A stretch of 64,000 nucleotides of DNA, from contig CAKZJV010000007.1 in the NCBI GenBank assembly GCA_937120475.1, forward strand, positions 2,806,068 through 2,870,067, written 5' to 3'. The translations under genes and the position numbers were made by a program. Shown here piece by piece: positions 1 through 64,000 of the stretch. This DNA is from an uncultured Cryomorphaceae bacterium. GTDB taxonomy: Bacteria; Bacteroidota; Bacteroidia; Flavobacteriales; Schleiferiaceae. The notes beneath the pieces are model-generated. The model saw only the letters and a program-made list of their open reading frames with translations. It had not been told where the DNA came from and searched no databases. How positions within the stretch are numbered: position 1 is the first letter of the stretch; every line of letters begins with the position of its first letter.

Positions 1-491
1 TGAGTGCCCTTTACCGGGTAAGTGACCCCTCCCTGGCCCCGGTTTTTAAATTGCTCATCGCCAGTAGTATCGGTTTTGGCACCACCTTTATTTTTGGCAC
101 TTTGCTTACCGCTGCCCGTGAGTTGCGCCTTCTGAATATCATTGCCGTTAGCGGCTTTCTGCTCAATATTGTAATGAACTTTATACTCATTCCGTATTAC
201 GGTGCCGAAGGAGCAGCCATAGCCACGGTTTTTACGCAGCTCTTAACGGCCATTGTCCAGGTAATCTATTCCTTCCGGAGGATAAATTTGGTTTTTCCTA
301 AAGTCTATCCCCTGCGCCTTTTGAGTTTTATCCTGGTAACGATGTTGTTGATTTGGTTCATTCACGGTTTAAACCTGGCTTTAATACCCTCTTTGCTACT
401 TTCGCTGGTGCTTTCATTAACCCTTTCCCTGGTGCTTAAACTCATTAATTTTCAGGCGGCAATAGAATTATTAAAGTCGCGTTTGAAGTAG
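1..491 (+). CDS. Polysaccharide flippase (Wzx/MATE-like), C-terminal part, 5' truncated by window edge
   Basis: The reading frame is open from base 3 with no stop, so the gene starts outside the window; only about 163 C-terminal residues are seen. They are almost wholly hydrophobic, with four to five membrane segments. The stretch LNIVMNFILIPYYGAEGAAI is typical of the second half of Wzx/MurJ/MATE-fold flippases, which move lipid-linked sugar units across the inner membrane. A Wzz-like gene and an O-antigen ligase gene follow on the same strand, which supports a role in surface polysaccharide export. The TTG at 51 is internal, not the start. Family is fairly sure; substrate unknown. Confidence 0.8.
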   Translation, partial: SALYRVSDPSLAPVFKLLIASSIGFGTTFIFGTLLTAARELRLLNIIAVSGFLLNIVMNFILIPYYGAEGAAIATVFTQLLTAIVQVIYSFRRINLVFPKVYPLRLLSFILVTMLLIWFIHGLNLALIPSLLLSLVLSLTLSLVLKLINFQAAIELLKSRLK

Positions 492-515
492 CCTTAAGGG
501 TTTATCTCTTTATTA

Positions 516-523
516 TATTTTTG
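516..523 (+). promoter_or_regulatory. Bacteroidota -7 promoter element (TATTTTTG) upstream of wzz-like gene
   Basis: Exact match to the Bacteroidota consensus TAnnTTTG, 22 bases before the ATG at 546. No clear -33 TTG at the usual distance. Suggests that transcription restarts at the Wzz-like gene. Confidence 0.4.
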
Positions 524-545
524 CCGAAATTCTTTTCCAGATATC

Positions 546-1583
546 ATGCAGGACCAAAAAGATACTTCCCGGGTATTCGACTCCAGTAATTTAATTATTT
601 ACCTCTACAAATGGCGAATCCCACTTTTGGGTGTGGCCGTGTTAGCGGCTATACTGGCGGCTATTTTCAGCGGACCGTCTTTTATCGATCCCAAGTATAA
701 ATCCACGGTAACCATTTTCCCTACCACCACCAACTCTTTGTCCAAAGCTCTTTTACCGCAGCAGTTTGCTTCCCGCGGCCAGGATATCCTGGAGTTTGGC
801 GCTGAAGAAGAGGCAGAACAACTGCTACAAATCCTGAATTCTGATGAGATTCGGAACCGGATTATAGAACGTTATAACCTTATGGACCACTACGGTATTG
901 ACAGTAACAGCCGTTTTGTGCGTACCGAGATGTACGACAATTTTGATGACAATATCTCTTTTGAGCGTACCGAGTTCATGTCTATAGAGATCAGTGTTTT
1001 GGATACTGATCCCGATACAGCGGCTTTAATTGCCAATGATATTGTACTGTTGCTGGATGAAGCTAAAAACCGCATTCAAAAGGAACGCGCCCTCCAGGGT
1101 TTGAAAATTATTGAAGGGGAGTACGAGGAGTTAAAGAACGAGGTATTGAAGCTGGAAGACTCGCTTACCGCCTTGCGCTACAAGGGAGTGCACGATTACG
1201 AAGGCCAGTCAGCCGTGTATAGCGAGCAATTAGCTTTTGAAATTGCCTCCAACGGTGAGGATAGCTGGCAGGCGAGGGGTATTAAGGTAAAGCTGGATAC
1301 CCTGGCTAAATATGGCGGCCCTTATGTATCTATACGCGATGAATTGCAATACCTCAGAGGCCAGATGGTACAAATCAAAACCCGGCTGGACCAGGCCAGG
1401 GTGGATGTGGAACAATTCCTGCCCGCTTCCTTTAAGGTGAACCTGGCTTACCCGGCTGAAAAGAAATCCTACCCCACCCGTTGGTTGATAGTGGCCATAA
1501 GCGCGCTGGGAGCCTTCGTGTTCACCCTTATCGTTATTCTGATTTTGGATACCATCAGGCACGCAAAGGCACAGGAAGCCTAG
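546..1583 (+). CDS. Wzz/GumC-like chain-length determinant protein
   Basis: 345 residues. The layout is that of a polysaccharide co-polymerase: a short cytoplasmic N-terminus, a membrane helix at about 24-42, a long periplasmic region with helical, coiled-coil-like content (about 165-215 and 265-295), and a second membrane helix at about 312-334 (LIVAISALGAFVFTLIVI). Such inner-membrane proteins control the length of polysaccharide chains made by a Wzy polymerase. No C-terminal tyrosine-kinase domain is present, so it is the short form. It sits between a flippase and an O-antigen ligase/polymerase; its TAG stop shares one base with the GTG start of the latter. Confidence 0.8.
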   Translation: MQDQKDTSRVFDSSNLIIYLYKWRIPLLGVAVLAAILAAIFSGPSFIDPKYKSTVTIFPTTTNSLSKALLPQQFASRGQDILEFGAEEEAEQLLQILNSDEIRNRIIERYNLMDHYGIDSNSRFVRTEMYDNFDDNISFERTEFMSIEISVLDTDPDTAALIANDIVLLLDEAKNRIQKERALQGLKIIEGEYEELKNEVLKLEDSLTALRYKGVHDYEGQSAVYSEQLAFEIASNGEDSWQARGIKVKLDTLAKYGGPYVSIRDELQYLRGQMVQIKTRLDQARVDVEQFLPASFKVNLAYPAEKKSYPTRWLIVAISALGAFVFTLIVILILDTIRHAKAQEA

Positions 1584-3022
1584 TGAAGACCTGGCTTAGC
1601 AATACCGGTAACCGCACCGTAATAACGGTAGGGATTCTTCTGAGTCTCCTGAACGTAGCGTTTATTTTAACGGAAAACTTCTGGGGTTTACTAATTCCTT
1701 TTGGTTTGGCGTTAATAGCCTTTATTGTATTGTCATTGGATAAGGCAGTACTCTTCTTGGTATTTGCCACCCCGGTATCGGTATTCTATTATAACGAAGA
1801 AATGCGATTAGGCTTCAGTATTCCTACCGAGCCTATTCTGTTTGGTATCATGCTGCTATTCCTGGTAAAGGTCCTGTTTATGGGAACCTTTGACCGGAAA
1901 GTGGTTAGCCACCCTATATCGCTGGCTATACTCTTTAATCTGGTTTGGATGGTCATGACCAGTGTAACCAGCGAAATGCCGCTTGTTTCGTTCAAATATG
2001 TATTAGCGCGTATGTGGTTTTTGGCGGTGTTTTTTTACCTCATGTCCCAAATCTTCAAACAACGCAAAAACATTCCCTTATTTTTCTGGCTCTTCATGAG
2101 TAGCCTGGCGGTTGCCGCCATCTATACCTTATATATGCATTACCAGTTTGACTTTACCCGTCAGGCCGGTACCTGGGTCATGTTTCCCTTTTTTAAGGAG
2201 CATACGGTTTACGGGGCCATACTTGCCATGTACATTCCCATTTCCTTCATTTTTGCCTTTTTGTATAAGCATAACCTGAATATGAAGGTACTGGGCTTTA
2301 TGTTTTTTGCCCTGTTTGCAGTGGCGGTTATTTTTTCGTTTACACGGGCGGCCTGGGTGAGTATTGTAGTGTCCGTAGCGGTGATGTTGTTAATCGTTTT
2401 CAGGATAAGGCGGGAAATTGTAGCCCTGTTGGCGGTGGTTACGCTTGGTTTCCTGATTTCAGCCAGTGATGACCTGATCAGCCGGTTCGAGAAAAACGAC
2501 CAGGTAAGTAGTGATAACTTAACCGAGCACGTAGAGTCCATCTCCAATATTTCATCGGACGTAAGTAACCTGGAGCGTATTAACCGGTGGAAGTCAGCTT
2601 TCAGGATGTTTGCCGAGCGACCTTTTTTCGGTTTTGGCCCGGGTACCTATATGTTCCAATACGCGGCTTATCAAAAGCCCCATGAAAAAACCATTATCAG
2701 CACCAATGCCGGTGACCTTGGTAACGCCCATAGTGAGTACATCGGCCCGTTGGCCGAATCGGGGATTTTAGGAATGCTGTCGGTATTGGCCATCGTATTT
2801 TTTACCATTTATACCGGGGTAACCGTTTATTACAAGCTCGAAGATGAAAACCTCAAGTTGGTGGCCCTGGCTGCACTAATGGGGCTCATTACGTACTGGA
2901 CGCATGGTTTCCTGAACAACTTTCTGGATATGGACAAGGCGGCTTGTCCGGTTTGGGGTTTTTCCGCACTTCTGGTCGTTTTGGATCGCTTCTACATTTC
3001 AGACCCCTCAAAAAAATCCTGA
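1583..3022 (+). CDS. O-antigen ligase/polymerase family membrane protein (Wzy/WaaL fold)
   Basis: About 479 residues with 10 to 12 membrane helices and one large periplasmic loop at about 310-410. The loop carries the Wzy_C-type pattern: an Arg-Trp pair, then ERPFFGFGPGTYMF, then NAHSEYIGPLAESG, as in O-antigen ligases and polymerases (PF04932). These enzymes either polymerise O-units or join the chain to lipid A-core. A longer frame opens at 1481, inside the previous gene. I prefer GTG at 1583 because it overlaps the previous stop by one base, and the extra residues of the longer form are polar and unlike the family. Ligase or polymerase cannot be decided from the sequence. Confidence 0.8.
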   Translation: MKTWLSNTGNRTVITVGILLSLLNVAFILTENFWGLLIPFGLALIAFIVLSLDKAVLFLVFATPVSVFYYNEEMRLGFSIPTEPILFGIMLLFLVKVLFMGTFDRKVVSHPISLAILFNLVWMVMTSVTSEMPLVSFKYVLARMWFLAVFFYLMSQIFKQRKNIPLFFWLFMSSLAVAAIYTLYMHYQFDFTRQAGTWVMFPFFKEHTVYGAILAMYIPISFIFAFLYKHNLNMKVLGFMFFALFAVAVIFSFTRAAWVSIVVSVAVMLLIVFRIRREIVALLAVVTLGFLISASDDLISRFEKNDQVSSDNLTEHVESISNISSDVSNLERINRWKSAFRMFAERPFFGFGPGTYMFQYAAYQKPHEKTIISTNAGDLGNAHSEYIGPLAESGILGMLSVLAIVFFTIYTGVTVYYKLEDENLKLVALAALMGLITYWTHGFLNNFLDMDKAACPVWGFSALLVVLDRFYISDPSKKS

Positions 3023-3062
3023 TTTCTTTAATTTCTGGTTATCAAATAGTTAGATAATTTTC

Positions 3063-3086
3063 GGATAGTATGCGTGCATAGTATCC
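3063..3086. promoter_or_regulatory. 24-bp imperfect palindrome, candidate operator upstream of susC
   Basis: GGATAGTATGC, then GT, then GCATAGTATCC: the 11-base arms match at 10 of 11 positions. It lies about 95 bases before the susC ATG, in a 157-base gap that also holds a direct repeat TTTTCGGATA (3058-3067 and 3125-3134). Size and position fit a dimeric regulator site or an RNA hairpin in the leader. No regulator gene lies nearby. Confidence 0.4.
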
Positions 3087-3179
3087 TTAACATTTGTTTA
3101 ACATTTTTTCCTTTGAGCATTGATTTTTCGGATAATTCTTGCCACATTCGTGTAACGTTTAACACAAAATTTTACCTAC

Positions 3180-5999
3180 ATGAAAAAGAGAGCTTCACTG
3201 CTTGCAGTGCTGCTATGGCTGCTTTGTGTGCATGTTGCATACGCTCAGTCGCGAACCATTTCCGGAGTTGTTAAAGACGCGGGAACCGGTGAAACCCTGC
3301 CAGGGGTTGCAGTACTTGAAAAAGGTACCAACAATGGTACTGCTACCAACGTAGAAGGAAAATTTGAACTCACGGTAAGTGAGAATGCTTCTACTCTTGT
3401 ATTCAAAGCCATAGGACGTGCTGAGAAGGAAGTGGCCCTCGGTTCCGAGGATTACATTATTGTACAACTGGAAGAATCTTCCGAGTCCCTGGATGAAGTG
3501 GTTGTTACTGGTCAAGGGGTGGGAATCAGTAAAAGAAGGATTTCTTCTACCGTTTCTACCATTAGTACTGAAGAACTCAGGAAGGCTCCGGCTACCCAGT
3601 TGGACCAGCTTATTCAGTCTAAGTTACCTAACGCCCAAATTAAGCTTAGTTCGGGGCAGCCGGGTACGGCATCTATTATCCGCTCCAGGGGTCCGGTTTC
3701 ATCCAATGTTAATACCACTCCGGTAATAATGGTTGATGGAGTCAGGGTGGATAACCTTAACTCTAATCCGGAACTGGGTATTGCTACCGGTGGGGCTCAG
3801 TCCTCAGCCATTGCTGATATTCCTTTGGAAGACATAGACCGGATAGAATACATTCCGGGAGGAGCGGCTACTACATTGTATGGTGCTGATGCTGCCAATG
3901 GTGTTCTGCAAATTTTCACCAGAAGAGGTAACGCGGGTAAAGCTCGTCTGTACTTTGAAACTCAAATGGGAACTATGGTAGGTACCGAGGACTTTTTGAG
4001 ATGGGACAGAACAGCCGATGCTCTTTTTGACCCAGGCTTTGTACAACAATACCGGCTGGGGTTTTCGGGTGGAAGTCAAAAATTCAACTATTCATTCTCC
4101 GGAAACCTGTATCAGGATGATGGATTTAATGATATTAACAAACAGGTACGAAGAAACTTTAGAACGACCGTTGCTTCTCAAGTAACCGATCGACTGAAGT
4201 ATCAAGCATCACTTGCTTACAGTAACCTGGAGTTTACCAGGGACTATAATGCCAATACCAGCTTTGCCCGCTTTGGAAATTTGGAAGGTGGAAGTTTTGG
4301 TGATCTGGATACTCTTAGCAACGAACAGTTTAACGATCTGAAAGAAAACCTCAGGCAACAGGGTGAGGCAACCAATATTACGGAAGTGATTAACCGTTTC
4401 CAGGTAGCCAATAACTTTACCTATGATCTTTCGGATAAAGTGGTGCTTTCTTTCGATTTTGGTATTGACAACAGGTACAGTAAGCAACAGGAAATTGCCA
4501 CCAACGAGTTACTAATTCTCAAGGGTTCTTTCCCTGAAGGTACTACCGATCAGGGTTACATCGAAGTTGCAGACCGGAATTTCCTGGTTTTGAGTAGTAA
4601 TCTTAACGCAAGGTATTCCGAACAGGTAGGTGATTTTGACTTCCAGACCACCCTTGGTGGTCAGTTATTCCGTGAAAACGATTATCAAACATCAATTTTA
4701 GCTACCGGAGTTGCGGATGGATCGGAAAGTGTAAATAACTCGGCCGACCAATCGGTACAGGATTTTTACAGGACCGTAGCTAGTTACGGAATTTTTGTAG
4801 CGGAGAACGTAGGGTTCAAAAACAGGTACTTCCTTGACCTGGGGCTTAGGTTTGATGGAAACTCTGCTTTTGGTGATGAAATTGGTCTGATACCACTATT
4901 CAAGATTGGAGGATCTTACATACTTTCCGATGAAAGCTTTTGGAAGGTTCCTACCGATATAGTGAGCATATTCAAGTTAAGAGCTAACTATGGTGAAGCT
5001 ACCTTGTTTCCCACGCCTTTTGCCAACGACCGTACCTTTGACCTGAACCCTTACCTGGGTAATCAAAGTTATACCTTTGCGAATCCCGGAAATGCGGATC
5101 TTCAGTCGGAGATAGCTAAAACCACGGAATTTGGTATCGACTTAGGCCTTTTCAGGAGATTGACCTTGAACTTTACGTATTATCAAACCACAACAGAGTT
5201 AGCTCTATTTACGCCACCGGCCGTACCATCCAGCGGTCAAGCGGCACAGGAAGAAAACGTTGGTGAAATAAGCAATGAGGGTTTTGAAATAGCGATGAAC
5301 CTGAACATCATCAATACCGATAAGCATGTTTTGGATTTCAGAGCTTCTTACAACTTTAACGAGAATGACGTAATCAGTTCGGGAGGTGCTCCGGAATTTG
5401 CTGTGGGCGGATTTACCTTTTTAGGATCTTTCGTAAAAGAGGGTCAGCCTTTAGGTTATTTGCGTGGAGCCATAGCGGTTCAAAATCCCGATGGAACTTT
5501 TGACATTCAAAGGAACCAATTCCTGGGAACAACATTTGCACCCTCGTTCGGAACCTTTGCTTTGGATTACACCTTCAATTCCAAATTAAACGTATTTGTT
5601 AACGGTGATTACCAGTTTGGAGGACAAGGAGTAAACGTAGATGATGTTCTGCGTTTCTTTGGAGGTGTGAACGATGAAGGTAGAATTCCGCAGGCCGCCC
5701 TTGATGCAAATCTTAGCTTCTTTGACTTGGCTGGTTTCTGGGTAGAGGATGCGAATTATCTTAAGATAAGAACTATTGGTGCTACTTACGATTTTGGTTC
5801 TGTTTGGGACAGTCGCTTGAAAAGTCTTGAATTAGGCTTTACCGTTCAAAACCCTTTCAACTTTGTTAGCAGCAGCTTTGATCCGGATGTTACGGGTGCG
5901 GGTATCGCTGATCAGGGTGGATTTGCCGGTGGTGGATTTGCCTTTGGAACGGAGTCGGCACCACGTATTTACTTAGGAAGTTTAAGGGTGAATTTTTAA
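3180..5999 (+). CDS. SusC/RagA-type TonB-dependent outer-membrane transporter
   Basis: 939 residues. A Sec signal peptide (MKKRASLLAVLLWLLCVHVA, cleavage after YAQ) is followed by a carboxypeptidase-regulatory-like beta-sandwich at about 25-100 (SGVVKDAGTGETLPGVAV), a TonB box (LDEVVVTGQG) at about 104, a plug at about 120-245 and a beta-barrel ending in Phe. This is the SusC architecture, in which the barrel imports a ligand that its SusD lipoprotein captures. A susD-type gene follows after 10 bases. No glycosidase, protease, anti-sigma or ECF gene is next to the pair, so the substrate is open. Somewhat shorter than many glycan SusC proteins. Confidence 0.93.
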   Translation: MKKRASLLAVLLWLLCVHVAYAQSRTISGVVKDAGTGETLPGVAVLEKGTNNGTATNVEGKFELTVSENASTLVFKAIGRAEKEVALGSEDYIIVQLEESSESLDEVVVTGQGVGISKRRISSTVSTISTEELRKAPATQLDQLIQSKLPNAQIKLSSGQPGTASIIRSRGPVSSNVNTTPVIMVDGVRVDNLNSNPELGIATGGAQSSAIADIPLEDIDRIEYIPGGAATTLYGADAANGVLQIFTRRGNAGKARLYFETQMGTMVGTEDFLRWDRTADALFDPGFVQQYRLGFSGGSQKFNYSFSGNLYQDDGFNDINKQVRRNFRTTVASQVTDRLKYQASLAYSNLEFTRDYNANTSFARFGNLEGGSFGDLDTLSNEQFNDLKENLRQQGEATNITEVINRFQVANNFTYDLSDKVVLSFDFGIDNRYSKQQEIATNELLILKGSFPEGTTDQGYIEVADRNFLVLSSNLNARYSEQVGDFDFQTTLGGQLFRENDYQTSILATGVADGSESVNNSADQSVQDFYRTVASYGIFVAENVGFKNRYFLDLGLRFDGNSAFGDEIGLIPLFKIGGSYILSDESFWKVPTDIVSIFKLRANYGEATLFPTPFANDRTFDLNPYLGNQSYTFANPGNADLQSEIAKTTEFGIDLGLFRRLTLNFTYYQTTTELALFTPPAVPSSGQAAQEENVGEISNEGFEIAMNLNIINTDKHVLDFRASYNFNENDVISSGGAPEFAVGGFTFLGSFVKEGQPLGYLRGAIAVQNPDGTFDIQRNQFLGTTFAPSFGTFALDYTFNSKLNVFVNGDYQFGGQGVNVDDVLRFFGGVNDEGRIPQAALDANLSFFDLAGFWVEDANYLKIRTIGATYDFGSVWDSRLKSLELGFTVQNPFNFVSSSFDPDVTGAGIADQGGFAGGGFAFGTESAPRIYLGSLRVNF

Positions 6000-6009
6000 A
6001 AAAGAAATC

Positions 6010-7446
6010 ATGAAATTATATAGAATTCTTTTAGTATCAATAATCGTTGCTCTCACATATACCTCATGTGAAACAGTAGATCCTTTTGACGTTGTTAACC
6101 CGAACTTATCTGAAGAAGCTTTGGTAGGACAGCCCAACTCGGCTGCCATCTGGTTAAACGGTCTCAAAAGACAAACAGCTATTACTGTTAATAATACGTT
6201 TATCATTGCTGAAATTGCTTCCGATAACTATGTGAATACACAAACTTTTTACAATCAGTTTGTGGATGACCTGACCATAGATTATCAGGATGATGATATC
6301 GATGATGCACAATTTCATATTGCGCGTTTACGTGAATCCGCATTGTATGGATTAGAACAAATAGGTCCGAATGATCCAAATTACACGGATGATATTCAGG
6401 CAGACTATTTTTTCTATTTAGGATATAGCCACTTATTAGCAGGTGAATATTTCCGCGCATTAGCTACCGTTCCCGGTGGTCCTTTGCAGCCCAGAAGTGC
6501 ACATTACGAATTGGCGGTGCAATACTTTACTGATTCGTACGACTTGAATATGAATACTGCGGCCATTTTGGGAAGGGCCAGGGCCAATTACCATCTGGGA
6601 AATGCCACTGAGGCTATTGCCGATGCCCAGCAAGCCATTGCGTTGGACCCTGACTTTATCCTGTATGCAGATTTTGACCCTCAGAATAGTACAGGAAACA
6701 ATAATGGTCTCAATTACACCGTAAGTGATCTACAGGATGCGCTCTATGACCGGGGAAGTTTTGACGATTTACAACCACTTCCACGGCTGGATTTTCTGGA
6801 TCCGAAGTTTTCAGTTATTTCGGCCAATGAAGATGCTCCTATTCCCATCTTGAAAATTGAAGAAGCCCATCTGATCATTGCTGAAGCTAATGTATCAACG
6901 GGTAACGTGCCACTGGCGCAGCAAACACTTCAAGATTTGCTGGGAGTAGTAAATGGCAGGCTGGTACGCTCCATTAATGATGCTGCGGAAGACCGGTCGC
7001 AAAGAGCTCCCGGTTCTCGCCCGGATACTGCCGTTGTTGTTGTAGATGGGCGCCCCGGATTAGTTCTCAACCGTGATGATGGCAATGTTTCTATCCCGGC
7101 TGTGAGTGGCACATCAGTGGACACTGCCAGGATTTTGACTACCCTGGGTGTGGATGATATGCTGGAATTGGTTTACCTGATGCGCCAGGAAATTTTTATC
7201 GCAGAGGGAAGAAGGTTTACGGATATGGGTCTCACGCTGGTTATCTCACAAAATGAGCAACAGCTCAACCCGAACGTGGCTTCTGATCAAATAATTGCTG
7301 ACATACCTCCATTTCTTGCCGGTATAAGCGATCAATTAGATGCTTTCACCTATGATCAAACAGCCTACACAGTTTCCATTGCTGTAGATGTAAATGAGGT
7401 GATTGTGGCTAATAAAACCTCGGATTACGTTTGTCCTTTCGAATAA
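6010..7446 (+). CDS. SusD/RagB-type surface lipoprotein
   Basis: 478 residues. A lipoprotein signal ends at Cys20 (TYTSC). The body has the helical TPR-rich SusD pattern: repeats at about 120-220 (YFFYLGYSHLLAGEYFRAL and AILGRARANYHLGNATEAI) and a late segment ELVYLMRQEIFIAEGRRFTD that matches the SusD C-terminal region. SusD proteins sit outside the cell and close over the SusC barrel. The 10-base gap to susC and the strong terminator after the stop mark a two-gene operon. The sequence is divergent from glycan SusD proteins as far as I can judge by eye. Confidence 0.85.
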   Translation: MKLYRILLVSIIVALTYTSCETVDPFDVVNPNLSEEALVGQPNSAAIWLNGLKRQTAITVNNTFIIAEIASDNYVNTQTFYNQFVDDLTIDYQDDDIDDAQFHIARLRESALYGLEQIGPNDPNYTDDIQADYFFYLGYSHLLAGEYFRALATVPGGPLQPRSAHYELAVQYFTDSYDLNMNTAAILGRARANYHLGNATEAIADAQQAIALDPDFILYADFDPQNSTGNNNGLNYTVSDLQDALYDRGSFDDLQPLPRLDFLDPKFSVISANEDAPIPILKIEEAHLIIAEANVSTGNVPLAQQTLQDLLGVVNGRLVRSINDAAEDRSQRAPGSRPDTAVVVVDGRPGLVLNRDDGNVSIPAVSGTSVDTARILTTLGVDDMLELVYLMRQEIFIAEGRRFTDMGLTLVISQNEQQLNPNVASDQIIADIPPFLAGISDQLDAFTYDQTAYTVSIAVDVNEVIVANKTSDYVCPFE

Positions 7447-7478
7447 ATCTAAAGCTCATCAATTAATCAAATGAAAGA

Positions 7479-7505
7479 AAGCCCCGCTTGCGCGGGGCTT
7501 TTTTT
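7479..7505 (+). terminator. Rho-independent terminator of the susC-susD operon
   Basis: Perfect 9-bp stem (AAGCCCCGC / GCGGGGCTT) with a TTGC loop and a seven-T run, 32 bases after the susD stop. The opposite strand has only a broken T tract, so it serves mainly the plus strand, although the convergent lpxD-like gene ends at 7528. Confidence 0.9.
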
Positions 7506-7527
7506 ATTCTTTCGAAATCCGGAAAAA

Positions 7528-8472
7528 CTATTCCTGTTCCGGAAAATCCAGCTTCTCTATTATTTCCGGTAAAATGCGAATGGAGGCCATTTCGCGATAC
7601 TTCCTGCGAATATCATCGGCAGGGGTACCGGCATAGGTTTTACCACCCGGTAGCGACTTGGAAACACCGGATTGGGCAGAAACCACTGCTCCCTTGCCAA
7701 TGGTAACTCCGCTGGTAATGCCTACCTGGCCCCAAAGGGTAACGTTATCTTCAATAACCACACAACCGGCAATGCCCACTTGTGAGGCAAAAAGGCAGTT
7801 TTCACCAATGCGGGTGTCATGCCCTACCTGCACGTTATTATCTATTTTGGTGCCTTTACCAATACTAGTATCTCCGCTTACCCCACGGTCAATGGTGCAA
7901 CCAGCCCCAATGTCCACATGGTCTGCAATAATCACCTTTCCACCGGAAATAAGGCGATCATAACCCTCAGGTCGTTTCTTGTAATAAAAGGCATCGGCAC
8001 CCAATACCGTATTGGCATGAATGATCACATTATTACCAATAATCGTATTGTCATAAATGCTCACATTGGAATGTATGCGGCAATTGGAACCGATACTTAC
8101 GTTATTGCCAATAAAACAATTGGGCTGTATCACGGTGTTTTCGCCTATTGCAGCCGAGGGTGCAATAGAAGAGGCGGCAGACTGAAAAGGATTGAACTTT
8201 TTAGTGAGTGCATTAAAATCCCGGAAGGGATCATCCGAAATGAGGATGCCCTTCCCGGAAGGTACGGTAACGTTCTTGTTGATTAATATGGTTGTGGCCG
8301 CACTGTTCAGTGCCTTATCGTAGTATTTAGGATGATCCACAAATACCAGATCACCCGGTTCAACTACGTGGATCTCGTTGATACCCTTAACCTGGTGGTC
8401 AGCGGGGCCCTCAAAATCACAATCCAGTAATTCGGCCAGTTCCTTCAGGGTGTACGAACGTGGAAATTTCAT
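7528..8472 (-). CDS. LpxD-like UDP-3-O-acyl-glucosamine N-acyltransferase paralogue
   Basis: 314 residues. An N-terminal LpxD-like domain (about 1-95) leads into a left-handed beta-helix of hexapeptide repeats (about 100-290), including NNVQVGHDTRIGENCLFASQ with the histidine position used by LpxD. It is the second lpxD homologue in this operon; the other is at 11878-12906. It overlaps efp by 4 bases (ATGA), so the two are translationally coupled. In Flavobacteriales a second LpxD-like gene after efp is common. It may add a different acyl chain or modify another sugar nucleotide; which paralogue serves lipid A is not settled by sequence. Confidence 0.8.
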   Translation of the reverse strand: MKFPRSYTLKELAELLDCDFEGPADHQVKGINEIHVVEPGDLVFVDHPKYYDKALNSAATTILINKNVTVPSGKGILISDDPFRDFNALTKKFNPFQSAASSIAPSAAIGENTVIQPNCFIGNNVSIGSNCRIHSNVSIYDNTIIGNNVIIHANTVLGADAFYYKKRPEGYDRLISGGKVIIADHVDIGAGCTIDRGVSGDTSIGKGTKIDNNVQVGHDTRIGENCLFASQVGIAGCVVIEDNVTLWGQVGITSGVTIGKGAVVSAQSGVSKSLPGGKTYAGTPADDIRRKYREMASIRILPEIIEKLDFPEQE

Positions 8473-9035
8473 TCTTTCGCCCTTTCCTTGTACTCTCCGG
8501 TGGAGCTATCGATAACAATCTTATCACCCTGGTTTATAAAAAGGGGCACGCGTACCTCGGCACCGGTTTCAACCGTGGCGGGTTTTAAGGTGTTGGTAGC
8601 CGTATCTCCCTTAATGCCGGGTTCAGTATAAGTAATTTCCACCGTTACTTTTTGGGGTAATTCGCAAACCATGGGGCGGTCCTCATCTGCGTGGAAAAGT
8701 ACCTGGCACTCCATACCTTCCAATAAAAATTCAGGGGCATTGATAAGTTCCTTGGCGATGGTAATTTGGTTGTAGTCCGCCATATTCATAAAATGATAGC
8801 CGGACGGATCATTGTATAAGAACTGGTAGGTACGGTTTTCCACACGTATTTCTTCAATTTTTGCGCCCGAGGGAAAGGTGTTTTCCAATACTCTTCCGTT
8901 GTCCAGGTTCCTGAGCTTGGTGCGCACAAATGCTGGACCTTTGCCGGGTTTTACGTGCAGGAATTCTATAATTTGATACGGTGCACCGTTAAAGTTAATG
9001 CACAGTCCATTGCGTATATCAGAGGTAGAAGCCAT
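8469..9035 (-). CDS. efp: Elongation factor P
   Basis: 188 residues, the normal length, with the three-domain EF-P pattern. The loop HVKPGKGPAFVRTKL places a lysine (Lys32) at the modified tip, so it is the Lys type acted on by EpmA-like enzymes rather than the Arg type used by EarP. EF-P enters stalled ribosomes and relieves polyproline arrest. No epm gene is in the window. An exact promoter element lies 18 bases upstream (9054-9061), giving it transcription separate from the upstream ABC gene. Confidence 0.95.
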   Translation of the reverse strand: MASTSDIRNGLCINFNGAPYQIIEFLHVKPGKGPAFVRTKLRNLDNGRVLENTFPSGAKIEEIRVENRTYQFLYNDPSGYHFMNMADYNQITIAKELINAPEFLLEGMECQVLFHADEDRPMVCELPQKVTVEITYTEPGIKGDTATNTLKPATVETGAEVRVPLFINQGDKIVIDSSTGEYKERAKE

Positions 9036-9053
9036 AGTTCAATTAAATTTCGA

Positions 9054-9061
9054 CAAAAATA
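9054..9061 (-). promoter_or_regulatory. -7 promoter element (TATTTTTG) for efp and the lpxD-like gene
   Basis: Exact TAnnTTTG match on the minus strand, 18 bases before the efp ATG, inside the 35-base gap after the ABC ATPase gene. No clear -33 element. Confidence 0.4.
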
Positions 9062-9070
9062 AGCTTTATA

Positions 9071-9691
9071 CTATTTGTAATTTTTTATTTCCAATTGGTG
9101 CTCACAAAAGTGAATTTCCGTTTCATTGAAGTTGCTACCCACCAAAATGGTGCGGTCCTGGCGGTATTCCTGGATTAGTTTTTTATACCATTCCATACCG
9201 GCCGGGTCCAGGTTGGAGGAGGGCTCATCCAGCAAGATGAGGGACACATCACTGCCCAGGGCAAGGGCCAATCTCAGGCGTTGCTTCATGCCGGAACTGA
9301 AGTTGCGTATTTGTTTATCCCGGGCTTCTTCAAGCCGGGCCAGTTTCAATAATGATGGAGGGGTAAGGCCCGCGGTGAAGTTTTTGAATTTCAGGTGAAA
9401 CCGCAGAAATTCCAGGGCCGTCAATTCTTCAATAAGCTCAAGGTAAGGAGCGGCAATCGAAATGCGGTAGGGAGCGTCATTGGGATGTACCGATGTACCG
9501 TTCGAGTAATAATGAATTTTACCTTTACTAGTACCCAAAGCCCCTAAAACGGTTTTAATGAGGGTGGATTTTCCACTTCCGTTTCCGCCCAAAATAGCAT
9601 AGGTGCCGCCCTGTTCAAAGGTGTAACTGAGATTGCTGAACACCTTTTGGCGATTAAATTTTCGGGCTATTCCCTCCAGCCGTACTTCCAT
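9071..9691 (-). CDS. ABC transporter ATP-binding protein, stand-alone
   Basis: 206 residues. Complete nucleotide-binding domain: Walker A GGNGSGKST at 35-43, signature FSSGMKQRL at about 135, Walker B and D-loop LILLDEPSSNLD at about 155-166. No permease gene is nearby, and the protein has no membrane segment. It starts 6 bases after lpxA and so is co-transcribed with lipid A genes. The small size is like CcmA/NatA-type subunits. It could energise an envelope export step with an unlinked permease, but the partner is unknown. Confidence 0.8.
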   Translation of the reverse strand: MEVRLEGIARKFNRQKVFSNLSYTFEQGGTYAILGGNGSGKSTLIKTVLGALGTSKGKIHYYSNGTSVHPNDAPYRISIAAPYLELIEELTALEFLRFHLKFKNFTAGLTPPSLLKLARLEEARDKQIRNFSSGMKQRLRLALALGSDVSLILLDEPSSNLDPAGMEWYKKLIQEYRQDRTILVGSNFNETEIHFCEHQLEIKNYK

Positions 9692-9697
9692 ACTTAA

Positions 9698-10480
9698 TTA
9701 TTCCAGTCGGAAACCTTTCATAATACCGCTTTGTGAATTGCGGATGAAAGTGATGATCTCATCCCGCTCCTGGGTGGCTTCAAATTCGGTTTCAATAATA
9801 TCCAGTGCCTGGGTGGTGTTGTATTTCTGCTGGAAAAGGATGCGGTAAATATTCTGTATTTCGTTGATCTTTTGGTTTTCATATCCCCGCCTGCGCAAGC
9901 CGATGGAGTTGATACCGGCATAAGAGATGGGCTCCTTTGCGGCTTTTACGAAGGGCGGGACATCTTTACGCACCAATGACCCTCCTCCCACAAAGGCATG
10001 AGTACCGATCTTCGAAAACTGCTGGATAGCACACAAGCCCCCGATGATGGCCCAGTCTCCCATTTCTACATGGCCGGCCATTAGGCAGCCGTTCACAATC
10101 ACACAATGGTCACCGATAACACAGTCATGCGCGATGTGTGCACAAGCCATTAGCAGGCAGTTATTACCGATTACGGTTTTGCCCAGGGCTTTGGTACCAC
10201 GGTTAATGGTCACACACTCCCGTATGGTGGTATTATCACCAATTACTACCAGGCTGTCTTCCCCTTCAAATTTAAGGTCCTGCGGTATGGCCGATATTAC
10301 GGCCCCCGGGAATATGCGGCAGTTCTTGCCGATCCGGGCACCTTCCATAATGGTTACATTGGAACCGATCCAGGTGCCTTCACCAATTTCCACATTTTTG
10401 TGAATGGTGGTAAAGGGCTCAATAACCACGGTATTGGCAATTTTTGCTGAAGGGTGAACGTATGCCAGCGGCTGATTCAT
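9698..10480 (-). CDS. lpxA: UDP-N-acetylglucosamine O-acyltransferase (LpxA)
   Basis: 260 residues, the family length. Hexapeptide-repeat beta-helix at about 5-185 and a helical C-terminal domain at about 190-260. The stretch ACAHIAHDCVIGDHC contains the catalytic His, and GCLMAGHVEMGDWAIIGG matches LpxA. It performs the first lipid A step, moving a 3-hydroxyacyl chain from ACP to UDP-GlcNAc in the cytoplasm. It lies 3 bases after lpxC-fabZ in the same operon. Confidence 0.95.
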   Translation of the reverse strand: MNQPLAYVHPSAKIANTVVIEPFTTIHKNVEIGEGTWIGSNVTIMEGARIGKNCRIFPGAVISAIPQDLKFEGEDSLVVIGDNTTIRECVTINRGTKALGKTVIGNNCLLMACAHIAHDCVIGDHCVIVNGCLMAGHVEMGDWAIIGGLCAIQQFSKIGTHAFVGGGSLVRKDVPPFVKAAKEPISYAGINSIGLRRRGYENQKINEIQNIYRILFQQKYNTTQALDIIETEFEATQERDEIITFIRNSQSGIMKGFRLE

Positions 10481-10483
10481 AGC

Positions 10484-11881
10484 TTAATTTCTTTCTTTTA
10501 CAATCTGCGCCATTAAGTGCGCCTCACTTACCAGTTTATTCCCTACGTAAGCCTCCCCGTGCATTTGTACAATACCTCTTCGGATGGGCTCACTTAATAC
10601 GAGTTTAAATACTAAAGTATCTCCCGGAACCACCTTTTGCTTGAATTTTACACTGTCCATTTTCAGGAAGTAGGTGAGGTAATTTTCCGGGTCGGGAACG
10701 GTACTCAGGGCCAGGATGCCTCCTACCTGAGCCATTGCTTCTACCTGCAACACCCCGGGCATTACCGGTGCACCAGGAAAATGGCCCTGGAAAAAGGATT
10801 CATTCATGGTTACATTTTTAACCCCCACCACACTGTCTTTGGTAAGCTCAATAATCTTATCCACCAAAAGGAAGGGTGGGCGGTGAGGCAGGCGTTGCAT
10901 GATTTCGATGGTATCATAAAACGGTTTAGCGTTGGGGTCGTAGGTGGGTACATTGGGTTTTTTCTCCTCCTGCCTTATTTTTTCCTGGATGAGCTTGGCA
11001 AACTCGGTATTGCCTTTATGCCCGGGTTTGGTGGCAAAAATTCTTCCTTTAATGGGCTTACCGGCCAGGGACAGGTCACCAATCACATCCAATAGCTTAT
11101 GGCGCGCGGCTTCATTGGGGTAATGGAGGTCAAGGTTATCCAGTATGCCGTTGGGTTTAACCGCTACATTTTCCTTTTTAAAGGCTTTCTTAAGTTTTTC
11201 CAGGGTTTCCGGTGAAACCTCCTTATCTACGTACACAATGGCATTATTGAGGTCACCGCCTTTGATAAGGCCGTGTTCGAGCAGCAACTCCAACTCATGT
11301 AAAAAACTGAAGGTGCGGCAGTCGGCAATATCTTTTTTGAAATCGGGCAGATGGTTTAGAGTGGCATTTTGGCTTCCCAAAACCTTGGTGCCATAGTCCA
11401 CCATCACCGAAACCTGGTACTCATCGGCCGGTACGGCCATTAATTCTACCCCTTCTTCCTTTAACTCAAGTCGGATAGGTTCCCTTATTTCAAAGTAATC
11501 ACGTTCCTCAGCCAGTTCTTCAAGGCCCACTTTTTCGAGAGCCTCCACAAAATATTTGGAACTGCCGTCCAGAATGGGCATTTCCGGGCCGTCAATATCC
11601 ATTATGCAGTTATCCACGCCAAGACCTACGAGTGCAGCTAAAACGTGCTCTACGGTATTTACAACGGCTTTGTCTTTGCCTATGGTTGTGCCCCGGTCGG
11701 TACTAATCACATAATTGGCCAGGGCGGGTATCTCCGGTTGGCCTGCCATATCGATTCGCCTGAAAACAAAGCCCGTATTGGCCGGAGCGGGGTGGAAGGT
11801 AAGGGTTACTTTGGACCCGGTATGTAATCCGGTACCTTCTATGCTGGTACTCCCTTTCAGAGTTGTTTGCTTAATACTCAT
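10484..11881 (-). CDS. lpxC-fabZ: Bifunctional LpxC deacetylase / FabZ 3-hydroxyacyl-ACP dehydratase
   Basis: 465 residues in two parts. Residues 1 to about 300 are LpxC, the zinc UDP-3-O-acyl-GlcNAc deacetylase, with [33 protein letters not shown] and a late HKGNTEFAK. Residues about 325-465 are FabZ with [13 protein letters not shown] and [20 protein letters not shown], the hot-dog dehydratase motif. This fusion is a known trait of the Bacteroidota and related phyla and balances lipid A with fatty acid synthesis. It overlaps lpxD by 4 bases at its start and lies 3 bases before lpxA. Confidence 0.95.
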
Positions 11882-12906
11882 TGTTGTAGCGATTGCATCT
11901 GTTTCTTTAGGTTGTCGATATCTTCAGCCAACTGCGCCAGTTTTCTGAAATATACATAGGACTTTTTGTATTCCCTCAAGCCGAAGGCAGGGGAACCTTG
12001 TACAATTTCCCCGTCTTTAATATTGTTACCGATACCACTTTGAGCCGCAATTTTCACGTCATTTCCGATGTTCAGGTGGCCAATAATACCCACCTGACCG
12101 CCTATCATGCAGTTCTTCCCTATTTTGGTAGATCCGGCAACACCGGTTTGTGCCGCTATAACGGTATTCTCACCGATCTCCACATTGTGGGCAATCTGTA
12201 TGAGGTTATCCAGCTTAACACCCTGGCGAATAATGGTGGAACCCAGAGTAGCCCGGTCAATGGTGGTGTTGGAGCCGACTTCCACATGATCTTCAATAAT
12301 CACATTACCAATCTGGGCAACCTTGTCGTAGCTGTTGTTATTGGGTGCAAACCCAAAACCGTCACCCCCCACTACTACACCGCTGTGCAGCGTAACGGAT
12401 TCACCAATCCTGCAATCGGCATAAATTTTAGTGCCGCTAAAAATGAGGCAATCCTTCCCTACCTGGGTATTATCCCCGATAAAACAGCCGGGATAAATTT
12501 TGGTGTTGTCCCCGATCTTTACGTTTTCACCAATGTAAGTGAATGCGCCTACGTAACAATCCTTCCCGATGGAGGCACTGGAAGACACAAAGGATTGGTC
12601 TTCTATTCCGCTACGGGTGTGTTGCATTTGGTTGTACATTTCCAAAAGCCGCGCGAAGGCCTGGTAGGCATCGGGAACTTTGATCAATGTAGAATTAAGC
12701 TTCTCTTCGGGAACAAAATCCTCGTTAACAATAACAATGCTTGCATTGGTCTTGTAAATAAAGGGAATGTACTGGGGGTTTGCTAAAAAGCTCAGAGTGC
12801 CGGGTTGGCCTTCCTCAATTTTGCTGAGGTTGCTGACCTTTACTTCCGGGTTACCTTCAACCCTGCCACCTACCAAGTCAGCTATTTGATTTGCGGAAAA
12901 TTCCAT
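11878..12906 (-). CDS. lpxD: UDP-3-O-(3-hydroxyacyl)glucosamine N-acyltransferase (LpxD)
   Basis: 342 residues, full LpxD length. N-terminal uridine-binding domain (about 1-100, with [20 protein letters not shown]), hexapeptide beta-helix (about 105-310) with [20 protein letters not shown] carrying the catalytic His, and a C-terminal helix. It adds the N-linked acyl chain in lipid A synthesis. First gene of the lpxD/lpxC-fabZ/lpxA run, and it overlaps lpxC-fabZ by 4 bases. A promoter element ends only 5 bases before its ATG (12912-12919), so its message may be nearly leaderless. Confidence 0.95.
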
Positions 12907-12911
12907 CCGCC

Positions 12912-12919
12912 CAAAAGTA
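12912..12919 (-). promoter_or_regulatory. -7 promoter element (TACTTTTG) immediately upstream of lpxD
   Basis: Exact TAnnTTTG on the minus strand with only 5 bases between its G and the lpxD ATG. With initiation usually a few bases downstream of this element, the leader would be about 0-3 nt. It sits in the 29-base gap after the HD gene, so lpxD can be transcribed separately from it. Confidence 0.45.
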
Positions 12920-12935
12920 GAAAATTTTTACCTGC

Positions 12936-14162
12936 TCAGCCTTTGGGCCAGCATTCCTTGGGATAGAACAAAAAGTGCTTGGTAACCGGTTGGGCAAGGG
13001 CCGAAATATTCAGTTGGTCGGCCGCTAAGGCAATATCCTGCAAAGAACCATCGCGATATAGCAAATTGATACGGTGCCGTTGAGGGTCGTAAGCATTGTT
13101 GGTGAGGGCTTCATTAAAAACCAGGAAGGCCGTATCCTCGTGCCTGATGCCATACCTGGAGGCCACGCACTCCCTGATGTTCTGCACCAGGGTATGATCG
13201 GGCAATGTGTTGGAAATGTAGGCCCCCAAAAGTTTTCTTTTCAACAGGCTTTTGCAGAGCATGGAAAGTACCGGGTCATCATGATGTTGCCACTCCTTAA
13301 TGGCAGACATGATATCGTAATCGTCCAGTTGAGCGTAATAAGGCAGCAGGCTGGAATATTCGGCCGGTAAATTTTCACGTATAAAGCGCTTGAGTACCGA
13401 GGGGATAATCATTTGTTCGTTATAAACAGCGCGTGCCCGACTCAATATTTTAATCAGGAGGAATTCAGCGGAAAGCACGGTTTTGTGCAGATATACCTGC
13501 CAATACATAAGCCTGCGTGCCACAATAAATTTTTCAACCGAGTAAATGCCTTTACTATCCACCACCAATTGATCATCCGCCACATTCAGCATGGTTATCA
13601 ATCGTTCCGAGTTAACCTGCCCTTCGCTTACTCCGGTATAAAAGCAATCGCGCCTCAGGTAGTCCAGGCGGTCCATATCCAGCTGGCTGCTGATTAGTTG
13701 GTGTAGGAACTTCTTGGGGTATTGATTGGTGAATATCTGAATGGCCAGTTCCAGCCTGCCGTCAAACTCCTGGTTCAGGGCTTTCATAAATTCCAGCGAG
13801 AGCTTTTCATGTTTTATTCCCGGAACTATGGAGTTTTCAAGAGCGTGGGAAAAAGGGCCGTGGCCGATATCGTGTAAAAGGATGGCTATGTTAACGGCTT
13901 GTTCTTCTTCCTCTGTAATTAAGTGACCTTTGGAGCGGAGAATGCGTACGGCCTTGCCCATCAGGTGCATGGCACCCAGGGCATGGTGAAAGCGGGTGTG
14001 GTAAGCACCCGGATAAACCAGGTAGGTTAACCCCAACTGGGTAATTCTGCGGAGTCTCTGAAAATAAGGGTGCTCAATCAGGTCAAAAATTAAAGCGTCC
14101 GGAATGGTAATGAAACCATAAATCGGATCGTTTAATATTTTGAGTTTGTTTCTATGGCTCAA
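12936..14162 (-). CDS. HD-superfamily phosphohydrolase
   Basis: About 408 residues. The HD motif is LLHDIGHGPFSH (His97, Asp98), preceded by the metal-binding HTRFHHALG and followed by a helical body (LISSQLDMDRLDYLRRDCFY), as in dGTPase-like HD proteins. The cellular substrate is unknown; nucleotide hydrolysis is the family tendency. An open frame extends to 14357 but would overlap the divergent porX start. I take TTG at 14162 because homologues, as I recall them, begin just before NDPIYGFI. It is conserved upstream of lpxD in Flavobacteriales. Confidence 0.8.
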   Translation of the reverse strand: MSHRNKLKILNDPIYGFITIPDALIFDLIEHPYFQRLRRITQLGLTYLVYPGAYHTRFHHALGAMHLMGKAVRILRSKGHLITEEEEQAVNIAILLHDIGHGPFSHALENSIVPGIKHEKLSLEFMKALNQEFDGRLELAIQIFTNQYPKKFLHQLISSQLDMDRLDYLRRDCFYTGVSEGQVNSERLITMLNVADDQLVVDSKGIYSVEKFIVARRLMYWQVYLHKTVLSAEFLLIKILSRARAVYNEQMIIPSVLKRFIRENLPAEYSSLLPYYAQLDDYDIMSAIKEWQHHDDPVLSMLCKSLLKRKLLGAYISNTLPDHTLVQNIRECVASRYGIRHEDTAFLVFNEALTNNAYDPQRHRINLLYRDGSLQDIALAADQLNISALAQPVTKHFLFYPKECWPKG

Positions 14163-14216
14163 ACCTTTTGTGGTATAATTGTTTCTTAAATACAGTAAAT
14201 ACTGACAACCAAAAAT

Positions 14217-15770
14217 ATGGACAATATTCAAATCCTTTGGGTAGATGATGAGATAGACTTGCTGAAGCCCCACATCATTTTCCTGGAGGAAAAAGGTTAT
14301 TCTGTGGACACCATAAATAACGGAGGCGAAGCCCTGGAAATGGTAGAGGAAAAGCACTATGACCTCGTTTTTTTAGATGAAAATATGCCGGGCCTTAACG
14401 GTTTGGAAACCTTGCAGCGCATTAAAACGGTACACTCCAGCTTGCCAGTGGTGATGATTACCAAAAGCGAAGAAGAGAGTATTATGGATGATGCCATCGG
14501 TTCACACATATCCGATTACCTGATAAAGCCGGTTAACCCCAAACAAATACTACTTAGTATTAAAAAGAACCTGGACACCAAACGCCTGGTGAACCAGAAA
14601 ACCACCAGTAATTATCAACAGGAATTTCGCCAGATCGGGATGGACCTGGCCCAGGTAAACGACTCAGCCGGTTGGTCGGAGATGTATAAAAAACTAATCT
14701 ACTGGGAGCTGGAACTGGATAAGCTGGAGGATGAAAGCCTCAACGAGATACTACTGACCCAGAAGAAGGAAGCCAATAGCCAGTTTTTCAAGTTTGTAGA
14801 GCGCAATTATGAAGATTGGCTGCACGGTGATGAGGATGCTCCTGTTATGTCGCACACCTTGTTTCAAAAATGGGTGTATCCACGAATTAAGGAAGATCAA
14901 AATGTTTTTTGGGTAGTTATCGACAACCTGCGCCACGACCAGTGGAGGGTCATTCAGCCGGTTCTGGAAGAATACTATATTACCGAAGAGGAAAAAAGCT
15001 TTTACAGCATTTTACCCACCGCCACGCAATACGCGCGAAACGCTTTGTTTGCTGGTTTGATGCCGCTGGAAATACAAAAGAGGTTTAAAGATAAATGGGT
15101 GGGTGATACCGATGAGGAAGGTAAAAATCAATACGAGGAAGATTTTCTTCAGGATCAGCTAAAACGTTTGGGCCGTGGTGATATGAAGTTTTCCTACCAC
15201 AAGATTACCAATCATAATGCGGGTAAAAAACTGGCGGAAAACATCTCTAACCTCATGGGCAATCAATTGAACGTAGTGGTTTACAACTTTGTAGATATGC
15301 TCTCGCATGCAAAAACCGATATGAAGGTGATTCGCGAGTTGGCTGATAATGACAAAGCCTACCGCTCATTAACCCTCAGCTGGTTTCAGAATTCACCTTT
15401 GCTGGAAATGATCCGTGTGCTACGCGACCGCAATTTAAAGGTGATTATTACTACCGATCATGGTACCATAAATGTAGGCGACCCAAGCAAACTGGTGGGG
15501 CCTAAGGATTTGAGTACCAACCTGCGTTACAAGGTGGGGCGTAATATGTCCTTTCAAGCCAAGGATGTTTATGAAGTGAAAAACCCGGAGGATATTTATC
15601 TGCCTAAACCTAATATCAATTCGAGCTTTGTATTTGCTAAGGAAGACCTCTTTTTTGCCTACCCCAACAATTTCAATCACTATGTAAAGTACTATCGCAA
15701 TACCTATCAACACGGAGGTGTTTCACTGGAGGAGATGATTGTACCCTTTGCTGTTCTTACGCCTCGCTAG
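14217..15770 (+). CDS. porX: PorX: type IX secretion response regulator with PglZ/alkaline-phosphatase-like domain
   Basis: 517 residues. Receiver domain at 1-120 with acidic pair Asp10-Asp11, phospho-acceptor Asp54 (LVFLDENMPG) and Lys103 (SDYLIKPVNP). A helical linker leads to a PglZ/alkaline-phosphatase-superfamily domain at about 205-517 with metal-site motifs VIDNLRHDQW, LPTATQYARNALF and ITTDHGTINVG. This combination is PorX, partner of the PorY kinase, which controls T9SS genes through an ECF sigma factor; its effector domain is reported to act as a zinc phosphodiesterase on oligonucleotides. Divergent from the HD gene. No T9SS structural gene is in the window, but T9SS cargo genes are. 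Confidence 0.93.
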   Translation: MDNIQILWVDDEIDLLKPHIIFLEEKGYSVDTINNGGEALEMVEEKHYDLVFLDENMPGLNGLETLQRIKTVHSSLPVVMITKSEEESIMDDAIGSHISDYLIKPVNPKQILLSIKKNLDTKRLVNQKTTSNYQQEFRQIGMDLAQVNDSAGWSEMYKKLIYWELELDKLEDESLNEILLTQKKEANSQFFKFVERNYEDWLHGDEDAPVMSHTLFQKWVYPRIKEDQNVFWVVIDNLRHDQWRVIQPVLEEYYITEEEKSFYSILPTATQYARNALFAGLMPLEIQKRFKDKWVGDTDEEGKNQYEEDFLQDQLKRLGRGDMKFSYHKITNHNAGKKLAENISNLMGNQLNVVVYNFVDMLSHAKTDMKVIRELADNDKAYRSLTLSWFQNSPLLEMIRVLRDRNLKVIITTDHGTINVGDPSKLVGPKDLSTNLRYKVGRNMSFQAKDVYEVKNPEDIYLPKPNINSSFVFAKEDLFFAYPNNFNHYVKYYRNTYQHGGVSLEEMIVPFAVLTPR

Positions 15771-15781
15771 CTTTTAAGTAC

Positions 15782-15789
15782 TAATTTTA
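15782..15789 (+). promoter_or_regulatory. Probable -7 promoter element (TAATTTTA) for tsaE-ald
   Basis: Seven of eight matches to TAnnTTTG, ending 4 bases before the tsaE ATG: the same close spacing as at lpxD. Weak on its own. Confidence 0.25.
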
Positions 15790-15793
15790 CCTA

Positions 15794-16219
15794 ATGGCTT
15801 TTTACAGGGAAGTAGAGCGCATAGAAGATCTGGCAGAAGCGGCCCATTGGCTTTTGGAAAGCTGGCCGGGCCGGATACTGGCGGTTGAAGGTGAAATGGG
15901 TGTTGGAAAAACCACATTTATCAAGGTTTTATGTAAGACTTTGGGTGTAACCGACCGGGTTAGCAGCCCTACCTACTCATTGGTGAACGAGTATTTCTCA
16001 ACCACCGAAGGCCCGGTTTACCACTTTGATTTTTACCGTCTCGAAGATCCATCGGAAGCCCTGGATATGGGCCTTGAAGATTATCTTGATTCCGGGCATT
16101 ACTGCTTTATGGAGTGGCCTGAAAAAGTAGAGAACTTATTGCCCGATGATTGCGACCGTTTAAAAATTACCGTAAATAACGGAATCCGTATTTTTGAGTT
16201 AAACACAGCCGAAGTATGA
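15794..16219 (+). CDS. tsaE: TsaE, ATPase for tRNA t6A37 synthesis
   Basis: 141 residues, usual length. Walker A GEMGVGKTT at 33-41, the TsaE stretch VSSPTYSLVNEY at about 58-69, and HFDFYRL followed by FMEWPEKVENLLPDD near the C-terminus are all family hallmarks. TsaE cycles ATP on the TsaB-TsaD complex that makes N6-threonylcarbamoyladenosine in ANN-decoding tRNAs. Its last 4 bases overlap the start of ald, as is common in the Bacteroidota. Confidence 0.95.
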   Translation: MAFYREVERIEDLAEAAHWLLESWPGRILAVEGEMGVGKTTFIKVLCKTLGVTDRVSSPTYSLVNEYFSTTEGPVYHFDFYRLEDPSEALDMGLEDYLDSGHYCFMEWPEKVENLLPDDCDRLKITVNNGIRIFELNTAEV

Positions 16220-17424
16220 GTAGTTCTTCCGGATTTTTGTCCTTTTCATCATCAGAATTACTTCCGCAGGAAGAAGTTTTGGAGGTAAAAACACCCAAAA
16301 GTGAATTGCAGATTGGGATACCCCGTGAAATATTTATGCAGGAAAAAAGGGTGGCCCTTACACCCGATGCCATCCAGGTATTGGTGAGCAACGGTCACCA
16401 GGTGGTGGTGGAAACCAATGCCGGTGAAGGGGCGAGTTACTCTGATCAGGATTTCAGTGAGGCCGGTGCGCGGATTGTATATTCCACCAAAGACGTTTAC
16501 GAGTGCAATATTGTTTTAAAGATCGAGCCACCCAGCCTGGACGAGATCGATTTGATGAAACCCAAGCAAACACTGATCTCGGCATTACAGCTCAAAACTC
16601 AGGAGCGGGCCTATTTCCGTAAGCTCATGGATAAGAAAATTACCGCGCTGAGCTTTGAGAATATTGAAGATGAAGATGGGATAGTACCGGTGGTAAGGAG
16701 CATGAGTGAAATTGCAGGTAACACGTCTATATTAGTGGCGGCCGAGTATCTTTCCAACGCCAACGATGGTAAAGGCTTCATGCTGGGCGGTGTTTCAGGA
16801 GTTCCACCCACCGAGGTGGTAATCATCGGAGCGGGTACCGTGGGCGCTTTTGCGGCACGTACAGCTCTGGGCTTAGGAGCCAATGTAAAAGTGTTTGATA
16901 AATCTCTCTCCAGGTTGCGCAGGCTACAGGGTATGATCAATAATATGCCCATCTACACCTGCGTAATACAGCCTAAAATTCTTGAAAAAGCCCTGATGCG
17001 TTGTGATGTGGCCATTGGAGCCATTCGTGCCGAAGGAGGAAGAACGCCTAGCGTGGTAACGGATGACATGGTACAGAAAATGAAGGCGGGTAGCGTAATT
17101 GTAGATGTAAGTATAGACCAGGGTGGGTGTTTTGAAACTTCAGAACTCACCAATCATGAAAAACCTACCTTTAAAAAGTATGATGTGGTGCATTATTGTG
17201 TGCCTAATATCGCTTCCAGGGTAAGCCGTACCGCTTCCTTCTCTTTAAGTAACATCCTGACCCCGGTCATCCTGTCCATAGGCGATTATGGTGGGGTAGA
17301 GGAGATACTCAAAAAAAATAAAGGCGTTCGCAAAGGCCTTTATGTGTGCAAGGGCACTTTAGTGAATAGCTCTATTGGTGATTGGTTTGACCTGCCTTAT
17401 ACCGAAGCCCACCTTTTATTTTAA
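16216..17424 (+). CDS. ald: Alanine dehydrogenase
   Basis: 402 residues. After a polar N-terminal extension of about 30 residues comes the catalytic N-domain (IGIPREIFMQEKRVALTPDA) and a Rossmann domain with GAGTVGAFAARTALGLGANV from residue 205. The segment VVDVSIDQGGCFETS also matches the alanine dehydrogenase/transhydrogenase family. It interconverts L-alanine and pyruvate with NAD. It lacks the membrane domains of a transhydrogenase subunit. The extension is seen in other Bacteroidota versions and is not evidence of a wrong start. Overlaps tsaE by 4 bases. Confidence 0.9.
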   Translation: MSSSSGFLSFSSSELLPQEEVLEVKTPKSELQIGIPREIFMQEKRVALTPDAIQVLVSNGHQVVVETNAGEGASYSDQDFSEAGARIVYSTKDVYECNIVLKIEPPSLDEIDLMKPKQTLISALQLKTQERAYFRKLMDKKITALSFENIEDEDGIVPVVRSMSEIAGNTSILVAAEYLSNANDGKGFMLGGVSGVPPTEVVIIGAGTVGAFAARTALGLGANVKVFDKSLSRLRRLQGMINNMPIYTCVIQPKILEKALMRCDVAIGAIRAEGGRTPSVVTDDMVQKMKAGSVIVDVSIDQGGCFETSELTNHEKPTFKKYDVVHYCVPNIASRVSRTASFSLSNILTPVILSIGDYGGVEEILKKNKGVRKGLYVCKGTLVNSSIGDWFDLPYTEAHLLF

Positions 17425-17433
17425 TGCGCTTTT

Positions 17434-17441
17434 TATTTTTG
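17434..17441 (+). promoter_or_regulatory. -7 promoter element (TATTTTTG) for the small membrane protein gene
   Basis: Exact TAnnTTTG, 21 bases before the ATG at 17463, within the 38-base gap after ald. Confidence 0.4.
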
Positions 17442-17462
17442 CCGCGCATTACAATTTGAAAC

Positions 17463-17840
17463 ATGGCATTCTGGAAAAAAGCATTGTATTACCTGATTGG
17501 TGTAGGTATGGGTTCTTTGATCGTGATCTTTCTTTTTGGCGATCGTGATATTCAGTGCAGTTACTTTCCCAACGACCGGGTATTGAATGACCTGCGTAAG
17601 AAAAAGCGCGAAATCCCGGAGGAGGTGCAGATTAAGATGCAATTGGCGGGTTTGGATACAGCCGATATCAGTCAACTTTTACTCAGCGGGAAGGTTGATT
17701 TTGAGAAGAGTAAAACCAAAGAGGATTCCTGTAATATTTACTGGGTTAATGCACCCACGCAAGAGCCTGCTTTTTCTGCCGAAATCATGAACTGCGATAG
17801 TACTACCTACATTTTGGAAGTACTGATCGATGGAAATTAA
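17463..17840 (+). CDS. Small membrane-anchored protein of unknown function (possibly DUF4258 type)
   Basis: 125 residues. One N-terminal membrane helix at about 7-26 (ALYYLIGVGMGSLIVIFLFG), then a basic segment (RVLNDLRKKKREIPEEV) and a small alpha/beta domain with Cys residues at 32, 97 and 113. The motif CSYFPNDRVL is the most distinctive part. I recall similar proteins next to ald or proline dehydrogenase in Flavobacteria, annotated as DUF4258, but the family call is uncertain. Its stop TAA overlaps the stop of the convergent proline dehydrogenase gene in a shared TTAA. Function unknown. Confidence 0.7.
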   Translation: MAFWKKALYYLIGVGMGSLIVIFLFGDRDIQCSYFPNDRVLNDLRKKKREIPEEVQIKMQLAGLDTADISQLLLSGKVDFEKSKTKEDSCNIYWVNAPTQEPAFSAEIMNCDSTTYILEVLIDGN

Positions 17841-19003
17841 TCAATTCCCCGCCTGCGCATTTCCTTTTGAATCAATAGTAATTCACGACTGGTTTGCCCC
17901 GAAGCCGAGGTATTTTCTTCTGCTCTCCTGATGAGGTAGGGTAGTGTATCCTTCACCGGACCGAAGGGGAGGTATTTCACCACATTATACCCTGCTTTGG
18001 CAAGGTTAAAAGACAGGTGGTCGCTCATACCGTACAATTGGCTGAACCAAATGCGGTGGTCACTGGGTTCAATGTTGTTGTTTTTCATGAGATCCACCAG
18101 CTTACGGCAGCTCTCTTGGTTATGGCTTCCCGCAACCAGCCGTCCCTTTTCCAGGTTTTCAACTACGTACTCCACTCCGGCATCAAAATCACGATCGCTG
18201 GATTCCTTATCGGGTTGAATGGGCGAAGGGTATCCCATTTGACGGGCGCGAGCTCTTTCTTTCTCCATGTAGGCACCCCTTACCAGCTTTACACCCAGGT
18301 AAAAATTCTCTTTATTGGCCAGGTCCACCAGCTTTTTCAGGTAACCTAAACGGTCCACCCGGTACATTTGTAAAGTATTGAATACAATTACCCGCTCCCG
18401 GTTATAGTGGCGTATCATTTCTTCGGCCAGGTCGTCAATGGCCTGTTGTATCCAGCTTTCTTCAGCGTCTATCAATACCGCCAGTTTGTTTTCATGAGCC
18501 TGCTGGCAAATTTCCTTAACCCTTCCCTTAGCCTTCAACCATTCCTTGGTTTCTTTTTCCGAGAGGAGTTCGCCCTTACTTACTTTTTCCAGGAGGGCAA
18601 AACGGGCCAGGCCGGTAACCTTAAAAACAGCGAAGGGTACCGCCTCGTGCTTTCCTCCAAAACGGATGGTATCGATCAGTCGATTTTTGGTATGCTCGAA
18701 ATCCTGTTCTGTTTCCTTTCCCTCTACAGAATAGTCCAACAGCGATTTTACATTGTAGTTGGCCAGTAGTTCAATGATTTTTTCACATTCATCGATGTTT
18801 TCACCCCCTACAAACTGTTCGTAAACCGTTTTTTTAACCAGACTTTTAATAGGTAAACCCAGAGTGTTGGCTATGGAAGTGGCCATTTTGCCAAGGGACA
18901 CCAGCGACTGGTTGGCCACCATCTTAAACATGTAATACGCCTTCCGCAATTGAGCGTTACTCTTGGTTGCAAAGGCGGTTTCTGTATCTTCAAAGTTTAT
19001 CAT
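17837..19003 (-). CDS. Proline dehydrogenase (monofunctional ProDH)
   Basis: 388 residues with the FAD-dependent TIM-barrel features of PutA-type proline dehydrogenase: VLIDAEESWIQQAIDDL, GVKLVRGAYMEKERARA, DFDAGVEYVVENLEKG, GSHNQESCRKLVDLM and, near the end, YLPFGPVKDTLPYLIRRAEEN. It oxidises proline to pyrroline-5-carboxylate and passes electrons to quinone. Single-function and short compared with fused PutA; no P5C dehydrogenase gene is adjacent. An exact promoter element lies 18 bases upstream (19022-19029). Convergent with the small membrane protein gene. Confidence 0.92.
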   Translation of the reverse strand: MINFEDTETAFATKSNAQLRKAYYMFKMVANQSLVSLGKMATSIANTLGLPIKSLVKKTVYEQFVGGENIDECEKIIELLANYNVKSLLDYSVEGKETEQDFEHTKNRLIDTIRFGGKHEAVPFAVFKVTGLARFALLEKVSKGELLSEKETKEWLKAKGRVKEICQQAHENKLAVLIDAEESWIQQAIDDLAEEMIRHYNRERVIVFNTLQMYRVDRLGYLKKLVDLANKENFYLGVKLVRGAYMEKERARARQMGYPSPIQPDKESSDRDFDAGVEYVVENLEKGRLVAGSHNQESCRKLVDLMKNNNIEPSDHRIWFSQLYGMSDHLSFNLAKAGYNVVKYLPFGPVKDTLPYLIRRAEENTSASGQTSRELLLIQKEMRRRGID

Positions 19004-19021
19004 TCCGGATCAAAAAGTTTT

Positions 19022-19029
19022 CAAAAGTA
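19022..19029 (-). promoter_or_regulatory. -7 promoter element (TACTTTTG) for proline dehydrogenase
   Basis: Exact TAnnTTTG on the minus strand, 18 bases before the ATG at 19003. No clear -33 TTG. Confidence 0.4.
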
Positions 19030-19096
19030 ATAGAACAGTTATAAAGCAGCGAGGTTTTCATACATTCAAGGCCTTATTAAAGATTAACACGCTGCA

Positions 19097-20140
19097 ATGC
19101 CCCAAAAAATTTTCTTTGAGCAGGAAGCCCTGGATGATTTCTCGAAATATTTGAAAGATGGAAACTTCTCCCGGGTTTTTTTTCTGGTGGATGAGAATAC
19201 CCATGAACACTGCCTTATTCCCTTATTGCAGGAGTTGGCAGAAATTGGTGAAACGGAAATACTGGAAGTAGAATCGGGGGAGGAAAGCAAATCCGTTGAG
19301 GTTTTGGTGCAACTGTGGATGGCCCTGTCTGAATTAAATGCTGACCGGCATACTTTACTGGTAAACCTGGGTGGTGGAGTGATTAGTGACCTGGGTGGTT
19401 TTTTGGCCGGTACTTACTTAAGGGGAATTTCCTTTGTGAATTTTCCCACCACCATACTTTCACAGGTGGATGCTTCGGTAGGCGGTAAAACCGGTATAAA
19501 CCTGGAGCATTTGAAAAACCGGATCGGGCTTTTCCTGGAACCGGATCGGGTTTACGTGATCAATTCTTTCTTAAATACACTTCCGCTGGAGGAGAAACGT
19601 TCCGGTTATGCAGAAATGTTAAAGCACGGCTTAATAACCGATAAAGAATATTGGGTTGGCTTATGTGCACTGGATATCACCAAAGAACTGCCCTCCCATG
19701 AAATGATTAAAAGGTCAATCGAGATCAAAACATCGGTGGTTGAAAAAGACTTCAGGGAATCGGGTTTGCGGAAGATTCTGAATTTTGGGCATACCCTGGG
19801 GCATGCTTTGGAAACGGTTTCCCACGAAGAGGGAGAGCCCCTGTTGCATGGTGAAGCTATTGCTCTTGGTATGATTGGGGAGCTGATGTTATCTACCCAT
19901 TTTGCCGGTTTGTCCGAGAAAAGCGCTCAACAGGCTATTAAAAAAATCAGTTCTTTTTTTGAGGATGTTGAAGTGGTTGGCGATACCGATCGCTTGTTCG
20001 AGGTGGTTCGTCAGGACAAAAAAAACCATGAGGGTCACATTTTAATGACCCTGCTGAATGAAATTGGTACGGCCCAGCCGGATGTGGAGGTAAGCGAAAC
20101 AGCCGTTCGTGACGTCTTGAAACAGTTACAAGCCTGGTGA
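19097..20140 (+). CDS. aroB: 3-dehydroquinate synthase
   Basis: 347 residues, the family length. NAD-binding motif GGGVISDLGGFLAGTYLRG from residue 92, then TILSQVDASVGGKTGINLEH (phosphate and substrate site), SGYAEMLKHGLITD and the metal-ligand region NFGHTLGHALE with HGEAIALGM. It makes 3-dehydroquinate from DAHP, step 2 of the shikimate pathway. The last 4 bases overlap the GTG start of aroA, forming an aroBA pair. Confidence 0.95.
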   Translation: MPQKIFFEQEALDDFSKYLKDGNFSRVFFLVDENTHEHCLIPLLQELAEIGETEILEVESGEESKSVEVLVQLWMALSELNADRHTLLVNLGGGVISDLGGFLAGTYLRGISFVNFPTTILSQVDASVGGKTGINLEHLKNRIGLFLEPDRVYVINSFLNTLPLEEKRSGYAEMLKHGLITDKEYWVGLCALDITKELPSHEMIKRSIEIKTSVVEKDFRESGLRKILNFGHTLGHALETVSHEEGEPLLHGEAIALGMIGELMLSTHFAGLSEKSAQQAIKKISSFFEDVEVVGDTDRLFEVVRQDKKNHEGHILMTLLNEIGTAQPDVEVSETAVRDVLKQLQAW

Positions 20141-21363
20141 AGAAAATTCGAATAAACCATCCTACTAAAAAGGTTATCGGCCGGATCAGTATTCCCGGCA
20201 GTAAAAGCGAATCCAACCGGTTGCTGATTCTTAAGGCGCTATATTTCCCAAAACTCCAGGTAAGCGGCTTATCGGATAGCCGGGATACACAATACATTCA
20301 AAAGGCACTCACTGAAAGATCATCCACGGTGGACGTTGGAGATGCCGGAACCGCTATGCGATTTTTGACGGCTTACCTTGCCCTGTCGGGCAGGGAATAC
20401 ATCTTAACCGGTAGCTCCCGTATGAAGGAGCGGCCCATTGGTATCCTGGTAGATGCCTTAAACCGCTTGGGGGCTAATATTACTTACCTCGAAAAGGAGG
20501 GTTACCCACCCTTGCAGATTAGGCAGGGAAATCTTTCGGGTGGGGAAATAAACCTGGATAGCACGGTAAGCAGCCAGTTTATTTCGGCACTAATGATGAT
20601 AGGCCCTGCCTTACAAGGAGGCCTGTCTCTCAAAATGACGGGTTTTTCGGTTTCAGCCCCCTACATTTACCTCACCGCCAACCTCATGAGGAGGCTGGGC
20701 TTTAAAGTAAAAGTGTTGGGAGAACAGATAAGGGTGGAAGATTTCATCCCCAAACCACCAGCACAATTCCAAGTGGAGCCGGATTGGAGTTCTGCATCTT
20801 ACTGGTTTTTGATAAGCTTGCTGGCCCAAAAAGCCGAGATTTACCTGCCGGGTTTCCGGCAATACAGTTTGCAAGGCGATGCTTTTGTAAGTGGCCTGTT
20901 TGAGCCTTTGGGGGTTCATTCCCACTACATCGGTTCCGGCTTTCGTTTAAAAAAGGGTGAAGCCAGGCAAAATGAAAATTACCGTTTAAGCCTGGTGCAT
21001 AATCCCGACTTGGCACAAACTTTAAGCGTAGCATTTGCAGCCTTGCGCTTACCGGCTACCATTCATGGTTTACAAACGCTTAGAATTAAAGAAACCGACC
21101 GCTTAGAGGCACTGCAAAGAGAGTTGTATAAGGCGGGGGCCAAGCTTCAGATAGGTAAGGATTACCTAAAGATTCAAAAGGGTTTCGATGAATGGGAGGA
21201 GGTACACTTCGAAAGTTGGAATGATCATAGGATGGCTATGTCCCTGGCTCCTCTGGCACTGCTCCGTCCTATCTTTATCAGCGACCCTGATGTTGTAAAT
21301 AAGAGCTATACTTCTTTTTGGGACGATCTTAAAAAAGTAGGTTTTGTAATCGAAGAGATTTAG
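20137..21363 (+). CDS. aroA: 3-phosphoshikimate 1-carboxyvinyltransferase (EPSP synthase)
   Basis: 408 residues. PGSKSESNRLLIL (Lys23) and VGDAGTAMRFLTAYLAL form the phosphate/PEP site; VSSQFISALMMIGPAL, RIKETDRLEAL and NDHRMAMSLAPLAL are the other signature stretches of the two-domain inside-out barrel. It joins PEP to shikimate-3-phosphate. Starts with GTG inside the aroB stop. Slightly short against the typical 425-445 residues but with no missing motif. Ends 4 bases before the convergent helix-hairpin-helix gene. Confidence 0.94.
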   Translation: MKKIRINHPTKKVIGRISIPGSKSESNRLLILKALYFPKLQVSGLSDSRDTQYIQKALTERSSTVDVGDAGTAMRFLTAYLALSGREYILTGSSRMKERPIGILVDALNRLGANITYLEKEGYPPLQIRQGNLSGGEINLDSTVSSQFISALMMIGPALQGGLSLKMTGFSVSAPYIYLTANLMRRLGFKVKVLGEQIRVEDFIPKPPAQFQVEPDWSSASYWFLISLLAQKAEIYLPGFRQYSLQGDAFVSGLFEPLGVHSHYIGSGFRLKKGEARQNENYRLSLVHNPDLAQTLSVAFAALRLPATIHGLQTLRIKETDRLEALQRELYKAGAKLQIGKDYLKIQKGFDEWEEVHFESWNDHRMAMSLAPLALLRPIFISDPDVVNKSYTSFWDDLKKVGFVIEEI

Positions 21364-21367
21364 TAGC

Positions 21368-23389
21368 TTATAAACGCCAGATAAGCTGGGTACTGATACC
21401 GCTTTGCACATTCCCATCTATGCGGTTTAACCCACTGCTGATTTCACTGCGATCCGAAAAGCGGGTTATGGCGTAACGGGCCTGTATCGTCAGCCGTTGG
21501 TTAAGCTCCCAGTCCACCAATAGGTAAAAGCGGGCGCTTCGGCCAAAATAGGGAGGAATGCTGAAGGCGTAGGTAAGGTCGTTCTCGTAAGCGTAAATCC
21601 GCGTGTTGAAACTCTCGGTATCTATCAGCGCATATCGTAGGCTGAATACTACCGGTTTACGGGTTAAATGGTAGCGGAGATCCTGAAAAATAATTAACCC
21701 TTTTTCGTGCTGGCCTTTTATATCGTAAAAGGAAAGCTCTATACGTGAAGCCATCTTAAGCTGTTCAGTAACCTGGTAGCTGGCGTGTAAACGAACACTG
21801 CTTCTTTCCTGCTGGGTAAGGGCAGGGTTTACCGTTTCCCCGGGTGTGTTTATTTCCTGTACCTCATTTCTGATTCTCAGGTAAGTATTGAATCTACGGC
21901 TAAATGAAGCATCGAGTTGTACGAGTATATCCCGCCCTTTTGAGGGAGCATCTACACGGAAGCGCAACCAATCGAAACTGTAAATATCAACGTAAGAACG
22001 CAATTGAAAAGTCCGGTTCATCAACCACTGGAAACCCAGGTAAGTACCCCGCTCTCCATAATTTCCACTTTCGGCAAAAGGAGCATTGTAGAGAAACTGG
22101 TATTCTTTTTCGAATTGACGGTAAAGCACGGTAAGGTATAGTGCATCGGTTGGATGACTCTGCAATCCTATACTACCGGCCCAGCCTAGGTTATCGGAAA
22201 GAGCGGCTTCACCGAACAGATTGAGGTCTTTATACAGGTAGTTGAAGTCAAGAGAATATTGGGTTAAATCCGAACCGGAAAAACGGAACTTCTGGTAGAG
22301 CCGGGTGCTTTGCTCAAGGGGAGATTCCAGTTGGTAATTGACTACCGTTCCACCTATGGAAAATTGTTCACCTTTATAGCTGAAATTCGCACCCATAGTC
22401 TGCAGGGTATTGCTGTTCTTATCGGCAATTTCGTTTTCAGTCCGGTGTAGTCCGGTGGTTTGTAATGAACTCACTATACTGCTTTGAGTGAGCGTGTCCA
22501 GCGCGCTTACGTTGGCATCGATTCGGTTGGAGGAATAAAAAGCACTCATATCCAAACCCTTCCAAAGCTGGTAAGTGGAAGCTATACCACGGAAAAACCG
22601 GTTCTCTTCTGCCCCGGTAAAAGGGCGGAACCCCCGCGCATAACGCTTGATCTCCACCGGCTCGGCCGATTTTCCAAAGGTGAGGCCGCTCCACAAAGCC
22701 AGCCCTTGACCAAATTCGGCCTGGTAGTCACCGATAATCAAGCTCTTCAGCCTACCGTAATTTTCAAGGGCCAGGTGGCCCGAAAGGAAATCTACCCCGG
22801 TACTTCCTCCAAAAGGCTCACCGGCATCCTGCTGGGCGGTAAGGTTAAAAGAGAGTAAATCCCGGTAAGTGCTGCGCCAACGGAAATAATGCGATTGTGG
22901 GTTTCCCTGGTAAGCGTTTTCCTTAAACCCATCCCTTAACTGAAAGGGAATGGCGGCACGGTAAATAAGGTTGTGGCGCGAGTAAAGCCTGATGTTTTTT
23001 ACCCTCAGATCAGGCACAGTTTGTTGACTGGAAAAGTCGAGGAAGGGCAATATTTTTTCAATGGTTTCCCGGTCAAAACCCTTTACAGCCATTAATTCAA
23101 AAGGAGAGTAAATGGGTCCGGTTTGATTGCGGTATTCCAGCAAATTATGAACCTGGAAGATGTTGAGGTAAGGGAGTTTTTGCAAATCCTCCTGCCGTGC
23201 AAAATTCACCTGTACCGGATTATCCTTTAGTAATTCGAGCTGCTCGGCCAATTGTAGGAGGTCGGTTTCATTTTCTTCATTGCCCTGGGCCAGGGATTCA
23301 ATTTCATACTCCAGGGAACGGGAGGGCGTTTGAGCGCTTGTTGCGGCACCAACTAAAATTAAAAGCACTATGCAAAGCTTACGCTTCAA
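21368..23389 (-). CDS. Exported helix-hairpin-helix protein with probable C-terminal beta-barrel
   Basis: 673 residues. Signal peptide with cleavage near ATSAQ (about 19); an acidic helical segment; tandem helix-hairpin-helix motifs at about 60-120 (ARQEDLQKLPYLNIFQVHNL and FELMAVKGFDRETIEKILPF), related to ComEA-type DNA-binding modules. From about 150 on the chain alternates aromatic and polar residues in paired strands, with many Tyr/Arg-rich turns, as in an outer-membrane barrel. Its start overlaps the PorV/FadL-like barrel gene by 4 bases. Similar proteins occur across the Bacteroidota without an assigned role. DNA binding or uptake is a possible reading only. Confidence 0.75.
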   Translation of the reverse strand: MKRKLCIVLLILVGAATSAQTPSRSLEYEIESLAQGNEENETDLLQLAEQLELLKDNPVQVNFARQEDLQKLPYLNIFQVHNLLEYRNQTGPIYSPFELMAVKGFDRETIEKILPFLDFSSQQTVPDLRVKNIRLYSRHNLIYRAAIPFQLRDGFKENAYQGNPQSHYFRWRSTYRDLLSFNLTAQQDAGEPFGGSTGVDFLSGHLALENYGRLKSLIIGDYQAEFGQGLALWSGLTFGKSAEPVEIKRYARGFRPFTGAEENRFFRGIASTYQLWKGLDMSAFYSSNRIDANVSALDTLTQSSIVSSLQTTGLHRTENEIADKNSNTLQTMGANFSYKGEQFSIGGTVVNYQLESPLEQSTRLYQKFRFSGSDLTQYSLDFNYLYKDLNLFGEAALSDNLGWAGSIGLQSHPTDALYLTVLYRQFEKEYQFLYNAPFAESGNYGERGTYLGFQWLMNRTFQLRSYVDIYSFDWLRFRVDAPSKGRDILVQLDASFSRRFNTYLRIRNEVQEINTPGETVNPALTQQERSSVRLHASYQVTEQLKMASRIELSFYDIKGQHEKGLIIFQDLRYHLTRKPVVFSLRYALIDTESFNTRIYAYENDLTYAFSIPPYFGRSARFYLLVDWELNQRLTIQARYAITRFSDRSEISSGLNRIDGNVQSGISTQLIWRL

Positions 23390-24189
23390 AACTGGTACTG
23401 TAAGCTAATGGTGGCGTTATTGCCCAAAATCTGGGCGTATTCATAGGCCATATCCAGGCGTAATACCGACATTCTAAAACCCACTCCGAAAGTGTTGGTG
23501 AGTGGTTGCAAAGCCACCCCGGTTCGCAAAGCGAGAATTTCAAGCATGTAGTATTCAAAGCCCAGGGCGTAGCGCTCCGGCAGGTTTTCCTGTTTGCGGA
23601 CTTCGCTAAGCAGGGCTACCTCTTTATTGAATTCATAACGGGCACCCAAACGTCCAATAAAAGGTAGTCTTTCCTCCGTTTCTATGTTTTTAAGGTGTTG
23701 CCCGGGATTGTAAACGTGAAAAGCCAGGTTTAAACCGGGCAATGGCTTTCCTACTATACCGGCTTCATAAGTTACAGCACCGGAGCCTTGCGTTCCCTCA
23801 CTAACGTAAAAGCTTTCGTAGTTTAGCTGTAGTCCAAAGCTGAAAAATCGACCAAAAGGACGGCTGTAGTTTAAGCCTATTTTGGCCTGGTTATACAGGT
23901 CGAAGCCAAAATAAGAAAGACTTAAGCCCAGCGTTCCGAATGAAGTGGGGTACGCAAAGGCCGCGTTTCCTATGGATAAATCCTTTAGAAAGTAGCGATT
24001 TTCATAACTCAGGGCCAGTTCCGGCTCTTCGAGCCAGGCTAAACCCGCCTGGTTGTGATGCGATGACCAGATGTCCTCAAGTGCTACGCTGCTGTGGGCC
24101 ATAGCGGCTGAGCGACCACCTGCCAGATATCCGTAATTTTGGCTATGAGCAAATACCGGCAGTAAAAAGAGCAGAAGGATTCTTTTCAT
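23386..24189 (-). CDS. PorV/PorQ-like (FadL-fold) outer-membrane beta-barrel protein
   Basis: 267 residues. Short signal peptide ending at AHSQ (about 17), then the stretch GGRSAAMAHSSVALEDIWSS followed by HNQAGLAWLEEPELALSYEN, typical of the N-terminal plug of PorV/PorQ-family barrels. The rest is regular amphipathic strands (LGLSLSYFGF, SFGLQLNYESFYV), ending in QYQF with a terminal Phe. PorV and PorQ work in T9SS; other members have no known role. At 267 residues it is shorter than PorV (about 380), so it is more likely a PorQ-like or uncharacterised paralogue. Co-transcribed with the helix-hairpin-helix gene downstream. Confidence 0.7.
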   Translation of the reverse strand: MKRILLLFLLPVFAHSQNYGYLAGGRSAAMAHSSVALEDIWSSHHNQAGLAWLEEPELALSYENRYFLKDLSIGNAAFAYPTSFGTLGLSLSYFGFDLYNQAKIGLNYSRPFGRFFSFGLQLNYESFYVSEGTQGSGAVTYEAGIVGKPLPGLNLAFHVYNPGQHLKNIETEERLPFIGRLGARYEFNKEVALLSEVRKQENLPERYALGFEYYMLEILALRTGVALQPLTNTFGVGFRMSVLRLDMAYEYAQILGNNATISLQYQF

Positions 24190-24253
24190 AAAAGGGACTT
24201 TGAAATTACTGCATTTATTATGAATCTTTAGGCACGTGTGTAATTCTTTAAGA

Positions 24254-27148
24254 ATGTTTAACAGAAGTTTCCTTCTGTATTCGCTGGTTTTAGTCCTGGG
24301 TCTTTTGTCGGAGTCCCTGGCAGGACAGCACTATGATTTTACCACCATTGGCCTGGAACAGGGTATGCCTAACAGCCGGGTGAATGACCTGTTCCAGGAT
24401 TCCCGCGGTATTTACTGGATTGCCACCGAAGGCAACGGACTGGTTCGTTACGATGGCCATGATTTTAAAAGTTATACTCCGCCTACCCGTACCTCACGGC
24501 TATTTATGTCGCAGTTGGAAGAGGATAAAAACGGCCGGATATGGATAGCCCTCGAACACGGGATATTACTGTTTGACGGATATTCTCAACGGGAATTTAG
24601 CTTACCCGATACTGAAAGCAGAGTAAAGCTTTTTACAGTGTGGAAAGACGATCAGGTTTTGGTAGCCGATCAACAGGGGCAACTTTGGGTACTGAATGCC
24701 GAAGGAAGCTGGAAAAAGCTTGAAATAGGACGTTCTATCCGGATCAATGACCTCAAATATTTGGACGGTATAACCTGGCTTGCTTCTCCCCAGGGGCTTT
24801 TTAAATTAAAGGAAGGGAATTGGTCGCAGGCAGACTCTCTACCCGTAAAACAGCTTCAGTTAGATGATCAAGGTCAATTGCATGCCTTGGCCGATTCCAG
24901 TATATCGACCTATACTAATACTGGTAAGCTCACTCAGCGCAGGGAGGTTTTTTGGACTAACTTCTGGATAGATGAGCGGGGCACCCTGGCCCTGGCTAGT
25001 TCAGCTTTGATCGTAGAAGACCTCCGTATCGGCAACCTTATTCTAAAAGAAGCTAATGGCCTGCCCCCTAATAATTATAAAGGTTGCTACCGTGACCATT
25101 CCGGGGTAATATGGCTGTATTCCGATAAAGGTTTGGTAAAGCTGGAGTCATTGGGCTGGAAGTTTTACGACTATCCCGCTGCGGACAACCCGCAGGTTTT
25201 TTCAGTATTCAGTGATGCACCGGGTACTTACACCGTTGGGCTTTCGTCAGGTTATGGGCAAATTTCCGATAACGGGGTAACGGAATATACGGCCCAATCC
25301 CGGTTTCCATTTGGCCTTACTCTTTCCATAGCCCGGTATGGAGGTGCCTTGTGGCTGGGAACGGAACAAGGCCTGGTACGGAAAACCGGGAGCCGTTATA
25401 CCCAGGTTGAAACCGGGGCAGGTGGCGACTTTGTTTTTACTATGAAGGCCACTCCGGATAAACTGTGGCTGGGTATGGGCTCCGGTATATTCAGCTATGC
25501 CAACGGCAAGGTGACCAATGTTTCGGAGCGGGAGTCCTTACCACCGGCCACCATCTTCAGTATCTCAGAAGGAGCCGATGGTTCCCTGTGGTGTGGTACC
25601 TATACCCAGGGTTTTTATCGCTATTACGAAGGGCAGTGGCAGGTTTTGAAGGAGCTAAACGGAGTGCGGCTGGACAGTCTTCGCTTTAGCTGTTTTGCCG
25701 CTGGCAATGCAAGCGAGATTTGGGCCGGAAGTATAGGGGAAGGTATTTTCCACTTTAGCAAGCAGGGAGTGGAGCATATCACGCCTGAAGATTTGGGTTT
25801 TGCGGAGGTACGATCTATGGTAATAGCTGCCAACGGCAGTGTTTGGGCGGGCACCAACAAAGGGGTGATGGAGATCAGGAAGGGTGCCGTACCGGAAATC
25901 ATTAGTCTTCCGTATCAGCCGCGTTTGGGTGGAATGGATTGTACACCACAGGCCATTGATATTATTGATAACCAATTACTGGTAGGCACAACGCAGGGTT
26001 TGCAGGTATTGAATTTAGAGGATTACCAAAAGCCGCGGCCCCAACCGCGCATCATGCTTACGGATGTAAAAATGTTTTTAGGCCAAAACACCAGTCTGCC
26101 GGAATATGCCAACGATTCTTTACCATTCAGCCTGGTACCTTCTGAGGTGCAATTACCTCATGATATGAACTTCCTGAGCTTTAACCTGGCAGGCTTAACG
26201 GCCTACCAAAACGAAAACTTACGCTACCGTTACCGTCTAAAAGGACAATCACAGGATTGGGCGATTGCCGGTAGCAGGCGCGAGGCCATTTTTTCCAACA
26301 TTAAACCCGGGGAGTATATTTTTGAGGCCCAGGTTTCCCGTTATGGCGAGCCCTGGGGTACTGGTATTGAGTACCCTTTTGAAATACTACGGCCATTTTG
26401 GCTTCGATGGTGGTTTATCACCTTATTGGTGCTTTTTGTGGGCGTTGCCTCCTTTTTATTTATTCGTGACCGGGTGCGGAGGGCGAACCAACGGTTGAGG
26501 TTGGAGAATGCTCTACTGGAAATGGAGAGAAAGGCTTTACGTCTTCAAATGAACCCCCATTTTATTTTCAATGCCCTGGACTCCATCAGTAGTTTCATTT
26601 TTCGCAAAGACCCTGAGAAAGCGGTGCGTTACCTCAACAACTTCGCAAAATTAATGAGGCTGACCCTTGAATCATCCATGGAGCATCTTCATCCGGTAGA
26701 AACCGAAGTATCCATATTAAAGAATTACCTTGAACTGGAGAAGTTGCGCTTTCAGGGGAAATTTGATTATCAGATTGATTTGGATGAAGAGATAGACTAC
26801 GATGTAGGTATTCCTCCAATGCTGATACAACCACACGTTGAAAACGCCATCCTGCACGGCCTGAAGCCATTGAAAGATTCAGGAAAGCTGGATATACGTT
26901 TTATTCTGAACGAGGACCTTCTTATTATTGAAGTTGAAGATAATGGAATTGGCCGTAAAAAGGCAAAAGAGCTGAATAAACGCAAGGATCATCGTTCTAT
27001 GGCCACCCAGATTAACCGGGATCGCCTGCGGTTATTGCGGACTTCCATGAGTGATAAGGTGGATATTTCCATTATTGATAAAGTATCGGATAAAGGTGAA
27101 GCTGCCGGAACCAAGGTGATTATTAAATTACCGGCCGAAAGTATTTGA
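24254..27148 (+). CDS. Two-component propeller sensor histidine kinase (LytS-type kinase domain)
   Basis: About 964 residues. Signal or anchor MFNRSFLLYSLVLVLGLLSE; two-component-regulator propeller repeats from about 30 to 595 (DSRGIYWIATEGNGLVRYDG is one; others are GVIWLYSDKGLVKL and GSVWAGTNKGVMEI); a Y_Y_Y domain at about 645-715; a membrane helix at about 720-742; coiled coil; then a His_kinase domain with LQMNPHFIFNALDSISSFIF (phospho-His) and an ATPase with VENAILHGLKPL and VEDNGIGRKKA. A GTG lies 18 bases upstream, but ATG at 24254 gives a clean signal. The LytTR regulator follows after 26 bases. The signal sensed in the periplasm is unknown; no polysaccharide locus adjoins. Confidence 0.88.
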   Translation: MFNRSFLLYSLVLVLGLLSESLAGQHYDFTTIGLEQGMPNSRVNDLFQDSRGIYWIATEGNGLVRYDGHDFKSYTPPTRTSRLFMSQLEEDKNGRIWIALEHGILLFDGYSQREFSLPDTESRVKLFTVWKDDQVLVADQQGQLWVLNAEGSWKKLEIGRSIRINDLKYLDGITWLASPQGLFKLKEGNWSQADSLPVKQLQLDDQGQLHALADSSISTYTNTGKLTQRREVFWTNFWIDERGTLALASSALIVEDLRIGNLILKEANGLPPNNYKGCYRDHSGVIWLYSDKGLVKLESLGWKFYDYPAADNPQVFSVFSDAPGTYTVGLSSGYGQISDNGVTEYTAQSRFPFGLTLSIARYGGALWLGTEQGLVRKTGSRYTQVETGAGGDFVFTMKATPDKLWLGMGSGIFSYANGKVTNVSERESLPPATIFSISEGADGSLWCGTYTQGFYRYYEGQWQVLKELNGVRLDSLRFSCFAAGNASEIWAGSIGEGIFHFSKQGVEHITPEDLGFAEVRSMVIAANGSVWAGTNKGVMEIRKGAVPEIISLPYQPRLGGMDCTPQAIDIIDNQLLVGTTQGLQVLNLEDYQKPRPQPRIMLTDVKMFLGQNTSLPEYANDSLPFSLVPSEVQLPHDMNFLSFNLAGLTAYQNENLRYRYRLKGQSQDWAIAGSRREAIFSNIKPGEYIFEAQVSRYGEPWGTGIEYPFEILRPFWLRWWFITLLVLFVGVASFLFIRDRVRRANQRLRLENALLEMERKALRLQMNPHFIFNALDSISSFIFRKDPEKAVRYLNNFAKLMRLTLESSMEHLHPVETEVSILKNYLELEKLRFQGKFDYQIDLDEEIDYDVGIPPMLIQPHVENAILHGLKPLKDSGKLDIRFILNEDLLIIEVEDNGIGRKKAKELNKRKDHRSMATQINRDRLRLLRTSMSDKVDISIIDKVSDKGEAAGTKVIIKLPAESI

Positions 27149-27174
27149 AATGCTTAATTTTATAAAAACTCTGT

Positions 27175-27933
27175 ATGATAAAGGTTCTTATTGTTGACGA
27201 TGAGGAGAATTCCCGGGAATCCCTGAAGGGAAAGCTTGAACTCTTTTGCCCTGAGGTTGAAATCCTGGCGGAGGCAGGTACGGTTAAAGAAGGGATAGAT
27301 GCTATTACCCAACACAAACCGGACGCGGTTTTCCTGGACATAAAACTGGCCGGTGAAAGTGGCTTCGACATCCTGGATGAGATTGCGGGAAACAATCAAC
27401 TCAACCCCGAAATTGTATTTATTACAGCCCATGATGAATTTGCTATCAAAGCTATCAAGTTCAGTGCACTGGATTACCTCCTGAAGCCTATTGATCCCGA
27501 GGAATTGGTACGAGCCATCCGTAAGATAGAGGAGCACAAAGGGCTACCAAAAAATGCATCTAACCTTAATGTTCTGGTGGAAAACATACGCCAGGCTTCC
27601 GACTCACCTAAAAAAATTGTGGTGCCCACTTCTGATGGAATGCACGTTATTAAACTGGCGGACATCGTTCGTCTGGAGTCCAGTAGCAACTACACTACTT
27701 TCTTCCTGAACAACGAAAAGTCGCTACTGGCTTCTAAAACCTTAAAGGAGTTTGATAATATGCTAACCGGCTACAACTTTAACCGGGTACATAAATCGCA
27801 CCTGGTGAATATGAATTATCTGAAGCGCTATGTGCAAACCGATGGCGGTTATTTAATATTAGAGGATGGGTCTAAAATACCGGTGGCCAATCGAAAAAAA
27901 GAACAACTACTCAGCACTTTGAAGAATCTGTAA
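27175..27933 (+). CDS. LytTR-family response regulator
   Basis: 252 residues. Receiver at 1-120 with the phospho-acceptor in AVFLDIKLAG (Asp55), ITAHDEFA and DYLLKPIDPEEL. LytTR DNA-binding domain at about 145-250 with KIVVPTSDGMHVIKLADIVR, FNRVHKSHLVNMNYLKRYV and GSKIPVANRKKEQLL. It acts with the propeller kinase encoded 26 bases upstream; the two form a classic LytS/LytR-type pair. Target genes are not evident. A hairpin about 130 bases downstream (28064-28085) probably ends the transcript. Confidence 0.93.
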   Translation: MIKVLIVDDEENSRESLKGKLELFCPEVEILAEAGTVKEGIDAITQHKPDAVFLDIKLAGESGFDILDEIAGNNQLNPEIVFITAHDEFAIKAIKFSALDYLLKPIDPEELVRAIRKIEEHKGLPKNASNLNVLVENIRQASDSPKKIVVPTSDGMHVIKLADIVRLESSSNYTTFFLNNEKSLLASKTLKEFDNMLTGYNFNRVHKSHLVNMNYLKRYVQTDGGYLILEDGSKIPVANRKKEQLLSTLKNL

Positions 27934-28063
27934 ATAGATGGTCTTTCGTTGGCAAAGCAAAAAGCGGCTTTGAATCATTAGCTGCTGGAGAGCTGGTGTG
28001 AATTGAAGACCTTTAAGGTATCAATGACAGTTCTACCTGTTGTTTGGTTTCGTTTCCCTTATT

Positions 28064-28089
28064 TCCCGCAGTTCTGGCTGCGGGATTTT
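28064..28089 (+). terminator. Hairpin terminator between the LytTR regulator and purE
   Basis: 8-bp stem TCCCGCAG / CTGCGGGA with loop TTCTGG, followed by TTTTCTTTT on the plus strand. It lies 130 bases after the LytTR stop and 7 bases beyond the purE stop, so it may serve both. The minus-strand tail is not T-rich. Confidence 0.6.
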
Positions 28090-28092
28090 CTT

Positions 28093-28581
28093 TTACAGGG
28101 TTTTAGCCGATTCAAGTACTTTTTCCCGAAGCCCGTTTTTGTACTCCACCAGTTTAGCAAGCACCTCCGGATTGGAAGAGCCAACAATTTGGGCAGCAAG
28201 AATACCGGCATTTTTAGCTCCGTCAAGAGCAACGGTGGCCACGGGCACACCGGCAGGCATTTGTAATATAGACAGAACCGAGTCCCAACCATCAATGGAA
28301 TTGCGCGATTTTACCGGAACCCCGATTACCGGCAGTGGCGACAAAGAAGCGACCATACCCGGTAGGTGCGCGGCTCCACCGGCACCGGCAATAATTACCT
28401 TTAAACCTCTCTCATGGGCTTTTTTGGCGTACTCAAACATTAGTTCGGGTGTTCGGTGGGCCGATACAATATTAATTTCATAGCCCACACCTAACTCCTT
28501 CAAAACTTCGGAGGCCTGTTGCATAATGGGCATATCAGACTTACTGCCCATTATTATTCCTATTTCCACTTTATTGCTCAT
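28093..28581 (-). CDS. purE: N5-carboxyaminoimidazole ribonucleotide mutase
   Basis: 162 residues, normal for class I PurE. GIIMGSKSDMPIMQQASEVL at the N-terminus forms the phosphate loop; SAHRTPELMFEYAKKA and IAGAGGAAHLPGMVASL complete the active site. It converts N5-CAIR to CAIR in purine synthesis, taking the product of PurK, whose gene overlaps its start by 11 bases. Confidence 0.96.
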   Translation of the reverse strand: MSNKVEIGIIMGSKSDMPIMQQASEVLKELGVGYEINIVSAHRTPELMFEYAKKAHERGLKVIIAGAGGAAHLPGMVASLSPLPVIGVPVKSRNSIDGWDSVLSILQMPAGVPVATVALDGAKNAGILAAQIVGSSNPEVLAKLVEYKNGLREKVLESAKTL

Positions 28582-29746
28582 GGGTACTGATGACTTTAAT
28601 TTGATCTTTTACTTTTTTGGCCATTATCCTGGCATCCTCCATTTTTTCAGCGGTAATGGTAATATGCCCCATTTTCCGGAAAGGCCGGGTTTGTGCTTTA
28701 CCATAAAGGTGAACATGCGTACCGGGCAGGGCCATAACCTCTCGGATGCCTTTATAGAGTACCGGCCCCTCGTAGCCTTCCTCCCCGGTTAAATTGATCA
28801 TTACCGCTGGGCGTTCAATGGTGGTATCGGCTAAAGGCAAGTCCAGTATAGCTCTGATATGTTGTTCGAATTGAGAAACGGCATTGCCTTCAATGGTAAG
28901 GTGACCGCTGTTGTGTACTCGCGGTGCCACTTCATTAACCAGAATGTCGCCCTTCTCGGTTAAAAACATCTCCACCGCCAGTAAGCCTACGTGATTGAGT
29001 TTATCCGCCACCTTCATGGCCAGTGAAAGTGCTTTGTTCTGTAAATTTTCGTCAATTACAGAGGGGCTAAAAACATACTCTACCAGGTTAGCCTCGGGGT
29101 GAAAGTCCATTTCCACCACCGGAAAACACTTGGACTCACCACGCTCGGAACGGGCCACAATAACGGCCAGCTCTTTCTGAAAAGGAATCAGTTCTTCACA
29201 TAAACCTTTCACATCCGGCAGGTCTTCCAACTGTTCGGGGCCTTTCAAAATATTTACACCTCGCCCATCGTAACCCCCGGTGGCGGCTTTCCAAACTATA
29301 GGATAAAAAATGGAGCCTTCCTCCAGCAATTGCAACATTTCGGCTTTGGTGGAGAAAGTTTTAAATGGCGCAGTCGGTATTTTTTGATCGCGGTAAAATT
29401 CCTTTTGCACGCATTTATCTTTGATGATCTCAAGGGCATCCGGGCGGGGAAAAACCTTTTTCCCTTCCTTCTCCAGGCGTTTCAAGGCATTGATGTTCAC
29501 CCCTTCTATTTCAATGGTGATTACATCACAATCCTGTCCAAAGCGGTAAACGGTTTCTTCATCCATTAAATCGCCCTGAATAAACTCATTACAGGCCATT
29601 CGCCCCGGGGCATCGCCCGAAGGGTCTAGTACTTTGGTGGTAATATCGTATTGGCGGGTTACGGTGAGGAGCATTTTTCCCAATTGTCCTCCACCCAGTA
29701 TTCCAAGCTTAAAATCGGATGAAAAATAAGTTTTATGTTCAGGCAC
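28571..29746 (-). CDS. purK: 5-(carboxyamino)imidazole ribonucleotide synthase
   Basis: 391 residues. ATP-grasp enzyme: LGILGGGQLGKMLLTVTRQY at the N-terminus, WKAATGGYDGRGVNIL (ATP lid), ELIPFQKELAVIVAR, VEMFLTEKGDILVNEVAPRV (metal and ATP ligands) and HNSGHLTIEGNAVSQFEQH. It makes N5-CAIR from AIR, bicarbonate and ATP. Its stop runs into purE and its start overlaps the sprT-like gene by 8 bases, giving a tight minus-strand operon. Confidence 0.96.
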   Translation of the reverse strand: MPEHKTYFSSDFKLGILGGGQLGKMLLTVTRQYDITTKVLDPSGDAPGRMACNEFIQGDLMDEETVYRFGQDCDVITIEIEGVNINALKRLEKEGKKVFPRPDALEIIKDKCVQKEFYRDQKIPTAPFKTFSTKAEMLQLLEEGSIFYPIVWKAATGGYDGRGVNILKGPEQLEDLPDVKGLCEELIPFQKELAVIVARSERGESKCFPVVEMDFHPEANLVEYVFSPSVIDENLQNKALSLAMKVADKLNHVGLLAVEMFLTEKGDILVNEVAPRVHNSGHLTIEGNAVSQFEQHIRAILDLPLADTTIERPAVMINLTGEEGYEGPVLYKGIREVMALPGTHVHLYGKAQTRPFRKMGHITITAEKMEDARIMAKKVKDQIKVISTHEQ

Positions 29747-30371
29747 TTCGGCTGTTTTTTTGGTTTTCTATTCGCTTTACTTCGGCTAAAGGGTGTACCA
29801 TGTATTCCCTTCCATTAGCAAGATTCAGGCAGCGGTACCGCTTTCTTGCCTTCGGGCCTTTTTTAAAGGTCAGACCTTTCCCCAGGCTAAAACATTCTCC
29901 ATCGGCCAGGTCTTCCACTAATAAAACTTCCCGGGGGTCATAAGTTTTTAAAACCCTGAAAAGTTCAAGATCGGTACAACTGCTGGCAGTCCCTTTTTTA
30001 AGGCTCTTTTGTAATGCTTGCCGCAACTCTTCCGGGAAAGTTCCTTTTTGGAAATAAGGTAGCATCAGTTCCCTGAAAGTTTGTTGCCATTCTTCACCGT
30101 GAGGTTTTATGGTTTTTCCAAACTTCTCAAAGGCCTTTAAATGGGCCATTTCATGAACAAGCGTAATCAGAAAAGCGTAAGTATTAAGATTGCCATTTAT
30201 ACTAATTCGGTGACGCTCTGAACCCCTGGGAAAGCGATAATCTCCAAATTTCGTTTTACGGGGATTCTTTATCTTCAGTTCAACCGGTGCCGAACGCAGT
30301 AAATCCATGGTGAGTTCGAGAGAGCCTTGCGGCAAATATCGGCTCAGTATATTTTCTGATTTAGGGCTCAA
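29739..30371 (-). CDS. SprT-like zinc metalloprotease domain protein
   Basis: 210 residues. The zinc motif HEMAHLKAF (His73, Glu74, His77) sits in a SprT-like fold with FGDYRFPRG before it and KPHGEEWQQTFRELM after it, where the third ligand His is expected. The C-terminal half has the zinc-ribbon-like beta region of SprT proteins but without obvious Cys pairs. Start is TTG at 30371, overlapping the stop of a tiny lipoprotein gene upstream; the 3' end overlaps purK by 8 bases. SprT relatives include the DNA-protein crosslink protease Spartan; the bacterial role is not settled. Confidence 0.85.
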   Translation of the reverse strand: MSPKSENILSRYLPQGSLELTMDLLRSAPVELKIKNPRKTKFGDYRFPRGSERHRISINGNLNTYAFLITLVHEMAHLKAFEKFGKTIKPHGEEWQQTFRELMLPYFQKGTFPEELRQALQKSLKKGTASSCTDLELFRVLKTYDPREVLLVEDLADGECFSLGKGLTFKKGPKARKRYRCLNLANGREYMVHPLAEVKRIENQKNSRSA

Positions 30372-30498
30372 GTACTGTGTGGCTATTGATATGGGTTCCG
30401 GGACAATTGCATTTTTCTAAAGCCTTGCATCCGGTGGCAAAAACAGCCAGTAAAACAAGGCAAAGAGAGATCCGGGTATAGTTTAGTGTTTTCAGCAT
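30361..30498 (-). CDS. Putative 45-residue lipoprotein heading the sprT-purK-purE operon
   Basis: A short frame below usual length cutoffs: ATG at 30498, TAA at 30361-30363, 45 residues. The first 24 residues form a lipoprotein signal (MLKTLNYTRISLCLVLLAVF, then ATGC with the lipid Cys at 24), followed by a short tail rich in Cys (KCNCPGTHIN). An exact promoter element TAATTTTG ends 8 bases before the ATG, and the frame's end overlaps the sprT-like start by 11 bases; both support a real gene. I recall tiny lipoproteins of this kind in other Flavobacteriales but cannot name a family. Function unknown; probably outer-membrane. Confidence 0.65.
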   Translation of the reverse strand: MLKTLNYTRISLCLVLLAVFATGCKALEKCNCPGTHINSHTVLEP

Positions 30499-30506
30499 TA
30501 GCGATA

Positions 30507-30514
30507 CAAAATTA
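30507..30514 (-). promoter_or_regulatory. -7 promoter element (TAATTTTG) for the lipoprotein-sprT-purK-purE operon
   Basis: Exact TAnnTTTG on the minus strand, 8 bases before the lipoprotein ATG. It faces the divergent MlaE-like gene, whose own near-match TATTTTAG is at 30519-30526. Confidence 0.45.
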
Positions 30515-30518
30515 CTCT

Positions 30519-30526
30519 TATTTTAG
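30519..30526 (+). promoter_or_regulatory. Probable -7 element (TATTTTAG) for the MlaE-MlaF-like pair
   Basis: Seven of eight matches to TAnnTTTG, ending 4 bases before the ATG at 30531. Back-to-back with the minus-strand element at 30507-30514. It supports 30531 over the upstream GTG as the start. Confidence 0.25.
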
Positions 30527-30530
30527 CGAT

Positions 30531-31280
30531 ATGTTTTTAACCGAGGGCATCAGGTCTCTGGGCAAGTATTTTATATTACTTGGTAAGACCTTCCATAAAC
30601 CTGAAAATTGGAGAGAGTATCGTAAGGCCCTTGTCCGGGACCTGGAGTTATTGGGGCTCAATAGTATCGGAATTGTTTCTATTATCTCACTTTTTGTGGG
30701 GGCGGTAGTGACCATTCAAACGGCCTATAACCTGGACGATCCACTGGTGCCGGATTACTATATTGGTATTGCCACCCGCGAGTCCATCATCCTTGAATTT
30801 TCACCCACTATTATTTGCTTGATTCTTTCTGGTAAGGTCGGTTCCAATATTGCTTCTACTTTGGGGAGCATGAGGGTTTCCGAGCAAATTGATGCCCTGG
30901 AAGTGATGGGGATTAATCCCGCGGCTTACCTGATTATGCCTAAAGTAATAGCCATGGTGTTTTTCAACCCCCTGCTGATCGTTATCAGCATGTTCCTCGG
31001 AATTTTAGGAGGGTATTTTGCTGCTGAATTTGCTGGAGTATTGGCCCCGGTAGATTATCTGCAGGGTATTCAAAGCGATTTCAATCCCTTTTACATTACG
31101 TACGCTCTTATTAAAACAGTGGTTTTTTCTTTTATAATCACCACAGTATCCGCCTACTACGGGTTTTATGTAAAGGGAGGTGCTATTGAAGTGGGTATAA
31201 ATGCCACTAAGGCAGTGGTAAGTAGTAGTATTGCCATTATAGTAGCCAACTATGTGTTAACGCAAATACTATTGGTGTGA
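30531..31280 (+). CDS. MlaE-family ABC transporter permease (phospholipid transport)
   Basis: 249 residues from ATG at 30531; an in-frame GTG at 30486 would add 15 residues and overlap the divergent lipoprotein gene. Five or so membrane segments, with the MlaE/TTG2B hallmarks LFVGAVVTIQTAYNL, GSNIASTLGSMRVSEQIDAL and LEVMGINPAAYLIMPKVIAM. MlaE forms the inner-membrane core of complexes that move phospholipids between membranes. The ATPase gene overlaps its stop by 4 bases (GTGA). No MCE (MlaD) gene is in the window, so the substrate-binding part is elsewhere. Confidence 0.92.
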   Translation: MFLTEGIRSLGKYFILLGKTFHKPENWREYRKALVRDLELLGLNSIGIVSIISLFVGAVVTIQTAYNLDDPLVPDYYIGIATRESIILEFSPTIICLILSGKVGSNIASTLGSMRVSEQIDALEVMGINPAAYLIMPKVIAMVFFNPLLIVISMFLGILGGYFAAEFAGVLAPVDYLQGIQSDFNPFYITYALIKTVVFSFIITTVSAYYGFYVKGGAIEVGINATKAVVSSSIAIIVANYVLTQILLV

Positions 31281-32029
31281 TAGAAGTTAAGGATTTGCAT
31301 AAAGGCTTTGGAGGTCAAGAAGTTCTAAAGGGCATATCTACAAAGTTTCATCAGGGTAAAACCAACCTTATCATCGGGCAAAGTGGTTCGGGTAAAACGG
31401 TTTTTTTGAAAAGCCTGGTAGGCCTGCATTCCATTGATAAGGGAGAAATCTACTATGATGGAGAAAGGCTGGCTTCAATGAATGATGACCAAAGGAAATC
31501 ATTACGAACCGAGATGGGTATGGTGTTTCAGGGTAATGCCCTTTTTGACTCATTGACCATAGAGGAGAACGTGATTTTTGCCTTAGGCATGTTTTCGGAT
31601 ATGACCCAGGACGAAATGACTGAGCGGGCTAACTTTTGCCTGAAACGGGTAAACCTGGAAAATGTCAATAATAAGTTTCCAGCCGAACTAAGTGGAGGTA
31701 TGCAAAAGCGGGTGGCGCTGGCCCGTGCCATTGCCTTCAAGCCAAAGTACCTTTTCTGTGATGAGCCCAATTCCGGGCTTGATCCTAAAACGGCTATCGT
31801 TATCGATAACCTGATTCAGGAAATTACCCAGGAATACAACATCACCACCGTTATCAATACGCATGATATGAACTCCGTTATGGAAATCGGGGATCATATT
31901 ATTTACATCAAGTATGGAATAAAGGAATGGGAAGGAAGCAGTGAGGATATATTGAATACGGAGAATGAAAGTATCAACGACTTCGTTTACAGCTCGGAAT
32001 TGTTCCGGAAGATCAAAGCTAAACTCTAG
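31277..32029 (+). CDS. MlaF-like ABC transporter ATP-binding protein
   Basis: 250 residues, GTG start. Walker A GQSGSGKTVF from residue 34, Q-loop MGMVFQGNALFDSLTI, signature LSGGMQKRVALARAIA, Walker B YLFCDEPNSGLDPKTA and switch His in VINTHDMNSVMEIGDH. The GLDP and GMQKR variants are usual for MlaF. It drives the MlaE permease encoded just upstream. A 12-bp stem terminator follows about 60 bases after the stop. Confidence 0.93.
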   Translation: MIEVKDLHKGFGGQEVLKGISTKFHQGKTNLIIGQSGSGKTVFLKSLVGLHSIDKGEIYYDGERLASMNDDQRKSLRTEMGMVFQGNALFDSLTIEENVIFALGMFSDMTQDEMTERANFCLKRVNLENVNNKFPAELSGGMQKRVALARAIAFKPKYLFCDEPNSGLDPKTAIVIDNLIQEITQEYNITTVINTHDMNSVMEIGDHIIYIKYGIKEWEGSSEDILNTENESINDFVYSSELFRKIKAKL

Positions 32030-32085
32030 TTCTTTACAGGATAATTTAAGCAGAACATAACGGATATTAATATTTTATTCGAAAT

Positions 32086-32116
32086 AAAAAAAGCCCGGTG
32101 TATTACACCGGGCTTT
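32086..32116. terminator. Bidirectional terminator between mlaF-like gene and T9SS cargo gene
   Basis: Perfect 12-bp stem AAAGCCCGGTGT / ACACCGGGCTTT with an ATT loop. On the minus strand it is followed by seven T, a strong stop for the gene ending at 32138; on the plus strand by TTTCTATTTT. Confidence 0.9.
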
Positions 32117-32137
32117 CTATTTTAAGAACCTATTTTC

Positions 32138-34129
32138 TTAGTTGATGGTCAACTTAGAAACTTCTACTTTGTCTTCACCTTTGATATTTACAAAGTAAGT
32201 ACCCTTGGCGATAGAAGAAGGAATATTCATTTCATAAGCTTCGTTACCACTTACGGTAACTTCTTCGCTCATCACACGCTCACCGGCAAGAGATACCAGT
32301 TCGATGTTATAAGTACCACCCTGCTCAATAGCCACTTTTACAGTGCGGCCTTCGGTAGGATTAGGATAGATCGAATATCCAAGTTTAGGGTTGTTTTCAT
32401 CGATACCGATAGGCAGTCCGGTTATAGCCCTGATCCAGGGAGAACTGAAGGTACGTGAGTTAGAGAAACCGGAGTACCACCTTCCGTTAGGAACGCTATA
32501 CATGATCGAGGACAGACCGGGTTGAGAAACCGATTGGTCGTTTGCGATACGAATACGGTTAGCACCATTGTTGGAAAACATGTACACTACTACAAAGTAA
32601 GTACCGGCATTCAGGGTAGGAGGCTGAGTAAAGTTAAACCTTACGTTAGTACCTGGCATTCCGGAAAGTATAGTGTAGTTCTCAACGTAAATAGCGGAGC
32701 TACCGAAACCATTAACAAAGTCGAAACCGGCAGTATCATAAATGTGAACTTCAATGTCACCACCGGGAACAGTTAATGTAGAAAGACGCAAGTCGATACC
32801 GTAGAATCCGATAGGGTCACCGTTGTTACCTACGTTGTTGAAGTACAAGCTGGAGGCCAAAGCACATCCGTCAGGACCTAAGGTAGTATTATCGGTACCA
32901 AAACTGTTATCGAAATTGTTGTAATCCAGTGAATGGATACTGTCGGTTACGAAGACAGTATATACAGTATCCAGGCCAGAACCTGGGTCAGTAGCTGCGA
33001 TGCTATCCGAAGTAGCATAATAAACGATATCGTAAGCACCAGTTTGTGAAGGAGTCCATGAAGTGGAAGTAGTGAAATCATTGAAGTCAGCTACATCACC
33101 GCTCAGGATAAGAGCTTTGGTAGGTGAAGTAAGACTGGCCACAACACTACCTGATGCATCAATTACATCTACGTTCAGAACAACGCTGGTTTGATCTCTG
33201 AAACCATAGTTTAAGATGTTAGAGTCAAAGGTAATAGGCACTACGTGATCGATATCCATGATACCGGTCTTGCTACCACCGTTAGCTCCAAAGATAATAT
33301 CGTTGGCAGGAGCACCACCAGACTCCACAAAACGCATGAAGTTAGCAGGAAGATCCTGAATTAACATATCATCAATCATCCAGAAGTAATATCCACCGGG
33401 AAGACCGTCAAAAATGATTTGTAATTTAACGGTAGCCTGGTTACCTGCAAAGGCAGAAATGTTAGCAGAAACATAATTTCCGTTTGCACTGGCAGAGTTT
33501 ACCGATACATCAGTATGGAAACTTACCGTATCAGGGAAGGTAAGACCATCGTCAGTACTGATAGCTACCTGGAAATTACTCTGAAATTGCCTGCAGAAGC
33601 TACTAAAACCTAACTCAATGTTAGGGTGACCGGTAAGGTCAATAGTATTGGTAGTAAGTGTACCAACGTGAGGAGCAGGAGCAACTCCATTACCCATTAC
33701 TGCAGTACTATCATTGTCCAGGTAATCGGAATCAAAAATGATGAAACCGTTACTTTGAGTAGGAGACAAAATGGGGTTCAAGGGCGCAGCGTAATTTCCG
33801 CGAGATCCTTGAGCAGTACTTGGAATGGTGTTAGGACCACGGTATTCCCATAATGCGTTAGGGGAAGGTCCGCCAAAACCGTCAAAACCCTGGTTTACCC
33901 AACCAGTAGGAATGCCGCTGGCAAAGTCCTCAGTCCATACAACTGCTGAAGATTTTCCTTTATTATTCCAATTGTTTCGTGGAGCCTTTTGAATGGTCTC
34001 CACATCTTGAGCGTACAAAGGCTCAACTGCTACCTGATTGGACTGATCCTGAGCGCTTACATAAAGGCTCAACATCACACCACCACATAGCAAAGACATG
34101 CTTTTAAAGCGTAGATGTTCTTTCATCAC
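32138..34129 (-). CDS. Secreted surface protein with type IX (type A) C-terminal sorting domain
   Basis: 663 residues. Signal peptide with cleavage near YVSAQ (about 26). Residues about 65-260 look like a jelly-roll, MAM-like or lamin-type module (VVWTEDFASGIPTGWVNQGF at its start; YYFWMIDDMLIQDL at its end), followed by beta-rich domains to about 575. The last 75 residues are a T9SS sorting domain: GYSIYPNPTEGRTVKV, YNIELVSLAGERVMSEE and KGTYFVNIKGEDKVEVSKLTIN. It should be exported by T9SS and anchored or released at the surface. No enzyme motif seen; adhesin-like function is possible. Stand-alone gene. Confidence 0.85.
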   Translation of the reverse strand: MMKEHLRFKSMSLLCGGVMLSLYVSAQDQSNQVAVEPLYAQDVETIQKAPRNNWNNKGKSSAVVWTEDFASGIPTGWVNQGFDGFGGPSPNALWEYRGPNTIPSTAQGSRGNYAAPLNPILSPTQSNGFIIFDSDYLDNDSTAVMGNGVAPAPHVGTLTTNTIDLTGHPNIELGFSSFCRQFQSNFQVAISTDDGLTFPDTVSFHTDVSVNSASANGNYVSANISAFAGNQATVKLQIIFDGLPGGYYFWMIDDMLIQDLPANFMRFVESGGAPANDIIFGANGGSKTGIMDIDHVVPITFDSNILNYGFRDQTSVVLNVDVIDASGSVVASLTSPTKALILSGDVADFNDFTTSTSWTPSQTGAYDIVYYATSDSIAATDPGSGLDTVYTVFVTDSIHSLDYNNFDNSFGTDNTTLGPDGCALASSLYFNNVGNNGDPIGFYGIDLRLSTLTVPGGDIEVHIYDTAGFDFVNGFGSSAIYVENYTILSGMPGTNVRFNFTQPPTLNAGTYFVVVYMFSNNGANRIRIANDQSVSQPGLSSIMYSVPNGRWYSGFSNSRTFSSPWIRAITGLPIGIDENNPKLGYSIYPNPTEGRTVKVAIEQGGTYNIELVSLAGERVMSEEVTVSGNEAYEMNIPSSIAKGTYFVNIKGEDKVEVSKLTIN

Positions 34130-34156
34130 ATTAAATTAATTTAGTTTCCAAAACCG

Positions 34157-34187
34157 TAAAGTTACTAAAATAATAAGCTAATCACAA
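34157..34187 (-). promoter_or_regulatory. Candidate promoter of the T9SS cargo gene (TTG - 20 nt - TAACTTTA)
   Basis: On the minus strand a TTG (34185-34187), 20 bases, then TAACTTTA (34157-34164), a 7/8 match to TAnnTTTG at the right spacing for a -33/-7 pair; 27 bases before the start at 34129. Confidence 0.4.
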
Positions 34188-34260
34188 CCGGAATTGTTTT
34201 TAGAGCGCCAACATTTTTATAACTCCCAATAAATAGATGTCAAGAAATTGTTAATTCTAC

Positions 34261-37131
34261 TTAAGCCTCCATGTAGCTTTCAATGGGTTCGCAGGTGCAA
34301 ATCAGGTTACGGTCACCAAAGGCATCGTCAACCCTTCGCACCGCAGGCCAGAATTTGTTCTCCATGATATGTGGAAGCGGAAAAGCCGCTTTTTCGCGGG
34401 AATAGGGATAATCCCAATTTTCCGTAGTAAGAAGCCGTAAAGTGTGAGGGGCGTTCTTTAATACATTATTATCGGCATCACTCTGGCCATTTTCTATATC
34501 CTTTATCTCCTGGTAAATGGACATAAGCGATTCGCAGAAACGGTCCAGTTCATCTTTACTCTCACTTTCCGTAGGTTCCACCATTACGGTTCCCATTACC
34601 GGGAAGGATACGGTAGGGGCGTGATAGCCGTAATCCATAAGGCGTTTGGCAATATCCACTACTTCGATGCCGGAATTCTTTTTGAAAGGACGGCAGTCCA
34701 AAATCATTTCGTGTGCCACTCGTCCCTTCTCATTGGTATAAAGAACCTGGAACTTCTCTTCTAAAACGGCTTTCAGGTAATTGGCATTAAGTATGGCGTA
34801 TTCGGTAGCTTTCTGTAAACCTTCGGCTCCCAGCATTTTAATGTAGCCGTAACTTATAATAAGGATAAGCCCGCTTCCAAAAGGAGCTGCCGATACGGAG
34901 GATATGCCGTTTTTACCCCCGGTTTTTACCAGCTCATGCGAAGGCAGGAAAGAAGCCAAGTGCTCAGCTACCCCAATCGGGCCCATTCCGGGGCCACCAC
35001 CACCGTGGGGTATAGCAAAGGTTTTATGAAGGTTCAGGTGGCAAACATCGGCACCGATATTTCCGGGACTGGTAAGGCCTACCTGGGCGTTCATGTTGGC
35101 ACCATCCATATATACCTGCCCGCCATTTTGATGAATAATGTCCGTAATCTCCTTTACCGATTCTTCAAAAACACCGTGAGTAGAAGGGTAAGTAATCATA
35201 AGAGCCGATAGCTCCTCCTGGTGTTTTTCCGCTTTTTCGCGTAAATCCTGAACATCAATATTTCCGTTATCGTCACACTTCACTACCACTACCTTCATGC
35301 CCGCCATAACCGCTGAAGCAGGGTTGGTACCGTGTGCTGAACTCGGGATTAGGGTTACGTTGCGGTGGCCTTCACCCCTGGATTGATGGTAGGCACGGAT
35401 GACCATAAGCCCGGCATATTCACCCTGTGCGCCCGAATTAGGTTGCATACTCATGGCATGAAAACCGGTAATTTCAGCAAGGTCGCGCTCCAACTCACTG
35501 ATCATCTCGCGATAACCATGAGTTTGACTTTTTGGAGCAAAAGGATGAATATTAGCAAACAGAGGCCAGCTCAGCGGTAGCATTTCAGTTGCCGCATTCA
35601 ATTTCATAGTACAACTTCCCAAGGCTATCATGCTATGGTTTAGCGATAAGTCCCTGCGCTCCAGTTTTTTGATGTAGCGCATCATATCCGTTTCGCTGTG
35701 GTAACTCTTGAATACTTCGTTCTGAAGGTACGCGCTTTGACGTTTCAGGTTATCCGGAATAACATTGATGTCCAGCAACTTTTGAACTTCAGCTGCTTTT
35801 TCTTCCTTCGCTTCGGCAAATACATCCAGGATATTCTGAATGGCTTCCAGGTTGGTAGCTTCGTTGAGGCTGATACCCACTACATGATTATTGATGTACC
35901 GGAAGTTGATCTCCTTTTTTTCAGCCAGCTGATGAATCAAATCAGAACCGATATCACCGGTTTCAATTTTAAGCGTATCAAAAAAGTTTTCATTCAACTG
36001 TTCAAAGCCGAGTTTTCGTAATCCTTCGGCCGTAGTTACTGCGGAATGGTGAATTTTAGAGGCAATATTTTTTAATCCTTCCGGGCCGTGGTAGGCAGCA
36101 TAAAGGCCGGCCATTACCGCCAACAAAACCTGGGCGGTACAAATGTTGGAAGTAGCCTTTTCCCTTTTAATGTGTTGCTCACGGGTTTGCAGGGCCATGC
36201 GTAGGGCCGGGTTACCATCTTTATCAACGGTTTTCCCGATTATACGGCCGGGGATATGACGCTTGTAAGCATCGGTAGTGGCAAAATAGGCGGCATGCGG
36301 GCCACCAAAACCCAACGGAATACCAAACCGCTGCGTGGTGCCCACCACGGCATCCACACCCCATTCTCCGGGAGGTGATAACAAGGCCAACGACATTATA
36401 TCAGCAGCTACCACGGTTTGTACTTCATTGGTATGTGCCCTTTTCACCCATTCGCGATAATCGAATATTTCACCATCGGCAGCGGGGTACTGCAAAAGGG
36501 CACCGAAGTATTCTTCACTCAACTGGAATTCACGATGGTCGCCAATAACCAACTGAATACCCAGAGGCTCGGCACGGGTTTTTAGCACGTCAATATTTTG
36601 ATGTAAGCAGTGAATGGATACGAAAAACTTGTTGGCATCGGCTTTTTTCTTTTCGCGGCTGCGGGCTGCGTAAAACATGGTCATGGCTTCTGCGGCTGCC
36701 GTACTTTCATCCAGCAGGCTGGCGTTGGCAATAGGCATGGCGGTAAGGTCGCAAACCATGGTCTGGAAATTCAGTAATGCCTCTAAACGGCCCTGGGCAA
36801 TTTCGGCCTGGTAAGGCGTGTAGGCCGTGTACCAACCCGGGTTTTCCAGAATATTTCTTTGAATAACGCCCGGCATAATGGTAGGGTGATAACCCAAGCC
36901 GATGTAGGTTTTAAACACTTTGTTCTTTCGGCCTAGTTCGCGAATACGGTTGATGAATTCGTTTTCAGAAAAAGGTGCAGCCAGGTTCAAAGGCCCTTTC
37001 AGACGTATCCCTTTAGGTATGGTTTGGTCAATAAGTTCCTTTATACTCGAAACACCGATCTTATCCAGCATCTCTTTAACTTCATGGTCACGGGGTCCGA
37101 TGTGGCGATAGGCGAAAGAATCAGTCGTCAT
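34261..37131 (-). CDS. gcvP: Glycine dehydrogenase (decarboxylating), P-protein of the glycine cleavage system
   Basis: 956 residues, the length of the single-chain (fused alpha-beta) P-protein. N-terminal half: [19 protein letters not shown] and [21 protein letters not shown]-terminal half: the PLP lysine in [19 protein letters not shown], with [15 protein letters not shown] before it. It decarboxylates glycine and loads the aminomethyl group on GcvH lipoyl-lysine. The gcvT and gcvH genes are not here, but lpd (E3/L-protein) is at 56605. An exact promoter element lies upstream; the leader is too short for a glycine riboswitch. Confidence 0.96.
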
Positions 37132-37164
37132 TCTACTTATGTATTTTTAGGAATTTTAAGCGCA

Positions 37165-37172
37165 CAAAAGTA
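37165..37172 (-). promoter_or_regulatory. -7 promoter element (TACTTTTG) for gcvP
   Basis: Exact TAnnTTTG on the minus strand, 33 bases before the gcvP ATG. No good -33 TTG. Confidence 0.4.
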
Positions 37173-37241
37173 ACCAATAAAGGGTTTGAAATAAAGGCTT
37201 GTTAACACTTGTCAATCTGGTGATTCTCAATTTCGAATGGC

Positions 37242-38093
37242 TTGAAACTACTTAGATTCATTGTTTATTCCAACGTATGGGTGGGGCTGGCCGTAATGTG
37301 CTTTAGCTGGCTTAGCTTCATGCGTTTAGGAAACGTGAACTGGTATTACCTGCTGTTCACGTTCTTTTTTACCGTGGCCACCTATAATTATATGCGGCTG
37401 TTTCAAATTCGTTCTTACTCGGGTGAGCACGGTTTCAATCAAAAATTCTGGTTCAAGCAAAGAGTGGTGCAAGCCAGTTTCTTTACGGTAGTCTTTTCGC
37501 TGATAGGCTCCTGGTTTTACCTTAAAATCGCCAGTTGGACTTTAGTAATGCTAAGCATTTTGCCGGGCCTGATATCCCTTTTATACCCTTTGAGTTTCCG
37601 GAATCCTATGCAGTCTTTTACCTCGTTAAGGACCATCCCCGGCTTAAAAGTATTTCTCATTGCCTCATCCTGGGCCTACATTACTTTTTTAATTCCCGTA
37701 ATATATTGGTATGATATTCAACCCTTGGATTGGGTGGAATTCGGAATGCGGGTGTTTTTAATCATTGCATTGATCATTCCCTTTGACATTAGGGATCTCC
37801 AAATGGACGATTCCCAGCTGCGAACCTTACCCCAGGTTTTGGGCGTGCATCGCTCCAAATTACTAGCAATGGTCCTGCTGGGCCTGTACCTGGTGTGGAA
37901 GTTTATACAACATTTCCTGGGGTGCTTAACTCCCGAAATGCTTGTGGCCTGGACTTTAGGGTTGATGTATGCCGCAGTCCTTATATATAAGATGAATGTT
38001 TCCAGTTCGGAAATTCGCAGCAGCTTTTGGATTGAAGGCACTCCCGTACTGGTGGTCGTATTGGAGTTACTCTTTTCACAACTTTATTATTGA
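37242..38093 (+). CDS. UbiA-like integral membrane protein
   Basis: 283 residues, TTG start, about eight membrane helices throughout. The loop FDIRDLQMDDSQLRTLPQVLG resembles the second Asp-rich loop (DxxD type) of UbiA-family prenyltransferases, while the expected first Asp-rich loop is only weakly present as TVATYNYMRLFQ. UbiA enzymes attach isoprenoid chains to aromatic acids or other acceptors. It overlaps or abuts kynU and stands before kynU-kmo, which make aromatic amines and acids, but a link is speculation. Could be a diverged non-catalytic member. Confidence 0.65.
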   Translation: MKLLRFIVYSNVWVGLAVMCFSWLSFMRLGNVNWYYLLFTFFFTVATYNYMRLFQIRSYSGEHGFNQKFWFKQRVVQASFFTVVFSLIGSWFYLKIASWTLVMLSILPGLISLLYPLSFRNPMQSFTSLRTIPGLKVFLIASSWAYITFLIPVIYWYDIQPLDWVEFGMRVFLIIALIIPFDIRDLQMDDSQLRTLPQVLGVHRSKLLAMVLLGLYLVWKFIQHFLGCLTPEMLVAWTLGLMYAAVLIYKMNVSSSEIRSSFWIEGTPVLVVVLELLFSQLYY

Positions 38094-38106
38094 AAATCGG
38101 GTTCAG

Positions 38107-38114
38107 TACCTTTG
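38107..38114 (+). promoter_or_regulatory. -7 promoter element (TACCTTTG) for kynU-kmo
   Basis: Exact TAnnTTTG, 17 bases before the ATG at 38132. It falls inside a longer in-frame opening from 38090, which favours 38132 as the kynU start. Confidence 0.4.
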
Positions 38115-38131
38115 GCCGAAAAATTAAGCGG

Positions 38132-39403
38132 ATGTCCTACCAATTTTCTGAAGAGTTTGCCCTACAACAGGATCGTGAAGATCAACTGGCCGATTACCGG
38201 AACCATTTTATTTTTCCGGTGGTGAAAGACCGTCCGGCATTGTATTTTACCGGAAACTCTCTGGGTTTACAGGCGGTTAAGACCAAACAGTACCTGTTAA
38301 ATGAGCTGGAAGATTGGGCCCGCTACGGGGTAGAAGGTCATACCGAGGCCCGAAAGCCGTGGTTGCCGTACCACGAGTTTTTTACCAAAGCCTTTTCCCA
38401 TATTGCCGGGGCTCTACCATCGGAAGTGGTGGCCATGAACGGACTTACCACCAACTTGCACCTCCTGATGGTCAGTTTTTTTCGCCCTGCCGGAAAACGG
38501 ACCAAAATTTTGTGCGAGGCCAAGGCCTTTCCTTCCGATCAGTATGCCCTGAAAAGTCAACTACGCTTTCATAAGCTGGACCCTGCCGCTAACCTGATCG
38601 AAATAAAGCCTGACCCCCAAACCGAATTGATTAACGAAGAAGACATTTACCGCGCTATTGAAGAGCATGGTGATGAGTTGGCCCTTTCGATGATAGGGGG
38701 GGTGAATTATTATACCGGGCAGCTTTTTGACATAAAGGGAATAACCGAAGCCGTGCATAAAGTTGGAGCTTTGGCAGGTTGGGATCTGGCGCATGCAGCC
38801 GGTAATGTTCCGTTGCAATTGCACGACTGGGGGGTGGACTTTGCCGCCTGGTGTGGTTACAAATACCTGAATAGTGGACCGGGAGGAGTTTCGGGCGTGT
38901 TTATCCATGAAAGGCACCACAATCAAAAAGATATTCCACGCTTTGAAGGCTGGTGGGGGCACGATAAAGCCTCCCGTTTTAGCATGCCTGATGAGTTTAA
39001 CCCGATACCCACCGCTGAAGCCTGGCAATTGAGTAATGCTCCGGTATTTTCAATGACTCCTTTACTGGCCAGTTTAGAGATTTTTGAAGAGGCCGGTATG
39101 GAGGCGCTGCGTCAAAAATCACTGAAGCTTACCGGTTACCTGGAGTATATAATCCACGAGGTGAATACAGAAACCGGTGCCGGTTTGAAGATATTGACAC
39201 CCAGGGAAGAGGAGAGACGGGGTTGCCAGATATCACTGGTGGTGCCTGGGGTAGGCAAATCGGTATTTGAGAAAATCAGCAAGGAGGGTGTTATTGCCGA
39301 CTGGCGCGAACCGGATGTGATCCGTATGGCCCCGGTACCCCTCTATAATTCATTCAAAGACATTTACGATTTCGGGCAAATCCTGAAAAAAGCTTTAGCA
39401 TGA
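38132..39403 (+). CDS. kynU: Kynureninase
   Basis: 423 residues from ATG at 38132 (a TTG at 38090 would add 14). PLP fold-type I enzyme: IYFTGNSLGL-like opening seen as ALYFTGNSLGLQAVKTKQYL, GHTEARKPWLPYHEFFTKAF, Asp in WDLAHAAGNVPL and the PLP lysine in WCGYKYLNSGPGG; late motif DWREPDVIRMAPVPLYN. It splits kynurenine or 3-hydroxykynurenine, giving anthranilate or 3-hydroxyanthranilate. Overlaps kmo by 4 bases, so the pair probably works on tryptophan breakdown or NAD synthesis. No tryptophan dioxygenase or 3-HAA dioxygenase is in the window. Confidence 0.95.
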   Translation: MSYQFSEEFALQQDREDQLADYRNHFIFPVVKDRPALYFTGNSLGLQAVKTKQYLLNELEDWARYGVEGHTEARKPWLPYHEFFTKAFSHIAGALPSEVVAMNGLTTNLHLLMVSFFRPAGKRTKILCEAKAFPSDQYALKSQLRFHKLDPAANLIEIKPDPQTELINEEDIYRAIEEHGDELALSMIGGVNYYTGQLFDIKGITEAVHKVGALAGWDLAHAAGNVPLQLHDWGVDFAAWCGYKYLNSGPGGVSGVFIHERHHNQKDIPRFEGWWGHDKASRFSMPDEFNPIPTAEAWQLSNAPVFSMTPLLASLEIFEEAGMEALRQKSLKLTGYLEYIIHEVNTETGAGLKILTPREEERRGCQISLVVPGVGKSVFEKISKEGVIADWREPDVIRMAPVPLYNSFKDIYDFGQILKKALA

Positions 39404-40749
39404 GTACAAAGAAAATAAGCATCAGTGGAGCCGGTTTGGTAGGTTCGCTACTCGCCATTTATTTCGGGAAAAAGGGCCATGAGGTTTCCGTTTACGAAAG
39501 GCGCCCTGATATGCGTAAGACCACTATTGACGGTGGGCGTTCCATCAACCTGGCACTCAGCAACCGTGGCTGGAAGGCACTGGAAGCGGTTGGTGCCGGT
39601 GAAAATATCCGGAAAATGGCCATACCCATGTATCGGAGGGTGATGCACGACCGGGAAGGTAAGCTCACTTTTCAACCTTATGGTAAAGATGGCGAAGCCA
39701 TCTATTCGGTTTCCAGGGGTGGCCTCAACGCCCGGCTAATGGAGCTGGCTGAAGAAGCTGGTAATGTTCATTTTCATTTTGATGAAAAATGTACGGAAGT
39801 CGATCTCGACAAGGGTGAGGTTACCTTCGAAAACTACCTTTCCGGTGAAGAGAGTAAGGTGCAGGCCGATATGATCTTCGGGGCCGATGGTGCCTTTAGT
39901 GCGGTAAGGGCCGTAATGCAAAAAACCGATCGCTTTAATTACTCGCAGGAGTTTATTGAGCATGGCTATAAAGAATTATCCATACCTCCAGGCCCGGAAG
40001 GAAAACATCAGTTGGAAAGAGAAGCACTCCACATTTGGCCAAGGGGCAATTATATGTTGATTGCTCTCCCTAATCCGGATGGTAGCTTTACCTGTACTCT
40101 TTTCTTTCCTTTTGAAGGAAACCCCAGTTTTGCCATGCTGGATACTACCGAAAAAGCACGGGAATTTTTCCAGCAGGAGTTTGGGGACGCCCTTGACCTG
40201 ATGCCACACTTTGATGAAGAGTGGAAGGAAAACCCAACTTCTTCGTTGGTCATTATCCGTTGCTACCCCTGGGTGAGCGACTCCAAAAAGGTAACTCTGA
40301 TTGGCGATGCTTCACACGCCATTGTTCCTTTTTACGGTCAGGGTATGAACAGCGGTTTTGAAGATTGTACCGTGTTGAATGACCTGATGGTGCAATATGG
40401 TGACGATTGGGACACCATTCTTCAAAAGTTCCAGGAAAGCCGTAAACCGGATGCCGATGCCATTGCCGACCTAGCTATGCGCAATTTTGTGGAAATGCGT
40501 GACCTTACCGGTGATCCCCGGTTTTTACTGCAGAAGAAGGTTGAAAAACACTTTCACGAAAAGCATCCTGAGTTGTGGACACCACTTTATTCCATGGTAA
40601 CCTTTTCGCATATCCGTTATTCGGTAGCCCTGGCAGAAGGTAAAAAGCAGGACGCCATAATGGATAAGGTGATGGCTTTACCCGGTATCGAGGATAAATG
40701 GGATAGCCCGGAAGTGGAACAACTCATACTTGAGCTCCTTCAAAAATAG
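39400..40749 (+). CDS. kmo: Kynurenine 3-monooxygenase
   Basis: 449 residues. FAD-binding Rossmann motif GAGLVGSLLAIYFGKKGHEV from residue 10, DGGRSINLALSNRGWKALEA, the middle motif IFGADGAFSAVR and the second FAD motif TLIGDASHAIVPFYGQGMNS. A C-terminal helical region follows (SHIRYSVALAEGKKQD), although it is not a clear membrane helix. It hydroxylates kynurenine with NADPH and O2, feeding kynU. Ends one base before the convergent T9SS gene. Confidence 0.95.
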   Translation: MSTKKISISGAGLVGSLLAIYFGKKGHEVSVYERRPDMRKTTIDGGRSINLALSNRGWKALEAVGAGENIRKMAIPMYRRVMHDREGKLTFQPYGKDGEAIYSVSRGGLNARLMELAEEAGNVHFHFDEKCTEVDLDKGEVTFENYLSGEESKVQADMIFGADGAFSAVRAVMQKTDRFNYSQEFIEHGYKELSIPPGPEGKHQLEREALHIWPRGNYMLIALPNPDGSFTCTLFFPFEGNPSFAMLDTTEKAREFFQQEFGDALDLMPHFDEEWKENPTSSLVIIRCYPWVSDSKKVTLIGDASHAIVPFYGQGMNSGFEDCTVLNDLMVQYGDDWDTILQKFQESRKPDADAIADLAMRNFVEMRDLTGDPRFLLQKKVEKHFHEKHPELWTPLYSMVTFSHIRYSVALAEGKKQDAIMDKVMALPGIEDKWDSPEVEQLILELLQK

Positions 40750-40750
40750 C

Positions 40751-42694
40751 CTACAATTTCACTACTTTTTCCTCCTTTAATATGCGCCCCTGCGCATTGA
40801 ATATAATGAGATAATACACCCCACTTCGCAAGTGCCGGGTATGAAAAGTAAAACGGTTGTTGCCTTCGCGGGCAGCTTCCTTTACCAGGAATTGCTCATC
40901 CACACCACTTCCGCTGATTGATATCAGTTGGAAGGTGAGCATTTCGGGAGCATCCAGTTCAAACTCTATGGTATAATTGTCAAAAGTGGGGTTAGGCAAT
41001 ATGCGTACTTCCGTAAATGGTGGTAAGGAATCCAGAGGGTTTACAGTGGTGTCTATGGGGTTGTTGGTGGTATCAATTGGTTTAGGCTTAATGGGGTCCA
41101 GGTTGTAATCCGGGCTGCGAAGTTTAGCCATTACCGTACGCGGCCCATTACCTGCTGTGGAGCTGTAGGCCGACATCCAAACCACTCCCGTTTCACCGTA
41201 GGCAGGTTGTGCCCCGATGTAGTCGCCCCAGCGTTCGTAGCCAGGGTCGCCAGAGGGCCTTAATACATCTACAAAACCATCTCCCGTATCTACAACGGTT
41301 AAAGCGGAGTAGGACGAATCATTAGAAAAGAATACGCAGGAAGAGCCGGAATTGAAGTTCGGCCCCGTGTGGTTAAAACTGATAATGCCCTCATTTTCCA
41401 ATTCGGATTTACCCGTATAGCAAATGCTGGGATATCCAAAATCGAGGCTATCCATTTCCATAATCTTAAAGTAAATAGGATCGGTATTGGGTTTGTTGAG
41501 ATCGATCATGGCATGGTAAAAACCACTAAAGCCCTGGCTGGTAACGGTATTGCCCACAAACTGTATAATATCGTTCTGGTAAAAGCCCCCTTGTATGCGG
41601 CTGTCGTTACAGTCAAAGCGGTTGTTATTGCGCTGCCGCGCATCCGGTGGAAGACCGTACGGAGTTTCCGATTGGTAAATACTGAGCTCAAGGTCGGGAG
41701 GAGTAGCCGCACTGCTGCTATCCGTTATTTTCACTAAAAAAATACTATCGTTTGTCAGCGAGAGATTTCGGTTGGATATAAAATAGGCCGGTGCATCGTA
41801 CGGATTATTACCTCCCATCATACCGGTAAAATTGAAAAGAGCCCGGCCACCAACCTTAATATCGCTGTAATAAAACTTGCGTAATACGGGCAAACTGTCG
41901 TAACCGTCCTGTTTATTAACCTGGCGTATGGTGGATTCCACGTAACCACTGTTGTTGCTGGAGCCGTTGAAAAAGGTATTCATGGTAATGAAAAGATCCT
42001 GTCCGGTTACCATAATTTGCGGGTAGTCGCTCCAGGTATCATTATTCAATGGGTTACCGTTGAGGGCATAAATGTAAAATCCGTCTGAAGGGTCGGCCGT
42101 TTTGCTGAAGGCTACGATAATCTTGCTTTTTTGGTAAATGGTAGCGTTGAGGAATACCACTATAAAACGATCGCTGTGCGGATCGTAAACCACACGGGGG
42201 TCGTATTTAATTTCAAAAACCCGCAAGCCTTCGCTAATGGTAAACACGTTCAGGGGTGTTTCAAAAAGCAAGCTGTCCTTATTGAGATCATACGCCAGTA
42301 TAGAGGTGTTAATTACGGAAATGATTTGGTTATTGCCGTTGATGGCAAAGGAATTGTCGTTGGGCACGCTGCCGTTAAAAGCATTGCCTTCGAATACCGA
42401 AAGCACTTCAGGAGAGTCGTAACTCCCAAAGCTCACTTTCGATTTTTTATCTTTGGAAAGAACTGGCTTTATGCGCGCTTTCAGCTCCCTCAATTTTTGG
42501 TCACTAACTTCGGTGCCGGGTTTGGGAGCCTCGCTGGAGTGCAGCACGGGTCCGAACTTTTGTTGAATTTGGTTGGGCACAAAGTCACCGATCAATTCGG
42601 CATCATTAAGCGTATGACGCTTATAGGTAAAATCCTGCCCCACAGCGCTACAGACCAGTGCAAACAAAAAGGTAAGGGATAGTAATTGCTTCAT
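40751..42694 (-). CDS. Secreted protein with type IX (type A) C-terminal sorting domain
   Basis: 647 residues. Signal peptide MKQLLSLTFLFALVCSAVGQ. Residues about 100-520 have regular beta-propeller-like repeats with Asp-rich turns (VYDPHSDRFIVVFLNATIYQ is one) but no enzyme motif I can name. A Pro/Thr linker with DPIKPKPIDTTNNPIDTTVN precedes a T9SS sorting domain of about 80 residues: VRILPNPTFDNYTIEFEL, then LRSGVYYLIIFNAQGRILKE. Expected at the cell surface or secreted. Function unknown. Convergent with kmo, with one base between the stops. Confidence 0.82.
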   Translation of the reverse strand: MKQLLSLTFLFALVCSAVGQDFTYKRHTLNDAELIGDFVPNQIQQKFGPVLHSSEAPKPGTEVSDQKLRELKARIKPVLSKDKKSKVSFGSYDSPEVLSVFEGNAFNGSVPNDNSFAINGNNQIISVINTSILAYDLNKDSLLFETPLNVFTISEGLRVFEIKYDPRVVYDPHSDRFIVVFLNATIYQKSKIIVAFSKTADPSDGFYIYALNGNPLNNDTWSDYPQIMVTGQDLFITMNTFFNGSSNNSGYVESTIRQVNKQDGYDSLPVLRKFYYSDIKVGGRALFNFTGMMGGNNPYDAPAYFISNRNLSLTNDSIFLVKITDSSSAATPPDLELSIYQSETPYGLPPDARQRNNNRFDCNDSRIQGGFYQNDIIQFVGNTVTSQGFSGFYHAMIDLNKPNTDPIYFKIMEMDSLDFGYPSICYTGKSELENEGIISFNHTGPNFNSGSSCVFFSNDSSYSALTVVDTGDGFVDVLRPSGDPGYERWGDYIGAQPAYGETGVVWMSAYSSTAGNGPRTVMAKLRSPDYNLDPIKPKPIDTTNNPIDTTVNPLDSLPPFTEVRILPNPTFDNYTIEFELDAPEMLTFQLISISGSGVDEQFLVKEAAREGNNRFTFHTRHLRSGVYYLIIFNAQGRILKEEKVVKL

Positions 42695-42812
42695 GTTCGT
42701 AATTTTCGTGCTTTCACAAATATCGTAATTATACTAAAGCCTGAATCAGGGAGTTAAACGATATAGCTTTTTAAAGGTTATTTTATAGTTTTATAGCTTA
42801 CCCCAGTACGCC

Positions 42813-45800
42813 TTGAAAAAACCATATACTTTTTCTTTTCGATTACTTATAGTGCTGATTTTCATTGGGATTTCATCTCAAATGAAAGCGCAATTCTTCT
42901 ATGGCCTACAGCAGGAATACGGTAAAAACAGAGTTCAATATAACGACTTCGACTGGGTTTTTTACCGGCTGGATCGATATGACGTTTACTTCTACCGTGG
43001 TAACGAAGAACTGGCGGCCCAGGTGGCCCGCCTCACTGAAAAACACCTGGTAAGGGTAGAAAATTTCCTGGATGCGCCCCTGGATGAGCGGGTGCAGATA
43101 CTGGTGTTCAATAACCTTTCCGATCTCAAGCAAAGTAATGTAAACTCTAATGATGATGAAGACTACAATACGGCAGGGGTTACCCGTATTTCGGGCCGCA
43201 GGCTGTTTTTGTATTTCAACGGTAATTATGAAGAACTGGAAGATAACCTGCGCTCCGGTTTAACGGAGGTTGTGCTTAGCAATCTGGTGTATGGCAGCTT
43301 TACCGAGTCCATAAAAAATTCGGCTTTATTAAATCTCCCCGAGTGGTATGTTGAAGGATTGATCAGTTATATGGGTGATCGCTGGAATTCGAAAGTGGAC
43401 ACCCGCGTAAGAGACGGTTTCCTGAGTGGCCGCTACAAGCGAATCAACGCTTTGATGGGTGAAGAAGCTCGTTACGCAGGTCATTCCATGTGGTATTACA
43501 TCGGACAAACCTACGGGCAAAAGGTGATTAAGAACATCGTATATATGGCCATTATCAACCGCAACATCGAGAGCGGTTTTAATTACATACTGGGTAAGGA
43601 CTTGGATGCTATTACGGATGGTTGGAGAAACTACTATAAAAACCTGTATAAGGAGGCTGCGGAAGAGGACGATCTTCAAGGTAAACCACTATTGAAAGCC
43701 CCAAAAAATCGCGTGTTCGTAAGGATGTCGGCCAGTGAAAATGGCCGTTACCTGGCCTACGTTTGTCAAAAATTCGGGGAGTACAAGGTTTACATTTATG
43801 ACCGTGAAAGGGATAAAAAGAAGCGTATTTTAAAGGGGGGCTACAAAATTGCTCAGAATACAGATTATTCCTTTCCCTTGATGGCCTGGCACCCCAACAA
43901 TAATATCCTGGCCATGATTACGGAAGAGAAGGGTTTTATCTTCCTGAACTTTTACAACCTGGAGGAAGGTAAACTGGAGAAGAAGAATTTTTACAAGTTC
44001 GATAAAGTACTGTCCTTTCAATATTCCAGGGACGGGCAGCGCTTTCTGCTTTCGGCCGTTAAGGATGGGCAGTCGGATATATTCCTGTACACTATCCTTA
44101 ATACCAAGGTTGAGCAACTCACCAACGACTCCTACGATGACCTCAATCCTGCCTTTTTCGATAATGATAAGAGGGTGGCTTTTACCTCTAACCGGATCAC
44201 GGATACGCTTAAACAGGGTGAGGAGTCTTTCGCCTTTCCGCAGGAAACCTTCGATATTTTTGCGATGGAGGCCCGTGAGCCGGAAGATACCAGCGTGATA
44301 TGGAGAATGACCAATAGCATGGGAATTGATGAAGGTAATTTGGCGGAATACGCTCCCGGTTTCCTGGCCTTTACCAGCAATGCCTCCGGTACCTTGAACC
44401 GTCACCTTATTAAAATAGATAGTGCTATCGCTTATGTAGATACTACTACCCATTATGAGTATTCCTTTGAAGAGTACAAAATAACCAGCCGTAACCGCAA
44501 TATACTGGGCCATGAGTTTGTGCCTGAAACAGGTTATACCTATGACCGGATACTCAGGAATAACCGTTACCAGATTTATGAGACACCTTATAAAAGTCCC
44601 GCAGAACTTAGTTTGGTGCCTCTGAAGAGTGCCGTATTGCCGGTGGAAGAAACGGAGCAGAAAGATCAGGCGGATCAGTTTCAGATACTTTCGGAGTCGC
44701 AAACACCGCTTTATTATCCCGGGGTGGACCCCGATGAATTTGAGATTAATATCGAAGATTACGAGTTTGACGATGCCGGGGAAGAGCGGCCCAGCCGCAA
44801 GGAAAAGCTAACGCCCAGGAAGATAAACATACTCCCCAAACCGGAGGTGATTACCACGGTTGCAGAAGAGGAGAAAGAAGAGTTGGAAATACCTCCGCAG
44901 CGGAATTACTTCCTTTCCTTTTACGAGGACGATATGAGCGTTGGCTTCGACAATGTTTTTTCCAATCCTCAATACCAAAGGTTTACAGGCTTTGTAACGC
45001 CCGACCTTTTAAACTTTGGGTTTAATGCCAATATCAAGGTTGGAGTTACGGACCTTATGCACGACTACAGTATAATAGGCGCGGTACGTACCACTTTCCA
45101 ACCGCTTAACGGTACCTCTATTGTTCCAAACGCTGAATTTTATGTGGCCTTACTCGACTATAAAAACCGTTGGGATAAGGAGTATATATTTTCCCGTAGA
45201 AGCCAGTTGCTGGTGCAGGGTTTCAACAGTTACGAACGGATTATTACCCACGAAGTATTTCCGAAAATAATTTACCCCTTTAACCCGGTGTCGTCCATGC
45301 GGGGAGGTATCGGTTACCGCATAGACAAATCGATAAGCCTGAGCCGCGAGCCTTTTTCATTGAATAACGAAGACGTTTACCGCGACTACCTGATAGCGCG
45401 CCTGGCCTACGTTTACGACAATACCCGGAAACTGGGTCTTAACCTTTACAGTGGCCTCCGCTACAAGATTTTTACCGAGTATTACCGCAGCCTGAAAGTT
45501 AGCCCCACCGGCTTACATACGGCTGGTATTGATGCCCGGCATTATACCGTTATTCACCGTAACCTGATATGGGCCAATCGCTTTGCTTCCGGTGTTTCCT
45601 TCGGTCCTGAAAAGCTCATTTACATTATGGGAGGGGTGGACAACTCTTTCTCCAACCGTTTTGAACCCAATACTCCTTTTGCCCAGGATGCCAATTATAT
45701 TTTTCAAACCCTGGTTACCAACATGAGGGGGTCGTTCCAGAATATCCGGAACGGTGATAAGTTCGCGGTAATCAATAGCGAAATACGTTGGCCCTTCCTG

Positions 45801-46115
45801 AGCTACTTCTTTAAACGCCCTATCCGCAGCGATTTCTTCAAAAACCTGCAATTGATAGCTTTTGGTGACGTGGGTACCGCCTGGAACGGACTTACTCCTT
45901 ATTCGGAGGAAAATGTGATCAACAGCAGAACCATTCCCTTTGGTAACGGCAGCATAGTGCTGGATAGCCAGAAAGAACCGATTGTAGCCGGTGTGGGAGG
46001 CGGTTTACGTACGCGCCTGTTCGGGTACTTCCTGCGTTTCGACCTCGCCTGGGGTATTGAGGACGGACTGGTTAAACCGAGCGTTTTTTACTTTTCGCTG
46101 GGGACGGATTTTTAA
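42813..46115 (+). CDS. Outer-membrane protein joining peptidase-MA-like, TolB-like propeller and Omp85-like barrel regions
   Basis: 1100 residues, TTG start. Signal peptide ends at QMKAQ (about 27). Residues about 30-270 resemble the peptidase-MA/gluzincin fold (LNLPEWYVEGLISYMGDRW), but I see no HExxH, so it is probably inactive. Residues about 290-560 carry PD40/TolB-type repeats (HPNNNILAMITEEKGFIFLN and FDNDKRVAFTSNRITDTLKQ). An acidic linker lies at about 610-720. From about 725 the chain is a barrel; its end (VINSEIRWPFLSYFFKRP, LQLIAFGDVGTAWNG, final Phe) matches the bacterial surface antigen (Omp85/BamA) barrel. No POTRA domain is evident. Homologues occur in the Bacteroidota, often labelled TolB; role unknown. 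Confidence 0.75.
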   Translation: MKKPYTFSFRLLIVLIFIGISSQMKAQFFYGLQQEYGKNRVQYNDFDWVFYRLDRYDVYFYRGNEELAAQVARLTEKHLVRVENFLDAPLDERVQILVFNNLSDLKQSNVNSNDDEDYNTAGVTRISGRRLFLYFNGNYEELEDNLRSGLTEVVLSNLVYGSFTESIKNSALLNLPEWYVEGLISYMGDRWNSKVDTRVRDGFLSGRYKRINALMGEEARYAGHSMWYYIGQTYGQKVIKNIVYMAIINRNIESGFNYILGKDLDAITDGWRNYYKNLYKEAAEEDDLQGKPLLKAPKNRVFVRMSASENGRYLAYVCQKFGEYKVYIYDRERDKKKRILKGGYKIAQNTDYSFPLMAWHPNNNILAMITEEKGFIFLNFYNLEEGKLEKKNFYKFDKVLSFQYSRDGQRFLLSAVKDGQSDIFLYTILNTKVEQLTNDSYDDLNPAFFDNDKRVAFTSNRITDTLKQGEESFAFPQETFDIFAMEAREPEDTSVIWRMTNSMGIDEGNLAEYAPGFLAFTSNASGTLNRHLIKIDSAIAYVDTTTHYEYSFEEYKITSRNRNILGHEFVPETGYTYDRILRNNRYQIYETPYKSPAELSLVPLKSAVLPVEETEQKDQADQFQILSESQTPLYYPGVDPDEFEINIEDYEFDDAGEERPSRKEKLTPRKINILPKPEVITTVAEEEKEELEIPPQRNYFLSFYEDDMSVGFDNVFSNPQYQRFTGFVTPDLLNFGFNANIKVGVTDLMHDYSIIGAVRTTFQPLNGTSIVPNAEFYVALLDYKNRWDKEYIFSRRSQLLVQGFNSYERIITHEVFPKIIYPFNPVSSMRGGIGYRIDKSISLSREPFSLNNEDVYRDYLIARLAYVYDNTRKLGLNLYSGLRYKIFTEYYRSLKVSPTGLHTAGIDARHYTVIHRNLIWANRFASGVSFGPEKLIYIMGGVDNSFSNRFEPNTPFAQDANYIFQTLVTNMRGSFQNIRNGDKFAVINSEIRWPFLSYFFKRPIRSDFFKNLQLIAFGDVGTAWNGLTPYSEENVINSRTIPFGNGSIVLDSQKEPIVAGVGGGLRTRLFGYFLRFDLAWGIEDGLVKPSVFYFSLGTDF

Positions 46116-46755
46116 GCGCTTCTTTCAAAACACTTTTACGCCCCACCGTACGCGTAATAACATCCTGCTCCAGCTTCCAGCCGCGGGCCGGTGAATACTT
46201 ACGCGCATAATAGATAATCTGCAAGTGCAATTTATTCCAAAGTTCCCTCGGAAAAAGCCTTTTAGCATCCCGTTCGGTTTGTACCACTGATTTACCATTG
46301 CTCAGGCCCCAGCGGTACAGTAAACGGTGAATATGCGTATCCACCGGAAAGGAAGGGTAATCAAAAGCCTGGCTCATTACTACCGAAGCGGTTTTATGGC
46401 CTACGGCCGGTAGGGCTTCCAGCTCCTCAAAACTATCAGGCACCTGCCCTTGGTGCTTCTCAATAATAATTTCTGAGAGGTGCTTTATACCCTTCGATTT
46501 CATTGGAGTTAAACCACAGGGCCGGATAATGGCAGCAATGTCCTCCACACTCAGGCGGGCCATGTCATACGGATTATCAGCTACGTTAAAAAGGGCAGGG
46601 GTTATATTATTCACCCTTTCATCCGTGCATTGAGCCGAAAGCACAACGGCTACCAACAAGGTATAAGCGTCTTTATGATTTAAGGGGATGGGTACCTCGG
46701 GAAATAACTCTTCCAGTGTTTGAATGATATACTCTACTTTTTCCGCTTTGGTCAT
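46072..46755 (-). CDS. nth: Endonuclease III-type DNA glycosylase/AP lyase without the iron-sulfur cluster
   Basis: 227 residues from ATG at 46755; the frame extends to 46872 but the extra residues are unlike Nth and would overlap bcp. Helix-hairpin-helix ALPAVGHKTASVVMSQAF with catalytic Lys121, and catalytic Asp139 in FPVDTHIHRLLYRW. It removes oxidised pyrimidines and nicks AP sites. The C-terminal [4Fe-4S] Cys cluster (C-x6-C-x2-C-x5-C) is missing: the region reads YYARKYSPARGWKLEQDV. This seems to be shared by flavobacterial Nth proteins. The 3' end overlaps the convergent upstream gene by 44 bases. Confidence 0.9.
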   Translation of the reverse strand: MTKAEKVEYIIQTLEELFPEVPIPLNHKDAYTLLVAVVLSAQCTDERVNNITPALFNVADNPYDMARLSVEDIAAIIRPCGLTPMKSKGIKHLSEIIIEKHQGQVPDSFEELEALPAVGHKTASVVMSQAFDYPSFPVDTHIHRLLYRWGLSNGKSVVQTERDAKRLFPRELWNKLHLQIIYYARKYSPARGWKLEQDVITRTVGRKSVLKEALKNPSPAKSKKRSV

Positions 46756-46779
46756 TTTATTTGGGGCGTGGGTAGGGAA

Positions 46780-46787
46780 CAAATCTA
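46780..46787 (-). promoter_or_regulatory. -7 promoter element (TAGATTTG) for nth
   Basis: Exact TAnnTTTG on the minus strand, 24 bases before the nth ATG at 46755. It confirms the shorter start, since the longer frame would begin upstream of it. Confidence 0.4.
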
Positions 46788-46801
46788 AAACAAATAGACT
46801 G

Positions 46802-46822
46802 GGTTCATTTTTTTCATGAACC
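46802..46822. promoter_or_regulatory. Perfect 7-bp inverted repeat between nth and bcp
   Basis: GGTTCAT, seven bases, ATGAACC. It lies in the divergent nth-bcp gap, 44 bases before the bcp ATG and just upstream of the nth promoter element. It could be an operator for either gene; no T-run makes it a terminator. Confidence 0.3.
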
Positions 46823-46865
46823 TCGTAACTCCTCTTAACGTTAGAAGCAACACAATTTCGAACAT

Positions 46866-47327
46866 ATGACACATTTAAAAGAAGGAGATAAAGCTCCTGA
46901 TTTCACATCTACCGACCAAAGTGGTAAGCAGGTTTCACTTTCTGATTTCAAAGGCAAAAAGGTGGTATTATACTTTTATCCCAAGGATGATACACCGGGT
47001 TGCACCAAGGAGGCCTGTAATTTCAGGGATAATTATAAGCAGCTCCAGGATGAGGGCTTTGAGGTATTAGGCGTAAGTGCTGATACCGAGAAAAAGCACC
47101 AGAAGTTTGTGGAGAAGTATGACCTGCCTTTTACGCTTTTGGCCGATACCGATAAGGAAGTGATCAACGCTTATGGGGTATGGGGAAAGAAGAAGTTTAT
47201 GGGCCGTGAGTACGATGGTATTCACCGCGAAACCTTTGTGATTGACGAAAACGGTAAAATTGAAAAGGTATTTACCAAGGTAAAAACCAAGGAAGCTACC
47301 GAGCAAATTCTGGCTGCCTATGCCTAA
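46866..47327 (+). CDS. bcp: Thioredoxin-dependent peroxiredoxin (BCP/PrxQ type)
   Basis: 153 residues. Peroxidatic Cys46 and resolving Cys51 in YPKDDTPGCTKEACNFRD, the atypical 2-Cys alpha-helical pair of PrxQ/BCP; later GVWGKKKFMGREYDGIHRET and IDENGKIEKVF are family motifs. It reduces hydrogen peroxide and organic peroxides in the cytoplasm. Divergent from nth, so an oxidant-defence and DNA-repair pair; convergent with the YopX-like gene, the stops overlapping by 4 bases. Confidence 0.96.
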   Translation: MTHLKEGDKAPDFTSTDQSGKQVSLSDFKGKKVVLYFYPKDDTPGCTKEACNFRDNYKQLQDEGFEVLGVSADTEKKHQKFVEKYDLPFTLLADTDKEVINAYGVWGKKKFMGREYDGIHRETFVIDENGKIEKVFTKVKTKEATEQILAAYA

Positions 47328-47740
47328 TCGCGAATATTCAGTTTTTCCTTTAATTCAGGATTCAGGAAAAGGTAGGAAAAGACTTTTAGTTGCCTTTCAT
47401 TGAACATTTTCAGGCCATTTATTACCAAGGGAATAAAGAGTTCGGAATGTACGTCCCGTATTCCGAAAGTCTGGCGATTTTCTTCCCATAATATCACACC
47501 TTCCTGGTCGGCATCATCGGGATCAACTTTATATTTCACGATGTCCCATTCGTAAATGGTGCGTCCGTTTTTATCGCGCAGGCCAGTCCATTCATCAATC
47601 TCCTCATAGCTGAGTTTACGGCCGTTCCACCAAAATGAGTCCCTGGAATACAGGATCATATCATTGGAGACCTTGCGCATATAGCCCATGATTTTTTCGC
47701 CTTTGCGGAGGCGGTAACGAGTTTCCTGGAATTCACCCAT
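47324..47740 (-). CDS. YopX-like protein of unknown function
   Basis: 138 residues, soluble, no signal. The central part, EIDEWTGLRDKNGRTIYEWD followed by IVKYKV, matches the YopX pattern (YTGLKDKNGKEIYEGDIV) and is followed by VILWEENRQTFGIRD. YopX proteins (PF09643) are mostly phage or plasmid genes of unknown role. Here no other phage gene is present, and the base composition looks like its neighbours. The C-terminal 40 residues (MFNERQLKVFSYLFLNPELK) are not part of the motif. Could be a domesticated phage gene; function not known. Confidence 0.65.
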   Translation of the reverse strand: MGEFQETRYRLRKGEKIMGYMRKVSNDMILYSRDSFWWNGRKLSYEEIDEWTGLRDKNGRTIYEWDIVKYKVDPDDADQEGVILWEENRQTFGIRDVHSELFIPLVINGLKMFNERQLKVFSYLFLNPELKEKLNIRD

Positions 47741-47779
47741 AGTATAAATTAAACCTTGGGTTGAGGCAGAAGTTTACGG

Positions 47780-49804
47780 TTATTGCTTTTGAAAACGCTC
47801 CACACCTTCTTCCAACCAATCAATGTAGAACTCGATATCGGGATCATAAGCCGTGGAGCCGTTTAACGGTTCCATGTTATCGTGACCCAGGAAAATGTAT
47901 TGGGGTTGGGAATTGTTTTGAAAATGTTTGATCTGGAATTCACTCCAAAGGTTTCCTACGGTACGAATCTTTTTACCGGTAACAGGTGAAACGTATTGCT
48001 CGTCTTTCGGAAGCTTTTCGCGCTCGTCCACATAGAGTGAAATCAGCACCACATCATTTCGGAGAATCTCTAAAACACGGGGATCGCTCCAAACCTGTTC
48101 TTCCATTTTACGGCAATTCACACAAGCCCATCCGGTAAAGTCCAGCATTACCGGTTTATTCACCTCTTTGGCGTAAGCCATACCAGTTTCAAAATCGTGA
48201 AAGCAGTTAAGGCGATGCGGGCAATGTTCGGGATCAGCACCATCCGGTATTTCTCCAGCAACGGTTGTGCTTCCGCCTCCGCCAAACCCCCCAGGTGCTT
48301 CCGCATAAAAAGAAGGAGGTGGAAAACCACTGATCAACTTGAGGGGTGCACCCCACATTCCCGGGATAAGATAAATCACAAAACACAGGCTGAATATGGC
48401 CAGCATCAGACGGAAAACCGGTATTTTTTCAATAGGACTATCATGGGGCATCCGGAAAAAACCGAGTAAATAAAGGGTCATCAGCAGGAAAATACCGATC
48501 CAGATGGCGATGAATTGCTCCCTGGGTAATAGCCCGGCTTCCCAAACCAAGTCGGCATTGCTTAAAAATTTAAAGGCAAAAGCCAGTTCTACAAAACCCA
48601 GAACCACCTTTACGGAATTGAGCCATCCACCACTTTTTGGGAGTGAATTCAACCAACCCGGGAAAGCAGCGAATAAGGCAAAGGGCAAGGCCAAAGCCAA
48701 TGAAAAACCGAACATCCCGATCAAAGGGCCTTGCACTCCTCCACTGGCGGCTTCAAAAAGCAAGGTGCCAATAATAGGACCGGTACATGAAAAGGATACC
48801 AGGGCCAGGGTAAACGCCATAAAAAAGATACCGATGATACCGCCCTTATCGGAGGCACGGTCGGTACGGCTAATCCAGGAAGAGGGAAGGGTAATTTCAA
48901 AAGCTCCAAAAAAGCTGATGGCAAAAACTACCAGCAGTAAGAAGAAGGCGATGTTCACATAAGGGTTGGTGGAAAAGGCATTCATGGCATCGGCCCCGAA
49001 GATGGCGGTAACGAGATAAGCCAGGCCGGTATAAAGAACAATGATGGAAACTCCGTAAATGATGGCATTGGAAATTCCCTGGGCCCGTGTTTTACTCTTT
49101 TTGGTAAAGAAGCTTACCGTTAAAGGGATCATGGGGAAAACACAGGGAGTAAGCAAGGCCGCAAGGCCACCCAGGAAACTTAAAATAAAAATACCGAGAA
49201 GGGAGCGATTCCCCTGTTTACCGGAAGGCGATTGAATGGCCACTTCTTCACCTTCAGAATCGTCATCACTAGTGTCGGCCGGTGTGTCCGTATTGGCGTA
49301 ATCTATTTCCAGCGACTCTTTGGAAACCGGGTTTTTAGCCCCGCTCACTTTGAATTCCATATCAATGTAATCAGGAGGCAGGCAACCTTCATCATTACAG
49401 GTCATGTAAGTGAGCTCCCCTTTTACCTTAAAATCTTCAGAAGAATGGATCAGTATTTTTTGACGCAGGGTAACCGTTCCTTCATGGTAACGCAAAAGCT
49501 CCTGGAAACTTTTATCGAACTCCTCAACGGGTTCCGGTTCCATCACATCACCATTAAAGGTAAAGGCTTCAGACTTTTCCCAGATTATAGACGTGGGAAT
49601 TACGGATGAATTGGTATCTAGATCATAGGAATAAATATGCCAGCCCTCATCCATAGTGGCTTTCATCAAAAGCTCAGCTTCAGTATCGGAAATACGATTT
49701 ACGGAAAAAGACCAATCTGCCGGATCTAATATTTGGGCCGACATTGAGGAACCCAGAAGTAGTAGTAAAGCGGTAAGCGTTTGAAGTAATCGCATAGAAT
49801 TCAA
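47780..49804 (-). CDS. dsbD: Protein-disulfide reductase DsbD
   Basis: 674 residues with the three DsbD parts. After a signal peptide (ending SSMSAQ), an N-terminal periplasmic domain with Cys pair in MTCNDEGCLPPD (about 134-141). Then eight or so membrane helices at about 200-480 with the paired cysteines in LTPCVFPMIPLTVSFFTKK and FSCTGPIIGTLLFE. The C-terminal thioredoxin domain has FTGWACVNCRKMEEQVW. It carries electrons from cytoplasmic thioredoxin to periplasmic thiols. Overlaps tilS by 4 bases, last of a four-gene run. Confidence 0.95.
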   Translation of the reverse strand: MNSMRLLQTLTALLLLLGSSMSAQILDPADWSFSVNRISDTEAELLMKATMDEGWHIYSYDLDTNSSVIPTSIIWEKSEAFTFNGDVMEPEPVEEFDKSFQELLRYHEGTVTLRQKILIHSSEDFKVKGELTYMTCNDEGCLPPDYIDMEFKVSGAKNPVSKESLEIDYANTDTPADTSDDDSEGEEVAIQSPSGKQGNRSLLGIFILSFLGGLAALLTPCVFPMIPLTVSFFTKKSKTRAQGISNAIIYGVSIIVLYTGLAYLVTAIFGADAMNAFSTNPYVNIAFFLLLVVFAISFFGAFEITLPSSWISRTDRASDKGGIIGIFFMAFTLALVSFSCTGPIIGTLLFEAASGGVQGPLIGMFGFSLALALPFALFAAFPGWLNSLPKSGGWLNSVKVVLGFVELAFAFKFLSNADLVWEAGLLPREQFIAIWIGIFLLMTLYLLGFFRMPHDSPIEKIPVFRLMLAIFSLCFVIYLIPGMWGAPLKLISGFPPPSFYAEAPGGFGGGGSTTVAGEIPDGADPEHCPHRLNCFHDFETGMAYAKEVNKPVMLDFTGWACVNCRKMEEQVWSDPRVLEILRNDVVLISLYVDEREKLPKDEQYVSPVTGKKIRTVGNLWSEFQIKHFQNNSQPQYIFLGHDNMEPLNGSTAYDPDIEFYIDWLEEGVERFQKQ

Positions 49805-51123
49805 TTCAAAAGATCAGCAAAGTAAACAGTTTTTGTCATATCGGTCACTTTATAACGATTGTCTATCCGGTAACCTATAACCCATACTATGTCATCACCC
49901 GAGCAAAGCAACCAAACTTCATCCTTTTCAAAGCGGCTCAGCTTAAGGTCGGTAAAAAAGTCACTCAGCTTTTTAAAGCTTTGCATGCCCAGGGGCTGAA
50001 AGCGATCGCCCTCTTTCCAATGGCGCAAGCTAAGCGGAAATTTTAATCGATCGTAGTCCAAAGCTGCCTGAAGGGGAGAGGCGGATATTTCAAAACCCTC
50101 AACGGGTGCCAGCGAGCATTGCATGCTAAAAGGGTGCTCCAGCCGAACCTGATCCTTTTCAATGGTGTACCCGCTTTGTGATTCGCGCTTCCGGTCTTTG
50201 AGAATCAAAAAATCACGGTCTTTGAGTAAAACCTGTTGATCGGTAAAAAATACCGCTCCACTTTCCCGGTCTAGGGCTCTGTAGATGGCATCGAGATCAA
50301 AGGAACCCTGGCCACGAAGCCAAGCGTGCAGTACGGTTTTTATATAGGCCTTATCCAATCCTTTAAGGTTGAATTTCTGGATACCATCCCCCTGGCGCAA
50401 CCGCTTACCCAGTTCCTTTTCTATGGCGTAGTGAAAAAAAGCCAGGTCACTTTTAAGGTTGCTGTGTGTGCTTTGCCAGGCTTGTTCAAAACCGGGGATC
50501 GCCTCTTTTAAAGCGGGTATTACCGTATGCCGGATAGCATTTCGCTGGTAATGCTTACTAGCGTTCGAACTGTCCTCATGCCACTCAACATGCTCAGCTA
50601 CGGCCCATTCCTGGATGGCTTTCCGGCTCAGTTCATGCATAGGCCTTACTATTTTTTGCTGGCTATCATAGGCCTTAATGCCTTGTAACCCATTGATGCC
50701 GGTACCACGGCCGATATTGATCAGCAGGGTTTCCAGGCTATCGTCTGCATGATGAGCGGTAAGCAGCCAGGTATATTTATGCTGCAGCATCAGCTCTTTA
50801 AAATAATTATAGCGCAGTTCACGCGCGGCCATTTGGGTAGAAATGCCTTCAGCTCGTGCATATTCCGCGGTATCAAAACTTTGGGTATGCAACGGCCTTC
50901 CCAGCTCGCGGCATTGTTTTTCCACAAAAGCCTGGTCACCGTCCGATTCATCCCCGCGAAGCTTGAAATTACAATGAACTACGGAAACGCGGAACCCAAG
51001 GCGGTTAAGGATGTGTAATAAAACCATGGAGTCCAAACCTCCGCTACAGGCCAATAGCAAATTCGCATCCCTTTTTATAGAATGGGTTTCCAAAAAGCGT
51101 TCTACCTGTTCGGGTGCCTGCAT
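49801..51123 (-). CDS. tilS: tRNA(Ile)-lysidine synthetase
   Basis: 440 residues. PP-loop SGGLDSMVLLHIL from residue 27, VVHCNFKLRGDESDGDQAFV, LLTAHHADDSLETLLINIGR and GTGINGLQGI are diagnostic for the N-type ATP pyrophosphatase of TilS; a C-terminal TilS domain (LRHWKEGDRFQPLGMQSFKK) ends the protein. It changes the CAU anticodon C34 to lysidine so the tRNA reads AUA. Start overlaps none upstream (18-base gap to pabB), and the stop overlaps dsbD. Confidence 0.95.
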   Translation of the reverse strand: MQAPEQVERFLETHSIKRDANLLLACSGGLDSMVLLHILNRLGFRVSVVHCNFKLRGDESDGDQAFVEKQCRELGRPLHTQSFDTAEYARAEGISTQMAARELRYNYFKELMLQHKYTWLLTAHHADDSLETLLINIGRGTGINGLQGIKAYDSQQKIVRPMHELSRKAIQEWAVAEHVEWHEDSSNASKHYQRNAIRHTVIPALKEAIPGFEQAWQSTHSNLKSDLAFFHYAIEKELGKRLRQGDGIQKFNLKGLDKAYIKTVLHAWLRGQGSFDLDAIYRALDRESGAVFFTDQQVLLKDRDFLILKDRKRESQSGYTIEKDQVRLEHPFSMQCSLAPVEGFEISASPLQAALDYDRLKFPLSLRHWKEGDRFQPLGMQSFKKLSDFFTDLKLSRFEKDEVWLLCSGDDIVWVIGYRIDNRYKVTDMTKTVYFADLLN

Positions 51124-51141
51124 ACCCCAAAAATAAAAAGG

Positions 51142-52425
51142 CTATTCGGTATTTTCCTCCGAAAGCACCTTTAATAGCTTTTGCGCTTTCAGGAGGCATT
51201 CCTCGTACTCTTTTTCGGCTTCGCAATGGATGGTAATAGCACTGCCCACCCGTGCCGAAAGGTACTGGGTGCGTGCGTTGTAAAGGATAGTGCGTATCAC
51301 CACGTTAAAATCAAAATCACCGTCAGGGTCAAAATAACCAATGGAACCGGAGTAAAGAGAGCGTGCAAAATTTTCATGCTCATCAATTATTTCCATCGCT
51401 TTGATTTTAGGGGCTCCCGTCATGCTGCCCATAGGGAAAGCGTATCGAATAGCTTGTACCGGATGGTATTTTTCGTCCAGTTGACTGCTTACGGTTGATA
51501 TCATTTGGTGCACGGCCGGGTAGGTATAAATGCCGAAAAGCTCATTCACCTTTACGCTACCCCGGGCTGCGGTACGGCTCAGGTCATTACGCACCAGGTC
51601 CACAATCATTACGTTTTCCGCCCTTTCCTTTTCGCTCAATAAAAGGTTGTTTTTCCACTCTTTATCCTGTGCAGGGTCGGCAGAACGGGCTGCGGTACCT
51701 TTAATGGGCTGACTAATAAGTTGAGAACCCCTTTTGCATAAAAACCGCTCGGGGCTGGAACTCATTGCGTATTGATTTTTCCAACGGTAAAAGGCTGAAA
51801 AAGGAGCGGGGGAAGAGCGACTGAGCTTTTGGAAGGCAGCGACCGGAGCGATAGGGGCCTGGCCTTCGAATTCCATGCAATAATTTACCTCGTAAATATT
51901 CCCGAACTGGAGGTGTTCCTTCAGGCTTTGGATGGCTTTTAAATATTGAGCCCTGGAGGTTCGTGCCTTTAATTCTGAAGCCACGCTTTGCTGAGCAGAG
52001 TGCGGGCTATGGGTTTGCAGCCATTGCTCAAAGTCTTTGGACGAGTGTAAATCCTCCGATGAAACATAAAGGTTATGCTCTTTTTCGTAGATAACTACTT
52101 GTGGTTCCCAAAAAGAAAGCAGTGGAAAATCAAAGCGATCGGGATTGGAGGAGTGTAATTTTTCCAGTTGATTTTTGAGGTCATAGTTGAAATGGCCGAA
52201 GAGCCATCGCTTTCCTTTTTCACAAAATTGCTGCAGGGCCTCAAAAGAATTTTCAGAGGGTGCGATTACTTCCTTTGCTCCTAAGGCCGCCAGCCATTGG
52301 TATTTGCCATACCGGTCTTCAAAATGATTGGAGTCGAGCAGGGCAAAAAACTCATAATTACCGGAAAGTTGGAGCAGGGAGTTTTTAAGTCCGGGATACT
52401 CTTTAAGGGGTAGTTGAAGCAGCAC
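51142..52425 (-). CDS. pabB: Aminodeoxychorismate synthase component I (PabB)
   Basis: 427 residues. Chorismate-binding domain in the C-terminal two thirds: SSPERFLCKRGSQLISQPIK followed by GTAARS, then VMIVDLVRNDLSRTA, GSMTGAPKIKAMEIIDEHE and YSGSIGYFDPDGDFDFNVVI. PIKGT (rather than PIAGT) marks PabB, where the Lys attacks chorismate, so this is a p-aminobenzoate (folate) enzyme rather than TrpE. No glutamine amidotransferase partner is next to it. It starts 3 bases after the hybrid kinase stop, so it is co-transcribed. Confidence 0.9.
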   Translation of the reverse strand: MLLQLPLKEYPGLKNSLLQLSGNYEFFALLDSNHFEDRYGKYQWLAALGAKEVIAPSENSFEALQQFCEKGKRWLFGHFNYDLKNQLEKLHSSNPDRFDFPLLSFWEPQVVIYEKEHNLYVSSEDLHSSKDFEQWLQTHSPHSAQQSVASELKARTSRAQYLKAIQSLKEHLQFGNIYEVNYCMEFEGQAPIAPVAAFQKLSRSSPAPFSAFYRWKNQYAMSSSPERFLCKRGSQLISQPIKGTAARSADPAQDKEWKNNLLLSEKERAENVMIVDLVRNDLSRTAARGSVKVNELFGIYTYPAVHQMISTVSSQLDEKYHPVQAIRYAFPMGSMTGAPKIKAMEIIDEHENFARSLYSGSIGYFDPDGDFDFNVVIRTILYNARTQYLSARVGSAITIHCEAEKEYEECLLKAQKLLKVLSEENTE

Positions 52426-52428
52426 CTG

Positions 52429-55400
52429 CTACTGGTTCTTTTTCTTTTGGATGTAGTTCAAAACCCGCTTTATGGAATCTGTACTTATGGGTTTACTCAC
52501 ATAATCATCCATGCCTTCGCCCAGGAATTTTTCACGATCACCTTCCATGGCATTGGCCGTCATGGCCACAATGGTGGGGCGTTTACGTCCCAGCTTTTTA
52601 ATGATGGCATGCGTAGCTTCCACACCGTCCATTTCCGGCATCTGAACGTCCATAAATACTACATCATAATTTTGCCGGGTAACCGCTTCAACGGCTTCCA
52701 GGCCATTGGCTACCACGTCCATGGAATAACCCATATTCTTCATGGTGAGTACCGCCAGCTTTTGGTTTACCAGGTTATCTTCTGCTAGCAAAATACTAAG
52801 AGGCCTTTCTTCTGCCATTTCTTCTTTTTCTTTTTTGAGCATACGCTCCTCCTTTTCAGGTGATTCCTCCTTAAACACCACTGGTGCTAAAATCCTTAAT
52901 ATCGACTTAAGAAGCAAACTGTGCTTAAAAGGCTTCATATAATAAGCCGAAAAAAGCCGGTTTTTCTGGGCATCGGTTATATCGGGGTAAGCCGAGCTCA
53001 ATAGAATTACCGGAAGCTCCTCCCCGCTGAATTTCTTGCGGATTTTACGGGTGAGCTGTATGCCGTCCATTTCCGGCATTTCGTAGTCCATTATAATGAG
53101 GTCAGAATTCCCTTCCAGTGCTTTTTCGAGGCCGGTGTGAGAGTTGTTTACCGGTTCGGCCACCATGCCCCATTTTTCAAATTGCCGCTTTAGTATTTTG
53201 AGGTTGGTTTCGGAATCATCTATAATGAGCACCTTTTTACCCTCCAGTTTGCGCAGGCCATCCTCTTCAACACTGCGGCTTTTTTCCTCTTTAATTACCT
53301 TTTTGCGAATGGTAAACTGGAAGTTGGAGCCCTGTCCGGGTGTACTATCAATCCAGATGTCGCCTCCCATGAGGTTCACCAGCTTTTTACAGATGGCCAA
53401 GCCCAGGCCGGTGCCACCGTATTTGCGGGTAGTGCTGGAGTCTGCCTGCGTGAAGGCGGTAAACAGGGTCTCAATTTTTTCCTGGCTGATACCAATACCG
53501 GTGTCGCGAACCGAGAAATACACTTCTACTTCATCTTCATTACGACTTTGCAGGTCAACCCGAATGACCACTTCACCGGTATCGGTAAACTTAATGGCGT
53601 TGCCGATGAGGTTGATCAACACTTGTCGTAAACGGGTAATGTCGCCCGAAACAATGTCCGGAACGGAGGGATCAATGAAATAAAGCAGGTCGATACCCTT
53701 TTCCGATACTTTAGCGGAAAGTAACTCCACCGCTTCTTCCACACATTGCGATATCTCAAATGGAAATTCTTCCAATGACATATTGCCTGCCTCTATCTTG
53801 CTGAAATCCAGTATGTCGTTAATGACCGTGAGCAGTGCATCACCACTTAACCGAATGGTATTTACGTAGTCCAGTTGTTCTTCGGAAAGGTGAGTTTGTA
53901 GCAACAGGCTGGTCATACCGATTACCCCGTTCATAGGGGTGCGTATCTCGTGGCTCATGGTAGCCAGGAAATCACTTTTGGCCTTGGCTGCCTCTTCAGC
54001 GGCATCCCTGGCCCCAATAAGTTTTTTGGAAGTGGCTGCCCTTTCCAACTCCGACCCCAACCACTGCGCCATCAGGTTGAGCATATCCTTATCACTCTCG
54101 GTAAAAGGTGTGTGTTTGGGCTTAGTGCCACTAAAATGGAGGGTGCCGTAAAGGGCATCGTTCAGGTAAACCGCGGCACCTATGTAGGATTGGTGTTGTA
54201 ACTTTTCATAAGCCATGAAATCGCAGCGATCGGTTTTACTGACGTCTTCTATGGCTATAGTTTCATTTTGAGATACTACAGCTGCGCAGTAAGTATCTTT
54301 AAGCTGTAATTTTTCTCCGCGATTGAAAAAGCCTTCTCCGGGTACAACTTCTTCAACTTTATAAGTGCCCTCATTCCGGTTGATACACGCAAAAATGGCG
54401 AGGTCCATTTTAAAACGCTCCGCGCCCAACTCCAGGATTTTCTCAATTTTTTCGTTGAGCTTTAGGTTGGTGTCGGAAGAAATAAGGTGAAGGTTACGAA
54501 CCGCCTTTTCGTTGCGGATGAGCATTTTTTCAGCCCTTCTTTTTTCAGTAACATCGTTAATAGTCCATACTACACCATTGTCAAAGTCAAAACCACCTAC
54601 ATCGATAATCCTCCGGGCACCACTCTTGGTAAAGATGGTAAAGAGGAAGTTCTCTATATGTCCACTTTGGAGCATACTTTGGTACAACTCCATAATTTGC
54701 GGAACTTCTTCACTTGGGTAGAGGGTTTCGAACCACTCTTTCACTGTTTTGATCTCATCGGCCGAGTATCCAATAATCTCAGACATTTTTTTGTTGAGAT
54801 ACAAGTGATCATCCTGCACCAGAACGGCACCAACCGGAAGGTTCTCGATCACGTTACGCATACGTTTTTCGCTTACCTCCAGTCGCTCTTTGATCTCCTC
54901 CAATTCCTTCACATATTGGCTGAGCTCCTCTTCGCGGGCGGTAAGCTCCTCCTCACGTACGGTTAACTCTTCATTCAGCTCTTGCTCAGATTCATACATC
55001 CGCTGTAGCTGCAATTCATTCTCCTTACGCCTGGTAATTTCAGTTATGGTACCAATCATTCGTACCGGCTTGGTGCTATCTTTAAAGCCACTTATACGGC
55101 CCTGCAGGCGCAACCAGAACTCGGAACCGTCTTTACGTGTACCTTTATAATCAAACCCGGCCGAAGTAGAAGTAGAGGGGTCTTTGGCATCGGAAATATA
55201 ATTTTCAAAAACACTGCGGAAGTCCGGGTGGATGTGTTTTTGCCAAAACTGGAAATCTTGTTTTTCCTCTGCAGGGTGATCGTAACCGTGTAGCTTCATA
55301 AAGGTGTCATTTAAAAACACCTGGTTGGTTTCCAAATTCCAATCCCATAAACCCTGGTGGGCGTTCTCAAGGGCCATGCTGAGGCGAGTGCTGTAGATAC

Positions 55401-56526
55401 TAATTTCTTCCTGGGCTTTTACCTGCTCGGTAATATTCTTAATAAACCCTGCCGCACCCATTACCCTTTCATGGTTACTGTCATAGATAGGGTTTATAGA
55501 CACTTCCAGCACTTCATCGTTGCGGTACACGGTAAATTGGCACTTTTCGCCCGCAAAGGCCTTGTCGTAGTAAGCGTACCACGAATTGAAACTGGTATGA
55601 TCAAAGGATTTTAAAATATTGGTATTTCCCTCAATGGGCTCAATGCCGGTAAACTCTTTAAATGTCCGGGAAAAGTTTTGGTTACCCTTAACAAGAATAC
55701 CCTCCCGGTTAATGGACCATATTTCCAGGTCGCTGTAATTCATTATGGCATCCAGGTTAGACTTGCCCTCCTCGATAAATGAGTTGGCCAGGTTAAGCTG
55801 CTCTACGGTTTGTGTAAGCTCCTCTTCGCGAACGGCCAGTTCCTGGTTCAATTCCTGTTGTTCTTCCAGGGCTGCCTGGCGGATAGCCTCATTTTGTTTG
55901 TAACTTCTAATCGAAGGAAAAGCCAGTAAAAGGGTAAAAGAAATGTAAATGGCAATGGCACCAATCAGCAAGAACAGGTATATTCTTTCCCGCTCCTGGA
56001 ATTTGGCTTTATTCTCAGCTTCGTAAAGCCGAACATTCTCTTCCAGCAGGCTCAGAAGCAAAGGCTCTATCTCCAAAATATTGTTGGCGTAATTAAAAGC
56101 CCGCAATGAGTCTATTTCACCGGTACAAAATTCATGGAGTTTACGGGCATCCTGTGCCATCTTCCGGAAGTGGAAGTTGATCTTTTGGCGGTTGGCGGTT
56201 AATATCTCATTAAAGGGATCGGTAAGCGGACGGGAAAGTTCTCCCTCGGAAAGCCGGTGGAACTGTTCTTCAAAAAGTTGTATATCCCCGGTTATGGTTT
56301 GGCAATCTTTGGCAGCTGAAACAGCGGGATCATTAAAGGCAATGGAAAGAGCCGACTTAGAGATTTTCTGCGTGAGCATGCGCTGGCGGCCGGCAATATT
56401 AATGCGCTGAGCATCAAATTGCTGCTTCTCTTCCATGTGGCCCACAAAGAAGTAAACCCCGAAGGCAATGCTTACGGTTATGCCCAGGTAAAGAAAAAAA
56501 AGTACACTTAGGTTTTTAACGTTCAA
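52429..56526 (-). CDS. Hybrid sensor histidine kinase with PilJ-like sensor, three PAS, GAF and two receiver domains
   Basis: 1365 residues, TTG start kept because it retains the first membrane helix (about 8-28). Order: PilJ/type-IV-pili-MCP-like periplasmic helical domain (about 30-180, with INIAGRQRMLTQKISKSAL); second helix (about 185-208); coiled coil; PAS 1 (about 265-385), PAS 2 (about 390-510), coiled coil, PAS 3 (about 570-690); GAF (about 700-850); HisKA with FLATMSHEIRTPMNGVIGM; HATPase with LIGNAIKFTDTGEV and YGGTGLGLAICKKL; receiver 1 (LIIMDYEMPEMDG); receiver 2 (VVFMDVQMPEMDG). No HPt domain and no output domain, so the phosphoryl acceptor is elsewhere. Heads the pabB-tilS-dsbD run. 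Signal unknown. Confidence 0.92.
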   Translation of the reverse strand: MNVKNLSVLFFLYLGITVSIAFGVYFFVGHMEEKQQFDAQRINIAGRQRMLTQKISKSALSIAFNDPAVSAAKDCQTITGDIQLFEEQFHRLSEGELSRPLTDPFNEILTANRQKINFHFRKMAQDARKLHEFCTGEIDSLRAFNYANNILEIEPLLLSLLEENVRLYEAENKAKFQERERIYLFLLIGAIAIYISFTLLLAFPSIRSYKQNEAIRQAALEEQQELNQELAVREEELTQTVEQLNLANSFIEEGKSNLDAIMNYSDLEIWSINREGILVKGNQNFSRTFKEFTGIEPIEGNTNILKSFDHTSFNSWYAYYDKAFAGEKCQFTVYRNDEVLEVSINPIYDSNHERVMGAAGFIKNITEQVKAQEEISIYSTRLSMALENAHQGLWDWNLETNQVFLNDTFMKLHGYDHPAEEKQDFQFWQKHIHPDFRSVFENYISDAKDPSTSTSAGFDYKGTRKDGSEFWLRLQGRISGFKDSTKPVRMIGTITEITRRKENELQLQRMYESEQELNEELTVREEELTAREEELSQYVKELEEIKERLEVSEKRMRNVIENLPVGAVLVQDDHLYLNKKMSEIIGYSADEIKTVKEWFETLYPSEEVPQIMELYQSMLQSGHIENFLFTIFTKSGARRIIDVGGFDFDNGVVWTINDVTEKRRAEKMLIRNEKAVRNLHLISSDTNLKLNEKIEKILELGAERFKMDLAIFACINRNEGTYKVEEVVPGEGFFNRGEKLQLKDTYCAAVVSQNETIAIEDVSKTDRCDFMAYEKLQHQSYIGAAVYLNDALYGTLHFSGTKPKHTPFTESDKDMLNLMAQWLGSELERAATSKKLIGARDAAEEAAKAKSDFLATMSHEIRTPMNGVIGMTSLLLQTHLSEEQLDYVNTIRLSGDALLTVINDILDFSKIEAGNMSLEEFPFEISQCVEEAVELLSAKVSEKGIDLLYFIDPSVPDIVSGDITRLRQVLINLIGNAIKFTDTGEVVIRVDLQSRNEDEVEVYFSVRDTGIGISQEKIETLFTAFTQADSSTTRKYGGTGLGLAICKKLVNLMGGDIWIDSTPGQGSNFQFTIRKKVIKEEKSRSVEEDGLRKLEGKKVLIIDDSETNLKILKRQFEKWGMVAEPVNNSHTGLEKALEGNSDLIIMDYEMPEMDGIQLTRKIRKKFSGEELPVILLSSAYPDITDAQKNRLFSAYYMKPFKHSLLLKSILRILAPVVFKEESPEKEERMLKKEKEEMAEERPLSILLAEDNLVNQKLAVLTMKNMGYSMDVVANGLEAVEAVTRQNYDVVFMDVQMPEMDGVEATHAIIKKLGRKRPTIVAMTANAMEGDREKFLGEGMDDYVSKPISTDSIKRVLNYIQKKKNQ

Positions 56527-56604
56527 AATAAGCCCGGCCCGATCAGAAGGTTAGCAAACTCACACTGCGCTCATCAGGTTCCGAAGATAGTATATTTCTT
56601 AATT

Positions 56605-58002
56605 TTAAACGTGAAGAGCACGATTAGCGGTGGCGGCCAAAGCTGCTTCTTTGGTGGCTTCGCTATAAGTGGGGTGGGCGTGGCTAATCCTTGCAATATC
56701 TTCGGCTGAAGCCCTGAACTCCATGGCTACCACGGCTTCAGCAATAAGATCAGCCGCACGAGCCGCAATTATATGTACACCCAGTATTTCATCGGTTTCC
56801 TTGTGGGAGAGTATTTTCACCAGACCTTCAATGTCCATACTGGCCCTTGAACGGCCCAGGGCACGCATAGGGAACTGTCCTGATTTATACTCCACTTTTT
56901 CCTCCTTAAGCTGCTCTTCGGTTTTGCCTACACTGGCCACTTCCGGCCAGGTGTACACCACACCGGGAATAAGGTTGTAATCAATATGTGGTTTTTCACC
57001 GGCAATCAATTCAGCCACCATTACACCTTCTTCTTCAGCCTTATGAGCCAGCATGGCTCCCCTTACTACATCGCCAATGGCGTAAATGTGGGATTGGCTG
57101 GTTTGTAAATGATCGTTTACTTCAACCTGGCCCTTATCGTTGCTTTTTACTCCGGCTTTGTCCAGGTTTAAACCATCGGTGTAAGGCCTTCTGCCTACTG
57201 AAACCAGGCAGTAGTCACCCTCAAAGCTTACTTCATTATCCTTTTTATCGGTAGCCTTAACGGTTATTTGATCATCCTTACGGGTAACTTCCGTTACCTT
57301 ATGGCTGAGGTTGAACTTAACTCCCAGCTTTTTCATGGATTTCATAAGCTCTTTACCCATGGCTCCGTCAAAAGTGGGAATGACGCGATCGAGGTATTCC
57401 ACCACGGTTACCTCTGCTCCCAGGCGAGCATAAACACTACCCAATTCCAAACCGATCACCCCACCACCGATTACAATCAGGTGTTTGGGAATTTCCTTAA
57501 GGGTAAGGGCCTCGGTGCTGCTGATGATACGCTCCTTGTCAAATTTTGCAAAAGGCAGTTCGGTAGGCTTGCTACCGGTGGCAATGATAATGTTCTTGGC
57601 TTCGATCTTCTCTTCCTTATCTCCCTTGATCAAAATAGTATGCTCATCCACAAACGATCCTACTCCCTGGTAAACCTCGATCTTATTTTTATCCATGAGG
57701 TATTTTACACCGTCACAGGTTTGATCCACCACCTTTTGCTTACGGTCGATCATCTGTTTAAAGTTTACCCCCAAATCCTTAAGCTCGATACCATGCTCCT
57801 CAAAGTTTTTATGGGCATTGTGATAATGCTCCGAAGAGTCCAGCAGGGCCTTGGAAGGAATACAGCCAACGTTCAGGCAGGTACCTCCTAAAGTGGGATA
57901 TTTTTCAATAATGGCGGTTTTTAATCCTAATTGTGCGCAACGGATGGCGGCAACATATCCTCCGGGTCCTGAGCCGATTACGGCAACGTCAAACTTTGTC
58001 AT
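56605..58002 (-). CDS. lpd: Dihydrolipoyl dehydrogenase (E3)
   Basis: 465 residues. FAD motif VIGSGPGGYVAAIRCAQLG, redox disulfide GGTCLNVGCIPSK (Cys42, Cys47), NAD motif VIGGGVIGLELGSVYARLG, FAD motif IYAIGDVVRGAMLAHKA and the C-terminal His-Glu in SHAHPTYSEATKEA. It reoxidises lipoyl groups in 2-oxoacid dehydrogenases and the glycine cleavage system, whose P-protein is at 34261-37131. Single gene with its own promoter element at 58029-58036. Confidence 0.96.
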   Translation of the reverse strand: MTKFDVAVIGSGPGGYVAAIRCAQLGLKTAIIEKYPTLGGTCLNVGCIPSKALLDSSEHYHNAHKNFEEHGIELKDLGVNFKQMIDRKQKVVDQTCDGVKYLMDKNKIEVYQGVGSFVDEHTILIKGDKEEKIEAKNIIIATGSKPTELPFAKFDKERIISSTEALTLKEIPKHLIVIGGGVIGLELGSVYARLGAEVTVVEYLDRVIPTFDGAMGKELMKSMKKLGVKFNLSHKVTEVTRKDDQITVKATDKKDNEVSFEGDYCLVSVGRRPYTDGLNLDKAGVKSNDKGQVEVNDHLQTSQSHIYAIGDVVRGAMLAHKAEEEGVMVAELIAGEKPHIDYNLIPGVVYTWPEVASVGKTEEQLKEEKVEYKSGQFPMRALGRSRASMDIEGLVKILSHKETDEILGVHIIAARAADLIAEAVVAMEFRASAEDIARISHAHPTYSEATKEAALAATANRALHV

Positions 58003-58028
58003 GGGAAGTGTAAACTAAATTTTGGCCA

Positions 58029-58036
58029 CAAAGGTA
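58029..58036 (-). promoter_or_regulatory. -7 promoter element (TACCTTTG) for lpd
   Basis: Exact TAnnTTTG on the minus strand, 26 bases before the lpd ATG at 58002. Confidence 0.4.
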
Positions 58037-58138
58037 CTAAAGGCCTCCAAGTGGGGGAGGTAAAAACCATTGAGTTTTCTGATTTTAGAATAGCAGCGTC
58101 AAATGCCGGGAGTATTTTAAGGAGTAGGCATTAAGTTC

Positions 58139-58146
58139 TACTTTTG
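58139..58146 (+). promoter_or_regulatory. -7 promoter element (TACTTTTG) for prfB
   Basis: Exact TAnnTTTG, 8 bases before the prfB ATG at 58155. The predicted leader is a few bases at most. Confidence 0.45.
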
Positions 58147-58154
58147 CCGACTCT

Positions 58155-59265
58155 ATGACAACACAAGAACAGATTAAGGATTTGACCGGGCGCCTGGAAG
58201 CGCTAAGGGGGTACCTTTGACATCGATCAGAAAAAAATACAGATAACCAACGAAGAGGAGAAAACCGCAGTCCCCGATTTTTGGAACAACCCTGAGGAAG
58301 CGGAAAAGGTGATGCGAAAAATTCGTGGTCTCAAATTTTGGGTAGAAACTTTTGAAGAAGCACACACCCAGGGTGAAGAGTTGGAATTGGCTTTGGAGTT
58401 TCACGAGATGGGTGAACTGAGCCTGGAAGAACTTGATGCGCAATACGCCAAAGTGCTCAAAATGGTGGAAGACCTGGAGTTTAGGAATATGCTCTCCGGT
58501 GAAGAGGATAAGTTGAGTGCGGTACTGCAGATTACGGCCGGTGCCGGTGGCACCGAGAGTTGTGATTGGGCCAGTATGCTCATGCGCATGTACCTCCGGT
58601 ACGCTGAGCAGAATAACTATAAAGTCAGGGAAATTAACCACCAGGAAGGTGATGTGGCCGGTATTAAAACGGTTACCCTTGAAATAGAAGGAGAATATGC
58701 CTTCGGCTACCTGAAAAGTGAGAACGGGGTACACCGCCTGGTGCGGATTTCGCCCTTTGACAGCAATGCCAAAAGACACACATCCTTTGCTTCGGTTTAT
58801 GTTTTTCCGTTGGTGGACGATAGCATCGAAATCGATGTTAACCCTTCCGATATTGAATGGGATACTTTCCGTTCGGGCGGTGCCGGTGGACAAAACGTGA
58901 ACAAGGTAGAAACCGGTGTTCGCCTTAAACACAAGCCCTCCGGTATTATCATTGAAAACACCGAGTCGCGCTCTCAATTGCAAAATAAGGAGAAGGCCAT
59001 CCAGCTATTGAAATCGCAGTTGTACGAGATTGAACTGGAAGCTAAAAACCAGAAGCGCGCTGAAATAGAGGCCGGTAAAAAGAAAATAGAATGGGGTTCG
59101 CAAATACGCAATTATGTGCTTCATCCTTATAAACTCATCAAAGACGTACGGACCGGAGAAGAGACCAGCAATGTAGATGAAGTACTGGATGGTTACCTCG
59201 ATAACTTTATCAAGGCCTTTTTAATGCAACAGGGCCAGGGGCAGGAAACGGCAAATACTCAATAG
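58155..59265 (+). CDS. prfB: Peptide chain release factor 2, expressed by programmed +1 frameshift
   Basis: ATG at 58155 opens a 21-codon frame ending at an in-frame TGA (58218-58220). The bases before it, AGGGGGTACCTTTGAC, are the RF2 frameshift site: an SD-like AGGGGG, then the slippery CTT and the UGA stop. A +1 shift continues at GAC (58219) to 59265, giving 369 residues, the normal RF2 length. RF2 hallmarks: the SPF tripeptide in [18 protein letters not shown] and GGQ in [17 protein letters not shown]. It reads UGA and UAA; low RF2 lets the shift happen, an autoregulation known across bacteria. Simple gene calling would start it wrongly at 58309. Confidence 0.96.
58203..58221 (+). promoter_or_regulatory. 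prfB programmed +1 frameshift site
   Basis: CTA AGG GGG TAC CTT TGA C: internal SD-like purines three bases upstream of CTT-TGA, nearly identical to the E. coli site (TAT in place of TAC). The shift moves CUU by one base to UUU. Confidence 0.95.
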
Positions 59266-59380
59266 CAGGCCGGTATTTTTCACAAAAGGCAATCTCTTAC
59301 TCAATGAGGCAGGGAAAGGGCGGTGTTGGCTTTACTGCCTTAGGCTAATTCGCTAAATTTACGAATTGCTATAATGCGTT

Positions 59381-62300
59381 TTGAGTAAAACTTTATCCAT
59401 TTGCTTTTTATCTCTTTCAATTTTGTGGGCAACTCAGGGTTTCGCCCAGAAACCAGCCTTTATTGAAAATAAAGGACAATGGGCTTATAATTTTGATTAC
59501 AGCCTTCCTTTGGGTAAAAGTGAAATTTTCCTGGAAGGAGGGTGTGTTACTTTCAAGCTGGTGCGAAATACCCCGTTTACGCAACACGGTAAAGAGCCTG
59601 ATTTTCATGGGAAGGACCCTGATTCCCTTTTGGAGTCGCACGCCTACCGGATGATTTTTATTGGAGCCAACACTGGCTTAAAGCCGCTGGCACAAAAAAA
59701 GCGCAGAGAGTATCTCAACTTTTTTATCGGTAACGATCCCAAGCGCTGGAAGGGACAGGTAGGGCTATACGAGAAGGTTGAATACCCGAACCTGTACCCG
59801 CGAACAGATGTGGTATATCACTTTTCGCAGGATGGAAACCTCAAGTACGACCTGGTGCTCAAACCAGGTGCTGACCCTGAAAAAATCAGAATAAAATATG
59901 AAGGACAGGAGGGTCTCAAGCTAGTGTACGGCAACCTGATGATTTACACCACCATTGAGAATGTTTTAGAGTCGGCACCTTATGCTTACCAGTGGAGGGA
60001 TGGTAAGCAGTTGGAAATTCCCTGTAGTTACCGGTTGGAGGGTAACATCCTGAGCTTTGAACTTGGGGAATACGACCCCTCTGTGGAATTGATTATTGAT
60101 CCCAAACTGGTATTCAGTACCTATACGGGTTCTACCTATGATAACTTTGGGTTTACCGCTACTTATGCTTCGGATGGTTCGGCCTATGGTGGGGGAGTGG
60201 TTTTTGGTTCGGCTGGAAATTATCCCACCAAACTGGCCTATCAAAGTACAAGTGCCAACGTGGGTGATGAAATGGATATTGCGATTACCAAATTCACCTC
60301 TGACGGGAAGGATATTATTTACAGCACCTACCTGGGTGGGGCTGATAATGAAATGCCCTACAGCTTGCTGGAGGCGCAAAACGGTGACCTGATCATTCTC
60401 GGTAATACCGGCTCTGATAATTTCCCGGTCAGTGCCTCTGCCTTTCAGCCGGCCCTTTCAAAAGGGCCGCAAATAGGTGCTTACCGCACTTACGATGAAG
60501 GGATGGATATTTTCATGGCACGCTTTAGTGCCGGTGGTGATCAATTAATCGGTTCCACTTTTTTAGGCGATACCATGGTGGATGGTTTAAACTCAGGCTT
60601 TAACCTTAACTACGGAGATCGTTTCAGAGGTGATATCGGTGAGGACTCCAACGGGAATATTTATGCCGTGTCCAACACCTTTTCTGCAGATTTCCCCACT
60701 AAGGGTAATCTGGTAGATCGTACGTATGGAGGTGGCCAGGATGGGGTGGTCTTTTCCTTCAATAGCGATTTTAGTACGCTGCGCTGGAGCTCTTTTGTGG
60801 GCGGTGCTGATGACGATGCACTTTTCTCCCTCAAACTGGTGGGCGATACCATGCTTTATATCACCGGGGCCACCAGTTCAACCGGGATGGTGCCAGCGGG
60901 TTTTAACGCCTACCAGAGTTCAAAAATGGGTTTAGGAGATGGTTTTATTGCTGCTTTAAGACCCAATGACGGTTTAATGCAATATGCCACCTATAACGGT
61001 ACTGCGGAAATGGATGCCAATTACTTCCTGGAATTCAACAAGGATGGCGGTATTTACGTTTTTGGTCAGACCCGGGGAGACTACCCGGTGGGGGGTGTAA
61101 ACAATATTTACTCCCAGGATAACGGGCCTCAGTTTATACAGCTTTTTACCCGTGACTTACAAAGCAGTTTAAGATCAACGGTTTTTGGGACAAGCTCCCC
61201 GGATGGCCGGGCCAACATATCACCTATTGCCCTTATGGTTGATGACTGCAAAAACGTGTACGTTTCCGGTTGGGGAGGGGGTAATAACCTGAACCGCAGA
61301 TCGCCTTACTTTCAAGGTACGACCAATGGAATGTACATAACCAACTCGGCCTACCAAAAAAGTACCGATGGAAGTGACTTTTACTTTTTAGTGTTGGATG
61401 CCACCTGGGAAAAGGTGAACTACGCTAGTTATTTTGGCCAGAACGGAGGCACCGGTGATCATGTGGATGGTGGAACCAGCCGTTTTCGAAAAGATGGCAC
61501 CATCTTTCAGGCCGTATGCGCCAGTTGCGGCAGCCCGGCTGGTTTTCCGGTATCGGACAGCGCCTATTCCAGAGTTAACCGCTCCAATGCGGGAGGAAGG
61601 TGTAACCTGGCGGTCTTTAAGTTTTCCATTGAATCCAACCGCGTTATAGCCGATCTTGAATTCAGTGAAGACAGTGCCTGTGTGCCCTACATAGCCAACC
61701 TGATTGACAATAGCTACAATGCGGATCTGGTATTGATGGAGCGCCCTAATCACTCGCTGGATACCCTGCAAACCAGTTTTATAAAGTTGGATAAGACCGG
61801 TTATGAGGAAATCAGGTTTATTGCGATTGACACTACCTGTGACCTATTTGATACCACCAGTTATTTCTTTTATGGTTTTGAAGATTCCCTGGAGGTTGAC
61901 TTTTGGTACACCAAGGATAGTTGTATTAACGATTGGGAGGTCCGTTTTTTCGAAAGCACCAAATTGGGTAGTAACCTGACCTGGAGTTTTGGTGACGGTA
62001 GTTTTTCGCAGGATGATGATCCCGTACACGAATATTCCCTTCCCGGAGATTATAAGGTAACTCTTTACGCTACTAATGCTCAATGCGGTACCCGTGATAG
62101 CATTACCAAAACTATTTCACTGCGAGAACTGAGTAAGGAAAATGATTTCGGAACCAGTTACGATCCCTGTGAAGATAACCTCCAGGCGTCATTTTCCGGA
62201 AAAGGGCTCGGGTTTCAAAAAATGCGTTGGTTTGTTAACGATAGCCTGGTGCAAACCGGGCCTTCCAACGATTTGAAATACACTTTTGGCGATGGCGGAT

Positions 62301-62677
62301 TATACGAAGTGCGTTTGGAGAGTGAGGATACCATCTGCAACCGCTTGGATACAGCTACAAAGGTTTTGCAGGTATTGAGTTTAGAACTGGAAGATATGCC
62401 TTACATAGTGCCGAATGTTTTTACTCCTAATGGTGATGGTAATAACGATGAATTTAAAGTGATCCGGAAATTTCCCTCGGATGATGGTGGCTTTATGCTG
62501 AAAATTTTCAACCGTTGGGGAAATGAGCTGTTCCGGACTTCCGATGAGACGCTAGGGTGGCGTGGGAATTTTAAAAACGAGGAAGTGCCACAGGGGGTTT
62601 ATTATTACCTCCTCAATTATGTGGATGCCTGTGGTTTTGATCGTGAAGAGAAAGGCTTCCTCCATCTTTACCGGTAG
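59381..62677 (+). CDS. Secreted SBBP/PKD-repeat protein with gliding-motility (type B) sorting domain
   Basis: 1098 residues, TTG start, signal peptide ending WATQGFAQ (about 22). An N-terminal domain of about 220 residues (AFIENKGQWAYNFDYSLPLG at its start) is of the DUF7948 kind. It is followed by SBBP-type propeller repeats (about 240-750; YSTYLGGADNEMPYSLLEAQ is one), a PKD-like domain at about 845-910 (LTWSFGDGSFSQDDDPVHEY), and a CHU_C-type C-terminal domain: NVFTPNGDGNNDEFKV, FNRWGNELFRTSDE and GVYYYLLNYVD. That C-terminus is the type B T9SS signal also found in SprB adhesin. A large surface protein; ligand unknown. Confidence 0.88.
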   Translation: MSKTLSICFLSLSILWATQGFAQKPAFIENKGQWAYNFDYSLPLGKSEIFLEGGCVTFKLVRNTPFTQHGKEPDFHGKDPDSLLESHAYRMIFIGANTGLKPLAQKKRREYLNFFIGNDPKRWKGQVGLYEKVEYPNLYPRTDVVYHFSQDGNLKYDLVLKPGADPEKIRIKYEGQEGLKLVYGNLMIYTTIENVLESAPYAYQWRDGKQLEIPCSYRLEGNILSFELGEYDPSVELIIDPKLVFSTYTGSTYDNFGFTATYASDGSAYGGGVVFGSAGNYPTKLAYQSTSANVGDEMDIAITKFTSDGKDIIYSTYLGGADNEMPYSLLEAQNGDLIILGNTGSDNFPVSASAFQPALSKGPQIGAYRTYDEGMDIFMARFSAGGDQLIGSTFLGDTMVDGLNSGFNLNYGDRFRGDIGEDSNGNIYAVSNTFSADFPTKGNLVDRTYGGGQDGVVFSFNSDFSTLRWSSFVGGADDDALFSLKLVGDTMLYITGATSSTGMVPAGFNAYQSSKMGLGDGFIAALRPNDGLMQYATYNGTAEMDANYFLEFNKDGGIYVFGQTRGDYPVGGVNNIYSQDNGPQFIQLFTRDLQSSLRSTVFGTSSPDGRANISPIALMVDDCKNVYVSGWGGGNNLNRRSPYFQGTTNGMYITNSAYQKSTDGSDFYFLVLDATWEKVNYASYFGQNGGTGDHVDGGTSRFRKDGTIFQAVCASCGSPAGFPVSDSAYSRVNRSNAGGRCNLAVFKFSIESNRVIADLEFSEDSACVPYIANLIDNSYNADLVLMERPNHSLDTLQTSFIKLDKTGYEEIRFIAIDTTCDLFDTTSYFFYGFEDSLEVDFWYTKDSCINDWEVRFFESTKLGSNLTWSFGDGSFSQDDDPVHEYSLPGDYKVTLYATNAQCGTRDSITKTISLRELSKENDFGTSYDPCEDNLQASFSGKGLGFQKMRWFVNDSLVQTGPSNDLKYTFGDGGLYEVRLESEDTICNRLDTATKVLQVLSLELEDMPYIVPNVFTPNGDGNNDEFKVIRKFPSDDGGFMLKIFNRWGNELFRTSDETLGWRGNFKNEEVPQGVYYYLLNYVDACGFDREEKGFLHLYR

Positions 62678-62725
62678 TTTCCTTTCTTCAGATATCCTTT
62701 ATTTTTACCACCTTAAATAAGTTGC

Positions 62726-63064
62726 ATGAAACTGTATCACAACCCACGCTGTAGAAAAAGCCGGGAAGCCCTCAAACTCCTGGAAGAAAAAGGGTTGCAG
62801 CCCGAGCTGGTGCTGTACATGAAGGAACCCATTTTGCCGGATGACTTAAGTGCTCTTTTGCGCAAGCTTAAAATGGAAGCCGGTGAGCTGGTGCGTACCG
62901 GTGAAAAGGTTTGGAAAGAGGAGTTTGCCGATAAAGAGCTTACGGATGACGAGATTGTGCTCGCCATGATCGAATACCCTCAACTAATGGAGCGCCCGAT
63001 TCTGGAAACCGATGGAAAGGCCATTGTAGGTCGTCCACCTGAAAAAGTCCTGGAGCTGGTTTAA
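62726..63064 (+). CDS. ArsC/Spx-family reductase-like protein
   Basis: 112 residues. [20 protein letters not shown] has the single catalytic Cys (Cys9) of the glutaredoxin-type ArsC family, and PIFLETDGK-like [20 protein letters not shown] is the C-terminal motif. Arsenate reductase is the family name, with Arg at position 10 instead of the common Ser. No other ars gene is nearby, so arsenic resistance is not assured; many chromosomal homologues (YffB/Spx-like) have other roles. A TATTTTTA element (62700-62707) lies 18 bases upstream. Stop overlaps the convergent peptidase in TTAA. Confidence 0.85.
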
Positions 63065-64000
63065 TCCTTTATTCCCGCCAGGTCCATTAAAAAGGCATAC
63101 TCCAGGGCCGTTTCACGGTAGGCTTCAAAACGTCCGGCAGCCCCGCCATGCCCGGTATCCATATTGGTGTAGAGGTAAAGTGGACGATGGTTGGTTTTTT
63201 TAGCACGCAGGCGGGCCATCCATTTGGCCGGTTCCCAATATTGTACTTGCGAATCATGAAGCCCGGTGGTGATCAACAGGGCCGGGTAGTCTTGGTTTCT
63301 TACATTATCATAAGGCGAATAGGAAAGGATATAATGGTAATATTTTTCATCGTTGGGGTTACCCCATTCATCGTATTCCCCGGTGGTAAGCGGAATGGTT
63401 TCATCCAGCATGGTAGTAACCACATCTACAAAAGGTACGGCCGCAATTACCCCGTTAAAAAGTTCGGGTCTTTCATTAATTACCGCACCCATCAGCAAAC
63501 CTCCCGCACTACCTCCCATAGCATACATTTTTTCGGTATTGGTGTAGCCCGTTTGTATAAGTTTTTCAGCACAGGCAATAAAGTCGCTAAAGGTGTTTTT
63601 CTTATTGAATAGCTTACCATCGTCATACCAGTTGCGGCCCAGGTACTGGCCACCCCGTATGTGGGCGATGGCGAAAACAAAACCCCGGTCTAATAAGCTT
63701 AAGCGTGTAGAAGAAAAACCGGGATCAACCGTTAGCCCGTAGGCACCGTAACCATATAAAAGCAAAGGATTACCGTTCGAATTTTTAAGGTCTTTCCGGT
63801 AAACTAATGAAATGGGCACCTTTTTGCCATCCGGGGCATCAGCCCAAACCCTCTCAGATTGATACAAAGCTGGGTCATGCCCTCCTACTACTTCCTGCTG
63901 CTTCATTAAAACCTGCTCACGGCTGGTCATATCAAAATCAAAAATGCTGGTTGGCGTGGTAAGTGAGGAATAACCATAGCGCAGGGTGTTGCTCTCAAAA
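63061..64000 (-). CDS. Prolyl oligopeptidase family (S9A, oligopeptidase B-like) serine peptidase, C-terminal part
   Basis: The frame is open to the right edge, so the N-terminal propeller is outside the window; about 313 residues are seen. The start ATG-like codon at 63930 is internal: the preceding residues [19 protein letters not shown] are typical of the family. Catalytic domain: nucleophile Ser in [20 protein letters not shown], Asp region in [17 protein letters not shown], His in [18 protein letters not shown]. Oligopeptidase B cuts after basic residues; prolyl oligopeptidase after Pro; the FEAYRE ending favours the former. Convergent with the arsC-like gene. Confidence 0.9.

Follow-up and report, generated by a model that had tools for sequence, protein, structure and literature searches.

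What task falls to an Omp85 barrel that has no POTRA domain and is preceded instead by a peptidase-like fold and a propeller? The question is raised by a gene on the forward strand at 42813..46115 of the window, by which we mean the whole stretch of 64,000 nucleotides that was analysed. The gene (TTG start, stop codon at 46113-46115) encodes a single exported protein of 1100 aa in which a gluzincin-fold domain, a TolB-type propeller, a disordered linker and a 16-stranded Omp85 barrel follow one another. We propose, at a probability of roughly one half, that this protein is a periplasm-facing accessory factor of outer-membrane biogenesis, similar to TAM or BAM and of the POTRA-less WD40-Omp85 kind, in which a peptidase has turned into a binding module.

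The N-terminus is hydrophobic and, read by eye, probably represents a Sec signal peptide (residues 1-26, 42813..42890, + strand) whose end we read as KAQ-FFYG. No cysteine occurs within the first 30 residues, and a lipobox cysteine of the TamL type is therefore absent. Residues Q27, F28, Y30 and G31 are invariant across the 27 rows of alignment A1, which consists of the window protein and 26 of 34 ORFs; L001 (the window itself), L003, L004, L005, L023, L029, L033 and L034 were omitted as near-copies, partial sequences or no relatives. The closest named relative is L002, a MAG called Owenweeksia sp., with 80% identity. Among the matches listed, and leaving aside those truncated at the end of a contig or locus, each relative occupies a single open frame; its length is about 1040-1280 codons, except for two of 1530 (G148 and G153). 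The 27 aligned rows and the single ORFs rule out that the architecture arose by chance or as an artefact. A separation of the domains into two genes in relatives, which the sequence-only reading of this DNA had named as evidence that would speak against it, was not seen, even if a barrel-less protein exists on a Salinibacter plasmid. The window gene was the sole match in its own genome at E 1.

The first folded part (residues 35-284, 42915..43664, + strand) is predicted by the model and its fold matches to have a gluzincin, peptidase-MA-like fold whose zinc motif is lost. Modelled alone from alignment A2, which holds 55 of the 89 tree rows described below, residues 35-300 reached a pLDDT of 87 and a pTM of 0.83. 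Among the matches listed, the top solved structure was the M9 collagenase 8jt1_A (Z 16.0, rmsd 4.3, 230 aligned); M30 lugdulysin 7bb8_A (Z 15.1, rmsd 7.1) and M1 aminopeptidases likewise match. The domain is largely helical and a Z near 13 can be unspecific, yet nearly all of the best 50 titles are enzymes of this type. The call is backed by the sequence profiles of relatives, which agree with the structure matches: Pfam Peptidase_MA_2 was found in 33 of the 55 N-terminal domains at E 0.01, the window's own not being among them. A profile of the domain run against PDB sequences found solely the start of the propeller. In the H-E-x-x-H position the window protein has S-G-L-T-E (residues 148-152, 43254..43268, + strand), and from the gluzincin peptidase set of HExxH plus a downstream Glu it retains Glu181 alone (43353..43355, + strand), the counterpart of the third zinc ligand in W-x-x-E-G. 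His is never among the tabulated letters of column 152 in the 53 rows that lack HExxH. Judged by its conservation, which is about equal to that of the barrel, the dead domain is not decaying. Mean identity of 26 relatives to the window protein is 52.9% in this domain, 55.2% in the barrel, 43.2% in the propeller and 26.6% in the linker, and dN relative to L002 follows with 0.079, 0.082, 0.158 and 0.405, respectively; dN alone was used because, for most domains, the synonymous distance to this nearest relative has reached saturation.

Residues 287-592 (43671..44588, + strand) form a TolB-type beta-propeller according to Pfam, NCBIfam and PDB sequence matches and the model. Among the matches listed, residues 287-584 superimpose on 2ojh (Z 22.5, rmsd 3.0, 245 aligned) and on TolB with a Z of about 22. 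A solved TolB was also matched by sequence (E 2.7e-4), the NCBIfam TolB model with E 1.2e-14 at a score far below its cut-off, and Pfam PD40 weakly, just under its cut-off. Pfam on the 27 aligned rows (25 families at E 0.1) yielded PD40 in 23, Peptidase_MA_2 in 5 and Omp85 in 2. Since the window protein itself shows Pfam PD40 and NCBIfam TolB only, both below cut-off, two of the three parts would escape a search by sequence profiles alone; neither barrel nor peptidase was found by Pfam at E 1. Membership in the Tol-Pal system can be ruled out because TolB_N has no match in the window genome at E 1 (0/1), and the likeness to TolB is one of fold alone.

In the full-length model (mean pLDDT 76, pTM 0.74) the propeller is followed by a linker of mostly low pLDDT (residues 593-703, 44589..44921, + strand). 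Because this stretch is predicted to be mostly disordered, we conclude that no POTRA domain is present, and POTRA is absent from the Pfam matches of the 27 rows at E 0.1. The common definition of Omp85 proteins includes at least one POTRA domain, and TamA and TamL have three; the window protein has none. The linker contains a short conserved motif, approximately [IV]-[DN]-x-x-[DN]-Y-x-F (residues 645-652, 44745..44768, + strand), of which Phe652 is present in all 53 rows without HExxH. The barrel (residues 704-1100, 44922..46112, + strand), delimited by model, fold match and alignment, ends in a C-terminal Phe and has 16 strands in the DSSP list of the predicted model. Its predicted structure belongs to the Omp85 fold: among the matches listed it aligns with BamA of D. 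radiodurans (8xnb_A, Z 24.6, rmsd 4.4, 321 aligned) and of F. johnsoniae (9n2e_A, Z 23.6). The Omp85 model PF01103 does not match the window protein at E 1 and reaches only 2 of the 27 rows at E 0.1; its 3 matches in the genome do not include the window gene and mark three other Omp85 places. VRGF is the loop-6 motif of Omp85 proteins, and its counterpart here is M-R-G-S (residues 971-974, 45723..45734, + strand). Arg972 and Gly973 are each found in 52 of the 53 rows without HExxH and are followed by F in 44, Y in 6 and S in 2, which argues for the Omp85 reading; RG[F/Y] is the prevailing form and the window has R-G-S. Among the rows with HExxH the loop-6 Arg occurs in 29 of 36, a set that includes one barrel-less and perhaps misaligned sequences. 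The Omp85 strand motif D-x-G also has a likely equivalent in D-V-G-T-A-W (residues 1019-1024, 45867..45884, + strand). The analysis bears out what the sequence-only reading had said of the parts, namely three of them in this order in one protein, a missing HExxH and a replacement of POTRA; a barrel of another family, which it had named as an outcome that would speak against it, was not seen.

Was the zinc site lost, or did this lineage never have one? We collected 82 loci outside the window's class, one per genome, hand-picked among the matches listed rather than at random and with family f36 thinned, and HExxH was intact in all 81 that were scored (HELVH in 59, other forms in 22). The remaining locus (L189) was left unscored as its coordinates missed the gene, and the copy of the same genome (L081) has HELVH. 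A first, largely overlapping set gave HExxH in 26 of 26 outside-class loci versus 0 of 14 same-class loci. Trees were calculated from 89 of 103 collected rows after removal of 14 with an identical 300-residue core; 53 of the rows lack HExxH and 36 have it, and all 53 stem from the window's class or from the named Owenweeksia record. One branch separates the two motif states with an SH-aLRT of 100 in these quick, unrooted trees, which were built without bootstrap and have some long branches flagged, and shuffled labels would need 28 changes on average. The split on one branch persists when the site columns are removed and when the propeller alone is used. Given the enzyme fold of the domain, the window's side has probably lost its zinc site rather than never had one. 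The notion that the whole class of the window lacks HExxH proved wrong, as six genomes of its family f16 carry copies with HELVH or HEMVH. These copies group with the Salinibacter plasmid protein in the trees.

Across the phylum, a profile of alignment A1 has matches in 193 of 296 genomes (E 1e-10), of which at least the one in G061 is false. Carriage is patchy in the window's order (33 of 146 genomes at 1e-5, three of them by the propeller only), which weighs against our preferred reading. G061, G071 and G130 were rejected as relatives since they match by the propeller only, with E values of 1e-8 to 1e-13. The ORF of G061 reads like a tricorn-type protease. The barrel-less relative, a peptidase-propeller protein of 634 aa with HELVH, is encoded on the Salinibacter ruber plasmid pSR116, the one record found in a plasmid search, and the gene next to it does not match the profile.

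The window gene is surrounded by metabolic genes, a T9SS-tail protein and an nth-like gene, the metabolic genes and nth being assigned by reading. No ORF for a TamB-like protein, RNase R or BamA was found in the whole 64-kb window, a point against the biogenesis reading, and the TAM-like arrangement beside a tamB-like gene is present instead in outside-class relatives. There, a home-made profile places a TamB/AsmA-like gene upstream in 55 of 81 loci; the link occurs in 12 of 25 family codes, and among the 78 loci whose upstream flank spans 4 kb or more it is present in 54. This supports the biogenesis reading; the absence of the gene from the other 26 of the 81 speaks against it. The neighbour is on the same strand at a distance of 2022-3299 bases in 54 cases and divergent in G257. 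RNase R was found in 56 of the 81 loci, together with the TamB-like gene in 54 and then between the two; it has no obvious part in the proposed model and thereby counts against it. A heptose-pathway-like gene (RfaE2 profile) occurs in the stretch at 28 outside-class loci. In the 37 loci mostly of the window-clade form (36 distinct ones, since L004 and L207 share one contig; all lack HExxH except L210, which has HELVH), neither a TamB-like gene nor RNase R was found in the stretch examined (0/37), again to the disadvantage of the preferred reading, and bamA was near the gene in one (L097).

The identity of the partner as TamB is only partly confirmed by Pfam, and this has to be held against the preferred reading. 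Among seven neighbours, several of them cut by the end of the locus, two match TamB (L072 and L079), one AsmA (L102) and four nothing (L067, L075, L082 and L088), and the whole neighbouring gene of L121 has a DUF748 match only. Of 26 genomes, 8 (G146, G195, G245, G366, G332, G257, G342 and G256) have a PF04357 (TamB) match over cut-off next to the gene, and in four of these (G146, G195, G257 and G256) it is the sole such match of the genome. In G229, G263 and G381 PF04357 matches nothing anywhere, and the TamB-like label of the neighbours there comes from the home-made profile only. Six linked genomes (G245, G366, G332, G342, G402 and G216) possess a separate Omp85-TamB pair within 5 kb, which further lowers the standing of a role beside TamB. 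Wider clusters were checked with Pfam on six genes of L121 and four of L097, other identities coming from clustering or reading. In L121-L123 the cluster reaches, in the upstream direction, uppS, bamA, two ompH, lpxD, lpxC/fabZ and an lpxA-like gene, then a sugar kinase and the RfaE2-like gene; for L121, Pfam confirmed bamA with POTRA, one ompH, lpxD, lpxC/fabA and the kinase. L097, from the window's order and without HExxH, has uppS-bamA-ompH-ompH-racemase ahead of the gene, and uppS, bamA (2.2 kb upstream), ompH and the racemase were confirmed. Clusters with TamB-like genes and bamA are gene-context evidence and not proof of contact. They do lend support to the idea of an assembly factor that the sequence-only reading had put forward.

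How could such a protein work? In characterised Omp85 proteins the POTRA domains point into the periplasm, and the N-terminal enzyme domain of PlpD, described as a phospholipase, remains periplasmic (both as given in PMC11116518), and we therefore take the N-terminal half of the window protein to be periplasmic as well. In place of POTRA it would bind substrates or partners on behalf of the barrel, which could serve outer-membrane biogenesis as an accessory insertase or a conduit. Ancestrally, the protein may have operated next to a TamB-like bridge that comes from the inner membrane, and it may have had a proteolytic function, such as quality control when outer-membrane proteins stall. The window's clade would have switched the peptidase off and retained it as a binding module. 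Every functional step of this biogenesis reading is one that we infer. A more far-reaching version, which we regard as possible but tentative, is a second, POTRA-less TAM: deep lineages of the phylum would pair a zinc peptidase-propeller-Omp85 protein with a TamB-like bridge of its own and so couple the delivery of lipids or proteins to proteolysis built in at the outer membrane, and in the window's part of Bacteroidia the peptidase would have died once, the operon fallen apart and a non-catalytic assembly factor remained.

Three rival readings stand beside the biogenesis reading. The propeller could be a built-in docking platform like BamB or TolB, making the protein a counterpart of a BamA-BamB fusion with the BAM complex as partner rather than a TamB-like protein. 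Such a fusion has been proposed for WD40-Omp85 in the text of PMC4104836. It would suit the position of bamA, which lies 2.2 kb ahead of the gene in L097 and shares a cluster with it in L121-L123. We consider it unlikely, as TamB-like neighbours (55/81) are far commoner than bamA (four loci), a comparison that is weak because most flanks are too short to include a bamA gene 15 kb away. Equally improbable in our view is that the barrel is merely an anchor and the peptidase-propeller half works on periplasmic or exported proteins. The barrel-less HELVH protein on the Salinibacter plasmid would fit such a tethered binding protein or protease, and PlpD, as presented in PMC11116518, illustrates another use of the Omp85 scaffold; the window's clade, however, no longer has the enzyme motif, and still no part is conserved better than the barrel. 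A surface translocon, the other suggestion of the sequence-only reading, found no evidence, and we hold it very improbable that the protein exports either a partner or its own N-terminal domains: two-partner secretion pores of the superfamily do secrete proteins, but characterised POTRA domains are periplasmic and the enzyme domain of PlpD stays inside (as described in PMC11116518), and an even strand number places both barrel ends on one side. The earlier interpretation is supported for parts, order, motif loss, absence of POTRA and assembly factor, and not for the translocon; its built-in periplasmic sensor is conjectural.

If the biogenesis reading is true, it would describe an outer-membrane assembly route without POTRA domains that formerly carried its own protease. 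The motif-bearing relatives offer a candidate partner in the TamB/AsmA-like protein and an enzyme that can be assayed, and the tree points to a switch from a live to a dead enzyme on one branch, the dead domain still being about as conserved as the barrel. At title and abstract level, neither the architecture nor the tamB-RNase R-Omp85 cluster is described among the matches listed, and in the literature searched, main-text passages included, we met neither the peptidase domain nor its loss nor the linkage to tamB and rnr. WD40 does not occur in the main text of papers on TAM evolution (PMC4494059) and TamL (PMC12045153), nor do propeller and peptidase in the text of the F. johnsoniae BAM paper (PMC12611786). 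The literature searched yielded no experimental work on any member, which also weakens our preferred reading. PF00149 is a metallophosphoesterase model. It marks a separate 'Metallo' subfamily of Omp85 in PMC4104836, and the 'metalloprotease' of that text is distinct from WD40-Omp85.

Known systems each share one or more parts with the window protein. Gluzincin metallopeptidases (M9, M30 and M1; Pfam Peptidase_MA_2) have the fold in common, and relatives of the window protein carry HExxH and W-x-x-E-G, whereas the zinc motif is absent from the window's clade, comparable to 7edx_B (Z 13.1), which we take to be TAF2, a dead M1 homologue. The propeller fold is that of TolB (Z about 22), but the gluzincin fold stands ahead of it where TolB of Tol-Pal has its TolB N-terminal domain. 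BamA shares the 16-stranded barrel and the RG loop motif and is encoded in the same cluster at four loci; the window protein differs by its lack of POTRA. TamA and TamL, which act with TamB in TAM, likewise share the Omp85 barrel, and 55 of 81 outside-class relatives have the TamB/AsmA-like neighbour; the window protein has peptidase and propeller instead of POTRA and lipobox and no TamB-like gene in the window. PlpD, a patatin-Omp85 protein, resembles it in placing an N-terminal enzyme fold on an Omp85 barrel, with patatin and POTRA in one case and gluzincin and propeller in the other (PMC11116518, where Omp85 subfamilies with WD40-like domains are called not well characterised). The closest system is the WD40-Omp85 subfamily, named by Heinz and Lithgow (2014) and likened to a BamA-BamB fusion (PMC4104836, which accepts POTRA-less subfamilies within the Omp85 superfamily). 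Both have a TolB-like propeller that precedes an Omp85 barrel, and neither has POTRA; since such proteins were described in 2014 the surprise is smaller than the sequence-only reading had stated. PMC4104836 gives no peptidase domain for the subfamily, the word stem 'peptidase' being absent from its main text, whereas the window protein has one. While propeller-Omp85 proteins are already known, the N-terminal peptidase domain as part of the architecture is new, and so is the TamB/AsmA-like upstream link in relatives.

The gene at 42813-46115 on the plus strand of the window adjoins, in divergent orientation, an open reading frame at 40751-42694 on the minus strand, which matches the Pfam T9SS C-terminal sorting domain slightly below the cut-off (26.1 bits vs 27). 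Homologues of this neighbour lie near relatives of the 42813-46115 gene at five loci, the window included. An lpx cluster is found at 7528-12906, also on the minus strand, and its reading frames match home-made LpxD/LpxA and LpxC profiles with E values of 1.9e-53 to 4.3e-145; about 30 kb separates it from the gene on the opposite strand. Elsewhere in the same genome, the third Omp85 match (744-1178 of contig C9) falls in a 447-codon frame close to the start of that contig.

Within the disordered linker that precedes the barrel, a short motif (window 44745-44768) is conserved, while the rest evolves fast; the motif is perhaps a plug or a partner-binding segment. Most other copies are shorter than those at two loci, with open frames of 1204 (L205) and 1202 codons (L206). 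At L066 (3621-8210) the copy lies in an open frame of 1530 codons, with about 440 extra codons of open frame on the N-terminal side.

Six loci of one family (f16, L112-L117) belong to the window's class, yet their copies carry HExxH and are nearer to the Salinibacter protein. These copies may have originated by transfer or by an old duplication. The Salinibacter ruber protein itself, encoded on plasmid pSR116 (L108, 5911-7812), is a barrel-less peptidase-propeller protein with HELVH and is annotated as basic secretory protein-like.
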